Shown here one piece after another: positions 1-45,555 of a stretch of DNA of 45,555 nt. The first letter of the stretch is position 1. Each line of letters starts with the position of its first letter. The DNA comes from a virus. Location of the stretch: positions 1 to 45,555 of the IMG/VR virus record IMGVR_UViG_3300022208_000008; one strand, 5' to 3'. The notes under the pieces are model-generated. The model made no database searches and had not been told where the DNA came from. It was given only the letters and a program-made list of their open reading frames with translations. The position numbers and the translations under genes are program-made.

Positions 1-137
1 CATTCTCGGTGATCGACTGAATCAGCTCCTCTTCCCCCGAGAAGTCCGTCCTTGGGTTCCATCCGGCCTCGACAATGATCTCCCTCGGGTCGATACCGTA
101 AAACTTCCTCGTTTCGACAAATCCAATCCCTTCCTTG
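1..137. repeat. Terminal direct repeat, left copy
   Basis: The first 137 bases match the last 137 bases (45419-45555) except at two places: base 9 is g here and a at 45427, and base 128 is c here and a at 45546. The repeat lies wholly inside a ParB-like reading frame that is open across the join. The first difference changes one codon (Thr ACC here, Ile ATC at the right); the second is silent (Gly). The window is therefore best read as a circular or terminally redundant molecule of 45418 bases per unit, assembled from a population with minor variants. Confidence 0.93.
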
Positions 138-145
138 ATAGCCAT
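1..145 (-). CDS. ParB-like protein, N-terminal part (continues at the right end)
   Basis: An ATG at 145 is preceded by a good ribosome-binding site (GGGAGG plus GAAGG upstream), and the frame runs off the left edge. Joined through the terminal repeat to 45418-44784 it gives a 259-residue protein: 145 + 635 bases is exactly 260 codons. The first residues read MAIKEGIGFVETRKFYGIDP, followed by a typical ParB N-terminal stretch (NPRTDF, then the GERR motif encoded at the right end). This entry is the start; function is discussed under the right-hand part. Confidence 0.9.
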   Translation of the reverse strand, partial: MAIKEGIGFVETRKFYGIDPREIIVEAGWNPRTDFSGEEELIQSITEN

Positions 146-162
146 CCTTCAATCCCTCCCTT

Positions 163-333
163 TCAAGATTTTTCTTGGGCTTTTCTCTCGGCCCGCTTCT
201 TTTCCCTGGCGGCAACCATCTTCTTTGCCGTCACGGTGTCAAGCTCCCTCTTGCTCAGTTTTCCGCCCCTAGAGGCGAAGTGCCTTGCAATGATCTTGTC
301 GTCGATGCGCTTCTGGCAGTGTGGGCAGTTCAT
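163..333 (-). CDS. Small Cys-pair basic protein, 56 aa
   Basis: This short gene encodes a protein starting MNCPHCQKRIDDKIIARHF. The C-x2-C pair at residues 3-6 could be half of a zinc site, and the C-terminal half is Lys/Arg/Glu-rich and probably helical. It starts 8 bases before the stop codon of the 55-residue gene upstream, as in a tight operon, and ParB begins 18 bases after its end. Codon use and even amino-acid composition support a real gene. The ribosome-binding site is weak, which suggests translational coupling to the gene before it. Function unknown; a small nucleic-acid-binding protein is possible. Confidence 0.7.
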   Translation of the reverse strand: MNCPHCQKRIDDKIIARHFASRGGKLSKRELDTVTAKKMVAAREKKRAERKAQEKS

Positions 334-337
334 TTGA

Positions 338-505
338 TTAGTCCATCTTAAGGTTTTCGAGAGCGTCTTCCAGACAAATCAATGCCGAATTTGCCGTTGT
401 GCTGATAAGATCTGTTCTTCTGTCTTCAGCAAAAACTAATATAGTTTTAAGCCTGTCCTTTACCAACATAAGATTTCTTCTTGCTTCTTCCCTATCAACC
501 TTCAT
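338..505 (-). CDS. Small hypothetical protein, 55 aa
   Basis: The reading frame starts MKVDREEARRNLMLVKDRLK and ends LEDALENLKMD. An AAAGGAGGG ribosome-binding site sits 8 bases before the ATG. The sequence is predicted to be all helical and amphipathic, with no Cys and no membrane segment. It overlaps the next small gene. A 99-base gap upstream, towards the MazG-like gene, shows no coding signal. I do not recognise the family; operon position and the strong ribosome-binding site are the main support. Confidence 0.72.
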   Translation of the reverse strand: MKVDREEARRNLMLVKDRLKTILVFAEDRRTDLISTTANSALICLEDALENLKMD

Positions 506-604
506 GGCTTTGCCCTCCTTTATAGGTTTTCAATCCATCTATTCTGGAGTCTATCGTAAGCCGTTCCGGTAGTCAAGAGAAATTTTCATCCCCGCCGCAT
601 TTTT

Positions 605-991
605 TTAAAACTTCTTCCCCCCGTGCATCCTCTCCCTCGTCCGGTTGAAATTCATCTTTGCGATGATAGCACCCGCGATACAGTAACCACGAGCCTCGGC
701 AAAGTCCATGATCCTGATGACGGCATCAGCAAGCTCGACCGTTACCGACGAAAAATGCCCCGTCTTCTCGCAAGGCGGATTGCCTTCCCTCAATGCTTCC
801 AGCGCCTCCGAAAGCTCAGAATGAATCAAGGCTATCAACTCCCCGTCATTCCGGTCTGCATCCCACCATCCTTTTTCAATGGCCGTCTTGTGGATCTCCT
901 TTTGAATCTCCTCGAATGACTTAAAAAACATCGCCGGAATGCTCATGCTGTCTTTTGAAACCTGCTCCATCATCTTCTTTCCTTCTTCCAT
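605..991 (-). CDS. MazG-like nucleotide pyrophosphohydrolase
   Basis: Proteins of the all-alpha NTP pyrophosphohydrolase (MazG/dUTPase-like) superfamily hydrolyse (d)NTPs to NMP and pyrophosphate; phages use them to adjust nucleotide or alarmone pools. I see the expected metal-binding helices: ELIALIHSELSEALEALR (Glu-rich helix) and VELADAVIRIMDFAEARG (E-x3-D). The C-terminal HGGKKF is also common in phage members. The ATG at 991 (residues MEEGKKMMEQ) is chosen because AAGGAGG lies just upstream; a longer frame to 1126 overlaps the preceding gene and is unlikely. About 128 residues, normal for single-domain phage members. Confidence 0.82.
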   Translation of the reverse strand: MEEGKKMMEQVSKDSMSIPAMFFKSFEEIQKEIHKTAIEKGWWDADRNDGELIALIHSELSEALEALREGNPPCEKTGHFSSVTVELADAVIRIMDFAEARGYCIAGAIIAKMNFNRTRERMHGGKKF

Positions 992-993
992 CT

Positions 994-1317
994 TCAATCC
1001 TCCTTGAAAGTTAATTTTATGACCTCTCGCATGGCCAGCCATATCTCCTCGGCCAAGTCGATCCCATATTCGGCCTGAAACGTAGCCTTTCCCAATCGGT
1101 GAACTTCGTCGTGGTGTTTGTGGCATATCGGGACCGTTTTGAAGTCATCGCACTTGATCCTCATCCCGCCCGACTCTATATGATGCGCGACAACATCCCC
1201 GTGGCATCTCTCCCCGATGCAGCAAGGAAGCTTCCTGACCGCCTCACGGTATTTTTTGGAGTGCCACATCTTCGGCTTTGCGAGATATTGCGCTATTTCT
1301 TCCATGTTTGGCCCCAT
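994..1317 (-). CDS. HNH-like recombination nuclease (DUF968/Ref-like)
   Basis: The protein carries KLPCCIGERCHGDVVAHHIE, then CDDFKTVPICHKHHDEVHR: two Cys pairs around a histidine-rich core, the pattern of DUF968-type HNH proteins related to the P1 Ref nuclease. Such proteins cut DNA in recombination or replication contexts; that role is inferred from the family. Start at 1317 (MGPNMEEIAQ) has AAGGAGGATTC immediately upstream. It ends two bases before the MazG-like start region and lies downstream of the DnaB-type helicase, consistent with a replication/recombination operon. About 107 residues. Metal-binding and nuclease activity not demonstrated. Confidence 0.75.
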   Translation of the reverse strand: MGPNMEEIAQYLAKPKMWHSKKYREAVRKLPCCIGERCHGDVVAHHIESGGMRIKCDDFKTVPICHKHHDEVHRLGKATFQAEYGIDLAEEIWLAMREVIKLTFKED

Positions 1318-1466
1318 GAATCCTCCTTCATCAATTTTCTCAGCCTCTCCTCTTCCTTCATCCACAATCGCCGCGCCTCCCGATCTGCCGCGGGTCTTGG
1401 AAAATCAGCCATATGCTCCAAAATTGCAGACCTCTCGGCTATCCACTCTTCTTTGATGACATTCAA
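1293..1466 (-). CDS. Possible small charged protein, TTG start, 57 aa
   Basis: Between the helicase stop and the HNH-like gene there is an open frame reading (M)NVIKEEWIAERSAILEHMA, then a run of Arg/Glu/Lys/Leu typical of a helical charged protein. It overlaps the start of the next gene by 25 bases. There is no ATG or GTG at the beginning; the only plausible starts are TTG at 1466 or a CTG further upstream, and neither has a strong ribosome-binding site, so the start is uncertain. Composition looks coding and it fills an otherwise empty 170-base gap. Function unknown. Confidence 0.45.
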   Translation of the reverse strand: MNVIKEEWIAERSAILEHMADFPRPAADREARRLWMKEEERLRKLMKEDSWGQTWKK

Positions 1467-1486
1467 TTCAATTTCGGATTGACGAT

Positions 1487-2752
1487 CTATCTCCAGTCTC
1501 CCCGGTTCTTAAAGCTCGTCGTCTCAGGCTCCCAAAGCAAATCACAGTACCCAACCGGCCCGCCACGGTGCTTCTCTACCAATGCCTCCACCAAATCCTC
1601 CGGCTTGCTGTCGTCGTACTTGTGGGGTTTGTGAAGGAATACCACCACGTCGGCGTCCTGCTCTACCCCCCCCGATTCCCTCAAGTCTGATAGCATCGGG
1701 CGTCGTTTGGCCTTCTCGCACTCCCTTGACAGCTGCGCCAGGATGAGGCAAGAGCATGATAGGTCCGTCGCCATCGCCTTAAATGCCTTGCTTATACTCG
1801 CCACGTCCTGCTCTCTTGATCCAGTAGGGGTCGAACACTTTACCAGCTGAAGATAATCGACAATGAGCAAATCAAGCCCGTGTTTGACCTTGTGCCTCTT
1901 TGACTTCGACCAGATATCTATTTCCGTCTGGCGCGGATTGTCGTCGATATGGATATTGAACTTCTGCAACCTGCTTGCCGCGTCTGTGAGTTTCGGATAT
2001 TCAACGTCTTTCAAATGCCCCTTTTCCAAAGACTTCCCATCTATCCCGGCCACCCCGCTAAGATATCTTATCCCCAATTCCTCCTTGGGCATCTCCAAAG
2101 AGAATACCAATACGCTTTTGTCTCCCTCCCCCGCCGCAACGCTGATACACTTAGCAAGCGCCGACTTCCCTATACCAGGTCGAGCCGCCAGGATATAAAG
2201 CTTGTTCTTCAATCCTCCAAGCACATCGTCGAGCTTTAACAACCCGGTATGTATTCCAACGACTCCCTTTTGCTCTGAAGCGGCCTCTATTTGAGAAAAA
2301 GAAGCCTTTACAACCTCCTTCATCGACCATGCTTTGCTATTTGTGCCCACAGATAGGTCAAAAATGGCCTGTATTGCCACGCCGACCATCTCCCCGGCAC
2401 CTACCCCCTCCTTTAGCCCCTCCTGTATGTTGTCGGCAATCCTCGAAAGTTTCCGGCAGTCAGAATAGTCCTTGACCTTCTTGGCATAGCCTAGCCACAT
2501 CGAGGTAGGGTTGAAGCCGTCGGCAATCTGTGAAATGGCCTGCATATTCTTCGGCAGTCTACCACTCAGCGTTATCAGGTCCACAGGAGACTTGTCAAAG
2601 TAAAGCTCGACCATAGCCGCAAATATCTCTTTGTGGCTCTCTACGTGAAAATCATCCGGCTTGACTACCTCCACCACGTCGGGAATGATCCCGTTGTCGT
2701 AGATAATGCAGGAGAGAATGGCGCGTTCGGTGTCCAGGTCAAAGAGTTTCAT
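1487..2752 (-). CDS. dnaB: Replicative DNA helicase, DnaB type
   Basis: DnaB-family hexameric helicase that unwinds the fork 5' to 3'. The N-terminal domain begins LFDLDTERAILSCIIYD, as in DnaB. The RecA-like core shows Walker A AARPGIGKSALAKC near residue 190, the DnaB motif VFSLEMPKEELGIRYLSG, Walker B LLIVDYLQLV, and LSDLRESGGVEQDADVVVFL near the C-terminus. Length (421 residues) is normal for phage DnaB. The ATG at 2752 overlaps the TGA of the preceding gene (ATGA) and is preferred; an in-frame ATG at 2767 is an alternative. It follows the O-like initiator gene, so initiator and helicase probably work together at the iterons at 3.76-3.93 kb. Confidence 0.95.
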   Translation of the reverse strand: MKLFDLDTERAILSCIIYDNGIIPDVVEVVKPDDFHVESHKEIFAAMVELYFDKSPVDLITLSGRLPKNMQAISQIADGFNPTSMWLGYAKKVKDYSDCRKLSRIADNIQEGLKEGVGAGEMVGVAIQAIFDLSVGTNSKAWSMKEVVKASFSQIEAASEQKGVVGIHTGLLKLDDVLGGLKNKLYILAARPGIGKSALAKCISVAAGEGDKSVLVFSLEMPKEELGIRYLSGVAGIDGKSLEKGHLKDVEYPKLTDAASRLQKFNIHIDDNPRQTEIDIWSKSKRHKVKHGLDLLIVDYLQLVKCSTPTGSREQDVASISKAFKAMATDLSCSCLILAQLSRECEKAKRRPMLSDLRESGGVEQDADVVVFLHKPHKYDDSKPEDLVEALVEKHRGGPVGYCDLLWEPETTSFKNRGDWR

Positions 2753-3411
2753 TTCGTAATTCCCCATTGCTCAGCCATAGCATTTGCAATCCCTTGATAA
2801 GTTCGGCTACGTTCTTTCCACCTATCAGGCGACGGTGCAAGTTTGTTTTGTCCGCTGTCGCATTGGTTGCCCCACCGTGGCCGTGCCACTTTCTCACCGT
2901 TGCAGTCCTGGCATCCGTATTTATCTCGGCTTATAACTTCCGCCCCGCAGCACACCAGTCGAGGCTCGACGAAGGCCGTAGGTTTGAGCAATGGCAGCCC
3001 CTTGAGCCAAAGGCAGGTTTTTTTACTTGCATCGTCACCAAACTGATATGGGTTTACAATCTGGTCAGGCTTGCGAATACGTGACGAAATCACACTCACG
3101 GGGTTTTCAATCGCGATCCGCTTAATCGTAGCATCCATAAGGCGCTGTACAAATGCCACCGCGTCCTCTGTTAGTTGCGGGTCACGCAGCCCTCGCGTTG
3201 TCCAGTGCATCCCGCTCACACTCAGGTATGTGCAAGGAGGGTGAGCAATCATCAAATCCCATCCATCGTCTATGATATCGAAAATATCTCCATGATAATG
3301 AGGCCCCGGTCTTTCGGTAGGCTCTAAATCACAACTCACAGCATTATGGCCTTTAGCTATGAAAGCGTCTCTAACTATCCCGCTATATTCGCATGCTATT
3401 AGAACATCCAT
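2749..3411 (-). CDS. Cytosine-C5-methyltransferase-like phage protein
   Basis: The order of motifs fits a shortened C5 DNA methylase fold: VLIACEYSGIVRDAFIAKGH (SAM-binding motif I), DLMIAHPPCTYLSVSG (PPC motif carrying the catalytic Cys) and IAIENPVSVISS (ENP motif). The C-terminal part has Cys pairs (RLVCCGAE, KYGCQDCNG) that may bind zinc; no clear target-recognition domain is visible, and at 220 residues it is much shorter than M.HhaI-type enzymes. AGGAGG precedes the ATG at 3411; a longer frame to 3471 is unlikely. It could methylate phage DNA against host restriction; no specificity can be assigned. Confidence 0.75.
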   Translation of the reverse strand: MDVLIACEYSGIVRDAFIAKGHNAVSCDLEPTERPGPHYHGDIFDIIDDGWDLMIAHPPCTYLSVSGMHWTTRGLRDPQLTEDAVAFVQRLMDATIKRIAIENPVSVISSRIRKPDQIVNPYQFGDDASKKTCLWLKGLPLLKPTAFVEPRLVCCGAEVISRDKYGCQDCNGEKVARPRWGNQCDSGQNKLAPSPDRWKERSRTYQGIANAMAEQWGITK

Positions 3412-3412
3412 C

Positions 3413-4147
3413 TCACAACCTCCTTGGCTCTGGCATCTTTGGTTCGGGCTTCGGTAAATATCTAGGGTCAACCGGCTTTTCGTTTAGGTATGACTCAAAC
3501 TTCGGGCTAAACAACGTCTCTGGCCGTAGGTAGGCATTCATTTTTGGGTCATGCTTCCATTGGGCTACTTTGTTATCAATAACCTTTTTGAAGTCGTCAA
3601 GGGTAAAGCCTTCGTTTATCCTGGCTATGATCTTGTCTCTGGTTGCCTTGCTGCTAGACTTAAAGTTTTTCTCAGTCTTTAAATTAAGATATTCGATTGC
3701 ACCGGTTATAATTTCTTTTGTAGTATTATCTTTTGTAAGAGTTTCTTTTGTGGTTAAGGTTTTCCTTAACGGTTCTTTCGAAATACTTGAACGGTCATTT
3801 CGTTTTTCCTTAACGGTTAATGTTTTCCTTGACGGTATATCCCATTCCTTTAAGTACTTATTAAATATGTATTTCTTGGTTAGACCGTTAATGTTTTCCT
3901 TAACCGTTAATATTTTCTTTAACTGTAGAGAATTAATCACTTGTGAAGCCCTAGTCTTAGAAATGTTTAACGCTTCTTGAAATTGGCTCAAGGCAATATA
4001 ATCTTCCTTCTTGCCATATCCATAGGTCTTTCTTATCACGTATAAAGCAGCGCTCATCTCCTGCCCGGAAAGATTGATTCTTATCAAGGCTTCCAATATC
4101 TCATTGGCAATCCTTGTATGACCGTTTTCAAGTTGTGGGTTAGCCAC
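3413..4147 (-). CDS. Replication initiator, O-like N-terminus with phage C-terminal domain
   Basis: The N-terminus NPQLENGHTRIANEILEALI matches the winged-helix domain of phage replication protein O, which binds origin iterons. The C-terminus (GAIEYLNLKTEKNFKSSSKA, then RINEGFTLDDFKKVIDNKVA, WKHDPKMNAYLRPETLF) matches a widespread phage domain linked to DnaD-like initiators. The linker is low-complexity and repeats KTLTVKE-type units, because the DNA underneath carries iteron-like repeats. GTG start with AAGGA upstream, overlapping the HNH stop by 8 bases. It should bind the origin and load the DnaB-type helicase encoded downstream, as in lambda O/P systems. Confidence 0.88.
   Translation of the reverse strand: MANPQLENGHTRIANEILEALIRINLSGQEMSAALYVIRKTYGYGKKEDYIALSQFQEALNISKTRASQVINSLQLKKILTVKENINGLTKKYIFNKYLKEWDIPSRKTLTVKEKRNDRSSISKEPLRKTLTTKETLTKDNTTKEIITGAIEYLNLKTEKNFKSSSKATRDKIIARINEGFTLDDFKKVIDNKVAQWKHDPKMNAYLRPETLFSPKFESYLNEKPVDPRYLPKPEPKMPEPRRL
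3759..3926. repeat. Iteron-like repeats inside the initiator gene, candidate origin
   Basis: Five related copies of TTTTCCTTAACGGTTA occur at about 3759-3774, 3802-3820, 3821-3839, 3892-3910 and 3911-3926. Neighbouring copies are spaced about 19-20 bases apart, and the flanking DNA at 3640-3760 and 3850-3890 is AT-rich. Lambda places its origin iterons inside gene O in the same way, so this is the best candidate for the replication origin. The repeats also encode the KTLTVKE-like peptides of the linker; selection on the peptide is an alternative but less likely explanation. Confidence 0.65.
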
Positions 4148-4574
4148 GTTGTTTTTCCTTCAACTCATAGAAAAAAAGATTAACCAACTGTCTCTGTATG
4201 TCTTCACTAGAAAATGCGTGGCTATAAACGGAAGCTATGATTTCACTTGTATGACATAATTTCATATCCTCTATTCCGTTGCAGATTTTCATTATGTCTT
4301 TATTTAAGAAATGCCTCCTGATTTGTTTAATAAGGTATCTATTGATACTGTGATAGTCATCAGTTTCGTTCTCGTGGCAAACATCACACAAGGTTATTAA
4401 ATAGTCATTATCGTAATCCCAAGGGTCTTTGTCTTTTTCATATAATTTATGGTGAACATGAAGAGTCGATTCCCCATCATAACAAACCTGACAGCACCAT
4501 TCATCGCGCTCTAATATCTCCAACCGTTTTTTTTGCCAACGTGGATCTTTTAGTTTATTCTTGTAGTCAGACAT
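4140..4574 (-). CDS. HNH endonuclease
   Basis: The protein has the McrA-like HNH arrangement: RDEWCCQVCYDGESTLHVHH (first Cys pair and HH) and NDYLITLCDVCHENETDDYH (second Cys pair and His). N-terminal DPRWQKKRLEILERD is typical of this family. The start at 4574 (MSDYKNKLKD) is placed after AAGGGGGG; an upstream extension covers the structured leader and is unlikely. 144 residues. It may be a free-standing homing endonuclease or a packaging/recombination nuclease. A promoter and hairpin-rich leader lie directly upstream, so it may be expressed as its own unit before the initiator. Confidence 0.86.
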   Translation of the reverse strand: MSDYKNKLKDPRWQKKRLEILERDEWCCQVCYDGESTLHVHHKLYEKDKDPWDYDNDYLITLCDVCHENETDDYHSINRYLIKQIRRHFLNKDIMKICNGIEDMKLCHTSEIIASVYSHAFSSEDIQRQLVNLFFYELKEKQRG

Positions 4575-4595
4575 AAAACCCCCCTTAAAAACACA

Positions 4596-4675
4596 AAGCC
4601 CTCTCCAAGGACGTCGCAAGTGGGAAAGTACCACTCCGGGGCCTTACGGCTCCCGGCATCCTTGGAAAGGGCTCT
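4596..4675 (-). ncRNA. Structured leader, possible three-way junction
   Basis: On the minus strand a long outer stem pairs AGCCCTTTCCAAGGA with TCCTTGGAGAGGGCT, enclosing two hairpins: CCGGG-AGCC-GTAA-GGC-CCCGG and AGTGG-(TACTTTC)-CCACT. It lies between a promoter-like sequence and the HNH start codon. The same stretch also contains a 37-codon frame (4698 to 4585, MKLNFENREPFPRM...) with a fair ribosome-binding site, which could be a leader peptide. I do not recognise a known riboswitch class. A cis-acting regulator of the HNH gene is the simplest reading. Confidence 0.5.
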
Positions 4676-4728
4676 CTGTTTTCAAAATTTAATTTCATCT
4701 TTCACCTTTGCGAAGGCTTAGCGGATAT

Positions 4729-4757
4729 ATTCTATCAAGCCACAAATGAAGATGCAA
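4729..4757 (-). promoter_or_regulatory. Putative sigma70-type promoter upstream of HNH leader
   Basis: Minus strand TTGCAT, 17 bases, TAGAAT. The -10 box matches the consensus at 5 of 6 positions and the -35 at 4 of 6, with ideal spacing. It is in the gap between the 64-residue zinc-ribbon gene and the HNH gene and would drive the structured leader, HNH and replication genes. Confidence 0.5.
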
Positions 4758-4772
4758 GGTTAAAAATATCAA

Positions 4773-4967
4773 TCATCCAAATGTTTTCAAAAGGACGTTG
4801 CCCTCTCCCCATACCTTGTATCGTATCCTTCCGCACGTCTCACAGCTCCAGTTTTCAATCCTCAATACCCCGTCAACAGGCTTCCTAATCCACTTTGCTT
4901 TGCCATTCTCTGTCGTAACCAAATGCGTTGAATATGTCAGCGCTGTGCCACATGAACAATTCATCAC
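4773..4967 (-). CDS. Small zinc-ribbon-like protein, 64 aa
   Basis: Cys residues occur as NCSCGTA at the N-terminus and WSCETCGRIRYKVWG near residue 45, the spacing of a small zinc ribbon, with a short beta-rich body between. GTG at 4967 and ATG at 4964 both lie behind AAGGAGG. It is the last gene before the promoter and leader of the HNH gene. Function unknown; nucleic-acid binding is possible. Confidence 0.75.
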   Translation of the reverse strand: MMNCSCGTALTYSTHLVTTENGKAKWIRKPVDGVLRIENWSCETCGRIRYKVWGEGNVLLKTFG

Positions 4968-4981
4968 TATGCGTCCTCCTT

Positions 4982-5455
4982 CTATTTATCAAGCAAACCC
5001 CGAAAATCAGGATCGGTCAAAACTATCTCCTTGCTGTAACAATCCTTCTGTATCTCCGTCAAATACTCGGCCATCTGAGACGTAGAAAACTCCTCAGTCG
5101 ATACTTCACGATCAATGAAAAACAATATCCTCTTCTCGTCCCTTTTATATGCAGCATACCAGATCGACCATAGATCAGAAAAATATCCATTATCACGAAT
5201 GAATATCGGCAAAGCAAAACGGTATTTGCAAACCAGGTGAACACCCTCGGGCGTATCGCAATGCCTCCCACCCTTTCCAGACTTCGCAATGTCGCCGTAC
5301 CATATCCACTGTAGCCCCCGCTGCCGCGCCGATTTCGTCCCGGCATCCGAAATAGTGACTTTCAACTTCCCATCGCAAGGGCAAAGCTTGATCTCCTCAA
5401 TCGCCTTTGATATTGCATCCAACGACGTGAGGTGGAATACTCTAGGCTTCATCAT
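4982..5455 (-). CDS. NinB-like recombination protein (tentative)
   Basis: The stretch KLKVTISDAGTKSARQRGLQ followed by WIWYGDIAKSGKGG resembles the core of NinB/Orf-type phage proteins (a beta strand, then an 'xxxQNxxLWxxLxDIA'-like helix), which bind single-stranded DNA or SSB and assist recombination. The rest (YFSDLWSIWYAAYKRDE, EFSTSQMAEYLTEIQKD) also fits the fold loosely. The start is ATG 5455 or 5452 after GGGAGG; it overlaps the preceding gene. With ERF, YqaJ and SSB in the same operon, a recombination role is reasonable, but I rate the family match as moderate. Confidence 0.5.
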   Translation of the reverse strand: MMKPRVFHLTSLDAISKAIEEIKLCPCDGKLKVTISDAGTKSARQRGLQWIWYGDIAKSGKGGRHCDTPEGVHLVCKYRFALPIFIRDNGYFSDLWSIWYAAYKRDEKRILFFIDREVSTEEFSTSQMAEYLTEIQKDCYSKEIVLTDPDFRGLLDK

Positions 5456-5777
5456 GCCTCCCGTAACATCCAAGTTTAGTTCCTATGTATACCCCTGCCC
5501 TGTTAGACCCTATCCTCTTCGGGCGCTTCCGGTCGTTCATAATGAGCAAGTCACCATCCTTGAGATTCCAACTATTAACTCTATCAAAAGCCATGTAGAG
5601 CATAATCACATCCACTGTGCCGTCTGAGCTTTCAATAGTAATTCGTTTCCAATGGTCACGGTGATTGATTGCAGTAGGGTAGTCAGGAGGAGGGCCATCC
5701 GATATATTAGATAGCCTCTTAGCTACTCTATCGCACTGATACTTCTCAGCTTTTTGGCTTTTGCGTCGTCGTGACAT
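5442..5777 (-). CDS. Hypothetical protein, 111 aa
   Basis: Begins MSRRRKSQKAEKYQCDRVAK (basic), then a beta-rich part with HRDHWKRITIESSDGTVDVI and KDGDLLIMNDRKRPKR. No family recognised. No clear ribosome-binding site precedes the ATG; the upstream 35 bases carry an attC-remnant-like sequence. First gene of the small-gene array (5.4-7.7 kb) counted from the left. It overlaps the NinB-like gene by 14 bases, so the two are probably translationally coupled. Confidence 0.62.
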   Translation of the reverse strand: MSRRRKSQKAEKYQCDRVAKRLSNISDGPPPDYPTAINHRDHWKRITIESSDGTVDVIMLYMAFDRVNSWNLKDGDLLIMNDRKRPKRIGSNRAGVYIGTKLGCYGRHDEA

Positions 5778-5812
5778 ATCGCTAGCGGTAGGTATATTAG
5801 AATGTTATGCCT
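5778..5812 (+). repeat. Weak attC-like remnant
   Basis: On the plus strand a small self-complementary CGCTAGCG is followed by AGAATGTTATGCC. The GTTATGC end is also found after the gene at 6155-6424 and resembles an R' core site, but no convincing R'' or L'' box is present. It lies just past the stop codon of the 100-residue gene. Listed because of its place in the array; it may be chance. Confidence 0.25.
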
Positions 5813-6113
5813 ATTTCGGCTCTTCTATCCGTGTAAACTCAAATTTATTTTTATCTAAATTACACGCCCCACTAATACCGAAACGGTATAAATTACCGCC
5901 TAGTATTCTCACAACTTCCCATCCATATCTTGATTTATCGTTAATCCAATAATGGCCGTTAGGCATAACACCACAATCCAGGGCGACCTCCGCCCCCTCG
6001 GCTGTTTTGGCGATAAGGTCGTCAATAGCTATCCCAGCATTCATTATATCAACTCCGTCATACTCTCCCGACTTCAATCTTGCTCGTAGTGCTTTCAACT
6101 CTTCTACGTCCAT
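5811..6113 (-). CDS. Hypothetical protein, 100 aa
   Basis: Starts MDVEELKALRARLKSGEYDG after GAGGAGACAGGAAG. An N-terminal helix is followed by a beta-rich half (VALDCGVMPNGHYWINDKSR, YGWEVVRILGGNLYRFGI) that looks like a small barrel domain. No catalytic motif seen. Member of the accessory array; its 3' end is followed by GGCATAAC, the reverse complement of a GTTATGC core. Function unknown. Confidence 0.72.
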   Translation of the reverse strand: MDVEELKALRARLKSGEYDGVDIMNAGIAIDDLIAKTAEGAEVALDCGVMPNGHYWINDKSRYGWEVVRILGGNLYRFGISGACNLDKNKFEFTRIEEPK

Positions 6114-6116
6114 CTT

Positions 6117-6163
6117 CCTGTCTCCTCTAGGGGCGAAGGCCCCTGATTTTTATGTTATGCTTC
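6117..6163 (+). repeat. Weak attC-like hairpin (degenerate)
   Basis: Plus strand CTAGGGGC-GAAG-GCCCCTG forms a perfect short hairpin and is followed by ATGTTATGC, so the L'-R' half resembles an attC site. No R'' box is visible 5' of the hairpin. The TTA within GTTATGC is the stop codon of the minus-strand gene at 6155-6424, the same arrangement as at the two better sites at 6.5 and 6.8 kb. Could also act as a weak terminator hairpin. Confidence 0.35.
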
Positions 6164-6424
6164 TATGTTGAGTTTTTTTCTAATTTGGGCAACTCTTTTT
6201 TCTCTTCGCTCCTGCTTGTTGACAAGATCAGAGAATCCACGAACTCCGCAAGAGGGGCAGCAAGTACCTCCATTTTCCCAAAAATCACGCTCTATTTCAG
6301 ATAAAAGATCATTATCTTTTTCAATTCTACTCTCAAGGTTTATTAATTCTTTTTTAAGAGGAGACATTGGTGCTTTTTTGAACTTTATATTTGACATTAG
6401 GCGCCACATTTTTTTTACAAACAT
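6155..6424 (-). CDS. Hypothetical protein with single zinc knuckle, 89 aa
   Basis: Contains a long charged helix (KKELINLESRIEKDNDLLSE) followed by GGTCCPSCGVRGFSDLV, a Cys-Pro-x-Cys knuckle, and a basic C-terminus (KQERREKRVAQIRKK). AAGGA lies 9 bases before the ATG at 6424. The gene sits between the attC-like site at 6447-6502 and the degenerate one at 6117-6163, so it has the shape of a gene cassette whose frame runs opposite to the attC orientation. Function unknown. Confidence 0.7.
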   Translation of the reverse strand: MFVKKMWRLMSNIKFKKAPMSPLKKELINLESRIEKDNDLLSEIERDFWENGGTCCPSCGVRGFSDLVNKQERREKRVAQIRKKLNIEA

Positions 6425-6446
6425 AATCTCTATTCCTTAGTAAAAC

Positions 6447-6502
6447 GCATAACCCCACATTCGAGCCGACCGTGTACCACGGCGCTCAATTTATTGTTAT
6501 AA
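6447..6502 (+). repeat. attC-like site A (integron recombination site candidate)
   Basis: Plus strand order: R'' ATAACCC, then L'' ATTCGAGCCG, a loop CACGG/CCGTG, L' CGGCGCTCAAT, and R' GTTATAA. L'' and L' pair (ATT-GAGC with GCTC-AAT) with an extra C in L'', the asymmetry that gives attC sites their extrahelical base. TAAC and GTTA ends pair. The TTA of R' is the stop codon of the 63-residue minus-strand gene to its right. About 56 bases, the size of short attC sites. Confidence 0.6.
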
Positions 6503-6688
6503 AACTCTATATTCTCTATAGAGGTTCTCTAAACTTCCGTTTATTCTAAATTCAAGTTTTCCAGCATCAACTAACCTATCCAACATATAAGTGGCCCGCC
6601 TTAAATGGATCGTATCCCATTTAGTAAACCACTTGTCTTTTGGGCACTTTTTCATGGCATTTTCTAATGCCTTGGTCATCTTAATCAT
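6497..6688 (-). CDS. Small winged-helix-like protein, 63 aa
   Basis: Starts MIKMTKALENAMKKCPKDKW and continues TIHLRRATYMLDRLVDAGKL, then EFRINGSLENLYREYRVL. The helix-helix-wing layout with DRLVDAGKLEFR resembles a small winged helix-turn-helix. GGAGG is 8 bases before the ATG at 6688; a longer frame to 6772 runs back through the attC-like site and is not real. It is enclosed by two attC-like sites and reads opposite to them. DNA binding is a guess from the fold. Confidence 0.7.
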   Translation of the reverse strand: MIKMTKALENAMKKCPKDKWFTKWDTIHLRRATYMLDRLVDAGKLEFRINGSLENLYREYRVL

Positions 6689-6716
6689 TTTAAGTACCTC
6701 CGTAAGGTAAACGTTT

Positions 6717-6786
6717 GATAACCACACGGTCGAGAGCGCCTGCGGCTCGGATGGCCTGCGGCCACCGCTCACCTGGGCGTTAAGTG
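6717..6786 (+). repeat. attC-like site B (integron recombination site candidate)
   Basis: Plus strand: R'' GATAACC, L'' CGGTCGAGAGCG, a structured centre (CCTGCGG...CCGCAGG-like and GGCC repeats), L' CGCTCACC, and R' GCGTTAAGT. GTTAAGT fits the GTTRRRY core consensus exactly. L' pairs with L'' only if extra bases in L'' bulge out (GGT-C-GA-GAGCG), as in real attC sites. The TTA of R' is the stop codon of the minus-strand gene to the right. About 70 bases. Confidence 0.62.
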
Positions 6787-7049
6787 GCTCTCACTTTAAC
6801 TGGCTGCATTGAAAGCCCACTCACAGCATATCCATAATCTTTCATTTCCATTTCTACCTTTACTCTTTTCCCGTCATACATGATTTCAATGCTCATGTAG
6901 TCTTCGTCCCTGGTGTTAGAGGTTACTCGGCTAATTGTAATTTTGCCACTTAACCCTTCACTCAAGGCCGAGTTGCTGCCACGGTTGTCACCATAAACAG
7001 TAAGCTCTCTGCCTATCATTTTCATGTCACGATCTGTATTTGTTTCCAT
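6780..7049 (-). CDS. Hypothetical beta-rich protein, 89 aa
   Basis: Starts METNTDRDMKMIGRELTVYG after AAGGAGG; an in-frame TTG two codons earlier is less likely. Short charged N-terminus, then alternating strands (SGKITISRVTSN, YMSIEIMYDGKRVKVEMEMK). No motif recognised. Its stop codon is formed by the R' core of attC-like site B, so if that site is real this gene is the next cassette in the array, in reverse orientation. Confidence 0.68.
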   Translation of the reverse strand: METNTDRDMKMIGRELTVYGDNRGSNSALSEGLSGKITISRVTSNTRDEDYMSIEIMYDGKRVKVEMEMKDYGYAVSGLSMQPVKVRAT

Positions 7050-7079
7050 CCGCAACCTCCTTAGTTTTTAGTTGTGCGC

Positions 7080-7304
7080 CTAATTGTTTCTATCCAATCC
7101 GGCCTTTGTCCATCCTGCCATCCAATTCCAATGTACTTCGCTATTTTCATCTCGGTAAGGGTTTTGCCCTACTTTAAGCCCTTGCATATGAGCAGCATAT
7201 CCCATTTGATAGGCTCTTAATTTTTGCGAACCCGTCGCACAACCCGCCGCTGCACTCGGACTGGCGTCCTCGTCCGTTCTCCTACTTGGGTCTGGGTTTG
7301 CCAT
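7080..7304 (-). CDS. Ribosome modulation factor-like protein, 74 aa
   Basis: The second half reads AYQMGYAAHMQGLKVGQNPY, then a Trp-rich end, WNWMAGWTKAGLDR. This matches the RMF pattern (A-Y/H-x2-G-Y-x-A-x3-G ... NPY ... W-x2-G-W), a family that inactivates ribosomes by dimerisation in bacteria; CrpP-like plasmid proteins share it. The N-terminal 30 residues are polar and possibly disordered. Strong GACGGAGGATAAT site before the ATG. In a phage it could act on host ribosomes or be a carried cassette gene; neither is shown here. Confidence 0.7.
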   Translation of the reverse strand: MANPDPSRRTDEDASPSAAAGCATGSQKLRAYQMGYAAHMQGLKVGQNPYRDENSEVHWNWMAGWTKAGLDRNN

Positions 7305-7308
7305 ATTA

Positions 7309-7362
7309 TCCTCCGTCAGTTAGGTTTCCCCACCGCCAGCGCGGTGAGCTTTTCGTTATACT
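7309..7362 (+). repeat. Hairpin with partial attC resemblance
   Basis: Plus strand CCCACCGC-CAGC-GCGGTGAG forms a good stem and is followed by CTTTTCGTTATAC, like an L'-R' half. The left end has GTTAGG in direct rather than inverted orientation, so the site fails the attC rule at R''. TTA of CGTTATAC is the stop codon of the DUF1064 gene, as at the other sites. Weak candidate. Confidence 0.3.
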
Positions 7363-7664
7363 TCCTCAATCTTCACAGGGTAAAGACTCTCGACCATCTT
7401 CTTTTTCATTATATATTCTTTCGTCCTCATTCCCTTGACATCGACGAAATGGACGGTTCCGTCGGCCCAAAACTCCTGAAAATCAACCCTGTATGTCACT
7501 CCTCCCGGAAGATGAAACGGAACCTGGCGGAGAAAAAATATGACTTCGCCGGAAAGCCACCTCAGCTTCAATTCCCGATAGTATTCTGCCTCCTTCTTGC
7601 TGTCGAATCGTATACCGTCAACTTCTGTCTTGACTGCGCTGAACTTGTGGCAATGAACTCTCAT
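7356..7664 (-). CDS. DUF1064-like phage nuclease
   Basis: The order FDSKKEAEYYRELKL ... VIFFLRQVPFHLPGG, YRVDFQEFWADGTVHFVDVKG matches the VSR-like PD-(D/E)XK fold of DUF1064 phage proteins: Glu of the first helix, D of YRVDF and the VDVKG motif would bind the metal. Such proteins are thought to cut branched or nicked DNA. The ATG at 7664 (MRVHCHKFSA) is placed after AAAGGAT; a frame to 7694 exists. It lies downstream of SSB in the recombination operon. Confidence 0.78.
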   Translation of the reverse strand: MRVHCHKFSAVKTEVDGIRFDSKKEAEYYRELKLRWLSGEVIFFLRQVPFHLPGGVTYRVDFQEFWADGTVHFVDVKGMRTKEYIMKKKMVESLYPVKIEEV

Positions 7665-7757
7665 TGGGTTATCCTTTCGCTTTTGTGGAACCATCCGTCA
7701 TGCCGAAGGGCTCTAAAAAAGCCCCTCCCCACTACAGGGAGGGTATTGGAGGAATCG

Positions 7758-8156
7758 CTAAAAGGGTATCTCGCCGTCATCGTCAATATCGTCTCCTGCT
7801 GTCTGGCCTGATTGCGCCCCACCTCCAGATTGCCCGAGCATGGTCATTGTAGATGCGACGATCTCCGTCGTCTGCTTCTTGTTCCCGTCGTTGTCCTCCC
7901 ACTCCCGCGTCTGGAGCCTTCCTTCGATGTAGACCTGCTTCCCTTTTGACAGGTACTCGCCGCAAATTTCCCCGAGCTTACCCCATGCGACGATGCGATG
8001 CCATTCAGTCTTTGTTTCCTTCTGTCCTTCCTTGTTCGTCCATTTCTCAGAAGTTGCCACGCTAAATGATGCAACCGCCGTCCCGCCCTTGGTATATCGT
8101 ACTTCAGGATCTTTGCCCAAAAATCCTACAATTATTGCCTTGTTCACTCCGCTCAT
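7758..8156 (-). CDS. ssb: Single-stranded DNA-binding protein
   Basis: OB-fold [23 protein letters not shown] at the N-terminus, then [32 protein letters not shown] and [20 protein letters not shown]. The flexible tail ends in DDDGEIPF, the acidic tip that recruits replication and recombination partners. The ATG at 8156 is chosen because GGAGG is 9 bases upstream, inside the stop of the exonuclease gene; a GTG at 8165 is too close to it. Works with ERF and YqaJ encoded just upstream. 132 residues. Confidence 0.95.
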
Positions 8157-8161
8157 ATCTG

Positions 8162-8767
8162 TCACGCCTCCATCAATTTATTATAGACTTCTTCCAGTTC
8201 CTCGGTAAACTCCTTGACCGCCTTCGAGAATTTTGCAATCCATATTTCGTCGCGTTCGACGATGATATGAAAAGGCTTGACCGCAGGATAATACGAGAAG
8301 AAATGCCACCTCTTGCGCCCCGTAACCGCAAGACTGCCCTGGACTTGCTGGAAGTACGTTGTCGGGAGTTTCCCGCCGATGAGATATTCTACATGAACAG
8401 CGATTGAAGGGCATTTGATTTCCAGACCTTCATCGTCTCCTATTAAGCCGTCAGGCGAGCATCCAACCGTCTTGCTCTCGTCATTATAGCAAAAGCCTAT
8501 TTGCTCTACCTGTAGGCCCGTTGTCAGTTCGAATAGTGACCGCGCTTCTGCCTCCATTTCGATTCCGCGCAGCATGGCATCATTTGAATATGAATCTTCA
8601 GCGATACCCGCGACCCGCTCTCCGGCAAGTTTGTATATGAGCTTTTCGCGCTGCTTTGATATTTCCCCCGTCGTGGTCAATATCTTGTCGAAGACCGATG
8701 CGGTAGGTATACCCAACCGTGCGGAATGCCATTCTGGCGTGCCCTGTTCAACGTCAAGAATAATCAT
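8162..8767 (-). CDS. YqaJ-type recombinase exonuclease
   Basis: Member of the YqaJ/lambda-exonuclease family that resects DNA ends for annealing. I see the opening [18 protein letters not shown], the Glu of [17 protein letters not shown], the metal motif [20 protein letters not shown] (D ... E-x-K) and [19 protein letters not shown] (Q motif), in the usual order. 201 residues, normal length. GAGGGAAAAAG precedes the ATG. Overlaps the ERF stop, and its own stop holds the SSB ribosome-binding site, so the three genes form one coupled recombination unit. Confidence 0.93.
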
Positions 8768-9516
8768 TTCTTTTTCCCTCTTTCTTTGGCTTTGAGAGCG
8801 GCCAAGGCTTTGTTGAAATCGGGGGCCTTTATCTGGTCAAGTTCCTCAGCTCCGATATATTTAAGGAACTGCCGAAGATCAGCCCCCGTGCTTTCGATCC
8901 ATTCATTCAGGATGATGATTTGCTCATCTGAAATGTAATCGATGCCAGCCGCCCCGTCATCATCTTCATGGGTTGCAAGGCCGGTCAGTGACAGAATCGT
9001 ATACCGTTCCAGATATGTCACCGTTGACCCTACGGCCTGGATTGAGTTTTTGTTTCCAGAATTGTCCGGGCTGGCGTTCAACGTAGTGCTTTCCGAATGG
9101 CCGAGAATATGGGTGATCTTGCAGGTGACAAAGATTTTCTCTCCTTCCTGCTTTGTTTCCCAAGCCGCCGATAAACCGTGCTGGCTCAATGCCGAACTGA
9201 TCTTTTCAGTCACGTTTGCGAGGGTAGCATGGCGATAATTTGTCCGGCCCTTCTGCGATGTGTAGTCAACCTTCGCATCCTTGTTGATCTTCGGCGGATT
9301 GGCTTTGAACTTCGCCATCGCAACATGGTAAGCTTTCTTTGCCTCATTGCGCTCGAATCGCTCCTGAAGTTCCATCATCTTTTCGATCTGTTCAACCCCG
9401 GCCCCTTTGTCGATGGCATATTTAAGAATGCTCTCCATCGTCTGCGGGACGCTTGCATGTGTAGAAACCTCATGCCTTGCTGTTAATGCAAGGTCTTTTT
9501 GCTCTGGATGATCCAT
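8764..9516 (-). CDS. erf: ERF-family single-strand annealing protein
   Basis: ERF family: the core KKAYHVAMAKFKANPPKINK, then TNYRHATLANVTEKISSALS, HGLSAAWETKQEG and VGSTVTYLERYTILSLTGL are characteristic. These proteins form rings on ssDNA and anneal complementary strands, helping genome circularisation and recombination. 250 residues. AAGGAGGAAGTCA precedes the ATG. The partner exonuclease is encoded next with a 4-base overlap. Confidence 0.92.
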   Translation of the reverse strand: MDHPEQKDLALTARHEVSTHASVPQTMESILKYAIDKGAGVEQIEKMMELQERFERNEAKKAYHVAMAKFKANPPKINKDAKVDYTSQKGRTNYRHATLANVTEKISSALSQHGLSAAWETKQEGEKIFVTCKITHILGHSESTTLNASPDNSGNKNSIQAVGSTVTYLERYTILSLTGLATHEDDDGAAGIDYISDEQIIILNEWIESTGADLRQFLKYIGAEELDQIKAPDFNKALAALKAKERGKKK

Positions 9517-9527
9517 TGACTTCCTCC

Positions 9528-10640
9528 TTAGAATTCAATTTTAAGGTGACGGATTTTGCCATCAAGGATAGCCTCGATTAATTCCTTCGCTCCGCTGTCC
9601 CTGCATACTTTTTCCGAAATATTAGAGGACTTAAGATCTTCGATAATTTCTCCGATGATCTTATTCCTGTGCCGCTTGTTTTCTTCCCGCTTCCTGGTTT
9701 CTTCCGCCTCTCTCTTCCTCTCCTCTTCCTGGCGGCGCTTTTCTGCTTCGACCGCTTCTCTCTTGTCACGCTCGGCCTTTTCAAAGGCTTCTTTCTTTTC
9801 CCTCTCTGCCCTTTCCGCAGCCTCGGCCTTCTCCTTCTCTGCCCTCTCTGCGGCGGCTTTGGCTTCCTCTGCGGCTTTCCTTGCCTCGGCCTTTTCTCTT
9901 TCGTGACGCTCGATCTCTTCGCGCCTGCGGCGGTCATCCTCCTCCGCCTTCCGTTTGGCCTCTTCCTCGGCTTCGATCCTTGCCTTCTCTGCGGCCTCTC
10001 TGGCGATACGCTCTTCCCGTTCCTTCTGCTCTCTCTCAACCCTTTCACGTTCGGCACGGGCTTTCTCTTCGGCCTCCTTCTCATTGTGCCGCATGATGAT
10101 GAGTTTGGCTTCGAGCTTTTCGAGTATATCGCTTTTGACCTTGGCCGCTTCATCTGCAAACTCGGCAAAAGATTCGTCAACGGCAATCCCCTTGACTTCT
10201 TTAATGGCCCCATTGATCTGATTTGAGTTGTCGAAATTCTGAACCGCAGAAAGGTTGATCCGGTCGATCTTTTCTCTGATCGATGAAACGCGCCTCTCTT
10301 CGGCCTCTTCATATTCCGTCAACGGACGCCTAACATCATCCTTGATCTCATCGCATCCATCGCGGAGCTTTCTCCTTGCCCCATCGACAATGCTGACTTT
10401 CTCTTTCAGTGCCGAAATATACTGCTTCCCAAGTTCGTCAAGATAAGTCTTTGATCTGGCGACCTTGTAAGCCAGTGATGCGATTGCCTGCCGTCCCTTG
10501 GCTGTAGAAACATCCAGTTCGTTCTTTGACACTTCCTCCTTAATCCTATGGAGCAAATGTTCGGCTCCATCCCCTTCAAATAATACCGCCAGATTGTTCG
10601 TGTCTACTGTTACAACAAGGTCTTTATTCTCTACGCTCAT
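9528..10640 (-). CDS. Long coiled-coil protein of the recombination operon
   Basis: The N-terminal 150 residues form a helical domain (DLVVTVDTNNLAVLFEGDG; KGRQAIASLAYKVARSKTYL), similar in layout to phage proteins found beside ERF or RecT. Residues about 175-330 are an almost unbroken coiled coil of Glu/Lys/Arg/Ala heptads (EEKARAERERVEREQKEREE is one turn of it), ending in a compact tail (SGAKELIEAILDGKIRHLKI). No nuclease motif seen. The repetitive codons give long antisense frames that are not genes. Likely role is scaffolding or DNA-end handling; specific function unknown. Confidence 0.8.
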   Translation of the reverse strand: MSVENKDLVVTVDTNNLAVLFEGDGAEHLLHRIKEEVSKNELDVSTAKGRQAIASLAYKVARSKTYLDELGKQYISALKEKVSIVDGARRKLRDGCDEIKDDVRRPLTEYEEAEERRVSSIREKIDRINLSAVQNFDNSNQINGAIKEVKGIAVDESFAEFADEAAKVKSDILEKLEAKLIIMRHNEKEAEEKARAERERVEREQKEREERIAREAAEKARIEAEEEAKRKAEEDDRRRREEIERHEREKAEARKAAEEAKAAAERAEKEKAEAAERAEREKKEAFEKAERDKREAVEAEKRRQEEERKREAEETRKREENKRHRNKIIGEIIEDLKSSNISEKVCRDSGAKELIEAILDGKIRHLKIEF

Positions 10641-10652
10641 TTGACTTCCTCC

Positions 10653-10817
10653 TTATTCCTTTTCAATTTTATTCAACCCTTTAGGATTGAGATTATTATT
10701 CCCCCTGTAGTTCCGCTTTGCTCTCCGGGCCTTTTCGTTCGCAGCACAATACTTGCAATCCTCGGCGCAGTTCGCTTCCTTGTGCCTTTCCCACTCTATG
10801 TCGATTACCTTTGGCAT
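10653..10817 (-). CDS. Small Cys-containing basic protein, 54 aa
   Basis: Reads MPKVIDIEWERHKEANCAED then CKYCAANEKARRAKRNYRG. GGAGGATAGGAAGGA immediately precedes the ATG, which decides this frame over an antisense-looking one (10696-10899) in another phase. CxxC and an extra Cys may bind zinc; the tail is Asn/Lys-rich. It overlaps the Cys-rich gene upstream by 13 bases. Function unknown. Confidence 0.72.
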   Translation of the reverse strand: MPKVIDIEWERHKEANCAEDCKYCAANEKARRAKRNYRGNNNLNPKGLNKIEKE

Positions 10818-11062
10818 TCCTTCCTATCCTCCTCTTCGTATTCCGCCGCAAGTCTGTCCTGTTCACAGATTGGGCAGTTATCAACGCATTTTTTATCAAG
10901 GTGGCGCTCCCGGCAGCACTCCCTAACTTGGTATGGCTCGCAGCGGTTCCGGCATTCCCGCGTCCCGGCGATTTCGTCCCGGCACTTCTCGGGGTCCGTC
11001 CCCTCCCATCCTGGAATCATGCTGGTAGTCACGCCCACAGGGTAATTATTATCGTAAGGCAT
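10805..11062 (-). CDS. Cys-rich hypothetical protein, 85 aa
   Basis: Starts MPYDNNYPVGVTTSMIPGWE after GGAGGTGAT. From residue 28 it contains ten Cys, including ECRNRCEPYQVRECCRERH and CVDNCPICEQDRLAAEYEEE. The pattern suggests multinuclear zinc binding or a compact disulphide/zinc fold. It is in a run of small Cys-rich genes (10653-12026) near the start of the early operon, typical of host-takeover genes, but no function can be assigned. Confidence 0.74.
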   Translation of the reverse strand: MPYDNNYPVGVTTSMIPGWEGTDPEKCRDEIAGTRECRNRCEPYQVRECCRERHLDKKCVDNCPICEQDRLAAEYEEEDRKECQR

Positions 11063-11220
11063 ATCACCTCCACACTCGTCGGCCTAAACGCATCGGCCAA
11101 CATCATCTTGAAAAGCCACCAACCGCCGTCCTCTATCCTGCAATCAATCAGCCTGTCGGCCTCTTCTATATATCCCGAATGGATGCAGTCAATACGCACC
11201 CAATCAAGTTCGGAGGCCAT
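11029..11220 (-). CDS. Small hypothetical protein, 63 aa
   Basis: Its ATG overlaps the stop of the gene before it (TAATG), so MASELDWVRIDCIHSGYIEE is the likely start rather than a longer frame to 11292. The body is mixed alpha/beta with a hydrophobic end (VEVICLTIIITLW). It overlaps the Cys-rich gene downstream by 34 bases in another frame. No family recognised. Confidence 0.6.
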   Translation of the reverse strand: MASELDWVRIDCIHSGYIEEADRLIDCRIEDGGWWLFKMMLADAFRPTSVEVICLTIIITLWA

Positions 11221-11492
11221 TAGATGAGATTGCCAGGGTTTGAGGGGTGGGTGCAACCGGCCCGGTTGACGTTTTGATCGCAAGCATCGCACTCCAAAAC
11301 ATCACAGCCGTTTGCCTTCAGAAATTCCCCCAATTTGTCCTTGAAAGATGGCGGGATGCTGTCGCCAATCTCCTTCGTAAGCTTCCATGCTTCGAGAGCG
11401 GCATCTTTCACGATCTTCTTTGAATCTTCCATCTCTGCATTTATGATTACGATCTGGAGCTGGTCTAAAATCTTATTCAGTTTCGTTCTCAT
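11220..11492 (-). CDS. Hypothetical helical protein, 90 aa
   Basis: Starts MRTKLNKILDQLQIVIINAE after GGAGGAGACA; a frame to 11600 overlaps the basic protein upstream and is rejected. Two or three helices are followed by a Cys-bearing tail (CDVLECDACDQNVNRAGCTH), which may be a zinc knuckle. Coupled to the next gene by TAATG. Function unknown. Confidence 0.7.
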   Translation of the reverse strand: MRTKLNKILDQLQIVIINAEMEDSKKIVKDAALEAWKLTKEIGDSIPPSFKDKLGEFLKANGCDVLECDACDQNVNRAGCTHPSNPGNLI

Positions 11493-11512
11493 TGTCTCCT
11501 CCATTATTAAGT

Positions 11513-11686
11513 TTATGAGCGGCTTCCAATCTCTCCGTGGACCGACCTGACATAGGAACCTTTGATTGAAGGATTCCATATCCTGCGGCCCCGAAGCCAT
11601 CCCTTTATCAGCTGCTTTTCTCTCTTCAATCTCCTTTTGTAACCGGACTGGCTTTCACCGTGCAACCTTTTATTTCCCTTTGTCAT
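11513..11686 (-). CDS. Small strongly basic protein, 57 aa
   Basis: Reads MTKGNKRLHGESQSGYKRRL then KREKQLIKGWLRGRRIWNPS. Estimated charge is strongly positive (about 17 Lys/Arg). GGAGGAGAAA directly before the ATG supports it. It overlaps the upstream gene's last 17 bases. It fills the gap between the 118- and 90-residue genes. Possibly nucleic-acid binding; no family known to me. Confidence 0.72.
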   Translation of the reverse strand: MTKGNKRLHGESQSGYKRRLKREKQLIKGWLRGRRIWNPSIKGSYVRSVHGEIGSRS

Positions 11687-12026
11687 TTTCTCCTCCTCTT
11701 GATTCGTATTTGTTTATGATATCTTCTGCATAGTCAAGAATTCGGTACTCTCCACAGAAGCAAATTCCTACTGAATGATCGCATCCTCCTGCATCCTTGT
11801 GATAATCTTGTACGATTTCCACAAGCGCCTTAATGACCCCTATGCAATTAGCTATCTCTAAAACTTTGTCTGTATTCGGATTATGGTCACAAGTTATGCA
11901 AGGATAATCGCCTTCTTCCAACCTGTACTTGTGAAAGCACCAGCAGCACGGAAAAGGCAAAACCGCCCTCATAGTGTGCGAAATAATAAAAAAATCCCGC
12001 TTTACTGCGTAGTCACGTAGTCCCAT
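11670..12026 (-). CDS. Cys/His-rich hypothetical protein, 118 aa; first early gene
   Basis: Contains LPFPCCWCFHKYRLEEGDYP, CITCDHNPNTDKVLE and GGCDHSVGICFCGEYRILDY, a spacing that suggests one or two zinc sites. The ATG follows AGGAGGAAAAA. It is the first gene after the leader terminator at 12046-12091, so its expression probably depends on readthrough of, or escape from, that terminator. Family unknown. Confidence 0.75.
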   Translation of the reverse strand: MGLRDYAVKRDFFIISHTMRAVLPFPCCWCFHKYRLEEGDYPCITCDHNPNTDKVLEIANCIGVIKALVEIVQDYHKDAGGCDHSVGICFCGEYRILDYAEDIINKYESRGGENDKGK

Positions 12027-12045
12027 TTTTTCCTCCTGTGAAATT

Positions 12046-12091
12046 AAAAAAATCGGCCCATCAGAGAGCGGAAGTCTCTCTTCAGGGCCGA
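12046..12091 (-). terminator. Intrinsic terminator at end of leader RNA
   Basis: Minus strand hairpin TCGGCCC-(inner AGAGAG/CTCTCT stem)-GGGCCGA followed by TTTTTTT. A strong rho-independent terminator sitting 20 bases before the first early gene and about 160 bases after a good promoter. Confidence 0.85.
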
Positions 12092-12213
12092 CGGGTCAAG
12101 GCTCCACATCGGGCTATCTTGATGTGGCGTACTCCTGGGACGGGATACCATGCGAGATGGTGCCCTCCGTGGATGCCTTTAACTTCTGTGATGTTGGAAA
12201 TAAATTTTCCCAT
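12082..12213 (-). CDS. Possible small protein inside the leader RNA, 43 aa
   Basis: Frame MGKFISNITEVKGIHGGHHL, continuing AWYPVPGVRHIKIARCGALT, with GGGAG six bases upstream. The stop codon is inside the terminator stem. Composition is protein-like, but the same bases form strong stems, so the frame may be incidental. Either a leader peptide or not a gene. Confidence 0.35.
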   Translation of the reverse strand: MGKFISNITEVKGIHGGHHLAWYPVPGVRHIKIARCGALTRRP

Positions 12214-12247
12214 GTCTCCCGTCCCAAGGATTATGGCTTATGGTAGG

Positions 12248-12276
12248 AGTCTATACCCGATTTTTTCCGGTGTCAA
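12248..12276 (-). promoter_or_regulatory. Putative early promoter
   Basis: Minus strand TTGACA (perfect -35) followed by TATAGA after 15 bases or TAGACT after 17. It is the best sigma70-like match I noticed. It lies just after the terminator that ends the lysis operon and just before the structured leader, at the point where late genes give way to early genes on the circular map. Confidence 0.7.
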
Positions 12277-12296
12277 GGATTATTTTGCAGGGCATG

Positions 12297-12325
12297 AAAA
12301 AAAGTCCCCCTGATAGGTCAGGGGG
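12297..12325 (-). terminator. Intrinsic terminator after lysis genes
   Basis: Minus strand CCCCCTGA-CCTA-TCAGGGGG-ACTTTTTTT: an 8-base GC-rich stem, 4-base loop and T run. It lies after the outer spanin gene and separates late from early transcription. The 56 bases between the spanin stop and this hairpin show nothing else. Confidence 0.88.
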
Positions 12326-12381
12326 TGTGCATGGCACAATGAAAGGAGGCGTGTCGCGCCGTGGTAGGCGCTGGGGTAGGC

Positions 12382-12645
12382 TTATTTATCGAGGCAACGC
12401 TGATATTCCCGCATTACCTCCCTGAGATATCCTTTGGAAAGGCACAAATACCCGTCATTCCCTGGATATTCGATTATCTCCCGGCTGTCCGGCACTAGAA
12501 CCGTTTTTCTCCAGCACCCTGTCATGGAGATCGTCGAGCATAGCAGAAAGATCAAGAGGATCGCATTGGATAGCTTTGTCGATTTCTTCACGTTTCCGCT
12601 CCTTGATTGCTTCTTTCTCATAGTGACGTTGGATGAATCCACCAA
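12382..12645 (-). CDS. Outer-membrane spanin lipoprotein (Rz1-like)
   Basis: Contains a signal sequence with lipobox: KLSNAILLIFLLCSTISMTG then Cys. After cleavage at the Cys the mature part is about 46 residues, the size of Rz1-type proteins. It is nested out of phase with the inner spanin candidate, the classical Rz/Rz1 layout. Start uncertain: TTG/GTG near 12645 or ATG at 12621 (MRKKQSRSGNVKK). It would join with the inner spanin to fuse inner and outer membranes in the last step of lysis, which implies a Gram-negative host. Confidence 0.75.
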   Translation of the reverse strand: MVDSSNVTMRKKQSRSGNVKKSTKLSNAILLIFLLCSTISMTGCWRKTVLVPDSREIIEYPGNDGYLCLSKGYLREVMREYQRCLDK

Positions 12646-12688
12646 TTATCCCGAGTAAAGCAGAGATTATGGCAACCGCACCTGTCAC
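12455..12688 (-). CDS. Inner-membrane spanin candidate (Rz-like)
   Basis: N-terminal membrane segment GAVAIISALLGIIGGFI followed by a charged helical region (QRHYEKEAIKERKREEIDKA) and LDLSAMLDDLHDRVLE. GTG start overlaps the holin stop (GTGA). At 77 residues it is short for Rz, but the topology and the embedded lipoprotein gene fit an inner spanin. Confidence 0.65.
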   Translation of the reverse strand: MTGAVAIISALLGIIGGFIQRHYEKEAIKERKREEIDKAIQCDPLDLSAMLDDLHDRVLEKNGSSAGQPGDNRISRE

Positions 12689-12888
12689 TGGAGAGACTTC
12701 ATAGTCTTATGGCCGAGGCCACCGCCAGTAAAGATGTAGGCCGCTTCCTTCACTGGTCCGGCGATATCGGCGCAAATCGGATAAAGAGCGGCCATCGCCA
12801 TCAGAAGGTCATGCGATGCAAACAGGATAGCGCCTATTGCCGTCTTTTTGCCATTGAAAAAACTCCAAACCGCAATTACTTTGCCCAT
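12685..12888 (-). CDS. Holin-like membrane protein
   Basis: 67 residues starting MGKVIAVWSFFNGKKTAIGA, with hydrophobic stretches AIGAILFASHDLLMAMAALY and a weaker AAYIFTGGGLGH. The size, position between endolysin and spanins, and strong AAAGGGGGTGAT site support a holin that permeabilises the inner membrane at lysis. ATG at 12888 preferred over TTG at 12894. Confidence 0.68.
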   Translation of the reverse strand: MGKVIAVWSFFNGKKTAIGAILFASHDLLMAMAALYPICADIAGPVKEAAYIFTGGGLGHKTMKSLQ

Positions 12889-12906
12889 ATTCAATCACCC
12901 CCTTTT

Positions 12907-13386
12907 CTATTTTGAAGTTGCCTGAAAGTGCATCCAGTCGAAATTCTGCTTTCGCCCAAGGCTTGTGAATCCCTCAGCCTCTACGATCTCCCAGAATTTA
13001 TCATAGTCAGGACGGGCAAGTCGGGCCTTGTCCCTGCCCCACGTCAGCTGATTGTTGATGGGGTCGGTATCAATGGCAATCCCCCAGCTGTGGAGAGAAT
13101 AGGTATTTCCGCCGCGCTTCTTCCTGATATTGAAGCACCCCCCCCAGATATCGAGCCGAAGGCGCTTGATTTCCTCATATCCGTAATGGGCCAAAACTGC
13201 CTTGTAGATGCGAAGGAAGTTCTCTCTCACCTTCTCATGGCAGTAAAAGCGATTGATCCTCTTGTCAATCGCCCACGATATCCTCATCGGAAAAGGAAGG
13301 TCGAGAAGGACTTGATTCTCCCCAGGATCTCCAAAGAAGTCAAAAATCTCTTTCTGGTCCGGCGTCTCTTTCGGCCATTCAACCAT
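12907..13386 (-). CDS. Endolysin, M15-type peptidase
   Basis: Peptidase M15 (L-Ala-D-Glu or D-Ala-D-Ala endopeptidase-like) signature: NTYSLHSWGIAIDTDP gives the H-x6-D zinc motif and NFDWMHFQ gives the W-x-H second half. Preceding GGCFNIRKKRGGNTYS and a long N-terminal helix fit phage endolysins such as T5-type enzymes. It cuts the peptide stems of peptidoglycan at the end of infection. 159 residues. AGAGGAGCGATAT before the ATG; overlaps the receiver-like gene upstream by 8 bases. Confidence 0.9.
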   Translation of the reverse strand: MVEWPKETPDQKEIFDFFGDPGENQVLLDLPFPMRISWAIDKRINRFYCHEKVRENFLRIYKAVLAHYGYEEIKRLRLDIWGGCFNIRKKRGGNTYSLHSWGIAIDTDPINNQLTWGRDKARLARPDYDKFWEIVEAEGFTSLGRKQNFDWMHFQATSK

Positions 13387-13753
13387 ATATCGCTCCTCTC
13401 ATCGTCTCTGAAAACGCCGCCAGTGACCCTATCGGCTTGCAAATCAAGGCCATCCCATGCAAATATTTGCTCTGCCGTTTAGCCTCTGCCGAAGAGATAA
13501 CAACGGACATCTGCGGAAATTTATCCTTCAGTTTGTTCACCAGCTTGATTGCATTAACCTTCGGCTGTTGAATGTCTATTATTAGCACGTCCGGGCAATT
13601 ATCGCAAGCAAAACGCCGCAAAGCCTCGAAAATGTCCATCTGTTCAACAATGCTACATTCTATGGATTTCGAAGCATATTCAGCCTCCAGCCGCCGGAAG
13701 AATTGGCTTTGATCGACTACCCAGATATTTAGGCCAGTATCTTTATAAGCCAT
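13379..13753 (-). CDS. Response-regulator receiver-like protein
   Basis: The sequence follows the CheY fold: NIWVVDQSQFFRRLEAEY (acidic site on strand 1, here a single Asp14 followed by Gln), CPDVLIIDIQQPKVNAIKLV (Asp60, the phosphoacceptor position), PQMSVVISSAEAKRQS (Ser in the Thr/Ser place) and ALICKPIGSLAAF (conserved Lys106-Pro). No output domain. The start at 13753 or 13771 is uncertain. A stand-alone receiver among phage lysis genes is unusual; it may mimic or titrate a host two-component pathway. Confidence 0.7.
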   Translation of the reverse strand: MAYKDTGLNIWVVDQSQFFRRLEAEYASKSIECSIVEQMDIFEALRRFACDNCPDVLIIDIQQPKVNAIKLVNKLKDKFPQMSVVISSAEAKRQSKYLHGMALICKPIGSLAAFSETMRGAIYG

Positions 13754-14208
13754 TTCAGCATATTCTCCCATCCGATTAATAGTCCAACGATGAAGACGAC
13801 GGAAAAAACAAACAATATCTTTACCACAATTTCAGTCTCATTCAAAAACATATACTTGATGCTTTTGATGGCCGTAGCCTTTTTGTGCGATTCGCACTTC
13901 GAGCAATGGGTGACAAAATCATCTTTCAGCTTCTCATTCAATCCCAAAAGGTACTTGTCTCTTTCGTCAAGCTTCGATATCTTCTTCTTGAAATTTTCCT
14001 TTAGTTCTACAACCTCGTTGAACTTGTGCTGAAGTTCCGAAAATATCCCCTCATATTGCTTTTCAATGTTCGCCCTATTCTCGACTATCTTTTTTATCTC
14101 TGATTCATGCGTCCGCAACCACAATTCAAGCCTTTGAAGGTCTTTGTCGTGACCTTCGGCCCCCTTTTTGAGCGTTGCAACGTCTGCAATAATATCTTTA
14201 GGGTCCAC
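13729..14208 (-). CDS. Coiled-coil protein with C-terminal membrane anchor
   Basis: Residues 1-110 are helical and charged (DPKDIIADVATLKKGAEGHD at the start, later KFNEVVELKENFKKKISKLD), and residues 130-150 form a membrane helix (VVKILFVFSVVFIVGLLIGW) with a short tail. GTG start after GGGGAA. The layout resembles XhlA-type lysis accessory proteins, though longer. It ends inside the receiver-like gene. A role in lysis is inferred from position. Confidence 0.65.
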   Translation of the reverse strand: MDPKDIIADVATLKKGAEGHDKDLQRLELWLRTHESEIKKIVENRANIEKQYEGIFSELQHKFNEVVELKENFKKKISKLDERDKYLLGLNEKLKDDFVTHCSKCESHKKATAIKSIKYMFLNETEIVVKILFVFSVVFIVGLLIGWENMLKWLIKILA

Positions 14209-14233
14209 ATTTCCCCGACCTGTATCTCGTTTA

Positions 14234-15205
14234 TTACGGCACTAAATCAGCCTTCTCGGCAACGTATTTTACCAGCTGCATCTCAGCCGACCATACCGTA
14301 ACAGGATCATTGACATCATCATATCGTTTGATCTCCCCGAAGTACTGGCAAGCCTTTTGATTGATCGTCTCGGCATATGTATGCGGGAGTACGCCAGTAG
14401 TCCAGATGTTACCATCGGCTTCGAGCGCAGAAGCCCACCCGGTAAGCTTCTTAGGACCGATGACAAAGACCCCCGACTCTTTGACCTTACGAACAGAATA
14501 CCACAGATCAAATCCTGTCGCGTCACCAAGGAACCGGAATGGGATATCAACCCCGTCGCCCTTCTCGACGAAATAAGTCCCGGCGTTTTCAGTGTAGCCC
14601 GATGATGTCGAACCAGGCCCACCGATGACAGTGATATTGATCGCTGCAATGGCATCGACTATGGCCTCCAATCCGAAAGTTGCATCTTCAAGAAGTGCCT
14701 GGGTTGCACCATGCTCTCCCACTAGGGTTGTCTCCATCGTTGATCGGGCAGATTCATGTGATGCAATTGCGGACTGCGTAGTGTCATGCTCAGTAATTAA
14801 AGCCGTTTCCATCAAGGCGCGGGCGGCTTCGTGAGATGCAATGTCGGCCTGAGTTGTGTCGTTTTCGGCTTTAAGCACGGCGAGCCCAAACGTCGAATCT
14901 TTAAGCAGGTCAAGCTCGAATTTTATCCCCCTCTCCAGCCACGTCTCCGTTCCCTGGTCTTTCACCCGGAGGACTGCCGATGATGTGAACGTCAACTCCC
15001 CCGCCGCAGGAGTCCATTCCAGCTCAAAGCCGTTCGCCGCGTAGGCTGGGAGGTTTGTTACGTTTACAGCCGCCCCCCCATCCTTGCTGATCTTTACGTC
15101 GCCAGCGGCGAAGACTGCATCGGTCTTTATATTCTTTCCGTCTGTGCTGTAAAGCTCAAAACGCACCTTTTCCGTGCTGCCTGACGTTACTTTTTCGATT
15201 TGCAT
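14234..15205 (-). CDS. Tail/baseplate-associated protein with internal repeats
   Basis: N-terminal 90 residues look like a beta-sandwich resembling baseplate upper-protein (BppU) domains (KVRFELYSTDGKNIKTDAVF). The middle has tandem repeats: ENDTTQADIASHEAARALME, EHDTTQSAIASHESARSTME, EHGATQALLED, each about 24 residues and probably a trimeric coiled coil. The C-terminal 140 residues are beta-rich. Likely a distal fibre or collar component. Follows two other receptor-region genes, each with a good ribosome-binding site. Confidence 0.65.
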   Translation of the reverse strand: MQIEKVTSGSTEKVRFELYSTDGKNIKTDAVFAAGDVKISKDGGAAVNVTNLPAYAANGFELEWTPAAGELTFTSSAVLRVKDQGTETWLERGIKFELDLLKDSTFGLAVLKAENDTTQADIASHEAARALMETALITEHDTTQSAIASHESARSTMETTLVGEHGATQALLEDATFGLEAIVDAIAAINITVIGGPGSTSSGYTENAGTYFVEKGDGVDIPFRFLGDATGFDLWYSVRKVKESGVFVIGPKKLTGWASALEADGNIWTTGVLPHTYAETINQKACQYFGEIKRYDDVNDPVTVWSAEMQLVKYVAEKADLVP

Positions 15206-16543
15206 TTAATAACCTCTCCTCCTTCGGTAGATGACTAGTCCGTCTTCCAGAGCGTATTCCATATAAAAGCTTAACGGGAAACCTTCCAGCGATTCTGTAG
15301 ACCTTATCCCAACATACCGCCCCACTATAAAAGAAGACCCCCGCCAGAGGTTCCCGTAGTTCTGGCCGTTGCACCATTGCGTCGCCAGCCCGGCAGAGAC
15401 GGGGATAGAATAGGCCCCAGCCCCCGTGATCGTCGTCGAAGAGTCGATCGCCGCCGCCACGTCCGTCCCGACCCCTTCGGCGGCCGTCGCCGTCCAATTT
15501 TCAACCGATGGCGTGGTGTGGGCCACCACCCCCGTGACTTCCAGCTCGTTCCACGATCTAAGACACTCGTGGCTTTGAATGGTGAAAGGGAAGCCGCCGC
15601 GCCTGACGTATGCGTTCCATCGGGCAAGCGTAACCGTCGCCCCGGCATAGACTGAAAGGTTCACTCTCGCTAAGGCGTTTGCCACGTCTCCCGAGTGGTA
15701 CCTGTAGCATAGCGTTTCAGTGGTCGCCCCATAGTTGTTATTTTGAAAGCCTGGAAAATTCAGAATATACGAGTCGACGATGTCCGTCGTCCCGCTGATA
15801 GTCACCACCGGATCGAGCCGCGTCTCCCCCACGGCTACATTGCGGAGCCACGTCTCATCGACCACCTTCTTGACGCGATGGAGCGCCCCCACCGGCGGGA
15901 GGATGACGTAGTGGGCCAAGCCTGTCGCGCCGGTCGAGTCGGTGGCGTAGGGTGCGCCCATGTAAACGTGGCCGCCATCGGGTGAGGGGAGGACGATCGA
16001 GCCGTCGGGCTGAAGTTCAGGCGGGGCATCCGCGCCGCCATACCCCTTGATGGTAAAGATATGCTCCGTCGGGGCCGTCTTTGGGTCGGCCAGGACGATG
16101 TCAATCTGGACGCCGTTGTAGCGGGGGAAATGCTCGATCCGCACCCCGTTGTCGGCGGTGAATTTCGGCTTTCCGTCCGTCACGTCGGGGAGGTCGCAGG
16201 GGCGCTCGTACTTAAAGGAGCGCCCGATGCCGTTCTTGTATTTCACTTTGGCTAAATGCTTGTTGGGGTCGGCGGTGTCGGCAAATCGCACCTCGCACCG
16301 CGCCCGGTTCACCCGGTACGGCGTCACGCCGATCAGTTCGTTGACAATCCCCATATTACAGGGGACGAAAGAGCCGTCGGGCTCCTGGTCATTGAGGCCG
16401 TTCTCCATCCTCACGCCGATAATGGGGAGCCCCTCGGGGATGGCCCGCCCGTCAATGACGAGACCCGGCGGCGTGAATCGCCCCGTGATCTCCTCGTCGA
16501 TGTTCCAGTCCTTGTGATGTATCAATTCGCAGTCCTCAGACAT
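15206..16543 (-). CDS. Phage structural protein, putative fibre/adhesin with DNRLRE-like part
   Basis: 445 residues, mostly beta. The region from about 270 (FPGFQNNNYGATTETLCYRY to RWNAYVRRGGFPFTIQSHEC and TAAEGVGTDVAAAIDSSTTI) follows the DNRLRE layout, a cell-surface beta-sandwich. Earlier parts (GYGGADAPPELQPDGSIVLP) look like a fibre shaft. Host-receptor binding is inferred from location between the baseplate and lysis genes. It overlaps the stop of the preceding gene by 22 bases. Confidence 0.55.
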   Translation of the reverse strand: MSEDCELIHHKDWNIDEEITGRFTPPGLVIDGRAIPEGLPIIGVRMENGLNDQEPDGSFVPCNMGIVNELIGVTPYRVNRARCEVRFADTADPNKHLAKVKYKNGIGRSFKYERPCDLPDVTDGKPKFTADNGVRIEHFPRYNGVQIDIVLADPKTAPTEHIFTIKGYGGADAPPELQPDGSIVLPSPDGGHVYMGAPYATDSTGATGLAHYVILPPVGALHRVKKVVDETWLRNVAVGETRLDPVVTISGTTDIVDSYILNFPGFQNNNYGATTETLCYRYHSGDVANALARVNLSVYAGATVTLARWNAYVRRGGFPFTIQSHECLRSWNELEVTGVVAHTTPSVENWTATAAEGVGTDVAAAIDSSTTITGAGAYSIPVSAGLATQWCNGQNYGNLWRGSSFIVGRYVGIRSTESLEGFPLSFYMEYALEDGLVIYRRRRGY

Positions 16544-17904
16544 TTATACCCGGCCCCGCAACCATCATTCGGGCCGAATAGTACGCGCTTAACAATCCCT
16601 GTGCTGATATCATAAAGGCGAAACCTCGTCTCGCCAGTGCCGGTCCAGTTATCGAAAACAACCGCCGAACCGTTGCTGAATATCACATCGACATGGGTAG
16701 TATATGACCCGAACGTAACTTTACCTCCGTCGAGTTGGGTTTCAAGGATGAGTGGATTCACACCGGCCCCACCATGCCTTATTGTTAGGGCGCTATGTTG
16801 ATCGTTCGTTGTGATCTCCGGTATTCCAGAATTAGGGCTTGCGTTATACGCTCCCTGCAATGATGTAGGGAGGAAAGCACCAGTCCCTACGCCAGAAGCA
16901 TTTATCGGCCTCGCATCTTGTAACCCCACTATAGGATCGGTGTTTTTCTTCACGATAGCCTTAATAAGAGGAACCATTCGCGGTGTAGAGTTCTCAAAAG
17001 GCCCAAAATCAAAGGCAGTTGCCTCGGCCACCCCGATATCATTATATTGCGCCTGTGAATAGACGAGAATAAAACGGGGCGGGCGGCCCTTACTCTCGGG
17101 GCTCATCATAAGATTATGGGCCGCATACCAGTTATTGTTCGTCATCGGTACGCGCCCTGTGGCGGTATCGTAGTTGACATTATCAAGCCGTATCACGTCG
17201 AGTATGCTTGTCCAGTTTCCGAGGGCGGTATGGAAAAGCACAAGGCCGGTTATAGCCGTGAAAGGCCCCGTAGTGTGGCTTACCAGCTCCTCATCTGAAA
17301 ACGTGCCAGCCTCAATATCAAGCTGTCTGGTAGTGGTCAAATTCTCTGTTACAATAAACCCTTCCTTAACAAGAGGCCCGTTAAAGTTCTTAACCCATAG
17401 ATAAACATTCTTCTCGAAGTTTTCAGATATGGGGCGCAGGTCCGTAATACCCAAGTCTGAAATATCCGATCCAGGCCCCTTTTGGCCTTTCGTTGCCTGT
17501 ATCCTAGCGAGGGGGACGATTCTGAGGCGTTGATCTTCTGTGAAGGCCGTATTTTGTTGAACCATAGTATGCGAAGAATAGCCCACAAATACATTGGTAT
17601 CGTCCGCAGGGAATGCGGGGGATAATGCGGTATATGAAGTGAACCGATATTCGATTCCTCGGATATGGATAATGCAGGCATTTATATCAAATTTCTTTAC
17701 ATTCCCATTGCGAGTTACCCGGCAACTATTTTCACCGATATCGTGAAGGTGAACGCCGGTTATGCCTGTCACCCCTCCTACAGCAGATGAAAACTTAGAT
17801 TCATCAGATGTTATAGTTTCGAGTAGCCCATCAATCCCACTCTGCTGAGAAATAGCAAAGGCAGGCGAAGCGAAAAGAAGAAGTATAAATAGAATCCTTT
17901 TCAT
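16522..17904 (-). CDS. Tail-region protein with a signal peptide
   Basis: 460 residues. Begins MKRILFILLLFASPAFAISQ: positively charged start, hydrophobic core and AFA cleavage site, a textbook Sec signal. The rest is beta-rich, with ITDLRPI and GLQDARPINASG repeats like those of phage fibre/peptidase modules. Signal peptides are rare on virion proteins, so the product may be exported to the periplasm or outer membrane rather than built into particles. ATG overlaps the stop of the preceding gene, which also encodes a signal peptide. Confidence 0.6.
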   Translation of the reverse strand: MKRILFILLLFASPAFAISQQSGIDGLLETITSDESKFSSAVGGVTGITGVHLHDIGENSCRVTRNGNVKKFDINACIIHIRGIEYRFTSYTALSPAFPADDTNVFVGYSSHTMVQQNTAFTEDQRLRIVPLARIQATKGQKGPGSDISDLGITDLRPISENFEKNVYLWVKNFNGPLVKEGFIVTENLTTTRQLDIEAGTFSDEELVSHTTGPFTAITGLVLFHTALGNWTSILDVIRLDNVNYDTATGRVPMTNNNWYAAHNLMMSPESKGRPPRFILVYSQAQYNDIGVAEATAFDFGPFENSTPRMVPLIKAIVKKNTDPIVGLQDARPINASGVGTGAFLPTSLQGAYNASPNSGIPEITTNDQHSALTIRHGGAGVNPLILETQLDGGKVTFGSYTTHVDVIFSNGSAVVFDNWTGTGETRFRLYDISTGIVKRVLFGPNDGCGAGYKCLRTAN

Positions 17905-18311
17905 CAGTTCCCCCTTGTTATGATGTAGAGGTCAAACGAACCAGATCCCGTCTTGCTGACGATCTTTGGCCTTATCCAGATTACAGGCTTGGCGTAGATG
18001 TGGCGAAGATTCACGGTGTCCAGTTCGGTCATAGTGCTGATAATATACCATGAATCAGACGTTCCCCTGATTGACCCCTCGATTGCAATCTCATAGGCCG
18101 TCGGGCTTCCGTTGACGACAAGCTCCCACGTCCCTTGATCGGGTAGAAACTTCGTATTTACAGCCGTCCCTGTCTGCCCCACTGTAGAGGCATTGTCAAA
18201 GACCTGGACTACCGAAGTCCCGGGCGGGTAAAGTGACTCACTCGTCCCCCTTACGTTGGCCGAATAAGCGATTGCAGGAAAAAGCAGTAGAAAGATGATG
18301 ATTCTTGTCAT
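17904..18311 (-). CDS. Small exported beta-protein with signal peptide
   Basis: 135 residues. N-terminus MTRIIIFLLLFPAIAYSANV has a clear Sec signal with AYSA cleavage. The mature protein looks like a compact beta-sandwich (TSVVQVFDNASTVGQTGTAV; IWIRPKIVSKTGSGSFDLYI). Strong AAGGAGGACACA site. Encoded in tandem with another exported protein. Superinfection exclusion, receptor masking or lysis control are possible; none is supported directly. Confidence 0.62.
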   Translation of the reverse strand: MTRIIIFLLLFPAIAYSANVRGTSESLYPPGTSVVQVFDNASTVGQTGTAVNTKFLPDQGTWELVVNGSPTAYEIAIEGSIRGTSDSWYIISTMTELDTVNLRHIYAKPVIWIRPKIVSKTGSGSFDLYIITRGN

Positions 18312-18321
18312 TGTGTCCTCC

Positions 18322-18600
18322 TTATGGACTGGCTATTTTGTATGCCTCGACTTCAAACCTGATAGCCCGATATGCTGCGTCATGACTCTTGCCATTAATT
18401 CTCCCGATGACATAATCATACAGGTATACCACATAAAAACCTATCAAAAACCACTCCTTTTGCTGCCTCAAATGCACCTCTTCATGTCTTATCAGCCATG
18501 CAGGGGTTTTAGACTTTGAGTAGATGACAAAGACAAAAGGCCATAATGTCATCCCATCGAACCCGAACCACTTAGGGATATTTGAGTTGTAGATTACCAT
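18322..18600 (-). CDS. HExxH-containing small membrane-associated protein
   Basis: 92 residues. It carries WLIRHEEVHLRQQKEW, a match to the HExxH zinc-metallopeptidase motif, followed by hydrophobic FLIGFYVVYLYDYVIG. The second half has HDAAYRAIRFEVEAY, whose Glu could be the third ligand. Similar short 'HEEVH' proteins occur in many phage genomes. No ribosome-binding site is obvious; it probably relies on coupling to the fibre gene, whose stop is two bases away. Protease activity is inferred. Confidence 0.6.
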   Translation of the reverse strand: MVIYNSNIPKWFGFDGMTLWPFVFVIYSKSKTPAWLIRHEEVHLRQQKEWFLIGFYVVYLYDYVIGRINGKSHDAAYRAIRFEVEAYKIASP

Positions 18601-18601
18601 T

Positions 18602-20281
18602 TTATGCGCTAACCCTCGACGTAGAATACTGAAATATCCTATCCGAGCTAATGCCTACAACAAACATAAGTCCTCCATTCCCTTTAAAGAATACTGCCTG
18701 TGGAGTTGGTTCTTCAGTTGTAATGTTAAAAGATTTTGAAGCATATGACGCCGTGGAAATATCCCACGGCGTCGAAAGAGTATATTGATATACAGTGTTA
18801 TTCGCGTTGCCTATCGCAAACATGATTGACCCGTCAGCTTTAAAATATACACCAGTCGCGTCAGTTTCCTGGGTATTGACGCTGAAAAATTTAGAGGCAT
18901 ATACAGCGGTAGAAACATCCCATGGAGTTGATAGAGTATATTGGAATACTTTATTCCCATCTGCAACCCCACCTAGAACCATCATCACCAATCCATCAGA
19001 TTTGAAAAATACGTCTTGTGGATTAGTAGCTTGGGCATTGACACTGAATGATTTTGAGGCATATGATGCTGTTGAAATATCCCAAGCGGTTGATAGAGTG
19101 TATTGGTAAACTGTATTATTAATGTCGCCTATCATATACATCGACAAACCATCGGACGTAAAAAATATCCCGGTAGGAGCTGTATCTTGAGCCGCAACAC
19201 TGAATGATTTTGATGAATAAACTGCCGTAGACACATTCCAAGGCGTAGAAAGATTATATTGATATACAGCATCTGTATTCTGCCCAACAATAAACACAGA
19301 AGAACCATCAGGCTTGAAAAACAATCCAGTTGTGTTAGTGTCTTGGGCCGATATACTAGGAGATTTTTCAAGATATATAGCTTCTGACAACAAGAATCCA
19401 GAAAATATCAAATCCGTCCAAGATGGGAGTCCAAATTGGACGGTCAGATGTTGCCCTTCTGTCCCATTCGGCAGTCTCGTCAATATCCCGCCGGTCCTGT
19501 AATAAATATCCCCATCCGCATCGCTTCCAAGGTCGAACTCCAGACCGTCCCGGAAGGACTTGGCACCGTAACTTCTAAGAGGCTCATTCGTCGTATTGTC
19601 AATGATGGTGAGGATGTTGGAATCCTCCGTAGAGTTATCGACAAGGCCAGCCGTCAATACCCCTCCGCCGGTATTTGCAATGAAGCCCTCTACCCGATTT
19701 CCGGTCTTGTTTGCATTGATATGGTGAGCCGTGGTGAGCGTTCCGGTCGAAGTATTGTAGACGTTGATCTTGCCTACTACATTATCCCCGTTGTATTCAA
19801 CCGCCTTGGCCGTTGTTCCGGTCTGGGAAAGGGTGAGATTCAAAACCCCCTCGATGACGATATCATTCCCAAGTTGCAGGATAGACGATGCAATGTTCGT
19901 CGCGCAAAGGATCGAAGCCCCGTCAAGGAATTTAAGGGTGATACCGTTCGGGACTATCATCTGAGCCGTCAAGGTCTGGTTCTCCTTGACTAGAACCCTA
20001 TCGCCAGCCGCCGGGGCATCGGCAATATAGGCCGCCAGGGTGGAATAGTCTCCCTCTACAGCATCGGAGTCAATGACAATCCAGTCCTCTACCTGGCCCC
20101 CAAAATAATCTGTAAACCGGCTCAGAAGATTCCAGAACCAGTTAAATCTCTCTGCCGGGGGAAGTTGATCCTTTACCCATCCCGCAAGCTTCTGGGCCGC
20201 TGTTGGTGCAATGATCTTCGCCGGATCGTCTGTATTGATCCAGTCTACTTTTTCAGACGGTTTGGGATTATTCCTCGCCAT
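18602..20281 (-). CDS. Tail fibre with C-terminal beta-propeller-like repeats
   Basis: 559 residues. The N-terminus binds the baseplate (PPAERFNWFWNLLSRFTDYF is common to phage fibre attachment regions). A middle shaft (residues about 70-270) is beta-rich. From residue about 315 there are five repeats of about 46 residues of the form ATGVYFKADGSIMFAIGNAN, TVYQYTLSTPWDVSTAVYAS, K-x-F-S-V, a pattern of a beta-propeller of bacterial surface proteins. Repeats are visible in the DNA at 18.65-19.37 kb and are prone to recombination. Likely receptor-binding. Confidence 0.75.
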   Translation of the reverse strand: MARNNPKPSEKVDWINTDDPAKIIAPTAAQKLAGWVKDQLPPAERFNWFWNLLSRFTDYFGGQVEDWIVIDSDAVEGDYSTLAAYIADAPAAGDRVLVKENQTLTAQMIVPNGITLKFLDGASILCATNIASSILQLGNDIVIEGVLNLTLSQTGTTAKAVEYNGDNVVGKINVYNTSTGTLTTAHHINANKTGNRVEGFIANTGGGVLTAGLVDNSTEDSNILTIIDNTTNEPLRSYGAKSFRDGLEFDLGSDADGDIYYRTGGILTRLPNGTEGQHLTVQFGLPSWTDLIFSGFLLSEAIYLEKSPSISAQDTNTTGLFFKPDGSSVFIVGQNTDAVYQYNLSTPWNVSTAVYSSKSFSVAAQDTAPTGIFFTSDGLSMYMIGDINNTVYQYTLSTAWDISTASYASKSFSVNAQATNPQDVFFKSDGLVMMVLGGVADGNKVFQYTLSTPWDVSTAVYASKFFSVNTQETDATGVYFKADGSIMFAIGNANNTVYQYTLSTPWDISTASYASKSFNITTEEPTPQAVFFKGNGGLMFVVGISSDRIFQYSTSRVSA

Positions 20282-20284
20282 TTA

Positions 20285-21082
20285 TCAACCTCCTCCTTGC
20301 TGATAGCTAAAGTGTCCACCTACCCCGGACAGAATCTCATATTTCGCCGGTGTGCTGGTAAAAATATCTGCATCGAGCGTCAACTGAATATCGCTATCGA
20401 CTGAAACCACGAAAGCCTCGGCCAAAGTATCGCGGTGAATGGCCTTGCTCACATCGGGCGTCAGTCCCTCCGAAAGAAACGCTGCCCCGGAATCAATGAG
20501 CTTAAAAGCCGTCACAGACGTATTCTCTCCGTATGTCAAAATGCTGTCAAACCCCAAAGCAACCGGATTGCCTTCAAATCCAAAAGGATCAACAACTGCG
20601 ATGACAGAGGAAACAACCCGAACGCCAGCCGCTACAACCTCCTGCATAATGGCGAAGGCAAACGCGGCCAACTCATCGGGGACGGGAACGTCTGAATAAA
20701 GCTCGACCTCCGCCGGGTAATTCTCTATCAGTTGAACCGCAGTCCCGCCGGTGATAAGCTTCCAGACAGACAAAACTTGATTGATGTCTCCCTCTGAAAC
20801 GTTTTTCCCGGCCTTGGCCTTCAGAAATAGCCTATAGACCGCATCGGATTGCCCGCCCCTTGTCTGCCCTACCAACTCCCCTATATTGTCGAGTTGGACG
20901 CCCTCTGATAGGTCTATATCAAGGCGCGTGTAGAGGGTGAATAGTGAATCTTCGAGCTGTTGCGCCCTATCACCTGAAAGGCTGGTAATCAATGCCTCGA
21001 TGTTCGGCCTTCCACGGTACTGATAAAGCAACCGGGCCTTGGCACCTGCGGCATGGGTCGATATGTATGTCAGGTCATTCAT
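20285..21082 (-). CDS. Baseplate/tail protein (DUF2612-like, Mu gp48 position)
   Basis: 265 residues. LLYQYRGRPNIEALITSLSG and QLEDSLFTLYTRLDIDLSEG, then QLDNIGELVGQTRGGQSDAV and RLFLKAKAGKNVSEGDINQV are typical of DUF2612 tail proteins, which link baseplate J to the fibres. The C-terminal 100 residues diverge and have a beta-rich end. It follows baseplate J with a 4-base overlap. Confidence 0.78.
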   Translation of the reverse strand: MNDLTYISTHAAGAKARLLYQYRGRPNIEALITSLSGDRAQQLEDSLFTLYTRLDIDLSEGVQLDNIGELVGQTRGGQSDAVYRLFLKAKAGKNVSEGDINQVLSVWKLITGGTAVQLIENYPAEVELYSDVPVPDELAAFAFAIMQEVVAAGVRVVSSVIAVVDPFGFEGNPVALGFDSILTYGENTSVTAFKLIDSGAAFLSEGLTPDVSKAIHRDTLAEAFVVSVDSDIQLTLDADIFTSTPAKYEILSGVGGHFSYQQGGG

Positions 21083-22599
21083 ACGTGGGCGATAATTATC
21101 CTTCCGGTGTCCCAGCTTGACTTTTCAACCTGTACCCCAGGCGTCAAGCCATCATCGATTATGATATTGTCATCGAGTGTCGGGGATGCTGCCGTCCCGA
21201 TCCTTACTACAACATCCGTTATGCCTTCAATGCTATTCAATTGCGCCAGAAGGGAGTTTGTACCGTAGACGATAACGTCATTCCCCGTCCCGATATCGTC
21301 TCCCCATTCGACGATGGCCGCCTTTACCTGATTGTCTCCATCGGCGGGATAGTCGCCGGTGACAGTCAAATCAAGCTCAAGGTATATATCGATCTCAATG
21401 GGGCGAGAAAACTTTACCGTATGGGATTGACCTTGATTGTCGATATAGACCCCGGAGACGTCCCCGTGTGCCTCTATTCCGGCAGGCTTGGCCCCGCCTA
21501 TGGCGTCAATAATCTCTTGATCTCTCGACGTGGCTCCTGCGGCCTGATAAGCATAAACCTCAAAGGCTTTCCCAGGAATCCCCCTCGCATCGGTCAGGAG
21601 GGTAACATTCTCAAAGGCCCGTACATCTTCAATCAATATCGAATCTTCAACGTCATTGAGCCTCAAGACAGCATTGCGGATCGCGTCAAGAGGACCGGCC
21701 ACGCTGATTTGTAGACGGTTGCGGCGTCTTATCCTTGCCTCTGCATCCGTTTCAACGGCCCGACCGATTGCGGCGTCTTCCGGGTTGTATACCGAAGTGA
21801 GGCCAGCGATGGGGTTGTCGATAACTGTCAACGTCCCTGCATTTGCGATAATCGGCCCCGTCTGGGTTGCAATCATATCGACTGTTCCCTGGTATTCCCC
21901 CGGCGTCGTCTCTGTGATCGTGATTGTTACCGCCCCGCCAAAGTCAAGGGTATTGTCTGAATATGTCATCGCCGGTTGCGGTTTCTTACCATCCGCCCCG
22001 GCGAATGTCACCGCAAAGCCAGCCGCAAAGCTCCCCGATACCGTGACGCCGGAAAGGTTTGAAAGATTGTTCAATGCCGTTTGTACCGCCGCGGCATCGT
22101 CATTCCAGTTTATCAAGGCCGTCGTCTGGCCTGAAAAAACAAGCTTGAAACTCCCACTCGTCGGCGTCGCGCTGAAGGCTACATTCTGGACTTCATCAAC
22201 CCCTGCAGTCAAAGTCACCTCAGTAATAGTCTCGAAGGTCGAAGTAGGAGAGCCCGCAACGCTGAAGACGGTCCCAATCGGGATGATCGTTCCCGCCGTA
22301 CCGATAAGGACTTCCCCGACGATGGAAGAATAAAGCGCGGGGAGTCTGGTAAAGCTTACGATAGATGCCGCCCTGTCGAAGTTGACGCCCTCGGCTGAGT
22401 CTGGATATTGAGAGTGGTAAACGTCCTCAATCAGCTCATAAATAGCGGCTTCCCTCTCTGCCGATATGCCGACGAATTGACCAATGACGCTCTGGGGGAG
22501 AGTGTTAATCTGGTTCCCAAATGCCGCCCGCAAGGATGACTCAATCTCTGCCTTTATTTGTGATAGGCGCTTAATTGTAAGACCTGAAGCATCGATCAT
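21079..22599 (-). CDS. Baseplate J-like protein (Mu gp47 type)
   Basis: 506 residues. The N-terminus (LTIKRLSQIKAEIESSLRAA, then ISAEREAAIYELIEDVYHSQ) and FDRAASIVSFTRLPA are the baseplate J signature. A domain at about 145-260 (FKLVFSGQTTALINWNDDAA, GVTVSGSFAAGFAVTFAGAD) is inserted and resembles beta-sandwich decoration domains. The C-terminal part (GIEAHGDVSGVYIDNQGQSH) is again canonical. J forms the wedge ring of the baseplate. Confidence 0.9.
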   Translation of the reverse strand: MIDASGLTIKRLSQIKAEIESSLRAAFGNQINTLPQSVIGQFVGISAEREAAIYELIEDVYHSQYPDSAEGVNFDRAASIVSFTRLPALYSSIVGEVLIGTAGTIIPIGTVFSVAGSPTSTFETITEVTLTAGVDEVQNVAFSATPTSGSFKLVFSGQTTALINWNDDAAAVQTALNNLSNLSGVTVSGSFAAGFAVTFAGADGKKPQPAMTYSDNTLDFGGAVTITITETTPGEYQGTVDMIATQTGPIIANAGTLTVIDNPIAGLTSVYNPEDAAIGRAVETDAEARIRRRNRLQISVAGPLDAIRNAVLRLNDVEDSILIEDVRAFENVTLLTDARGIPGKAFEVYAYQAAGATSRDQEIIDAIGGAKPAGIEAHGDVSGVYIDNQGQSHTVKFSRPIEIDIYLELDLTVTGDYPADGDNQVKAAIVEWGDDIGTGNDVIVYGTNSLLAQLNSIEGITDVVVRIGTAASPTLDDNIIIDDGLTPGVQVEKSSWDTGRIIIAHV

Positions 22600-22943
22600 G
22601 GCAAGACCTCGCTGAAGTTGATTATGCCGTCATTTGTACGCGCCGAAAAAGAGAGGGACAATTCCCTTCCCGTCAAGTCAAGTGAAAACCGCGTAAGCTC
22701 AATAATCCCAGGCGTGTTGATGATTTCTCTTTTGAAGATACTATCGACCACCACGGCGTCCGGACTCTTTTTGAAGACCTGCTCGAAATAGGCGATGCCG
22801 ATGCGCTTATCAAGGAACCACTCTCCATAAAACGTCTTTAGACGCTGCTTCAAATGCTGAAGGATGGCGTCTCTACCTGTCGTCAGTGAGAAGTCAGACG
22901 TTACGATGATGTCCCCATCCGTATCTAAGGCTATATCACTCAA
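22596..22943 (-). CDS. Baseplate wedge protein, gp46/GPW-gp25-like
   Basis: 115 residues. SDIALDTDGDIIVTSDFSLT then QHLKQRLKTFYGEWFLDKRI and GIAYFEQVFKK match the gp25/GPW family, as in Mu gp46. It anchors the baseplate wedge to the sheath and primes contraction. Four-base overlaps with both neighbours. Confidence 0.88.
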   Translation of the reverse strand: MSDIALDTDGDIIVTSDFSLTTGRDAILQHLKQRLKTFYGEWFLDKRIGIAYFEQVFKKSPDAVVVDSIFKREIINTPGIIELTRFSLDLTGRELSLSFSARTNDGIINFSEVLP

Positions 22944-23580
22944 GATAGACCTTCCCCGATAAAGCTGTATCTAAAGTGTTTGACGGTGCGGAAGTTGGAA
23001 CCCCCGCCGCTATATGCGTATGCCCTGCATAAAGCGTTGCAGCTGTCTGGCCTAAAAGTGCTTTTTCTACACCAGCACCGAACTTAATTGTCCCCCCTAG
23101 TATATTGATAACTCCTGATTGAGTCAATTCTATTTCGGCACTTCCGTACTTTAAATGCACACTCGTCGCCGTTACACCTTGTGGGCTTCCTGTGAAAGAA
23201 TAAAGCCCCGGAATGAATACAGCATCCGTTATATCATGGTGGCGGGTATCATTAGGGTTTACGGCGCTCCCATCTCCTGAAAGCCACACATCAAGGGACC
23301 GTTCGCAGAATATCCCCATTCCTGTATCACCATTCTCTAACGGGAAATGAAGTATCGCCCCGCCCGCCGACGGCCATTGCACAGGAACGTCGTTTATGAC
23401 CGGCAACTGAATCACTCTCCCGTCAAGGTATTTCTTCTTCAACAAAGGGACAATACTGGCCTTTTTCGTCGTCGCGTCGTACTTTTCAACACTGCAAGGT
23501 AACATGGTATGTAAATCCAAAAGCATTGACCGCATCGCGGCGCGTATTACCTCTTCAAGTGTCGGCGTCTTCCCGCTCAT
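22936..23580 (-). CDS. Baseplate spike protein, Gp138-like (gpV/gp45 equivalent)
   Basis: 214 residues. N-terminal domain MLPCSVEKYDATTKKASIVP, VPVQWPSAGGAILHFPLENG, and GMGIFCERSLDVWL fit the Gp138 OB-fold of central spikes. The C-terminal repeats (SAEIELTQSGVINILGGTIK, ending AGHTHIAAG) form a beta-helix tip with a His-containing HTHIA motif that can bind iron. This punctures the outer membrane. ATG at 23580 is preferred over 23598 because it follows GAGG and overlaps the hub stop. Confidence 0.85.
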   Translation of the reverse strand: MSGKTPTLEEVIRAAMRSMLLDLHTMLPCSVEKYDATTKKASIVPLLKKKYLDGRVIQLPVINDVPVQWPSAGGAILHFPLENGDTGMGIFCERSLDVWLSGDGSAVNPNDTRHHDITDAVFIPGLYSFTGSPQGVTATSVHLKYGSAEIELTQSGVINILGGTIKFGAGVEKALLGQTAATLYAGHTHIAAGVPTSAPSNTLDTALSGKVYLE

Positions 23581-24407
23581 ATCAACACAGCCTCGCAATC
23601 AACAAACCACGGCTCCCCGTGCGTGTCACCTGTGAACTTCGCCTTCTCTATTCTCACAAGTCCGTCGAAGTCTTTGGCCTCAATCTTGACCGCCCTGGCG
23701 AAACGAAAGCGCGTCGTCTGTATCAATGCCCTGAAAGTCACCCCGTCCGTCTTGGCGGTATCTCCCCCCGATATCCCGAGGGAAGGACTTCCGATCAATC
23801 CGGTATCAGGCGTGAGCAAAATTGCCTCTTCTCCGGTTGTTTCTGTCGGGATGATCGTCTGGGCTTCATTGTCCTGAATCGTAAAATCTAACCCCTGCTT
23901 TCTCGCGATTCCTTCCGCGATTGTCTTCGCAACCCCGGACACTGTGATCCCATTCTGTGCAATTTCATCTTTAATTGCGCTAATATTCCCTATGACAATT
24001 TTACCTTGCTCTTTCATCACATCGACAGCATCCAGAAAAACATCCTTTAAGCTCGTTCCTGCTTTATAGCTTTTATCCAGAGACGGAACCCTGGCCGCTC
24101 CACCATCTTTCGCCTCAATCGTCGTCACGAAATCCCCGCCTCTCCTCTGCGTGAATGCCCTTTGAACGTCCCCGACAAAGAGTTGATCTATGATATCACC
24201 ATACCCAACGTCGAGAATTACCAGCGTAGGCTCTGTCGTCTTCAAAAGTCCGATGCTCGACGTTGCAAGGTTGTATATCTGGATTGTCCCCTTGTTTTCT
24301 TTCCCCTTCTCGATGTCAAAGGAAACTCTAAGGCCCTCTATTCTTACCCCTTCCTTCCCCTTCGGCCCGAAAGAGACGATGGCTTGACGATCCCACAAAA
24401 GCCCCAT
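23577..24407 (-). CDS. Baseplate hub protein (Mu gp44 / T4 gp27 role)
   Basis: 276 residues. GLRVSFDIEKGKENKGTIQI, YNLATSSIGLL and LFVGDVQRAFTQRRGGDFVT are typical of phage hub proteins of the Mu-like group. A disordered-looking stretch at 195-225 precedes the C-terminal strand set. It would form the trimeric hub connecting tube and spike. Between plug and spike genes as in related baseplates. Confidence 0.75.
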   Translation of the reverse strand: MGLLWDRQAIVSFGPKGKEGVRIEGLRVSFDIEKGKENKGTIQIYNLATSSIGLLKTTEPTLVILDVGYGDIIDQLFVGDVQRAFTQRRGGDFVTTIEAKDGGAARVPSLDKSYKAGTSLKDVFLDAVDVMKEQGKIVIGNISAIKDEIAQNGITVSGVAKTIAEGIARKQGLDFTIQDNEAQTIIPTETTGEEAILLTPDTGLIGSPSLGISGGDTAKTDGVTFRALIQTTRFRFARAVKIEAKDFDGLVRIEKAKFTGDTHGEPWFVDCEAVLI

Positions 24408-24727
24408 TATGCCGCCTCAGAATAAAGGAGTTTGACATCATCCGCAAAATTGTCGCGGTTCGGCTCTTCGTTCTCGTCTTTCGTATTCAGCACAAAAAGG
24501 AATCCAGGCGGCAGTCTGTCATCCTGATACATATTGATGAGGTTTGCCCCCACAAGCAACGCAATCCCTGTCACTATGGCCTCTCCCGCATCGGTCAGGA
24601 TATCCATTGTCCATCGGTTCTTCCGGCTGTTATGACGGAAAGAAAGGGTATAAGTCTCGCCGTCAAGGTCGCATCTGAAGGAAAAACTCGGGATATCGTT
24701 TCTTATTGGTAGCTCTATGATTGCCAT
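24407..24727 (-). CDS. Baseplate plug protein
   Basis: 106 residues. IELPIRNDIPSFSFRCDLDG, then RHNSRKNRWTMDILTDAGEA and GIALLVGANLINMYQDDRLP are characteristic of the phage baseplate plug family found beside Dit-like and hub genes. It closes the tube end in the resting tail. One-base overlaps with both neighbours. Confidence 0.8.
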   Translation of the reverse strand: MAIIELPIRNDIPSFSFRCDLDGETYTLSFRHNSRKNRWTMDILTDAGEAIVTGIALLVGANLINMYQDDRLPPGFLFVLNTKDENEEPNRDNFADDVKLLYSEAA

Positions 24728-25416
24728 TATTGACCGAAGACCTTAAAGAGTAATGAACTTCCCTTTTCTCCTGTGGCCGCGTCCGTCTCTTTCGTAGCCT
24801 TCTTTCCTTCCGTCTTCTTCTTGATGACCCCTTCATTCGCCGTCGCGCTGGCCGGGATATCAACAACCTCGCTCTCCACAATCCGAACCTCCCGGAATGT
24901 GGCGCTGAAATTCAAGGCCCCGGCGTTCCTTGGATTCTGGGGGGCGCTGAAGTCCTCCATTATCATGTTATTGTAGGTCTTCAACCCGGCAACGATGGTC
25001 AACGGAATGCTGCTCTCATAGATCAAGTCAAGCATGTCCATCGCGTTCTTTGAAGGCTTCCCGGCCCCGTCTGCAATCAAGCTACTCCCGATCTTAGAGA
25101 TTACCCCCGTAGTGACTGCCCCGACGAGCCCACCCCCTAGACTCCCGACTATCCCGCCGACGTTCCCTGGCAATGCCGCCTCGATGCTGATAGGGGTATC
25201 AGATATGACGCCATTGAGACTCAGCATCCGCCCGCCCTTTATGACGTGATCCGAAATGGTGACTCCGTTCTCGACCTCATGCTGAGTCGCCCGCGATGAA
25301 GTCTTATGATCCATCGAAGTGACGGCATCGATCTTTATCAGCTCCAGCGTCGTCCCGTCTGGGTCAACGTATTGAAGAACCGTCCTTTTATCTGTGCCGT
25401 CGAAGAATGATGCCAT
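24727..25416 (-). CDS. Dit-like baseplate protein
   Basis: 229 residues. TLELIKIDAVTSMDHKTSSR, then HEVENGVTISDHVIKGGRML and SLNGVISDTPISIEAALPGN form the N-terminal beta-sandwich of Dit-like baseplate proteins. A Gly-rich hydrophobic loop (VGSLGGGLVGAVTTGVISKI) is inserted, and the C-terminus is a Lys/Thr-rich tail (VIKKKTEGKKATKETDAATG). It sits directly after the tape measure gene. Confidence 0.7.
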   Translation of the reverse strand: MASFFDGTDKRTVLQYVDPDGTTLELIKIDAVTSMDHKTSSRATQHEVENGVTISDHVIKGGRMLSLNGVISDTPISIEAALPGNVGGIVGSLGGGLVGAVTTGVISKIGSSLIADGAGKPSKNAMDMLDLIYESSIPLTIVAGLKTYNNMIMEDFSAPQNPRNAGALNFSATFREVRIVESEVVDIPASATANEGVIKKKTEGKKATKETDAATGEKGSSLLFKVFGQ

Positions 25417-25418
25417 AT

Positions 25419-27002
25419 CTAATACTCCAGTTGCGGCTCAAGACTCCATCCTGCCTGCCTGAATACCCCATCAAGCGCATCTCTGACGCCCGCCTGGGTA
25501 GCAGAGGCCACTTGATCCGGGCTCGTCCCTTCTGGGACGTTTACGGTAATAGGAGCGTTTATCCTGGCGCTGTTCGATACATTCGATTGACTCGATGCAG
25601 GAGACGACGCCGGGGAAGCCTGTCCCTGGCCGAAGAACTTTGCAACTCCTTCGAGCCCCAGAAGTCCGGCCATTTTGCCGAAGATCGAAGTTACAAAGTC
25701 GTTTACCTGTTTAATCCCTTCCCACAGGTTAGAAAACCACGTTGACAGCGTGTTATAGACGATCTTGGCCGTATCTCTCAGGGCATAAAGCGCGTCTCTC
25801 GCAATGCCGAAAGCCTCTGGAAATTTCTTTTCGAAGGCATCAATGAGCATCCCCGTTATAGAGTCTTTGCCCTGGAAATACCCCACCAAGTCCTCGATAA
25901 TGACTATCAATGCAATGATAGCCGCGCCTACAAGGATAGGCCATATCATCATTATCCCCTGCGTTATGGTGGCAATCACCCCGAGAGCCCTCATGCCAGT
26001 CGCCAGCCTACCAATCGCAATCGCTATTGATCCTATTGCAGACAATATCTGAGCCCCGGAAAAAGCGATGATAGCAAGAGTTACCCACTTGATGACGTTT
26101 CCAAGCCCTCCAAATACATCGGTGAGAGTCAGGATAGCCTCAATGACGGCCTTGGCCGTTTTGTAGAGTATCCCAATGACTACCACCATTTGCTTGAAAA
26201 AGGCGACGAGCTTTGCCTTGATGATCTTTCGATTTGCCTCCAGGAAAGAAAGCATCTCCTTGGCAATTCTTTTGAACTCAGGCAAAAGCTCTTTGCCGAT
26301 GGCGATAGCATTGATGGAAATAAAATCTTTCATGTTGGAGAGAATCCCGAGGAACGTATGGGATTGCTTCTCCATGAGGTTCGCAAAGCGGCCCGATCCG
26401 GTTGTTAAGTCCTCAAGTGCCTTGCGGACATTATCAAAAGAGATTTGTCCTTGCTCAATCATCTTTTGAACTTCTGCGGGCGTTTTGCCTAGACTTTTAG
26501 CAAGCTCATCGAGAAGCGGAACCCCGGCCTCCGTAAACTGCCGAAGCTCAGACCCTCTCAGCTTTGTCGCGGCTTTCACCTGTCCGAGTGCAAGGACGAG
26601 TTGGGGAAGTTTATCAATCCCGACCCCCGCCGTTACATCCCCGAGAATCTTGATGGTATCTCGCAAGTTCTCAGCCTCTATACCCATTGCGAGTAGGCGC
26701 TTGCCTGAGTCTATGATTCCAGGGAGTGTGAAAGGAGTTTTTCGGGCGTCTTCTTTGAGCCCTTCGAGCATATCCCTTGCGGCCTCGGCGCTCCCAAGCA
26801 TCGTCTCGAAAGCAACCTCGACCTGCTCCATATCCCCGGCTTCCTTTAGCAGAAAGCCGACGGACGCTGCCGCACCGGCAAAGACACCGGCGAGAAGTTT
26901 GGCAGAAGACTTGACGTTTTGAATATTGCGGTCGATTGACTGCAAAGGTCGGTCGTCTATGTCAAAGCCTATGGTGACAAATAAGTCCCTGATACTCGCC
27001 AT
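25419..27002 (-). CDS. Tape measure protein
   Basis: 527 residues. N-terminal tape-measure domain: EAGDMEQVEVAFETMLGSAE, DARKTPFTLPGIIDSGKRLL, TVGIDKLPQLVLALGQVKAA-like segments and GSELRQFTEAGVPLLDELAK are diagnostic. Hydrophobic stretches at about 30-48 and 285-365 may insert in the host membrane. Helical content and length predict a short tail, by the usual 0.15 nm per residue about 80 nm. The ATG overlaps the stop of the frameshift product (TAATG). Confidence 0.9.
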   Translation of the reverse strand: MASIRDLFVTIGFDIDDRPLQSIDRNIQNVKSSAKLLAGVFAGAAASVGFLLKEAGDMEQVEVAFETMLGSAEAARDMLEGLKEDARKTPFTLPGIIDSGKRLLAMGIEAENLRDTIKILGDVTAGVGIDKLPQLVLALGQVKAATKLRGSELRQFTEAGVPLLDELAKSLGKTPAEVQKMIEQGQISFDNVRKALEDLTTGSGRFANLMEKQSHTFLGILSNMKDFISINAIAIGKELLPEFKRIAKEMLSFLEANRKIIKAKLVAFFKQMVVVIGILYKTAKAVIEAILTLTDVFGGLGNVIKWVTLAIIAFSGAQILSAIGSIAIAIGRLATGMRALGVIATITQGIMMIWPILVGAAIIALIVIIEDLVGYFQGKDSITGMLIDAFEKKFPEAFGIARDALYALRDTAKIVYNTLSTWFSNLWEGIKQVNDFVTSIFGKMAGLLGLEGVAKFFGQGQASPASSPASSQSNVSNSARINAPITVNVPEGTSPDQVASATQAGVRDALDGVFRQAGWSLEPQLEY

Positions 27003-27187
27003 TACTTCACCTTTGCCGTCCTTCGGGCGTGTTCCTCTTGATCTTGCTCTATATCGATCGCCTCATTTGCATCGGCAAGATCGTTGATTGAATATTTTTC
27101 TTCGATTTCGGATAAGGTGGCCTTCCCGGATAGAACCACCCGCCAAGCAAGCCAGTTGATATTTACTTCGCCAGGGTCAAACCCTTT
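27002..27187 (-). CDS. Frameshift extension of tail assembly chaperone (GT-like)
   Basis: After the slippery heptamer A-AAG-GGT at 27187-27181, a -1 slip enters an open frame GFDPGEVNINWLAWRVVLSG, continuing KATLSEIEEKYSINDLADAN to EEHARRTAKVK, ending at the tape measure start codon. It has no start codon of its own and codon use is normal. Size (about 61 residues) and position match the T domain of lambda gpGT, which binds the tape measure protein. Confidence 0.75.
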   Translation of the reverse strand, partial: KGFDPGEVNINWLAWRVVLSGKATLSEIEEKYSINDLADANEAIDIEQDQEEHARRTAKVK

Positions 27188-27603
27188 ACCTTTTGGCTTA
27201 TACTTGCGAGAATACCACCGTCTCCGAAAAAACCCGAATACTCCTCTTCAAAGGCCGCATAGACAACCTTGTACATATGGGGAAGCCGACCCTTGAAATG
27301 ATTATCGACAATCTCCTTGTTTTTGAGATTGCCCACTCCGTTATGGTGAACCTGGGAGAGAAGAGAAAGAATGATCCCCTCCCCCTCAGATTCGGTCAAC
27401 TTGTCGAATAAAGCTTCAATTACGGCCTTCAGGTCAACATCATTATCAAGAATGCTTGTCCCTGAGTTGTTTGCAAGAGCCCCGAGGACAGGGGCCAATA
27501 TTGCCCCGATCCTCCGCAAAAGGTTATGCGATTTGATTGCCCCGAGTTGGTAAAAGGTATAGATTTCTCCATCAATGTCCCGCTCTATCGTTTCTCTCGC
27601 CAT
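27163..27603 (-). CDS. Tail assembly chaperone (lambda G role)
   Basis: 146 residues. RETIERDIDGEIYTFYQLGA, LKAVIEALFDKLTESEGEGI and KNKEIVDNHFKGRLPHMYKV are typical of the chaperone encoded between tube and tape measure. The last codons contain the -1 slippery site. The short form is the abundant G-like product; it coats the tape measure protein before tube polymerisation. Confidence 0.82.
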   Translation of the reverse strand: MARETIERDIDGEIYTFYQLGAIKSHNLLRRIGAILAPVLGALANNSGTSILDNDVDLKAVIEALFDKLTESEGEGIILSLLSQVHHNGVGNLKNKEIVDNHFKGRLPHMYKVVYAAFEEEYSGFFGDGGILASISQKVKGLTLAK

Positions 27604-28010
27604 TAGTTATTACCCCCGTTCAAGTGTACATCGAGATTGCCGCGAATCGTCCACTCCCTGTCGCCAGCCTCTTTCGCATATCCGGCATCGGCACCTTTTA
27701 CAATCGTGCCAAAGGGCATGACGTGGAGGGAGTTTCCAGAGTTATCCTTGAACATGACGGCCACAAGCGCGTCGGTGACTTCCAGTGCGCTCAGTGTGGC
27801 ATTGTCGCCGGAAGCCTGGGGGAGGGTTACAGTGAAAGTCCCGAGCTTGCTGGCGTTCTTCGTCCTCGTCGCCTCGCCGCTCGAAGTGTCAACATCGAAG
27901 GTGAATCCGTCCTCATCCCTTGCAACGGAAACTTCCCTCCAGCTTGCGATGATCGAGCCGCCTACAATAAGGCTCCCCTGTGAGGGGTCATATGTTTTTA
28001 CATCAGCCAT
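27603..28010 (-). CDS. Tail tube protein (DUF3277-like)
   Basis: 135 residues. TYDPSQGSLIVGGSIIASWR, DEDGFTFDVDTSSGEATRTK and GTFTVTLPQASGDNATLSAL are typical of the tube protein of DUF3383-sheath phages. A beta-barrel that stacks in hexamers inside the sheath. ATG follows the sheath stop by a short gap and it overlaps the chaperone by one base. Confidence 0.88.
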   Translation of the reverse strand: MADVKTYDPSQGSLIVGGSIIASWREVSVARDEDGFTFDVDTSSGEATRTKNASKLGTFTVTLPQASGDNATLSALEVTDALVAVMFKDNSGNSLHVMPFGTIVKGADAGYAKEAGDREWTIRGNLDVHLNGGNN

Positions 28011-28020
28011 TTACGCCTCC

Positions 28021-29355
28021 TTAGATTGTGAGTTTCCCAGTGATTTTGACCTTGTGAACCGCCCCGGCCAGTTGCGCCACGAACGAAATCCCCTGAAGGA
28101 ACCTTGCCGCCTTGTCTACCGGATCGATTGCCGAGAGTTTCGGCACCGTTACCGTGATTGCGTCCGGCTCGTCGCTCAAGAATCCGCTATTGACGGCCCG
28201 CTGAAGTCTTGCCCTCAGAGGCGCTTCGACCTTTGCAATCCCATTCGTAGTGAAAGGGATCTTCTGGGAGTTGATAAGGACCGTGAAGATATCCTCCCCA
28301 ATCCTGGCCGTCAGTTCATCCGATCCCCTCATCACGTCGATATACTCACCGCTTGCCACGACGGCCTCAGAGGTGATGCAGTTGACATTTGCCACCGTCT
28401 CATAGAAGTTGAGATTCTTGGCCTTGAGATTGACGATGGCGCTGTCAGAAAGGAGAGTATCAGGGACAATCCCTACAAGGCTCTTGAACTTCCATGTGAT
28501 GCTTCCTGCATCGTAAGGGGCGCAAGCGCCGACCCATGCCGCATCGGGATAGTTCTCCTCATCGCCAGAATACATCCCGATTGACCGGTCATAGAGCTTG
28601 GTTTTGAGGACCGACCCTATATCCGTCGTTGCCGCCGTCAGCATACTTGCCTGGTCGATGGCGTAGAAGTATAGCTTCGGAGTGCTGAGAGCTTCGATGA
28701 AGTCGGCGGCCTGTTCGATGTCAAGAAGCTGTTCGGCCTCGGTTGCCCTCCTGGTAAGGATGAGGAAGTACCAATCCGTCGCCCCGGCGGCAATCGCATC
28801 GGCAAGCTCGGTCGATACGCAAACATTTGCCACCACATTTGCAAGCGTCAGATTTGTGCCCGCTATGATGGTATTGATCTCACCTGCAACATCTGCATCA
28901 AGGTCGAACGTTCCATCAATATTATCAGTTGCCGTCACTGGCTCAGACCCACCATTGATCGCAGCCACAAGACCGGCGGCAATTTCCAGATTCGTCGCGC
29001 TTGCATCGGATAGGAAAGAAAACGCCGTTCCGTTGATCGTCACGGTGTAAGTCGTGTCGTTCAGGACCGTCGAAACCGTTACCAGATCGCTTTGGGCGAC
29101 GTTTGCGGCCCTCTTCCCAATGATGACCTTTTCGGGGCTCAGTTCCTGGGAGAAGTACTTTGCAGCGGCCTTGTACTCCTCGTCGGTAATGGCGAAGTCT
29201 TCCAGCACAGATTCGATGCTGGTATAGGTCTTGTACTCCTCGGCAAACTTAGAGTGGATGCCGAAAATGAGTCCAGTACCGAACCCGGCCCGCGTAATCC
29301 TTGCTGTCTCCCGTGTGATGTCTACCTGAATGATATCCCTTATCTTCGTACCCAT
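28021..29355 (-). CDS. Tail sheath protein (DUF3383-like)
   Basis: 444 residues. N-terminus IRDIIQVDITRETARITRAG, TGLIFGIHSKFAEEYKTYTS and EDFAITDEEYKAAAKYFSQE; C-terminus RLQRAVNSGFLSDEPDAITV, then AARFLQGISFVAQLAGAVHK. These are sheath hallmarks. A domain at about 70-160 (YTVTINGTAFSFLSDASATN ... GSEPVTATDNIDGTFDLDAD) resembles one in the cement protein. It contracts to drive the tube into the cell. Confidence 0.92.
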   Translation of the reverse strand: MGTKIRDIIQVDITRETARITRAGFGTGLIFGIHSKFAEEYKTYTSIESVLEDFAITDEEYKAAAKYFSQELSPEKVIIGKRAANVAQSDLVTVSTVLNDTTYTVTINGTAFSFLSDASATNLEIAAGLVAAINGGSEPVTATDNIDGTFDLDADVAGEINTIIAGTNLTLANVVANVCVSTELADAIAAGATDWYFLILTRRATEAEQLLDIEQAADFIEALSTPKLYFYAIDQASMLTAATTDIGSVLKTKLYDRSIGMYSGDEENYPDAAWVGACAPYDAGSITWKFKSLVGIVPDTLLSDSAIVNLKAKNLNFYETVANVNCITSEAVVASGEYIDVMRGSDELTARIGEDIFTVLINSQKIPFTTNGIAKVEAPLRARLQRAVNSGFLSDEPDAITVTVPKLSAIDPVDKAARFLQGISFVAQLAGAVHKVKITGKLTI

Positions 29356-29364
29356 TTAAACCTC

Positions 29365-29889
29365 CTATGGTATGGTGTTTGTGCTGGTTACATCCCCAAC
29401 GGTCTGAGATATTTCAACCGTTTGAATCTCTCCTGTCGTGTCGTCGATTTCCGTGGTATATCCGAGCATGATATCGACCGCTCCGCGTCCCTCAAACCCT
29501 GTCTCCAGTAATCCGCTCAGGTCTATCGGATCTTCGGCCCTCATTATGGCTATCCCGGCATTTGTCAAAAGAGCCTGCTTCGATGGTAATTCAAGAGCAT
29601 TCATTACCGCCGCTATCAATGTGTGCCAGCCCGAAGCGGCAAAGCTGTTGACCGTAAGCGTAAATTCCTTCCGAAAAGGGAAGGTGAAAACGTCTTGTGC
29701 CTTGTGGATAACTTCAGGGCTTCCTATGCTTCTCGGCCCCGATGACACATTCAGCGATATATAGGGCGGTGCCGGTCTATCAGCGTCCGGCATTGACCAT
29801 ATCACCTTGCCGACCGCCAGACCTGTAGCCGCTATCACGAAATCGTGAATCGCGTCCTGCATCGCCACTGATATCGAGTCGGTTGCCAT
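29365..29889 (-). CDS. Tail terminator/neck protein
   Basis: 174 residues. VAMQDAIHDFVIAATGLAVG, VIWSMPDADRPAPPYISLNV and AASGWHTLIAAVMNALELPS match phage neck terminator proteins (LIC_12616/gp12-like) of contractile phages. They cap the tube top and join it to the head. Lies right before the sheath gene. Confidence 0.78.
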   Translation of the reverse strand: MATDSISVAMQDAIHDFVIAATGLAVGKVIWSMPDADRPAPPYISLNVSSGPRSIGSPEVIHKAQDVFTFPFRKEFTLTVNSFAASGWHTLIAAVMNALELPSKQALLTNAGIAIMRAEDPIDLSGLLETGFEGRGAVDIMLGYTTEIDDTTGEIQTVEISQTVGDVTSTNTIP

Positions 29890-30210
29890 CTATTGACCGT
29901 CCTTCTTCACAAGCCGCACCTTATAGTGCTGGAGCATTCCCTGGGTTGACCAATTCTGCGATTCACGCGCTTCGTAGACCTTGCCAAGGCGCGTGATCTC
30001 GTCATTGACTGCAATCTCTGTCGCCGTATACATCCACAGGTTCTCGCTCGTCCTGTCGCCTTCAGGCAACTGCAAAACTTCTTTTCCACTTAGCGGCTGG
30101 ATGTTCCCTCTCGCCGTGAATGACGATGAGAGAGTCTTCACCGGGCGGCCCTTCGTGTATGTCGTCGCGTATCTCTTGACCGCTACAGTCTCTTTATTTA
30201 AAAGGCTCAT
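29890..30210 (-). CDS. Head closure / head-tail joining protein
   Basis: 106 residues, beta-rich: AVKRYATTYTKGRPVKTLSS, FTARGNIQPLSGKEVLQLPE and EITRLGKVYEARESQNWSTQ. This resembles SPP1 gp16-like stoppers. Overlaps the neighbour by 4 bases. Family call from recalled pattern and position. Confidence 0.65.
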   Translation of the reverse strand: MSLLNKETVAVKRYATTYTKGRPVKTLSSSFTARGNIQPLSGKEVLQLPEGDRTSENLWMYTATEIAVNDEITRLGKVYEARESQNWSTQGMLQHYKVRLVKKDGQ

Positions 30211-30650
30211 TCGTTTACCTTTGAAATGATGGAATCTACCAATCTGCTCAAATCGATTAGGGGCCTTGAACTTCCCTTCCTTGCAATCGTGGCCGGTTTG
30301 TTCGGAGTGAACGGTCCTCTCCGAATCTTCGCCACAATCTCACCCTCGGCAAGTTGCCCAAGCTCAGAAAGAACCTTCCTCCTATAGGCTGGCCCCTTCA
30401 TCGCCTCTGCCTTCCTCTTGTCAATGAACCGTCTGAAAAGCGCCTTTCTCTCTTCAACCGTCGCCCGTAAAAATGACCTCTCGGGGATATGCCCGTCTTC
30501 CGTCCCGAACTCATTGGCCGAGGCGTATGTCACCAAATCCCCACCCTGTTCGGAAAAGACCCCGATATCGACCGAGTTGGGGCCTTGATTGATCGTCTTC
30601 CGAAAGTTCTTAAATCCTGGGTCAGAATCCCTTATTACGGCCTTGCCCAT
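30207..30650 (-). CDS. Neck/tail completion protein (HK97 gp10-like)
   Basis: 147 residues. VDIGVFSEQGGDLVTYASAN, EFGTEDGHIPERSFLRATVE and IVAKIRRGPFTPNKPATIAR-KG are typical of phage virion morphogenesis/gp10-like proteins (the HIPERSF motif is frequent). Helps tail tube termination. One-base and four-base overlaps with its neighbours. Confidence 0.75.
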   Translation of the reverse strand: MGKAVIRDSDPGFKNFRKTINQGPNSVDIGVFSEQGGDLVTYASANEFGTEDGHIPERSFLRATVEERKALFRRFIDKRKAEAMKGPAYRRKVLSELGQLAEGEIVAKIRRGPFTPNKPATIARKGSSRPLIDLSRLVDSIISKVNE

Positions 30651-31030
30651 TACGGTGTATAGACGTTAAATCCAACGTTTACCATACGCCGAATCTGGGT
30701 AAACAGAGCCCCGTATTTAGTGGTGTCCAGCCGAGTGAGGCCAGAGATGGAAGAAGAGGCATTATATTCAACTTGCACATCCCCTACCTTCTCCGACCTC
30801 ACCGGGCCAGATGCACCGGAACTCAAACCATCCTCACCCTGTTTTGCCAAGGTGATATAGTGCGCCGCAAGATACCGCTGTGCCATCTCTTCTTTGCTGC
30901 CGTAGATTTCATACTCCACTTGCCCCGCCACATCCGCAAGGATGAGGTCAACAAGGCAGTCATTCCTGGAAATGAAATCCGCAAGCTCCGGCGCTACCAG
31001 CGATATGTTTTCTGCGGTTGTGTCAGCCAT
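30650..31030 (-). CDS. Head-tail adaptor (DUF4054-like)
   Basis: 126 residues, mainly helical: LVAPELADFISRNDCLVDLI, YGSKEEMAQRYLAAHYITLA and DTTKYGALFTQIRRMVNVGF. This is the DUF4054 layout of gp15/gp6-like connectors, which bind the portal and continue the channel. Overlaps the preceding gene by 8 bases. Confidence 0.8.
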   Translation of the reverse strand: MADTTAENISLVAPELADFISRNDCLVDLILADVAGQVEYEIYGSKEEMAQRYLAAHYITLAKQGEDGLSSGASGPVRSEKVGDVQVEYNASSSISGLTRLDTTKYGALFTQIRRMVNVGFNVYTP

Positions 31031-31409
31031 TGTCTACGTCGCTTCTGAACTTCTGGATTTCCTTCGCCTGCTTGGCGATGGCACTCAGGACCGACTTTCT
31101 CGGCTTCTCGCGCCGCTTCTCCTCGCTTTCGATCTCTGCCAGGGCGTCGAGGTCCATCGTATTCTCGATAAGCTCTTCGAGGTCTTTGGCATCCATCTTG
31201 GCGAGATTGGGGGCCTCGTCCGTCTCCGTTACGGGCTTGAGGTAGCGTTTGTAATGATCCCAATGCTCCTCTTTGGTGGCGGCCTTCAGCTTCTCCCATG
31301 TCTCGGCGGGGATTTCGTTCGTGCCGGGGACGAAGGTGAATTTCTTTACCCCTCCAGCTTCAACGTAGGTCAGGGTCAGTGTGTTTGCCTTATCATAAAT
31401 TACGATCAT
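31023..31409 (-). CDS. Hypothetical protein between capsid and adaptor, 128 aa
   Basis: Two parts: an N-terminal small domain (YVEAGGVKKFTFVPGTNEIP, EEHWDHYKRYLKPVTE) and a charged helical tail (KMDAKDLEELIENTMDLDAL). Similar short proteins are often encoded here in head modules. AAGGAGAAAAG precedes the ATG, behind a TTCGAGACAAGGAG leader. Function unknown, perhaps head-associated. Confidence 0.72.
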   Translation of the reverse strand: MIVIYDKANTLTLTYVEAGGVKKFTFVPGTNEIPAETWEKLKAATKEEHWDHYKRYLKPVTETDEAPNLAKMDAKDLEELIENTMDLDALAEIESEEKRREKPRKSVLSAIAKQAKEIQKFRSDVDNG

Positions 31410-31435
31410 GTCTTTTCTCCTTGTCTCGAATTTGT

Positions 31436-32392
31436 TTAAATACCCGTCAGGAAGAGGCAGGCGATGGGGTACCGAACCACAACTCCGCCGTTTCTGGCGT
31501 GGAAGTTGATGATGTACTCCAGACCGCGCACTTCAACCGGCAGGGGGGTGAGGTTCTTCGGAATCCGCTGCTCCAGGACTTCGGGGGACCGCTCGTAAAA
31601 GACTGCCCCGTCTGCCGTCGCGCCGACGAACCTGTTATCAAGCTCCACGTCGAGGACGCCGAACTCTTCGATCCCGTAGGCGGCCTTGTTATTCAGAACA
31701 TACTGAAGGATCGTCGTGTCAGACGTTGAACTCCTGGGCGTCGTTGCAATCTTGTCGTACTGAGCGCGGGGAAGGAGACAGACGTTGGCCTGGAAGACGC
31801 CCTTCGACGTCTGCTTGATCTGGGACGTTGCCAGACCGATATCCAGGAGAATTTCGTCGGCGGTCTTTAGCGCCCAGGTATACCCGCCTACTCCGGTTGG
31901 TACGGCCAGCGTCGGGATATTCTCATTGTCGAGAAACCCCTTGATGCCGGAATCAGCGTCGCCGTTCCATGCAATGCGGTCCTCTTTTTCGAGGTGGCCC
32001 CGGCGGGCGGCGTCAGCCTTCATCATGTCAAGGCTTACCCCGGCCATCATCGCGGCCTCGATCTCCTGGACGTTGTAGCCAAAGGAAATCGCCAGAGATT
32101 TGACCGGCTGTGTGTATTCCTTCCCGAACACATCGGCGCGGGGAATGTCGTCTGACCAGTTGCTTACAACCTGAGACATGCCCACCTTGTCGAACATCCG
32201 GTATGTGATCGTCTCGGCCCCGGCGGGGTCGCGGTTCGATACCGGGATATAAAGCTTCGACTTCATCTCCCGCTTCTTGACTTCGTATACCCTTGCTTCG
32301 ATGCTCTCCAGTTCACGGGCGAAAAATACGCTAGTGTTCGGAGTTCCCGCATCGAGCCTTTCTCTTACTCCGCTATCGATTCTAATAGCCAT
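31436..32392 (-). CDS. Major capsid protein (DUF2184-like)
   Basis: 318 residues. FFARELESIEARVYEVKKRE, YIPVSNRDPAGAETITYRMF, and SFGYNVQEIEAAMMAGVSLD are characteristic of DUF2184, an HK97-fold major capsid protein. Also AWNGDADSGIKGFLDNENIP and RFVGATADGAVFYERSPEVL. No clear N-terminal delta domain; a separate DUF2213 protein probably supplies scaffold/protease. AAAAGGAGAAC upstream, and the order DUF2213, cement, capsid is standard for this phage group. Confidence 0.9.
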   Translation of the reverse strand: MAIRIDSGVRERLDAGTPNTSVFFARELESIEARVYEVKKREMKSKLYIPVSNRDPAGAETITYRMFDKVGMSQVVSNWSDDIPRADVFGKEYTQPVKSLAISFGYNVQEIEAAMMAGVSLDMMKADAARRGHLEKEDRIAWNGDADSGIKGFLDNENIPTLAVPTGVGGYTWALKTADEILLDIGLATSQIKQTSKGVFQANVCLLPRAQYDKIATTPRSSTSDTTILQYVLNNKAAYGIEEFGVLDVELDNRFVGATADGAVFYERSPEVLEQRIPKNLTPLPVEVRGLEYIINFHARNGGVVVRYPIACLFLTGI

Positions 32393-32415
32393 TGTTTTGT
32401 TCTCCTTTTCAGTTA

Positions 32416-33204
32416 TTAAGGCAGATTGATTTCAACAACGGTGATGTTGCCAGCCGTTGCAGTCTTGCGGAAGTACGCCCCAGGAAGCAGACCGGCCTTG
32501 CTTGTATCGTCGTCATTCCGAACGCTCCCCAGAGTGAGGGCCCCGTTGACGGTATAGCGCACGTAGACCGGATCGCCTTCGGAGACGTTGACCTCGGCGG
32601 TGACATAGACCCGGCCCTTGCGGAGGACGCTGATTGCGCTCCCTGCGTCATAGCCGAGATTGCTCCCGCTGTAGGCGTTCTCGACGGCCTGGGTGTGGAG
32701 TGCGAACCCGAGGGCCTTGCCGGAGGTAACGTCCGTGGCAACCTGGGGAAGATGAACAAGCCGCCTTCCGCTGGAATCGCTCGACTGCTGCCCTGCGTCA
32801 TTGAGGGACACGAACTTACCGAAGCTGATACTTGCCTCGTTTGCGATGACCGTGGCAACCGAGCAGTTGGTGGTACCGACTGCCGTGAAAGCTACCCCGG
32901 ACACATCTGCATCGACATAAAGCTCGTCGGCGTCATTGATCGAAGCCGTTACAGGCTCAGTCCCGGCATTTACAGCCGTAATCATCAGGTCGCGAAGTTC
33001 CGTCTTCGTCTTGGCCGCCGCACCTGCGTTGACCGTGAAGGCAACCCCGTTGATCGTCAGGGTAGTCGCGAGGTCAATCGCCGTGATGGTGACGGACACC
33101 TTCTGCTTGCTGTTGTTGATACCTGTGATGACGTCCTTATAGCCAGAATCGGCCAGCATCCCAGGCATCCCGATTTCCATTCTTTCTTCTACGCTCGTCT
33201 GCAT
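32416..33204 (-). CDS. Capsid cement/decoration protein with inserted beta-domain
   Basis: 262 residues. Ends (KGRVYVTAEVNVSEGDPVYV, LLPGAYFRKTATAGNITVVE) and the start (ERMEIGMPGMLADSGYKDVI) match structural cement proteins of the gp24/DUF2190-like group. Residues about 38-125 are a separate beta-domain (TLTINGVAFTVNAGAAAKTK ... GTEPVTASINDADELYVDAD) shared with the sheath. AAAAAGGAG precedes the ATG. Confidence 0.78.
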   Translation of the reverse strand: MQTSVEERMEIGMPGMLADSGYKDVITGINNSKQKVSVTITAIDLATTLTINGVAFTVNAGAAAKTKTELRDLMITAVNAGTEPVTASINDADELYVDADVSGVAFTAVGTTNCSVATVIANEASISFGKFVSLNDAGQQSSDSSGRRLVHLPQVATDVTSGKALGFALHTQAVENAYSGSNLGYDAGSAISVLRKGRVYVTAEVNVSEGDPVYVRYTVNGALTLGSVRNDDDTSKAGLLPGAYFRKTATAGNITVVEINLP

Positions 33205-33233
33205 GATCTTTTCTCCTTTTTAAGGTGTTATTT

Positions 33234-34433
33234 TTACTCGGTGTCGCCAGTCTTCCACAGGTCGGTCGTCTTCTTGCCGTACTCATCGGCGCGATTAACC
33301 GTGGGAGCGGCGTCCTTCTTTCCGGCCAGCTTGACGAGGTCAACCAGCTTCCCCGTGCCGTCTTCCTTCTTCGCCAGAGCAATCATATCGCAAGCTGCGT
33401 CGAACCTCGCCTTGATATACTCGGGGCTTTTCCCTTCGGCGTCGAACTTCCCGCCGCACGTTGCAGCGATGATCTCCACTCTCAGCTCGTCTGACGTTTT
33501 TGCCGTGCCGTCTTCCTTGGCAACCGCTACCCCGACCGACTTGGCCGTCTCTTCGATATCATGCCGCGCCTTGATGATGGCCTGGAGCTTCGGAGAATCG
33601 GGGGATTGGATCTCCTCGGCGTCCTTCCTCAGTCTCTCGGCCTCGACGGTGAGCTGGTCGAATTTCGCCTGAAGCTCATCGAGCTTGACCTTTCCGGCCT
33701 TCGCCTCGTCCTCATGGAGAGAGATAGCCGTTACTGCCTCATCCAGTTTGCCGAGAATCTGCTCCACAACCGGGGCAGAATCGTCAGCTACTTCCACGTT
33801 CAGGGCGTCCATGTGGAATACCCCTGCCTTGATGGCTTCTTTTTTGATCTTCACTTTTTTTACCTCCGCGTCTTTTTTTATGTTCTCAATCTCATCAACC
33901 GCGTCCATGATAAGCCGGACTTCTCTCCCCGCCCGCCCCCTGGGGACTATCGACCCGTGATTATAGACAATATCCCTTTGCACCCTGTCGTAATGGCCTT
34001 CTTTATGCTGCCCTGGTACTTCGTCGAGCTTCGCATCATACCCCATAGACAACTCGACGCTCTCCCCTTTGTCCCACTTCTCAAGGATGGCCTCGATCTC
34101 CTTCTTGTCGGTAATAATGACCTGGCCGCCGACATAATCCCCGCGCTTCTCGATCTTGTTACCGACCCATCCAACGGTATACTGCTTCCAGTTGTCGGCG
34201 GTTATCATCTCGTCGGGGTGGAGTTTCGTGAGCGGGACAAACTTCATCGACTCTATCGAATCGTCTTTGAATACCTCTTCCGGGGGGCGGTATTCTCGAA
34301 TCAGCTTCCCGCCTTCGTAATAATCAAAGACGCCGCTCCTCGTGAGATTGGCGTCTACAACCATAAACCCTTGTGAGGTTATCTGGTATCCGTCTTTCTT
34401 CCTTGCGTCAAGTTTTATCGTCGCGTTTTTCAT
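33234..34433 (-). CDS. Head maturation/scaffold protein (DUF2213-like)
   Basis: 399 residues. YQITSQGFMVVDANLTRSGV, FDYYEGGKLIREYRPPEEVF and FVPLTKLHPDEMITADNWKQ, then ELSMGYDAKLDEVPGQHKEG and QRDIVYNHGSIVPRGRAG match DUF2213, thought to be the prohead protease-scaffold. Residues 170-300 are a charged coiled coil (scaffold-like). No Shine-Dalgarno sequence: the ATG directly follows the T tract of a terminator-like hairpin, so translation or expression may be specially controlled. Confidence 0.82.
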   Translation of the reverse strand: MKNATIKLDARKKDGYQITSQGFMVVDANLTRSGVFDYYEGGKLIREYRPPEEVFKDDSIESMKFVPLTKLHPDEMITADNWKQYTVGWVGNKIEKRGDYVGGQVIITDKKEIEAILEKWDKGESVELSMGYDAKLDEVPGQHKEGHYDRVQRDIVYNHGSIVPRGRAGREVRLIMDAVDEIENIKKDAEVKKVKIKKEAIKAGVFHMDALNVEVADDSAPVVEQILGKLDEAVTAISLHEDEAKAGKVKLDELQAKFDQLTVEAERLRKDAEEIQSPDSPKLQAIIKARHDIEETAKSVGVAVAKEDGTAKTSDELRVEIIAATCGGKFDAEGKSPEYIKARFDAACDMIALAKKEDGTGKLVDLVKLAGKKDAAPTVNRADEYGKKTTDLWKTGDTE

Positions 34434-34475
34434 AATAAAAAAGCCCAGAAATAACCTTTCGGCTACTCCTGGGCT
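34434..34475 (-). terminator. Intrinsic terminator or attenuator before scaffold gene
   Basis: Minus strand AGCCCAG-GAGTAGCC-GAAA-GGTTATTT-CTGGGCT followed by TTTTTTATT, then the ATG of the DUF2213 gene. A GAAA-capped stem with a T run is a good rho-independent terminator. It lies inside the head operon, between packaging genes and capsid genes. Confidence 0.78.
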
Positions 34476-34503
34476 TAGTCAAAGTCCTTTTTCTAAGGGT
34501 TGA

Positions 34504-34659
34504 TTAAGTGTCCAGCTTTTCTTCTTTAAATGCTTTCCAGTTCCTTATACCACCCTGATTGAAGTTAACTCTTATTACCACGTCCCCGCTGTGCTTCTCG
34601 GTCCTCAAAGCGGTGAACAGTTGAAAGATGAGGCCGCATATTTGCCTTATGTCCTCCAT
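34504..34659 (-). CDS. Small hypothetical protein, 51 aa
   Basis: Frame MEDIRQICGLIFQLFTALRT then EKHSGDVVIRVNFNQGGIRN and WKAFKEEKLDT. Good amphipathic start and a GAGG about 10 bases upstream of the ATG. It ends 28 bases before the terminator hairpin, so it would be the last gene of an upstream transcript. Function unknown. Confidence 0.6.
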   Translation of the reverse strand: MEDIRQICGLIFQLFTALRTEKHSGDVVIRVNFNQGGIRNWKAFKEEKLDT

Positions 34660-34704
34660 CTATAGCAAGTCCTCAATTCAATGTCAAGATATTTTTTAAT
34701 CTAC

Positions 34705-34929
34705 TCAGAAAACGAAGCCGCTAGGTTTATCGTCTTGTTCTTTCAATTCTCTGTCTTTATATAGAATGTTTATTTTGATGCATTTCTTCCCATCCCATAG
34801 CCACGCTATGAATAAAGCGACCGCAACATTACAATCGCTTACTAATAGCCAATAAACTTTACCGTCCCCCTGCAACGCCGCAAAGATAGTGCCAAGAACT
34901 ATGATGCAAAATGACATTAAATAATTCAT
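34705..34929 (-). CDS. Small membrane protein, 74 aa
   Basis: Starts MNYLMSFCIIVLGTIFAALQ with a membrane helix, then a second (NVAVALFIAWLWDGKK) and a polar tail. AAGGAGGAGAAG precedes the ATG, behind GAGACAAGGAGG as in other head genes. Lies after MuF. Possibly superinfection exclusion or an unrelated moron; no family recognised. Confidence 0.68.
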   Translation of the reverse strand: MNYLMSFCIIVLGTIFAALQGDGKVYWLLVSDCNVAVALFIAWLWDGKKCIKINILYKDRELKEQDDKPSGFVF

Positions 34930-34961
34930 CTTCTCCTCCTTGTCTCTATGTTATCCTACTT

Positions 34962-35942
34962 TCAAAACTCAATCACAGGGATAGCCCTGCATCGGCACTG
35001 TATCGGCCAGCCGGGATGACCGTCTGAAGGCGGATCACTCCACTTATACACCCGACCCTCCCTCTCGGCATGAAGCGGCCTTACCCTCTCATCCTGGGAG
35101 GTAGACCAGATGTAATTCGTCACCCCTATCGACGTTTGACGCGCCTCTGTGAGCTTGCCGAGGAGCTTATTCGTCTGGTCCCGTGCAATCAGCTTCGCCC
35201 GGTTCTTCGATATGTCCAGTTCCCCATTGACGGTGGCCGTCATCTTCTTCAGCGAATCCCCGGCCTCGACGCCGAGCCTCACCTTTGTCCCTATCCGGGT
35301 GATTGACTCGTCGGGGATGTTCTTAATCAATGCCGCATTTGCCTCTACCCAACTATCCACCGTCGGGCTGATTGTCCAAGGATCGCTGTCTATAGGGTCA
35401 ATCCCCATGACGGTCCTTATCTGCCGATTGAACTGAGCCCGGTCGAAAGTATTGATCGCCCCCGATTGCCCCTTGACCATCGGCTTGATAAGGCTCAAAG
35501 GTATCTTGGCCGCAATCCCAAGCTTGATGTCTTCAATAGCCGCCGTGATGACTTCCCCGTAAGCGTCAAGCCTCGTCTCGGCCCTGTGCTGTTCTATGAT
35601 GCCCCCCAACTTGGGAATAAGGCGCGTCTTAACCTCTTCAATGTAGGGGGCAATGACGGCGAGAATCTTCTTATAATACTCGGCTTCTAATCCCCGGCCT
35701 TCCGCCTGTCTCGGCGGCTTCTTCCGCAATTTCTTCTTTGGCTGGAATTGCCTCGCAATCGCCGCCCGTTGTTTGAGCATTTCGAGCTTTGAAAGGCCCT
35801 GATCTTTACGCATCTCAGACGCATGGATAGCCGCGCCCTGTCTGGCGGCCTTGGCCTTGGCTGTCGGCCCTAGATAGCAAAAGCCGGACTCTCCCCACTT
35901 AAATCCGCTTTTACCGTCTCTCTGGCATGGCATTACTGGCAT
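34962..35942 (-). CDS. Minor head protein, MuF/SPP1 gp7-like
   Basis: 326 residues. The C-terminal MuF domain reads NYIWSTSQDERVRPLHAERE, then YKWSDPPSDGHPGWPIQCRC, the family hallmark. A helical middle (RNRAKLIARDQTNKL-like) precedes it. N-terminus MPVMPCQRDGKSGFKWGESG resembles a motif seen in head proteins of this group. It follows portal as expected, but is separated by a 500-base inserted segment, and the ATG now lies next to an attC-like site with only a weak GAAGGG. Confidence 0.88.
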   Translation of the reverse strand: MPVMPCQRDGKSGFKWGESGFCYLGPTAKAKAARQGAAIHASEMRKDQGLSKLEMLKQRAAIARQFQPKKKLRKKPPRQAEGRGLEAEYYKKILAVIAPYIEEVKTRLIPKLGGIIEQHRAETRLDAYGEVITAAIEDIKLGIAAKIPLSLIKPMVKGQSGAINTFDRAQFNRQIRTVMGIDPIDSDPWTISPTVDSWVEANAALIKNIPDESITRIGTKVRLGVEAGDSLKKMTATVNGELDISKNRAKLIARDQTNKLLGKLTEARQTSIGVTNYIWSTSQDERVRPLHAEREGRVYKWSDPPSDGHPGWPIQCRCRAIPVIEF

Positions 35943-35999
35943 TTATAACCCTTCAATCCATTCGACCGCTATCGCGGCGTCTGATTTCTCCCGTTAGGG
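35943..35999 (+). repeat. attC-like site C, left of the plus-strand cassette
   Basis: Plus strand: R'' TTATAAC, L'' CCATTCGACCGC, loop TATC, L' GCGGCGTCTGAT, R' CGTTAGGG. GTTAGGG fits the GTTRRR part of the core. L'' and L' pair with mismatches. It abuts the MuF start codon on the left and the small plus-strand gene on the right, whose ATG is 8 bases from the R' core. Confidence 0.6.
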
Positions 36000-36006
36000 T
36001 AATCAT

Positions 36007-36393
36007 ATGAATCCATTTCACCATCTTCTAAAGGAATTCGGAAAACACAAACGCAAGTTGCAGTTGATAGCAGCCATACTATCAGTAATAACTCTCCCAA
36101 GGTTAATACCTCAAGAATGGTGGGGACACTGGCTATTATCATGGTCAATATCGAGCCGATACATACTACATATAGCAATTGCACTACTGTTGTTGGGATA
36201 TGCCGCTCTTTCACGAATCTACTCCTTGGATAAGCAATTAAAAAGAATTAAGGAAAATTCCACCCGATTAATATTAACGCCAGAAGAACAAGCTGATATT
36301 GCTAAAATAAGAATCGGCCATTTATTTCGATTCATCGATCATTTTATTAACGGCGACAAAAAATCATCCAATGAAACTAAAAAGCTACCCTAA
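36007..36393 (+). CDS. Plus-strand small membrane protein in a cassette-like segment, 128 aa
   Basis: The only convincing plus-strand gene. Starts MNPFHHLLKEFGKHKRKLQL, has two membrane helices (residues about 18-35 and 48-72, LHIAIALLLLGYAALSRIY) and a polar C-terminal half (LTPEEQADIAKIRIGHLFRF, then IDHFINGDKKSSNETKK). Codon use is AT-richer than neighbours. Its TAA overlaps R'' of attC-like site D. The topology resembles small superinfection-exclusion or toxin-type membrane proteins, but I recognise no family. A minus-strand frame (36214-35969, good ribosome-binding site) overlaps; I judge it secondary. Confidence 0.68.
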   Translation: MNPFHHLLKEFGKHKRKLQLIAAILSVITLPRLIPQEWWGHWLLSWSISSRYILHIAIALLLLGYAALSRIYSLDKQLKRIKENSTRLILTPEEQADIAKIRIGHLFRFIDHFINGDKKSSNETKKLP

Positions 36394-36450
36394 CCCTTCA
36401 TTCAAGGGCGACCGTCGCGTAGCTCCGTCGCCTTAATTTGTTCGTTACCT
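36388..36450 (+). repeat. attC-like site D, right of the plus-strand cassette
   Basis: Plus strand: R'' CCCTAAC, L'' ATTCAAGGGCGAC, loop, L' GTCGCCTTAATTTG, R' TTCGTTACC. It closely resembles classic attC sites (TAAC...TTCAAG...GCTTAA...CGTTA). L''/L' pair GGCGAC with GTCGCC, and L'' TTCAAG versus L' TTAA leaves an unpaired C. The stop codon of the preceding gene lies in R'', as in real gene cassettes. 63 bases. Confidence 0.65.
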
Positions 36451-36464
36451 CCTTGTCTCGAATG

Positions 36465-36647
36465 TTATTCCTCTGCCTCTTTTATATCAATGCCGCAACC
36501 TAATATGTAAGCCGCGCACATAATCAAGACTTTAGCAACGGCAAGGCGAAACTTGAATTCCCTTGTAATTTTAACCTCGACATTCAATGTGTGGCGCTGG
36601 TCTAAATGCCTAACATACATCGTCCTGTTTACGGTCGCGTTTGCCAT
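36465..36647 (-). CDS. Small hypothetical protein after portal, 60 aa
   Basis: Starts MANATVNRTMYVRHLDQRHT after GGAGGAATAA, overlapping the portal stop. One likely membrane helix (LAVAKVLIMCAAYILGCGI) near the C-terminus. Its end is followed by a leader (TTCGAGACAAGGAGG) that has no gene behind it. Function unknown. Confidence 0.68.
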   Translation of the reverse strand: MANATVNRTMYVRHLDQRHTLNVEVKITREFKFRLAVAKVLIMCAAYILGCGIDIKEAEE

Positions 36648-37991
36648 TTATTCCTCCGGCTCCTCTCTATCTTCCTCCATCTCCCCCCTCGCCTCAAAGT
36701 TAAGCGAAGTCTCCACAGAGTAGCCATCAGGGGAGAAGCGGCTCAATCCGATCTCCTCCGCAGTTACTACCCCCATGTCGAAATACTTCTGATCCGCCTC
36801 GGCCATCATCTTCCGAACCTCGGCCTTCTCCTTGTCGCTCATTTGCCACAATGAATTAAACTCGATTGCCCATTTGTCGGCCTTCTTCATCGACAGCATG
36901 ACGAGTCGGCAGATTCTCTCCAACGCAGGCCGGATATCCGTCTCCTGGTAGTTCTTCACCTGGTCATAATATGACCGCGTGTCCTCGTCGGCCCCGGCCC
37001 TTGTGGTCCCTATGCTCTGGCCGAAAAGTCGAGTCTTTGGCACGTTGGCAGCGCCGGACATGATATCGATGTAGATGGAGAGAAGTTCGACGAACCCAGT
37101 GATGGGCGTCTGGATCTTCGTGAAGTCTTCGTTCAATCCTGCCTTGCCCTCAATTACGACTATACCCTTATTCGACATATTGGCTATCGCAGCGCGTATT
37201 CTTAATGCGATAGCGTTTCTTCCTTCCGTCGTCCCCATCAAATCCGAAAGGCCGTCCATTTTCAGGACTTTGGTGATAAAGTCAGTGAAGAGTTGCGCCC
37301 CGGCCTGAAGTGAAACGCCGAAAGGCTTTAAAGCGTCTTGAATGCTTACCAGCACAGAGTCATTCCAACCCGAGTTTGCAATCCTGTCAGTCTCGGATAT
37401 CATAACGCCATCAAACTTGATGACCCGGCTGGCGTGGATGATAGCGCCAGTTGCTCCCTTCGTGGTGTTTCTAGGGTGTATGCGGTATGTCAGCGGCTCC
37501 CCAAAACCGGGCTTCATGGGGTCATCCTGATATGATGCAATCTCGGCCTGCCACCTGTCGATGACGGTGAGGAAGTCAAAGCTATCTATCTTATCCTTCA
37601 ATTCCTCTTCGGGATTGCCTCCATCCACCGCCCCCAGGATGATAAGAGCCCCACCGTAGAGCCTTCCCCATATCGCGGCCTCGACGACCTTCTCCTTGAC
37701 CTTCAACTGCTTGAGCTTATCCATGACAGCCTCGGCCAGGGCATCATCATCCGTCTTGAAGTCGATCCACTCCCGCAATGCGTCTTCGGGGTATATCTCG
37801 ATGACCTTCCGGGCCATCCAGTCATAGCGGTAATATGCCTCTAGTTGCTGTTGGGTGAATACTGTACCGTTTGCAAAATTCGTGTTTACGTAGGGGTCAA
37901 GGCTTGTCCCGAACATATTGGTAAGGTTCGCGTAGGCATCCATTTTCCCCACTATTGCGGCATCCGCTCTTTTCTTCCTCTGTCTCCCCAT
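36648..37991 (-). CDS. Portal protein (DUF1073-like)
   Basis: 447 residues. AYANLTNMFGTSLDPYVNTN, YYRYDWMARKVIEIYPEDAL, then RWQAEIASYQDDPMKPGFGE and YRIHPRNTTKGATGAIIHAS match DUF1073 portals. MSGAANVPKTRLFGQSIG and TRSYYDQVKNYQETDIRPAL follow. The acidic C-terminal tail is usual. Twelve copies would form the DNA channel and bind terminase. Confidence 0.92.
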   Translation of the reverse strand: MGRQRKKRADAAIVGKMDAYANLTNMFGTSLDPYVNTNFANGTVFTQQQLEAYYRYDWMARKVIEIYPEDALREWIDFKTDDDALAEAVMDKLKQLKVKEKVVEAAIWGRLYGGALIILGAVDGGNPEEELKDKIDSFDFLTVIDRWQAEIASYQDDPMKPGFGEPLTYRIHPRNTTKGATGAIIHASRVIKFDGVMISETDRIANSGWNDSVLVSIQDALKPFGVSLQAGAQLFTDFITKVLKMDGLSDLMGTTEGRNAIALRIRAAIANMSNKGIVVIEGKAGLNEDFTKIQTPITGFVELLSIYIDIMSGAANVPKTRLFGQSIGTTRAGADEDTRSYYDQVKNYQETDIRPALERICRLVMLSMKKADKWAIEFNSLWQMSDKEKAEVRKMMAEADQKYFDMGVVTAEEIGLSRFSPDGYSVETSLNFEARGEMEEDREEPEE

Positions 37992-37994
37992 TCT

Positions 37995-39452
37995 CTACCT
38001 CTTTCCGGCCATGATCTCGGCCAAGGTCAGTTTGCTCTCCATGTCTTGCGCCATCGCTGTAACGTCTATGTCCTCATCATGTGCAACCGATGGGAACTTT
38101 ACAAGGCTCGTCTCATACTCCGAAAGCCAGGGGGCGTTCTTCGGAAAGAATACCCGCTCGGCTTCTATGTATGACGCCATCGGAGTTGCCCTGGCGTATT
38201 TGTCAAGCCCCTTTGTCGGGACTTCAAAGAATGGGATCTTCTTCCCCCATATCTCATCGTTCCCGGCGCTCTGCTTGATGAGTATTTTTCCTATCTTCTC
38301 GTTTTCGATGCCTATTTTACTACACTCTGCCTTAAATGCAAAGAGTTTGATTGCATCCATAATCTTGTGATGTTCAATGCGGGCGTTCTTCCTGTCGAGA
38401 AGCAACCATATCCGATGCTCCCTTGAATATCCCCATGCCGCCATGCCAGTAGGATCGTTCGTCGTCTTGACTTCGAGAGCTGGGTCAATGTAGGCATGAC
38501 GCATCAAAGACTTTCGGCTTATCCTCAAAGGCTCTGCAATATCCTTCCGCCAGCACAGGAAATCAGAGGAAAGAGAATCGACGGTATAGTAGCGGAAGTC
38601 ATCGCTCTTGAATAGTGACCCTCCCCTTGACGTTGGATGCCCCTGAAATAGTGCGCTCCACTCATACGGCCCGACGGTATTCTTGACATGATTGAGCCTT
38701 TCAGTGTCCATCCACCACGGCCAAAGCGCCTCGCCAGGTTCACGGCCAAGCGCGTCGTCCTCTTCTGCAATGGCCGGAAGGTTGATATAGGTCAAGTCGA
38801 AGGGTGATCTTGCGCCCTCCTCTTTGTGCTGGAGCAATATCCTACCTATGATATCGTCATCATGCCAGCGGGTAGCAAAGAAGACGATTGTAGCGTTCGG
38901 GTGAATACGTGTCCCGGCCACACTCTGCCACCATGTCCAGGCTTTGTCTCTCTGGAGCGCGGATTCTGCCTGTTCACGGTTCTTGTGGTAGTCATCGACA
39001 AAAAGGATATCGGCCCCGAAGCCTGAAGTACCACCATCCAGACCGACGGCCAAGACCTCCCCCCCCTTCTCCGTCTGCCATAGGGACCGGCCAAAGACGG
39101 CATTATGGGGCTTGACGTTCCACAGGACCGGCCCCCATTCGGCAAAGAGGTCACGGGCCTTGGCGGAATGGCGCTCTGATAGGCTGGCGGCGTATGATGC
39201 AATGATGATCTTTTTCTCTGGATAGTGGCCGAGGATGAACGGCGTCCCGTGGATAGGGAATTGCTCAGTCTTGCCGTGGCGGGGTGGGGCGTTTAGGATG
39301 AGGAGTTTTACTTTTGGGGATCGCCTCTTGATCGTATCAATCAAGACCTTTGAGGCATAGACAAGATGGCGCGGGCATTTATGCCCCGAGGCGAGTTTCG
39401 GAAAGGCCCATAGATGATTCCGGGCCATGTAGGCTATTTCATCGGGTGTCAA
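37995..39452 (-). CDS. terL: Terminase large subunit
   Basis: 485 residues. ATPase: LLILNAPPRHGKTEQFPIHG (Walker A GKT), FGADILFVDDYHKNREQAES (Walker B with DD), FFATRWHDDDIIGR (motif C region). Nuclease: RHAYIDPALEVKTTNDPTGM and the acidic HDEDIDVTAMAQDM near the C-terminus. It packages DNA using ATP and cuts concatemers. TTG start overlapping the upstream stop (TTGA); an internal ATG at 39428 is possible. Confidence 0.93.
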   Translation of the reverse strand: MTPDEIAYMARNHLWAFPKLASGHKCPRHLVYASKVLIDTIKRRSPKVKLLILNAPPRHGKTEQFPIHGTPFILGHYPEKKIIIASYAASLSERHSAKARDLFAEWGPVLWNVKPHNAVFGRSLWQTEKGGEVLAVGLDGGTSGFGADILFVDDYHKNREQAESALQRDKAWTWWQSVAGTRIHPNATIVFFATRWHDDDIIGRILLQHKEEGARSPFDLTYINLPAIAEEDDALGREPGEALWPWWMDTERLNHVKNTVGPYEWSALFQGHPTSRGGSLFKSDDFRYYTVDSLSSDFLCWRKDIAEPLRISRKSLMRHAYIDPALEVKTTNDPTGMAAWGYSREHRIWLLLDRKNARIEHHKIMDAIKLFAFKAECSKIGIENEKIGKILIKQSAGNDEIWGKKIPFFEVPTKGLDKYARATPMASYIEAERVFFPKNAPWLSEYETSLVKFPSVAHDEDIDVTAMAQDMESKLTLAEIMAGKR

Positions 39453-39661
39453 CCTTGACCTTTAGGCGGTGATGGCCTTTCTGTAGTAGGGGCTTCATTC
39501 CATCCACCCTTCTGAATAGCCCCCTCTCGAATATTGATTTTTACTCTTCCCCGTGGTCTATTGCCAGTATCTTTCTTTATAAATAATATGTAAAAAGTAA
39601 CAATACAGCCAACAGTATTAATTCCTATCATTGCCAGCATTAACAATATCTCGATATTCAT
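39449..39661 (-). CDS. Small membrane protein before TerL, 70 aa
   Basis: Starts MNIEILLMLAMIGINTVGCI after GGGGGAAAG, a single membrane helix followed by a basic tail (FIKKDTGNRPRGRVKINIRE). A longer frame to 39766 reads through the tRNA-like gene and is not real. Overlaps TerL by 4 bases. Function unknown. Confidence 0.68.
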   Translation of the reverse strand: MNIEILLMLAMIGINTVGCIVTFYILFIKKDTGNRPRGRVKINIREGAIQKGGWNEAPTTERPSPPKGQG

Positions 39662-39709
39662 TCTTTCCCCCTTTATTGTTGCCAGTCTTCCCATGCTGTA
39701 AAAATTCTG

Positions 39710-39818
39710 GCGAGGTGGCAGGACTTGAACCCGCAATCGCTCATTCCGCTCTGGTACAATGAGCATGTACTATGGTGCGCTGCCATACGGTCCCTTACCA
39801 GTTAGGGTTACACCTCGC
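39710..39818 (-). tRNA. tRNA-like gene with long variable arm, anticodon uncertain (GCG?)
   Basis: Minus strand ends pair perfectly (GCGAGGT / ACCTCGC, then CA). The T arm is GCGGG-TTCAAGT-CCTGC. A D-like arm has CCC-TAACTGGTAA-GGG. An anticodon-like stem TATGG/CCATA encloses the 7-base loop CAGCGCA, which would give GCG (Arg), but base 33 would be A, not U. A variable arm GCTCATT/AATGAGC follows. Length 109 is long, and 4 bases separate D and anticodon stems instead of 1. It may be a divergent, decayed or intron-bearing tRNA, or a tRNA mimic. Confidence 0.6.
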
Positions 39819-39833
39819 ATAAATTGTCAACCG

Positions 39834-40028
39834 TCAAGTAAGTTTTTCGTCGCCTCCAACGATGATACAAATTCCTTTTTTACCTTCATAATTGTGCCAA
39901 GCACCACAAAAGACACCTCTTCCATTTAATGCTTCGCTCAATTCTTTTAATTGGTATTCTTCTGCTTGATTTTCAGCAGATAGACTCAATCTCGTTTCTT
40001 CACCCAATTCCTTGATATCTATTTTCAT
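39834..40028 (-). CDS. Small hypothetical protein, 64 aa
   Basis: Starts MKIDIKELGEETRLSLSAEN after AAGGTGTACG, and ends RGVFCGAWHNYEGKKGICII, VGGDEKLT. A compact alpha/beta protein of unknown function between TerS and the tRNA-like gene. Confidence 0.68.
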   Translation of the reverse strand: MKIDIKELGEETRLSLSAENQAEEYQLKELSEALNGRGVFCGAWHNYEGKKGICIIVGGDEKLT

Positions 40029-40036
40029 CGTACACC

Positions 40037-40471
40037 TTAATCGTCAATGAAGTCCTCTTCGAGCTTCTCAGCAAGCCCAGGCGTTGATCGTATCTTCCGG
40101 TCTATCATGCTCCCAAAGTCCCGGTTGTCCTCGATGATCTGCTTGTCGTGCCATCCCATGTTCTTTAGGGCAAAGATTGACCCCGTGCATCCCGTCCGGT
40201 GGAGGTTCGTTTCATACGCATTTTCAACGGCAAGTCGGATTTTCTTTACCGAGTCCACAAATTCTGCCCGTCTGCCGTATTGATAGAACGCTTCTTTCGA
40301 TGAAAGACCGAGAGCGAGGATTGCCCCCGTAAGTGTTATCGGGATTTCGTCCTCACTGCATAGCTTGCAGTACGACTCAAACAACGCATCCATTTCTTCG
40401 GGCGTTTCGACTATCTTCGGCCTTCCTACTGGCCTGCTTATCTTGTTTGGCTTGTCGCCTTTGTCATCCAT
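40037..40471 (-). CDS. terS: Terminase small subunit
   Basis: 144 residues. RPVGRPKIVETPEEMDALFE (basic start plus helix), ITLTGAILALGLSSKEAFYQ (helix-turn-helix) and VKKIRLAVENAYETNLHRTG, CTGSIFALKNMGWHDKQIIE (oligomerisation core) are typical TerS features. It recognises the packaging site and loads TerL, encoded 0.6 kb downstream. Confidence 0.9.
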   Translation of the reverse strand: MDDKGDKPNKISRPVGRPKIVETPEEMDALFESYCKLCSEDEIPITLTGAILALGLSSKEAFYQYGRRAEFVDSVKKIRLAVENAYETNLHRTGCTGSIFALKNMGWHDKQIIEDNRDFGSMIDRKIRSTPGLAEKLEEDFIDD

Positions 40472-40486
40472 TCTATGAAAATACCA

Positions 40487-40774
40487 CTATCGCTTGATTA
40501 TTTCAATAGTTTTATCTTCTCTCCCATCATTTCTGACGGCTTGCGAGTTTGAAACGCTGAATATGTTCGGTGTCAATGTACCCTTCAATATCGCTATCAC
40601 GATGAAAAGACCGACGCAATCAGCGAAGCCTATGGATTGATACGTTGCAGGCACAAAATAAAAGTACCTCTTGCCGATCTCCATTACCGTCCAGAAGAAC
40701 CAGAATGGAACTGATAGCCCGATTGCCCCTATTGCGCTCAATATCCAGCCTATGATCGGAATCTTGTTAAGCAT
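40487..40774 (-). CDS. Two-helix membrane protein, 95 aa
   Basis: NKIPIIGWILSAIGAIGLSV then PFWFFWTVMEIG and a second hydrophobic part (SIGFADCVGLFIVIAILKG), with a polar C-terminus. GGAGG precedes the ATG, which overlaps the upstream stop. It could be a second holin or an exclusion protein; unassigned. Confidence 0.65.
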   Translation of the reverse strand: MLNKIPIIGWILSAIGAIGLSVPFWFFWTVMEIGKRYFYFVPATYQSIGFADCVGLFIVIAILKGTLTPNIFSVSNSQAVRNDGREDKTIEIIKR

Positions 40775-40997
40775 CTTTATTGCCTCCTTCTTCTGTTTTA
40801 TCGCCCTTGGGCGGTGTCCATCCCATCTTAATCAGCGCGTCCTTTATCCCCTGTTCTTTCGTGTCGCATACCCATTTCGTGATTCTTTCCACGTGGCCCT
40901 CTTGAATAGACTGCAACTCTTGAGATATTATCCCATCTTCGCACGTAGTCTGCAACGTAAACCTTCCGGCCATGTGGTGCGGCTTTATGTCTATCAT
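40767..40997 (-). CDS. Hypothetical protein, 76 aa
   Basis: Starts MIDIKPHHMAGRFTLQTTCE after GGGGGGAGAAG. Alpha/beta, ending in a charged tail (GWTPPKGDKTEEGGNKDA). Overlaps the membrane protein by 8 bases. Family unknown. Confidence 0.66.
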   Translation of the reverse strand: MIDIKPHHMAGRFTLQTTCEDGIISQELQSIQEGHVERITKWVCDTKEQGIKDALIKMGWTPPKGDKTEEGGNKDA

Positions 40998-41030
40998 CTT
41001 CTCCCCCCTTAAATTAGCAACCGCCTTATT

Positions 41031-41255
41031 TTACTTTCCGGCCTCAAACTGAATTAACATCTCGTCAAGCCGCCCGTTGAAGCCCACCTTCTCCTTCCGG
41101 TTCATCTTCGAGATATCAAACTTGACCTTGACGCCGTTGGAGCGCAATGCCTTTGCCTTCTCCCGGATGACATCTGACAGCGCCTGGTCATCTATGGCGC
41201 GTGGGCATGACCGGATAGACCGCGTGAAGTTCTTTGTCTTGCCTTGTGATCTCAT
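41031..41255 (-). CDS. Hypothetical basic protein, 74 aa
   Basis: Starts MRSQGKTKNFTRSIRSCPRA; contains IREKAKALRSNGVKVKFDIS. Overlaps the stop of the preceding gene by 4 bases, suggesting coupling. No ribosome-binding site of note. Function unknown. Confidence 0.62.
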   Translation of the reverse strand: MRSQGKTKNFTRSIRSCPRAIDDQALSDVIREKAKALRSNGVKVKFDISKMNRKEKVGFNGRLDEMLIQFEAGK

Positions 41256-41443
41256 ACTTTCTTTTTAAAGTCTTCCAATGGGCAGTCAAAAGGAATAGGG
41301 TGAATAAACATTACAGGATATTTTGGATTAATATTTTTTATACCATCTACCTTTCGTTTTGACTTCTGGCATACTACAATGAACTCATAATTGGTCGAGT
41401 ATGGGCATTCTTCGCATAACTTTATGACAAGAATCTTCTTCAA
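41252..41443 (-). CDS. Small Cys-containing protein, 63 aa, TTG start
   Basis: TTG start behind GGGAGG. Sequence KKILVIKLCEECPYSTNYEF has a CxxC, with another Cys in VVCQKSKRKVDG and FDCPLEDFKKK. Similar short 'CEECPY' proteins are common in phage and often accompany modification genes. Function unknown. Confidence 0.66.
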   Translation of the reverse strand: MKKILVIKLCEECPYSTNYEFIVVCQKSKRKVDGIKNINPKYPVMFIHPIPFDCPLEDFKKKV

Positions 41444-41455
41444 AGCCCCTCCCTT

Positions 41456-42229
41456 TTAGTTAAAGGTCAAACTGAATTGCTCATATTTCGTGTTGACTTC
41501 TTTTATGCCGCACTTGTCTGGGCACCTATAGCAATCACCGAAATATACATCATTGTTTAAACTTGGGTATGAATTACTACCTAGAAAATCGGCTTTATAG
41601 ATATTGACCTTCCCCCCTGTTACTAGATGATGGCTCTTGTTCAATCTCAAGACATTATTTATCACGTCTTCATTGTTTAATAGCGCGTCTTGTCTCGCCT
41701 TTAATTTAGCATCTATGAAATCGCAAGAATTAACCCTCAATATGCTGCTGCAATACTTTTTCAGGTCTTGGTATTGAGCCAGCCTATATTCAATTAAATC
41801 ATCGCTATCTAAAGCCGATATTGACGTATTAACAACGATGCCGCCCAAATATGCCTTCTGGTTGTCGGTCAAAGCTGTCCAGTGCTTAGTGATAATTACT
41901 ATCTTGTCTTGATATGGCCTTATCTCGTTTATTATATCGATAGTATGCCCCCAATCACTCGACGGGTCACACATTATCCCAAGCCTTATGAAGATAAGTC
42001 TTTTTATCTCTTTCAATATTTCTCTTTTGTGCCAATACCCATCGAATTTGCGATATACAAGCCCGCTGAAATCGAATCCTTTTGACTTGGCTATCCTTGC
42101 GGCGTAGCAAACCCCATAACATCCATTCTCATTGTTTGCCATGCCATAATCGCAACCCTTGAATGGGTCAAGGCCCCAGACTCCCCTCTTTGATTGCGTC
42201 AAGGTTATTCTTTCGCTATACCGTGGCAT
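41456..42229 (-). CDS. Radical-SAM-like protein of the modification block
   Basis: 257 residues. Three Cys in GCDYGMANNENGCYGVCYAA (C26, C37, C41) resemble the iron-sulphur site of atypical radical SAM proteins, and the alternating strands and helices after it (LIFIRLGIMCDPSSDWGHTI, DKIVIITKHWTALTDNQKAY, GIVVNTSISALDSDD) suit a partial TIM barrel. A second Cys set (GDCYRCPDKCGIKE) lies near the C-terminus. TGATG couples it to the GNAT-methylase fusion. I infer a DNA-modification role; the cluster spacing C-x10-C-x3-C is not canonical. Confidence 0.62.
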   Translation of the reverse strand: MPRYSERITLTQSKRGVWGLDPFKGCDYGMANNENGCYGVCYAARIAKSKGFDFSGLVYRKFDGYWHKREILKEIKRLIFIRLGIMCDPSSDWGHTIDIINEIRPYQDKIVIITKHWTALTDNQKAYLGGIVVNTSISALDSDDLIEYRLAQYQDLKKYCSSILRVNSCDFIDAKLKARQDALLNNEDVINNVLRLNKSHHLVTGGKVNIYKADFLGSNSYPSLNNDVYFGDCYRCPDKCGIKEVNTKYEQFSLTFN

Positions 42230-43629
42230 CAAAGTCTTCCTATAGGTGGATAGAGGTCTTTTATTTTTTTCATATCGCCCTTATAGAACACTAATATTTT
42301 TTGTTCACGCTTCGGGAACTTCCTGTAATCAAGTGTCCTCTTTGCGTGGGCTAGCCTTGTAAACTCACATTCGAGATATGTAATCTTGTTGTAGATATGC
42401 AACCCCTGATCTCTGAAGAAAAGTTCATGCTCTGCCTCACAACCGTAATAAGCCCCGTTTTTATCTCTTGAGTCTCCGGTCATTATCACGAAAAAGCAAT
42501 TTTCATTAAGGTGTTCAATCCCCTTCTTATAACCCTTAAATAATGTATCTCGAAATTCATCGTATGATGGCATATCGTTTAGCTCTCCATCTGGTATTAT
42601 ACCATCATAATCAATATATTTCTCAACTTTGTAATAGGGAGGGCACGAAAAAACAAGGTCAAACATGCCGTCGGGATCGTATGTTGAACTATCACTTTTT
42701 ATCCATTTTGCGCTGTTTAGGTCCTGGCAAATTGCGTTATTAGCATCGCATTGATTCTGGCGTATCTCGCTGGCGATGTATTCATAGCCATATAATCCAG
42801 TGACAAAACCAAACTGAACCCCGCCCCCGAATGGGTTGTAGACCCTACGCCCTTTTGTCGGCATAAAAAAGCGAAGAATTACTTCACAGGCCACAGGATC
42901 AAGGACTGATGCGTTTCCGTTGAAAGATTTTCCCTTGTTATGCTTTACGTTTCCATCATCGTCTATCTCTTTGCTTGAAAGAACGACATTAGAAAAACCA
43001 TTCGACCCTTGCCAGCATCCATCACGCGATGCAAATTTGGGGTTGATTATCCCGTGCCTTTCTCCTGCCGCCTCTATCTTCTCGTTCCATTCTTTTTTCA
43101 TTTTGAGCCAGTCGGCCCGCGTCGTTGTCCATGCATTTGTCATAGTGGCGTGAGCCAGGCGTTTCATGCGGATTTGGTCGAAGGTTCCATATACCATATA
43201 TTCATATCCGCTTAGATTGAGATATGTCTCAAAACCTATGGCCCTAAATACACTTGGGCATTCAAGGTCATGCTTAGTGCTTACAGTCATAATCATCGGA
43301 TATCCGAATGCGTTTTGATTAATTATCTCTTTGACCATTCCACTGTATATTTCCTTGTTTTTTCTATCCAAAAGCATTGCCGACTGCAACAGGCAAAACT
43401 CTTTTGCTTCATGGTTGACTTGGTATGTAAAAAACCCGCTGAACTCATCATTTATCTTCAGGATGATTGCTGAATGAATTTGCATATTCTTTCTTGCCGC
43501 CCTATATGCAACCCCATCCTCAATCGCCAATTTTGCTACCTGGTCTTCATATCCTGACCCTATTACGCTATCAACCTGGATGAAATCTACCTTGTCTTCG
43601 TGTTTTTTGAACAATTCAACTTGCGCCAT
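42229..43629 (-). CDS. GNAT-like domain fused to DNA methyltransferase
   Basis: 466 residues. Residues 1-150 look like a GNAT acyltransferase fold (SAIILKINDEFSGFFTYQVN ... PSVFRAIGFETYLNLSGYEY; FRAIGFE is like GNAT motif B). Residues 230-460 are a phage DNA methylase of the type often found with ParB: VYNPFGGGVQFGFVTGLYGY (motif I), FDLVFSCPPYYKVEKY (motif IV) and HAKRTLDYRKFPKREQKILV (C-terminal motif). Adenine or cytosine target unknown. Strong AGGAGGAGAT start. The fusion with an acyltransferase-like domain suggests more than plain methylation. Confidence 0.72.
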   Translation of the reverse strand: MAQVELFKKHEDKVDFIQVDSVIGSGYEDQVAKLAIEDGVAYRAARKNMQIHSAIILKINDEFSGFFTYQVNHEAKEFCLLQSAMLLDRKNKEIYSGMVKEIINQNAFGYPMIMTVSTKHDLECPSVFRAIGFETYLNLSGYEYMVYGTFDQIRMKRLAHATMTNAWTTTRADWLKMKKEWNEKIEAAGERHGIINPKFASRDGCWQGSNGFSNVVLSSKEIDDDGNVKHNKGKSFNGNASVLDPVACEVILRFFMPTKGRRVYNPFGGGVQFGFVTGLYGYEYIASEIRQNQCDANNAICQDLNSAKWIKSDSSTYDPDGMFDLVFSCPPYYKVEKYIDYDGIIPDGELNDMPSYDEFRDTLFKGYKKGIEHLNENCFFVIMTGDSRDKNGAYYGCEAEHELFFRDQGLHIYNKITYLECEFTRLAHAKRTLDYRKFPKREQKILVFYKGDMKKIKDLYPPIGRL

Positions 43630-43656
43630 ATCTCCTCCTCTATAAAGTTAATTGAA

Positions 43657-43884
43657 TCACATCGCCAGCACGGCCATACTCTTCGGCCATGACAGCATAG
43701 AATATTGATTGATCGGCCTTCCGTTTTCAGTGTAACCGATAAGACGCCGCCGGATATCGCATCCCTTCTGCCTGAGATCGCTTACGATGGTTGACGCGCA
43801 CGTTGTATTGACATGAGAGGCGATTTCAAGGCTTGTCTTCGGTCCAGTAAACAGGAATAAGAACAGGCTATCTATCTGAGACAT
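43657..43884 (-). CDS. Small winged-helix DNA-binding protein, 75 aa
   Basis: SLFLFLFTGPKTSLEIASHV then NTTCASTIVSDLRQKGCDIR, a helix-turn-helix with wing (RRRLIGYTENGRPINQYSM). This is like short phage wHTH proteins that read as transcription switches. AAGGAGG before the ATG. It lies after a 110-base AT-rich gap with inverted repeats, which may be its operator. Confidence 0.72.
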   Translation of the reverse strand: MSQIDSLFLFLFTGPKTSLEIASHVNTTCASTIVSDLRQKGCDIRRRLIGYTENGRPINQYSMLSWPKSMAVLAM

Positions 43885-43907
43885 TTTGACCTCCTTGCTT
43901 CATATTC

Positions 43908-43924
43908 AAGTTAATCATCAACTT
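43908..43924. promoter_or_regulatory. Inverted repeat, possible operator
   Basis: AAGTTAATCATCAACTT is a 17-base imperfect palindrome (AAGTT, 7 bases, AACTT), 24 bases upstream of the wHTH gene's ATG, with a second half-site pair ACTT...AAGT next to it and an ATCATCAA/TTGATGAT pair about 50 bases apart. Suits self-regulation by the wHTH protein. The gap (43885-43995) is AT-rich; I could not place a confident promoter. Confidence 0.4.
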
Positions 43925-43995
43925 ATACACTCAAGTCTTTAAAGTTTATAGATTTTCTTGTTTATTGATGATAGAGGAGTCGGTATAGCGCCGGG

Positions 43996-44427
43996 TTATA
44001 ATTTTTGCTTAACAAGCCTATCATATAGCACAACGTTTACCGTTGCTGCTAAGTTCATGCACCCATCAGTCGGAATATAAATGATATCTCGGCACCAAGA
44101 AATCACCCGGTTTCCCAGCGTCGCATCTTCAGCTCCGAAAATGTAAAAGGCTCTTTCAGGGTGCTTATACTCTGGTAGCGGTATAGCACCGTCTATCAAA
44201 TCAACTGCTACAGGAACGCAGTCGTATGGAATAACATCTTTCAAATTTTCAACACGCAGCAACGGCCTATGTCGATACTGCTTCATGGTGTCAGTGGGTG
44301 TTCTTCCGCTCCGGTTGCCCGTCATAGCCACCATTGCAGCCCCATAGCACCCTGCAGCTCTTAGGGCCGACCCTACATTAACGGAACTTTTCGGATTATC
44401 CAATCCTATGCACGCATATCCTCTCAT
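43996..44427 (-). CDS. SpoU/TrmH-family RNA methyltransferase
   Basis: 143 residues. RGYACIGLDNPKSSVNVGSA, LRAAGCYGAAMVAMTG, AFYIFGAEDATLGNRVISWC and IPTDGCMNLAATVNVVLYDR reproduce the SPOUT knot: N-S-x-N-V-G motif, GAED, and MNLAATVNVVLYD as motif 3. It probably methylates tRNA or rRNA ribose; TrmL-like by size. It could protect phage tRNA or alter host translation. TTAGGAGGG precedes the ATG. Confidence 0.82.
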   Translation of the reverse strand: MRGYACIGLDNPKSSVNVGSALRAAGCYGAAMVAMTGNRSGRTPTDTMKQYRHRPLLRVENLKDVIPYDCVPVAVDLIDGAIPLPEYKHPERAFYIFGAEDATLGNRVISWCRDIIYIPTDGCMNLAATVNVVLYDRLVKQKL

Positions 44428-44451
44428 CTAATTACCCTCCTAATGCAAAAA

Positions 44452-44508
44452 TTATAACCAGCCAATCAACGCAGATGGCTTTCACTGCGTTCAATCCACT
44501 GGTTATTT
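44452..44508 (+). repeat. attC-like site E
   Basis: Plus strand: R'' TTATAACCAG, L'' AATCAACGCAG, short loop ATGGCTTTCA, L' CTGCGTTCAATCC, R' CTGGTTATT. TAACCAG pairs with CTGGTTA and AACGCAG with CTGCGTT, with mismatches between. A simple long hairpin is an alternative, and it is not followed by a T run on the minus strand strong enough for a terminator. 57 bases. Confidence 0.52.
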
Positions 44509-44515
44509 TATAGTT

Positions 44516-44698
44516 CTACGGCTTTTGGTTCATTAAGTCTTCTACTATTCTCCTATGCTGTTCTTTCAAAGCCTTTCGCACTTTCATTTTAAAGGCGTCT
44601 CTCTCGGTCTGAGGGTGCCCTTTATATTCTCCATATCCTTTAACCGCCCCGTCAAACTCCCAATACATTTCTTCTATATACTGTTCCATAGTATCCAT
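44516..44698 (-). CDS. Small hypothetical protein between attC-like sites, 60 aa
   Basis: Starts MDTMEQYIEEMYWEFDGAVK after AAAAGGAGAATAA; continues GYGEYKGHPQTERDAFKMKV and ends RRIVEDLMNQKP. Acidic-then-basic helical protein. Enclosed by attC-like sites E and F, so it may be a reversed-frame cassette between ParB and the RNA methylase. Function unknown. Confidence 0.68.
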   Translation of the reverse strand: MDTMEQYIEEMYWEFDGAVKGYGEYKGHPQTERDAFKMKVRKALKEQHRRIVEDLMNQKP

Positions 44699-44716
44699 TT
44701 ATTCTCCTTTTCTAAT

Positions 44717-44789
44717 TAATAACCGCGCCGTAGAACCAGTCAGTAGAGTTCGACGCGCCAAGGCGCGCGTCTCACTTCAAGCGTTACCG
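44717..44789 (+). repeat. attC-like site F, overlapping the ParB stop
   Basis: Plus strand: TAACCGCGCC at the left, L'' AGTTCGACGCG, loop CCAAGG, L' CGCGTCTCACTTCAAG, R' GCGTTACCG. TCAAGCGTTA is nearly identical to the L'-R' end of classic attC sites. L''/L' pair through CGACGCG/CGCGTC. R'' is 20-25 bases further out than usual. The TTA of R' is the ParB stop codon. 73 bases. Confidence 0.55.
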
Positions 44790-45555
44790 CGCTATCCACG
44801 AGAATTTACTATCAAGGTCAGTATTGCCGGTGCATTCGACATACCTCCCGAACCAATACGACGCGACATCTTTTGAAGTTGAATTTAAGGCCAGAGCCCG
44901 GTAAGTATCGCCTTTCTTACTCTCCGGGGCTACGGTCTTCTTGACCTCGGCCTTTCCTTCTTTGCCCGTCGATGCCTTCTCGGTCAAATCTCTCTGGATG
45001 CTTTCGTCGCCCTTTGACTTTTTCTGGATTTGAGTCGCCAGGGAGACATTGACGCGCTTCTCCTTGACTGCATCCTTCAGGACGGGAGAGGCATTTGACA
45101 GGTCAATCCTCCCCTGGACATGAGTGACGGACTTGCCGAGCCTCTTTGCGATATCTGATACCTTGTTACCCCACGCCACAAGACGCCGGAACGCCTCGCC
45201 CTCTTCGAGAGGGTCAAATGGCTTCCCGTCATTCGCGATGATGGCGTCAAAGAGTGATTCCGTCTGGCTGATCTTCGGGCTTTCGAGAATGGCCGGGATT
45301 GACTTGATATCATGGCCCATTGCGATTGCTTTGAGTGTGGCGCGCAACCGGCGCTCTCCATCGACAAGGACGTATCTGTCCTCGGCGTTACGCTTTAGGA
45401 TAACCGGGCGCTTGACCCCATTCTCGATGATCGACTGAATCAGCTCCTCTTCCCCCGAGAAGTCCGTCCTTGGGTTCCATCCGGCCTCGACAATGATCTC
45501 CCTCGGGTCGATACCGTAAAACTTCCTCGTTTCGACAAATCCAATACCTTCCTTG
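44784..45555 (-). CDS. ParB-like protein, main part (starts at left end of window)
   Basis: The frame is open to the right edge and continues at 137 on the circular map; together 259 residues. ParB N-terminal fold: GWNPRTDFSGEEELIQSI, PVILKRNAEDRYVLVDGERR then LRATLKAIAMGH (GERR motif). A helix-turn-helix follows (GNKVSDIAKRLGKSVTHVQG). The C-terminal 100 residues are charged and poorly conserved. No ParA is encoded, so plasmid-like partition is unlikely; phage ParB-domain proteins are often tied to DNA modification or nuclease functions. Next genes downstream are SpoU, GNAT-methylase and radical SAM. Confidence 0.88.
   Translation of the reverse strand, partial: KEGIGFVETRKFYGIDPREIIVEAGWNPRTDFSGEEELIQSIIENGVKRPVILKRNAEDRYVLVDGERRLRATLKAIAMGHDIKSIPAILESPKISQTESLFDAIIANDGKPFDPLEEGEAFRRLVAWGNKVSDIAKRLGKSVTHVQGRIDLSNASPVLKDAVKEKRVNVSLATQIQKKSKGDESIQRDLTEKASTGKEGKAEVKKTVAPESKKGDTYRALALNSTSKDVASYWFGRYVECTGNTDLDSKFSWIAR
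45419..45555. repeat. Terminal direct repeat, right copy
   Basis: Right copy of the 137-base repeat described at the left end. It encodes ParB residues from KEGIGFV to QSIIEN; two differences from the left copy, one changing Thr to Ile. Confidence 0.93.

What the first reader, a model, noticed from the sequence alone, without database searches (positions are those of the whole stretch)
5778..7362. Array of small genes separated by attC-like sites, frames opposite to attC orientation
At 6447-6502 and 6717-6786 two hairpins have R''-L''-L'-R' order, an extra base in L'' and GTTRRRY-like cores (GTTAAGT is exact). Weaker versions lie at 5778, 6117 and 7309. Each R' core supplies the TAA stop codon of the adjacent minus-strand gene. 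Five small unrelated genes (including an RMF-like one) lie between them. A tandem cassette array carried by a phage, with reversed frames, would be unusual.
Basis: partly seen in the sequence, partly recalled or inferred. Interest (0 to 1): 0.8.

Follow-up and report, generated by a model that had tools for sequence, protein, structure and literature searches.

The report
Reverse-reading gene cassettes in phages
This virus of bacteria carries a row of small genes separated by the same DNA hairpins that bacteria use to swap antibiotic-resistance genes, but the genes read the opposite way; many other wild phages turn out to be built alike and use such rows for genes that resemble known tools against bacterial immunity.

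Summary
An attC model built only from 47 attC sites of bacterial and plasmid integrons finds five tandem attC sites on the + strand of the window (5963-6160, 6447-6502, 6716-6785, 6948-7077, 7237-7361; 17-43 bits; best score in shuffled windows about 9.5). All five array genes run antisense to attC, end in or next to a core, and three start inside an attC loop. A second attC pair (35943, 36388) brackets a conventional sense cassette.

No integron integrase is present. A pattern search found further phage contigs with attC arrays (168 sites in 17 records). There, SD-supported genes are antisense 85:3, against 7:32 in bacterial integron arrays. Antisense ORFs match 51 PHROG families, sense ORFs none; they include methyltransferases and Tad2-, Acb2/Tad1- and Lar-like proteins. 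One cassette is shared by two different phages with junctions at the G|TTA core.

Phage attC clusters are known (Qi et al. 2023). Reverse frames, starts inside the hairpin and anti-defence content appear undescribed in the literature I could search. Recombination itself was not tested.

The parts
5804..5810 (+). Orphan core GTTATGC at the left edge of the array; stop (TAG) of g100 follows directly. No attC found to its left.
   Evidence: sequence; no hit with loops up to 330 nt
5811..6113 (-). Cassette gene g100 (100 aa). ATG lies in the loop of attC 5963-6160; its first 50 residues are encoded inside the attC (arm peptide VALDCGVM). N-terminal part resembles a gene in another viral contig (L083, 66% over 32 residues).
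5963..6160 (+). attC with a long (about 149-nt) loop, R'' GCATAAC ... R' GTTATGC; bottom strand folds as attC at MFE
   Evidence: 42.6 bits; fold
6155..6424 (-). Cassette gene g89 (89 aa, CCPSC); stop TAA is the R' core of attC 5963-6160
6447..6502 (+). attC, R'' GCATAAC ... R' GTTATAA
   Evidence: 18.7 bits R1; 30.6 bits scanner; fold
6497..6688 (-). Cassette gene g63 (63 aa) with a good ribosome-binding site; stop TAA from R' GTTATAA
6716..6785 (+). attC, R'' TGATAAC ... R' GTTAAGT
   Evidence: 19.5 bits R1; 25.5 bits scanner
6780..7049 (-). Cassette gene g89b (89 aa); stop TAA from R' GTTAAGT; ATG inside the loop of attC 6948-7077; attC-encoded peptide NSALSEGLS
6948..7077 (+). attC with long loop, R'' ACTTAAC ... 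R' GTTGTGC
   Evidence: 17.4 bits
7080..7304 (-). Cassette gene, ribosome modulation factor-like (74 aa); stop TAG just after R' GTTGTGC; ATG inside the loop of attC 7237-7361; attC-encoded peptide PSAAAGC
   Evidence: PF04957 E 1e-5
7237..7361 (+). attC with long loop, R'' GCACAAC ... R' GTTATAC
   Evidence: 28.6 bits
7356..7664 (-). Flanking phage gene, DUF1064 / Holliday-junction-resolvase-like; stop TAA from R' GTTATAC
   Evidence: PF06356 E 1.6e-19, phrog_190 E 2.8e-30
35943..35999 (+). attC, R'' TTATAAC ... R' GTTAGGG (second locus, between head and portal genes)
   Evidence: 30.8 bits R1, E 8e-6; 36.0 bits scanner
36007..36393 (+). Conventional SENSE cassette ORF (128 aa, probable membrane protein); stop TAA lies in R'' of the next attC; about 39% GC against about 53% around it
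   Evidence: no relative in phages or plasmids
36388..36450 (+). attC closing the sense cassette, R' GTTACCT
   Evidence: 23.3 bits R1; 21.3 bits scanner
44730..44787 (+). Weak attC candidate next to the stop of a ParB-like gene
   Evidence: 14.0 bits R1; not found by the second scanner, so uncertain

Best explanation
The window is a contractile-tailed phage carrying an integrase-less integron cassette array (CALIN) in its early region. Each unit runs from one G|TT cut to the next: core, a small gene read right to left, its ribosome-binding site, and an attC. In three of five genes the start codon lies in the attC loop, so one attC arm is 5' leader and the other is coding. SHOWN by computation: the sites match attC in sequence, pairing and extra-helical base; their polarity; the antisense genes; the same architecture in relatives and many other phages; absence of intI in the records; one cassette shared by two other phages with junctions at the core. 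INFERRED: cassettes are moved by an IntI from the host or another element acting in trans on folded attC bottom strands, which here are the phage coding strand and so are exposed during replication and transcription. Because attC polarity fixes insertion orientation, phage-type cassettes would sit antisense to the promoter of a bacterial integron and bacterial-type cassettes antisense to phage transcription, keeping two partly separate gene pools. The arrays let phages exchange small accessory genes, several of which belong to anti-defence families. In the window itself the functions of four of the five genes are unknown.
For: attC identity: model from 47 attC of intI-bearing contigs and plasmid R388. 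Window hits far above shuffles. The scanner recovers three TJE1 sites, matching the three attC reported there, two of which IntI1 recombines. Clade: of 77 other viral records searched first, only the two closest relatives have credible hits; both have genes opposite to attC. Orientation: SD-supported antisense:sense 85:3 in 17 viral records, 7:32 in bacterial arrays, Fisher p 7e-20. 116 antisense ORFs match 51 PHROG families at E<=1e-5, 117 sense ORFs none. Anti-defence families: Tad2-like, Acb2/Tad1, Lar, N6/N4 and C5 methyltransferases. Hallmarks in array records. No intI. Cassette exchange: G099 2143-2520 and L199 8873-9250, 85% identical, different attC upstream, junction at AACGTTA.
Against: No recombination was observed for the window's sites, no close relative with an alternative array was found, and no bacterial integron with these cassettes is known. 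Several bottom strands do not fold as attC at minimum free energy. Several R' cores depart from GTTRRRY. The wider phage set was picked with one attC pattern, so prevalence is not measured. TJE1 has sense cassettes, so reverse frame is not universal in phages. Host unknown.
Confidence: 0.82

Rival explanations
1. Fossil attC: attC sites entered the phage long ago and were kept as intergenic hairpins (terminators or mRNA-processing sites); nothing moves now.
For: No integrase in the records; several cores degenerate; some sites fold poorly.
Against: L''/L' arms, extra-helical base and cores are kept in many unrelated phages. Units turn over between relatives: none of the window's array genes is found in G001 or G015. 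A whole cassette is shared with core-exact junctions.
Confidence: 0.2
2. Cassettes were inserted once by a host IntI into attG-like GTT sites at gene ends; the antisense genes are resident phage genes, not cassette cargo.
For: Four stops in the array coincide with GTTA; cargo families are phage-like; insertion at non-classical attG sites is known in bacteria (Loot et al. 2024, cited in PMC11023631).
Against: Gene starts lie inside attC loops, so gene and attC form one unit; the shared G099/L199 unit moved gene and core together.
Confidence: 0.1
3. Ordinary phage intergenic hairpins resembling attC by chance.
For: Minimum-free-energy folding alone is unimpressive for some sites.
Against: No shuffle score above 9.5 in 100 shuffles or 9.2 with longer loops, against seven window sites at 17-43; almost no hits in 1.16 Mb of other viral DNA; all seven on one strand.
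Confidence: 0.02
4. Assembly chimaeras: bacterial integron arrays joined to phage contigs.
For: All are metagenomic contigs.
Against: Frames are opposite to bacterial arrays; cargo is phage-type; the G015 virus is assembled twice at 99.99% identity; the L199 array recurs in L205 and L224; published circular genome MW202573 has the same layout.
Confidence: 0.03

Closest known systems
Phage CALINs (clusters of attC lacking an integrase), Qi et al. 2023, PMC9892861: TJE1, P12002L, PH101, MW202573
   Same: attC arrays without integrase in phage genomes; methyltransferase cassettes; five of six tested phage attC recombined by IntI1
   Different: TJE1 and PH101 are described with same-direction cassettes. 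I found no mention there of reverse frames as a class, of starts inside the attC hairpin, or of anti-defence content beyond methyltransferases. Here arrays reach 38 sites in one record. MW202573 has the reverse layout, unremarked in the parts of the paper I read.
Integron gene cassettes and sedentary chromosomal integrons
   Same: One small gene plus attC per unit, G|TTRRRY core, extra-helical base in L''
   Different: Bacterial cassettes usually read in attC direction (32:7 in my control) with a platform intI/attI; here no intI and genes read antisense
Cassettes inserted at attG sites outside integrons (Loot et al. 2024, cited in PMC11023631 and PMC12901181)
   Same: attC-dependent insertion outside an integron platform
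   Different: Reported for bacterial genomes; does not explain antisense genes starting inside the attC
[quoted passage not shown] PMC11014356, PMC9668308)
   Same: Unusual relative orientation of integron parts
   Different: There the integrase is reversed, not the cassette genes relative to attC

Membership tests
attC recombination site | R''-L''-L'-R' arms with AAC/GTT cores at the right spacing | tested here: met
   R1 and scanner; 5963-6160, 6948-7077 and 7237-7361 have long loops and needed the longer-loop scan
attC recombination site | Extra-helical base in L'' giving strand polarity | tested here: met
   Correct strand +21 to +36 bits, opposite strand -17 to -34 bits for four window sites
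attC recombination site | R' core GTTRRRY | tested here: inconclusive
   GTTAAGT fits; GTTATGC, GTTATAA, GTTGTGC and GTTATAC deviate by one or two bases
attC recombination site | Bottom strand folds with R and L boxes | tested here: inconclusive
   Seen at MFE for 5963-6160 and 6447-6502; not for the other five sites
attC recombination site | Recombined by an integron integrase | not testable with these tools
   needs an attC x attI assay
Integron gene cassette | Unit of one small gene plus one attC | tested here: met
   Units of about 283-342 bp, one gene each
Integron gene cassette | Gene reads in attC direction (usual, not defining) | tested here: not met
   Antisense in the 5.9-7.4 kb array; met for the 36007-36393 cassette
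Integron gene cassette | Moves with junctions at G|TT | tested here: inconclusive
   Met for a unit of the same type in G099/L199; no comparison available for the window itself
Complete integron | intI gene | tested here: not met
   No TIGR02249 match in the window; no PF00589 match
Phage CALIN | At least two neighbouring attC, no intI, in a phage genome | tested here: met
   Five attC in 1.4 kb; terminase, portal, tail sheath and DnaB present

The most novel reading that the evidence does not exclude
Phages keep their own, orientation-segregated pool of attC cassettes, rich in anti-defence genes, which a host integrase shuffles between infecting phages. The attC hairpin doubles as the translation-start module of many of these genes, and opposite polarity keeps phage and bacterial cassettes silent in each other's arrays.
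Probability: 0.4. Interest if true: 0.95.

Novelty: new variant of a known kind. Interest (0 to 1): 0.87.

Why it matters
If right, integron recombination is also a way for phages to exchange small genes, including anti-defence genes. It would mirror the defence genes that bacteria are thought to keep in their own cassettes (my own knowledge, not checked here). The reversed polarity suggests how two cassette pools could share one recombinase yet stay separate, which can be tested with a standard assay. A recombination site that also encodes the start of a protein is unusual in itself.

Tried and rejected
Rfam has no match. Single-strand folding cannot decide attC identity: the 6717 site is no better than shuffles. 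My first simple core/arm scanner was too unspecific. Close relatives of g89b, g63, g100 and g89 in viral contigs: none, or one fragmentary match each; g89b has none in the phage collection. The sense cassette protein has no relative in phages or plasmids. A shared 54-nt phage attC has no match in phage isolates or plasmids, so it gave no host clue. The large-terminase query alone found no clade members. Site 5778 was rejected and 44730 left open. P12002L and the two stretches of PH101 that I scanned gave no hit with my scanner, so it is biased to proteobacterial-type attC. The portal/head junction of G015 has a different small gene, so no clean empty site could be shown for the 36007 cassette.

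Full report
What the window is. G000 is an IMG/VR virus record of 45,555 bases. It encodes a large terminase, portal, head-morphogenesis protein, tail sheath, baseplate proteins, DnaB helicase and endolysin, nearly all on the minus strand. The finding lies in the early region between a NinB-like gene and DUF1064, SSB and exonuclease genes.

Testing the attC claim without circularity. I fetched 80 bacterial contigs bearing an integron integrase and plasmid R388. From them I took 47 attC sites and built a covariance model, R1. No window sequence went in. R1 finds window sites at 35943-35999 (30.8 bits, E 8e-6), 36391-36447 (23.3), 6716-6785 (19.5), 6447-6502 (18.7) and a weak one at 44730 (14.0), all on the + strand. 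A separate pair-plus-PSSM scanner trained on the same sites gives 36.0, 21.3, 25.5 and 30.6 for the first four and nothing else above 11; 100 dinucleotide shuffles reach 9.5 at most. In 1.16 Mb of other viral sequence it hits only the closest relative and three sites in Tetrasphaera phage TJE1, where three attC were published and two of them shown to recombine with IntI1 (PMC9892861).

The full array. Allowing loops up to 150 nt adds 5963-6160 (42.6 bits, the best site in the window), 7237-7361 (28.6) and 6948-7077 (17.4); 24 shuffles reach 9.2. The array is then regular, with R' cores at 6154, 6496, 6779, 7071 and 7355. Genes g89, g63 and g89b, and the flanking DUF1064 gene, take their TAA stop from a core; g100 and the RMF-like gene stop with TAG 1-3 nt after one. 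The starts of g100, g89b and the RMF-like gene lie inside the attC loops, so 50, 34 and 22 residues of these proteins are encoded by attC sequence. The bottom strand of 5963-6160 folds as attC at minimum free energy, as does 6447-6502; five others do not.

The second locus. At 35943-36450 two attC bracket ORF 36007-36393, which reads in attC direction and ends in R'', as in a textbook cassette. Its GC is about 39% against about 53% around it, and it is the clearest + strand gene in a minus-strand head/portal region. The related phage G015 has a different small gene there. It looks like a captured bacterial-type cassette (inference).

Relatives. Of 77 other viral records searched with R1, only the two nearest relatives, G001 and G015, have credible hits; a 19-nt match in G028 looks spurious. 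G015 shares the structural genes at roughly 55-75% amino-acid identity. In both, genes oppose attC and a stop TAAC sits in an R' core. G015 and G030 are the same virus at 99.99% identity from different samples.

A wider class. A pattern drawn from the window and G001 sites found 26 viral contigs; 23 carry attC by R1 and none has an integron integrase. I searched 17 array-bearing records for hallmarks (a set that overlaps, but is not identical with, the 17 used for the frame count): 11 have a terminase, and one more a weak portal match. Between neighbouring attC, ORFs with a Shine-Dalgarno motif are antisense 85, sense 3, both 11, neither 35 in 17 viral records. In the bacterial control they are sense 32, antisense 7, both 11, neither 19 (shorter loop limit). 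Fisher p is 7e-20. Independently of ribosome sites, 116 antisense ORFs match 51 PHROG families at E<=1e-5 and 117 sense ORFs match none. This settles which strand is coding. Of the 96 SD-supported antisense ORFs, 68 stop in or next to the core, 26 start inside the hairpin and 58 start just before R''.

Cargo. Antisense cassettes include N6/N4 and C5 DNA methyltransferases, a Tad2-like protein (G086 9040-9291), an Acb2/Tad1 hairpin protein (G081 3238-3459), a Lar-like restriction-alleviation protein (G088 28727-28966), an RNA ligase and other phage families. Anti-defence function is inferred from family membership only.

Mobility. G099 2143-2520 and L199 8873-9250 share one HNH-gene unit at 85% identity. 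The upstream attC differ, and the match begins at AACGTTA, the recombination core. The two arrays are otherwise largely different. This is comparative evidence for exchange of reverse-frame units between phages.

How it probably works (inference). The attC bottom strand is the gene-sense strand here, exposed as single-stranded DNA in replication and as the non-template strand in transcription. A host or mobile IntI could use it. Since attC polarity fixes insertion direction, a phage-type cassette would land antisense to a bacterial integron promoter and a bacterial-type cassette antisense to phage transcription. That predicts two cassette pools that share a recombinase but are silent in each other's arrays.

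What is known. Phage CALINs were reported by Qi et al. 2023. They note divergent attC and multiple ORFs in some phages; I saw no description of reverse frames or hairpin starts in the parts I read. Their phage MW202573 shows the reverse layout in its own GenBank annotation. Further literature queries found nothing on such arrays. The library holds open-licence papers only and no preprints, so priority is not proven.

Limits. The class was sampled through one attC pattern. All array-bearing phages here except MW202573 are metagenomic IMG/VR contigs. My orientation call rests on ORF, ribosome-site and family evidence, not expression. No host is known and no recombination was measured.

Noticed in passing
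window 5811-6113; L083 566-661: The attC-loop-encoded N-terminal half of g100 is 66% identical over 32 residues to part of a gene in an unrelated viral contig where the scanner finds no attC, suggesting that attC starts can fuse protein modules.
   Followed up: partly
A4 proteins from L225-L253, L199, L217; window g89b (6780-7049): Thirteen of 96 viral cassette proteins, and window g89b, carry an N-terminal L-S-E-G-L-G-type peptide that is the translation of the attC L''-R'' arm.
   Followed up: partly
G015 (L176) about 41681-42666 of the record: The large terminase gene of G015 is split by roughly 1 kb (a possible intron or intein).
   Followed up: no
G081, G086, G088, G100 terminase genes: The terminase match in each of these array-bearing phages runs over one in-frame TAG or TGA: stop reassignment, intron or frame break.
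   Followed up: no
KX853513 Rctr41k, L089 4680-5678: A virus from a DAMO enrichment encodes an integrase 45% identical to IntI1; no attC was found by R1 in the 17.6 kb looked at.
   Followed up: partly
window 44445-44515: Strong inverted repeat with paired AAC/GTT ends, attC-like in outline but with paired spacers and no model hit.
   Followed up: partly
G101 (L225-L227): 58.5 kb phage contig with 38 attC-like sites in several blocks on both strands.
   Followed up: partly
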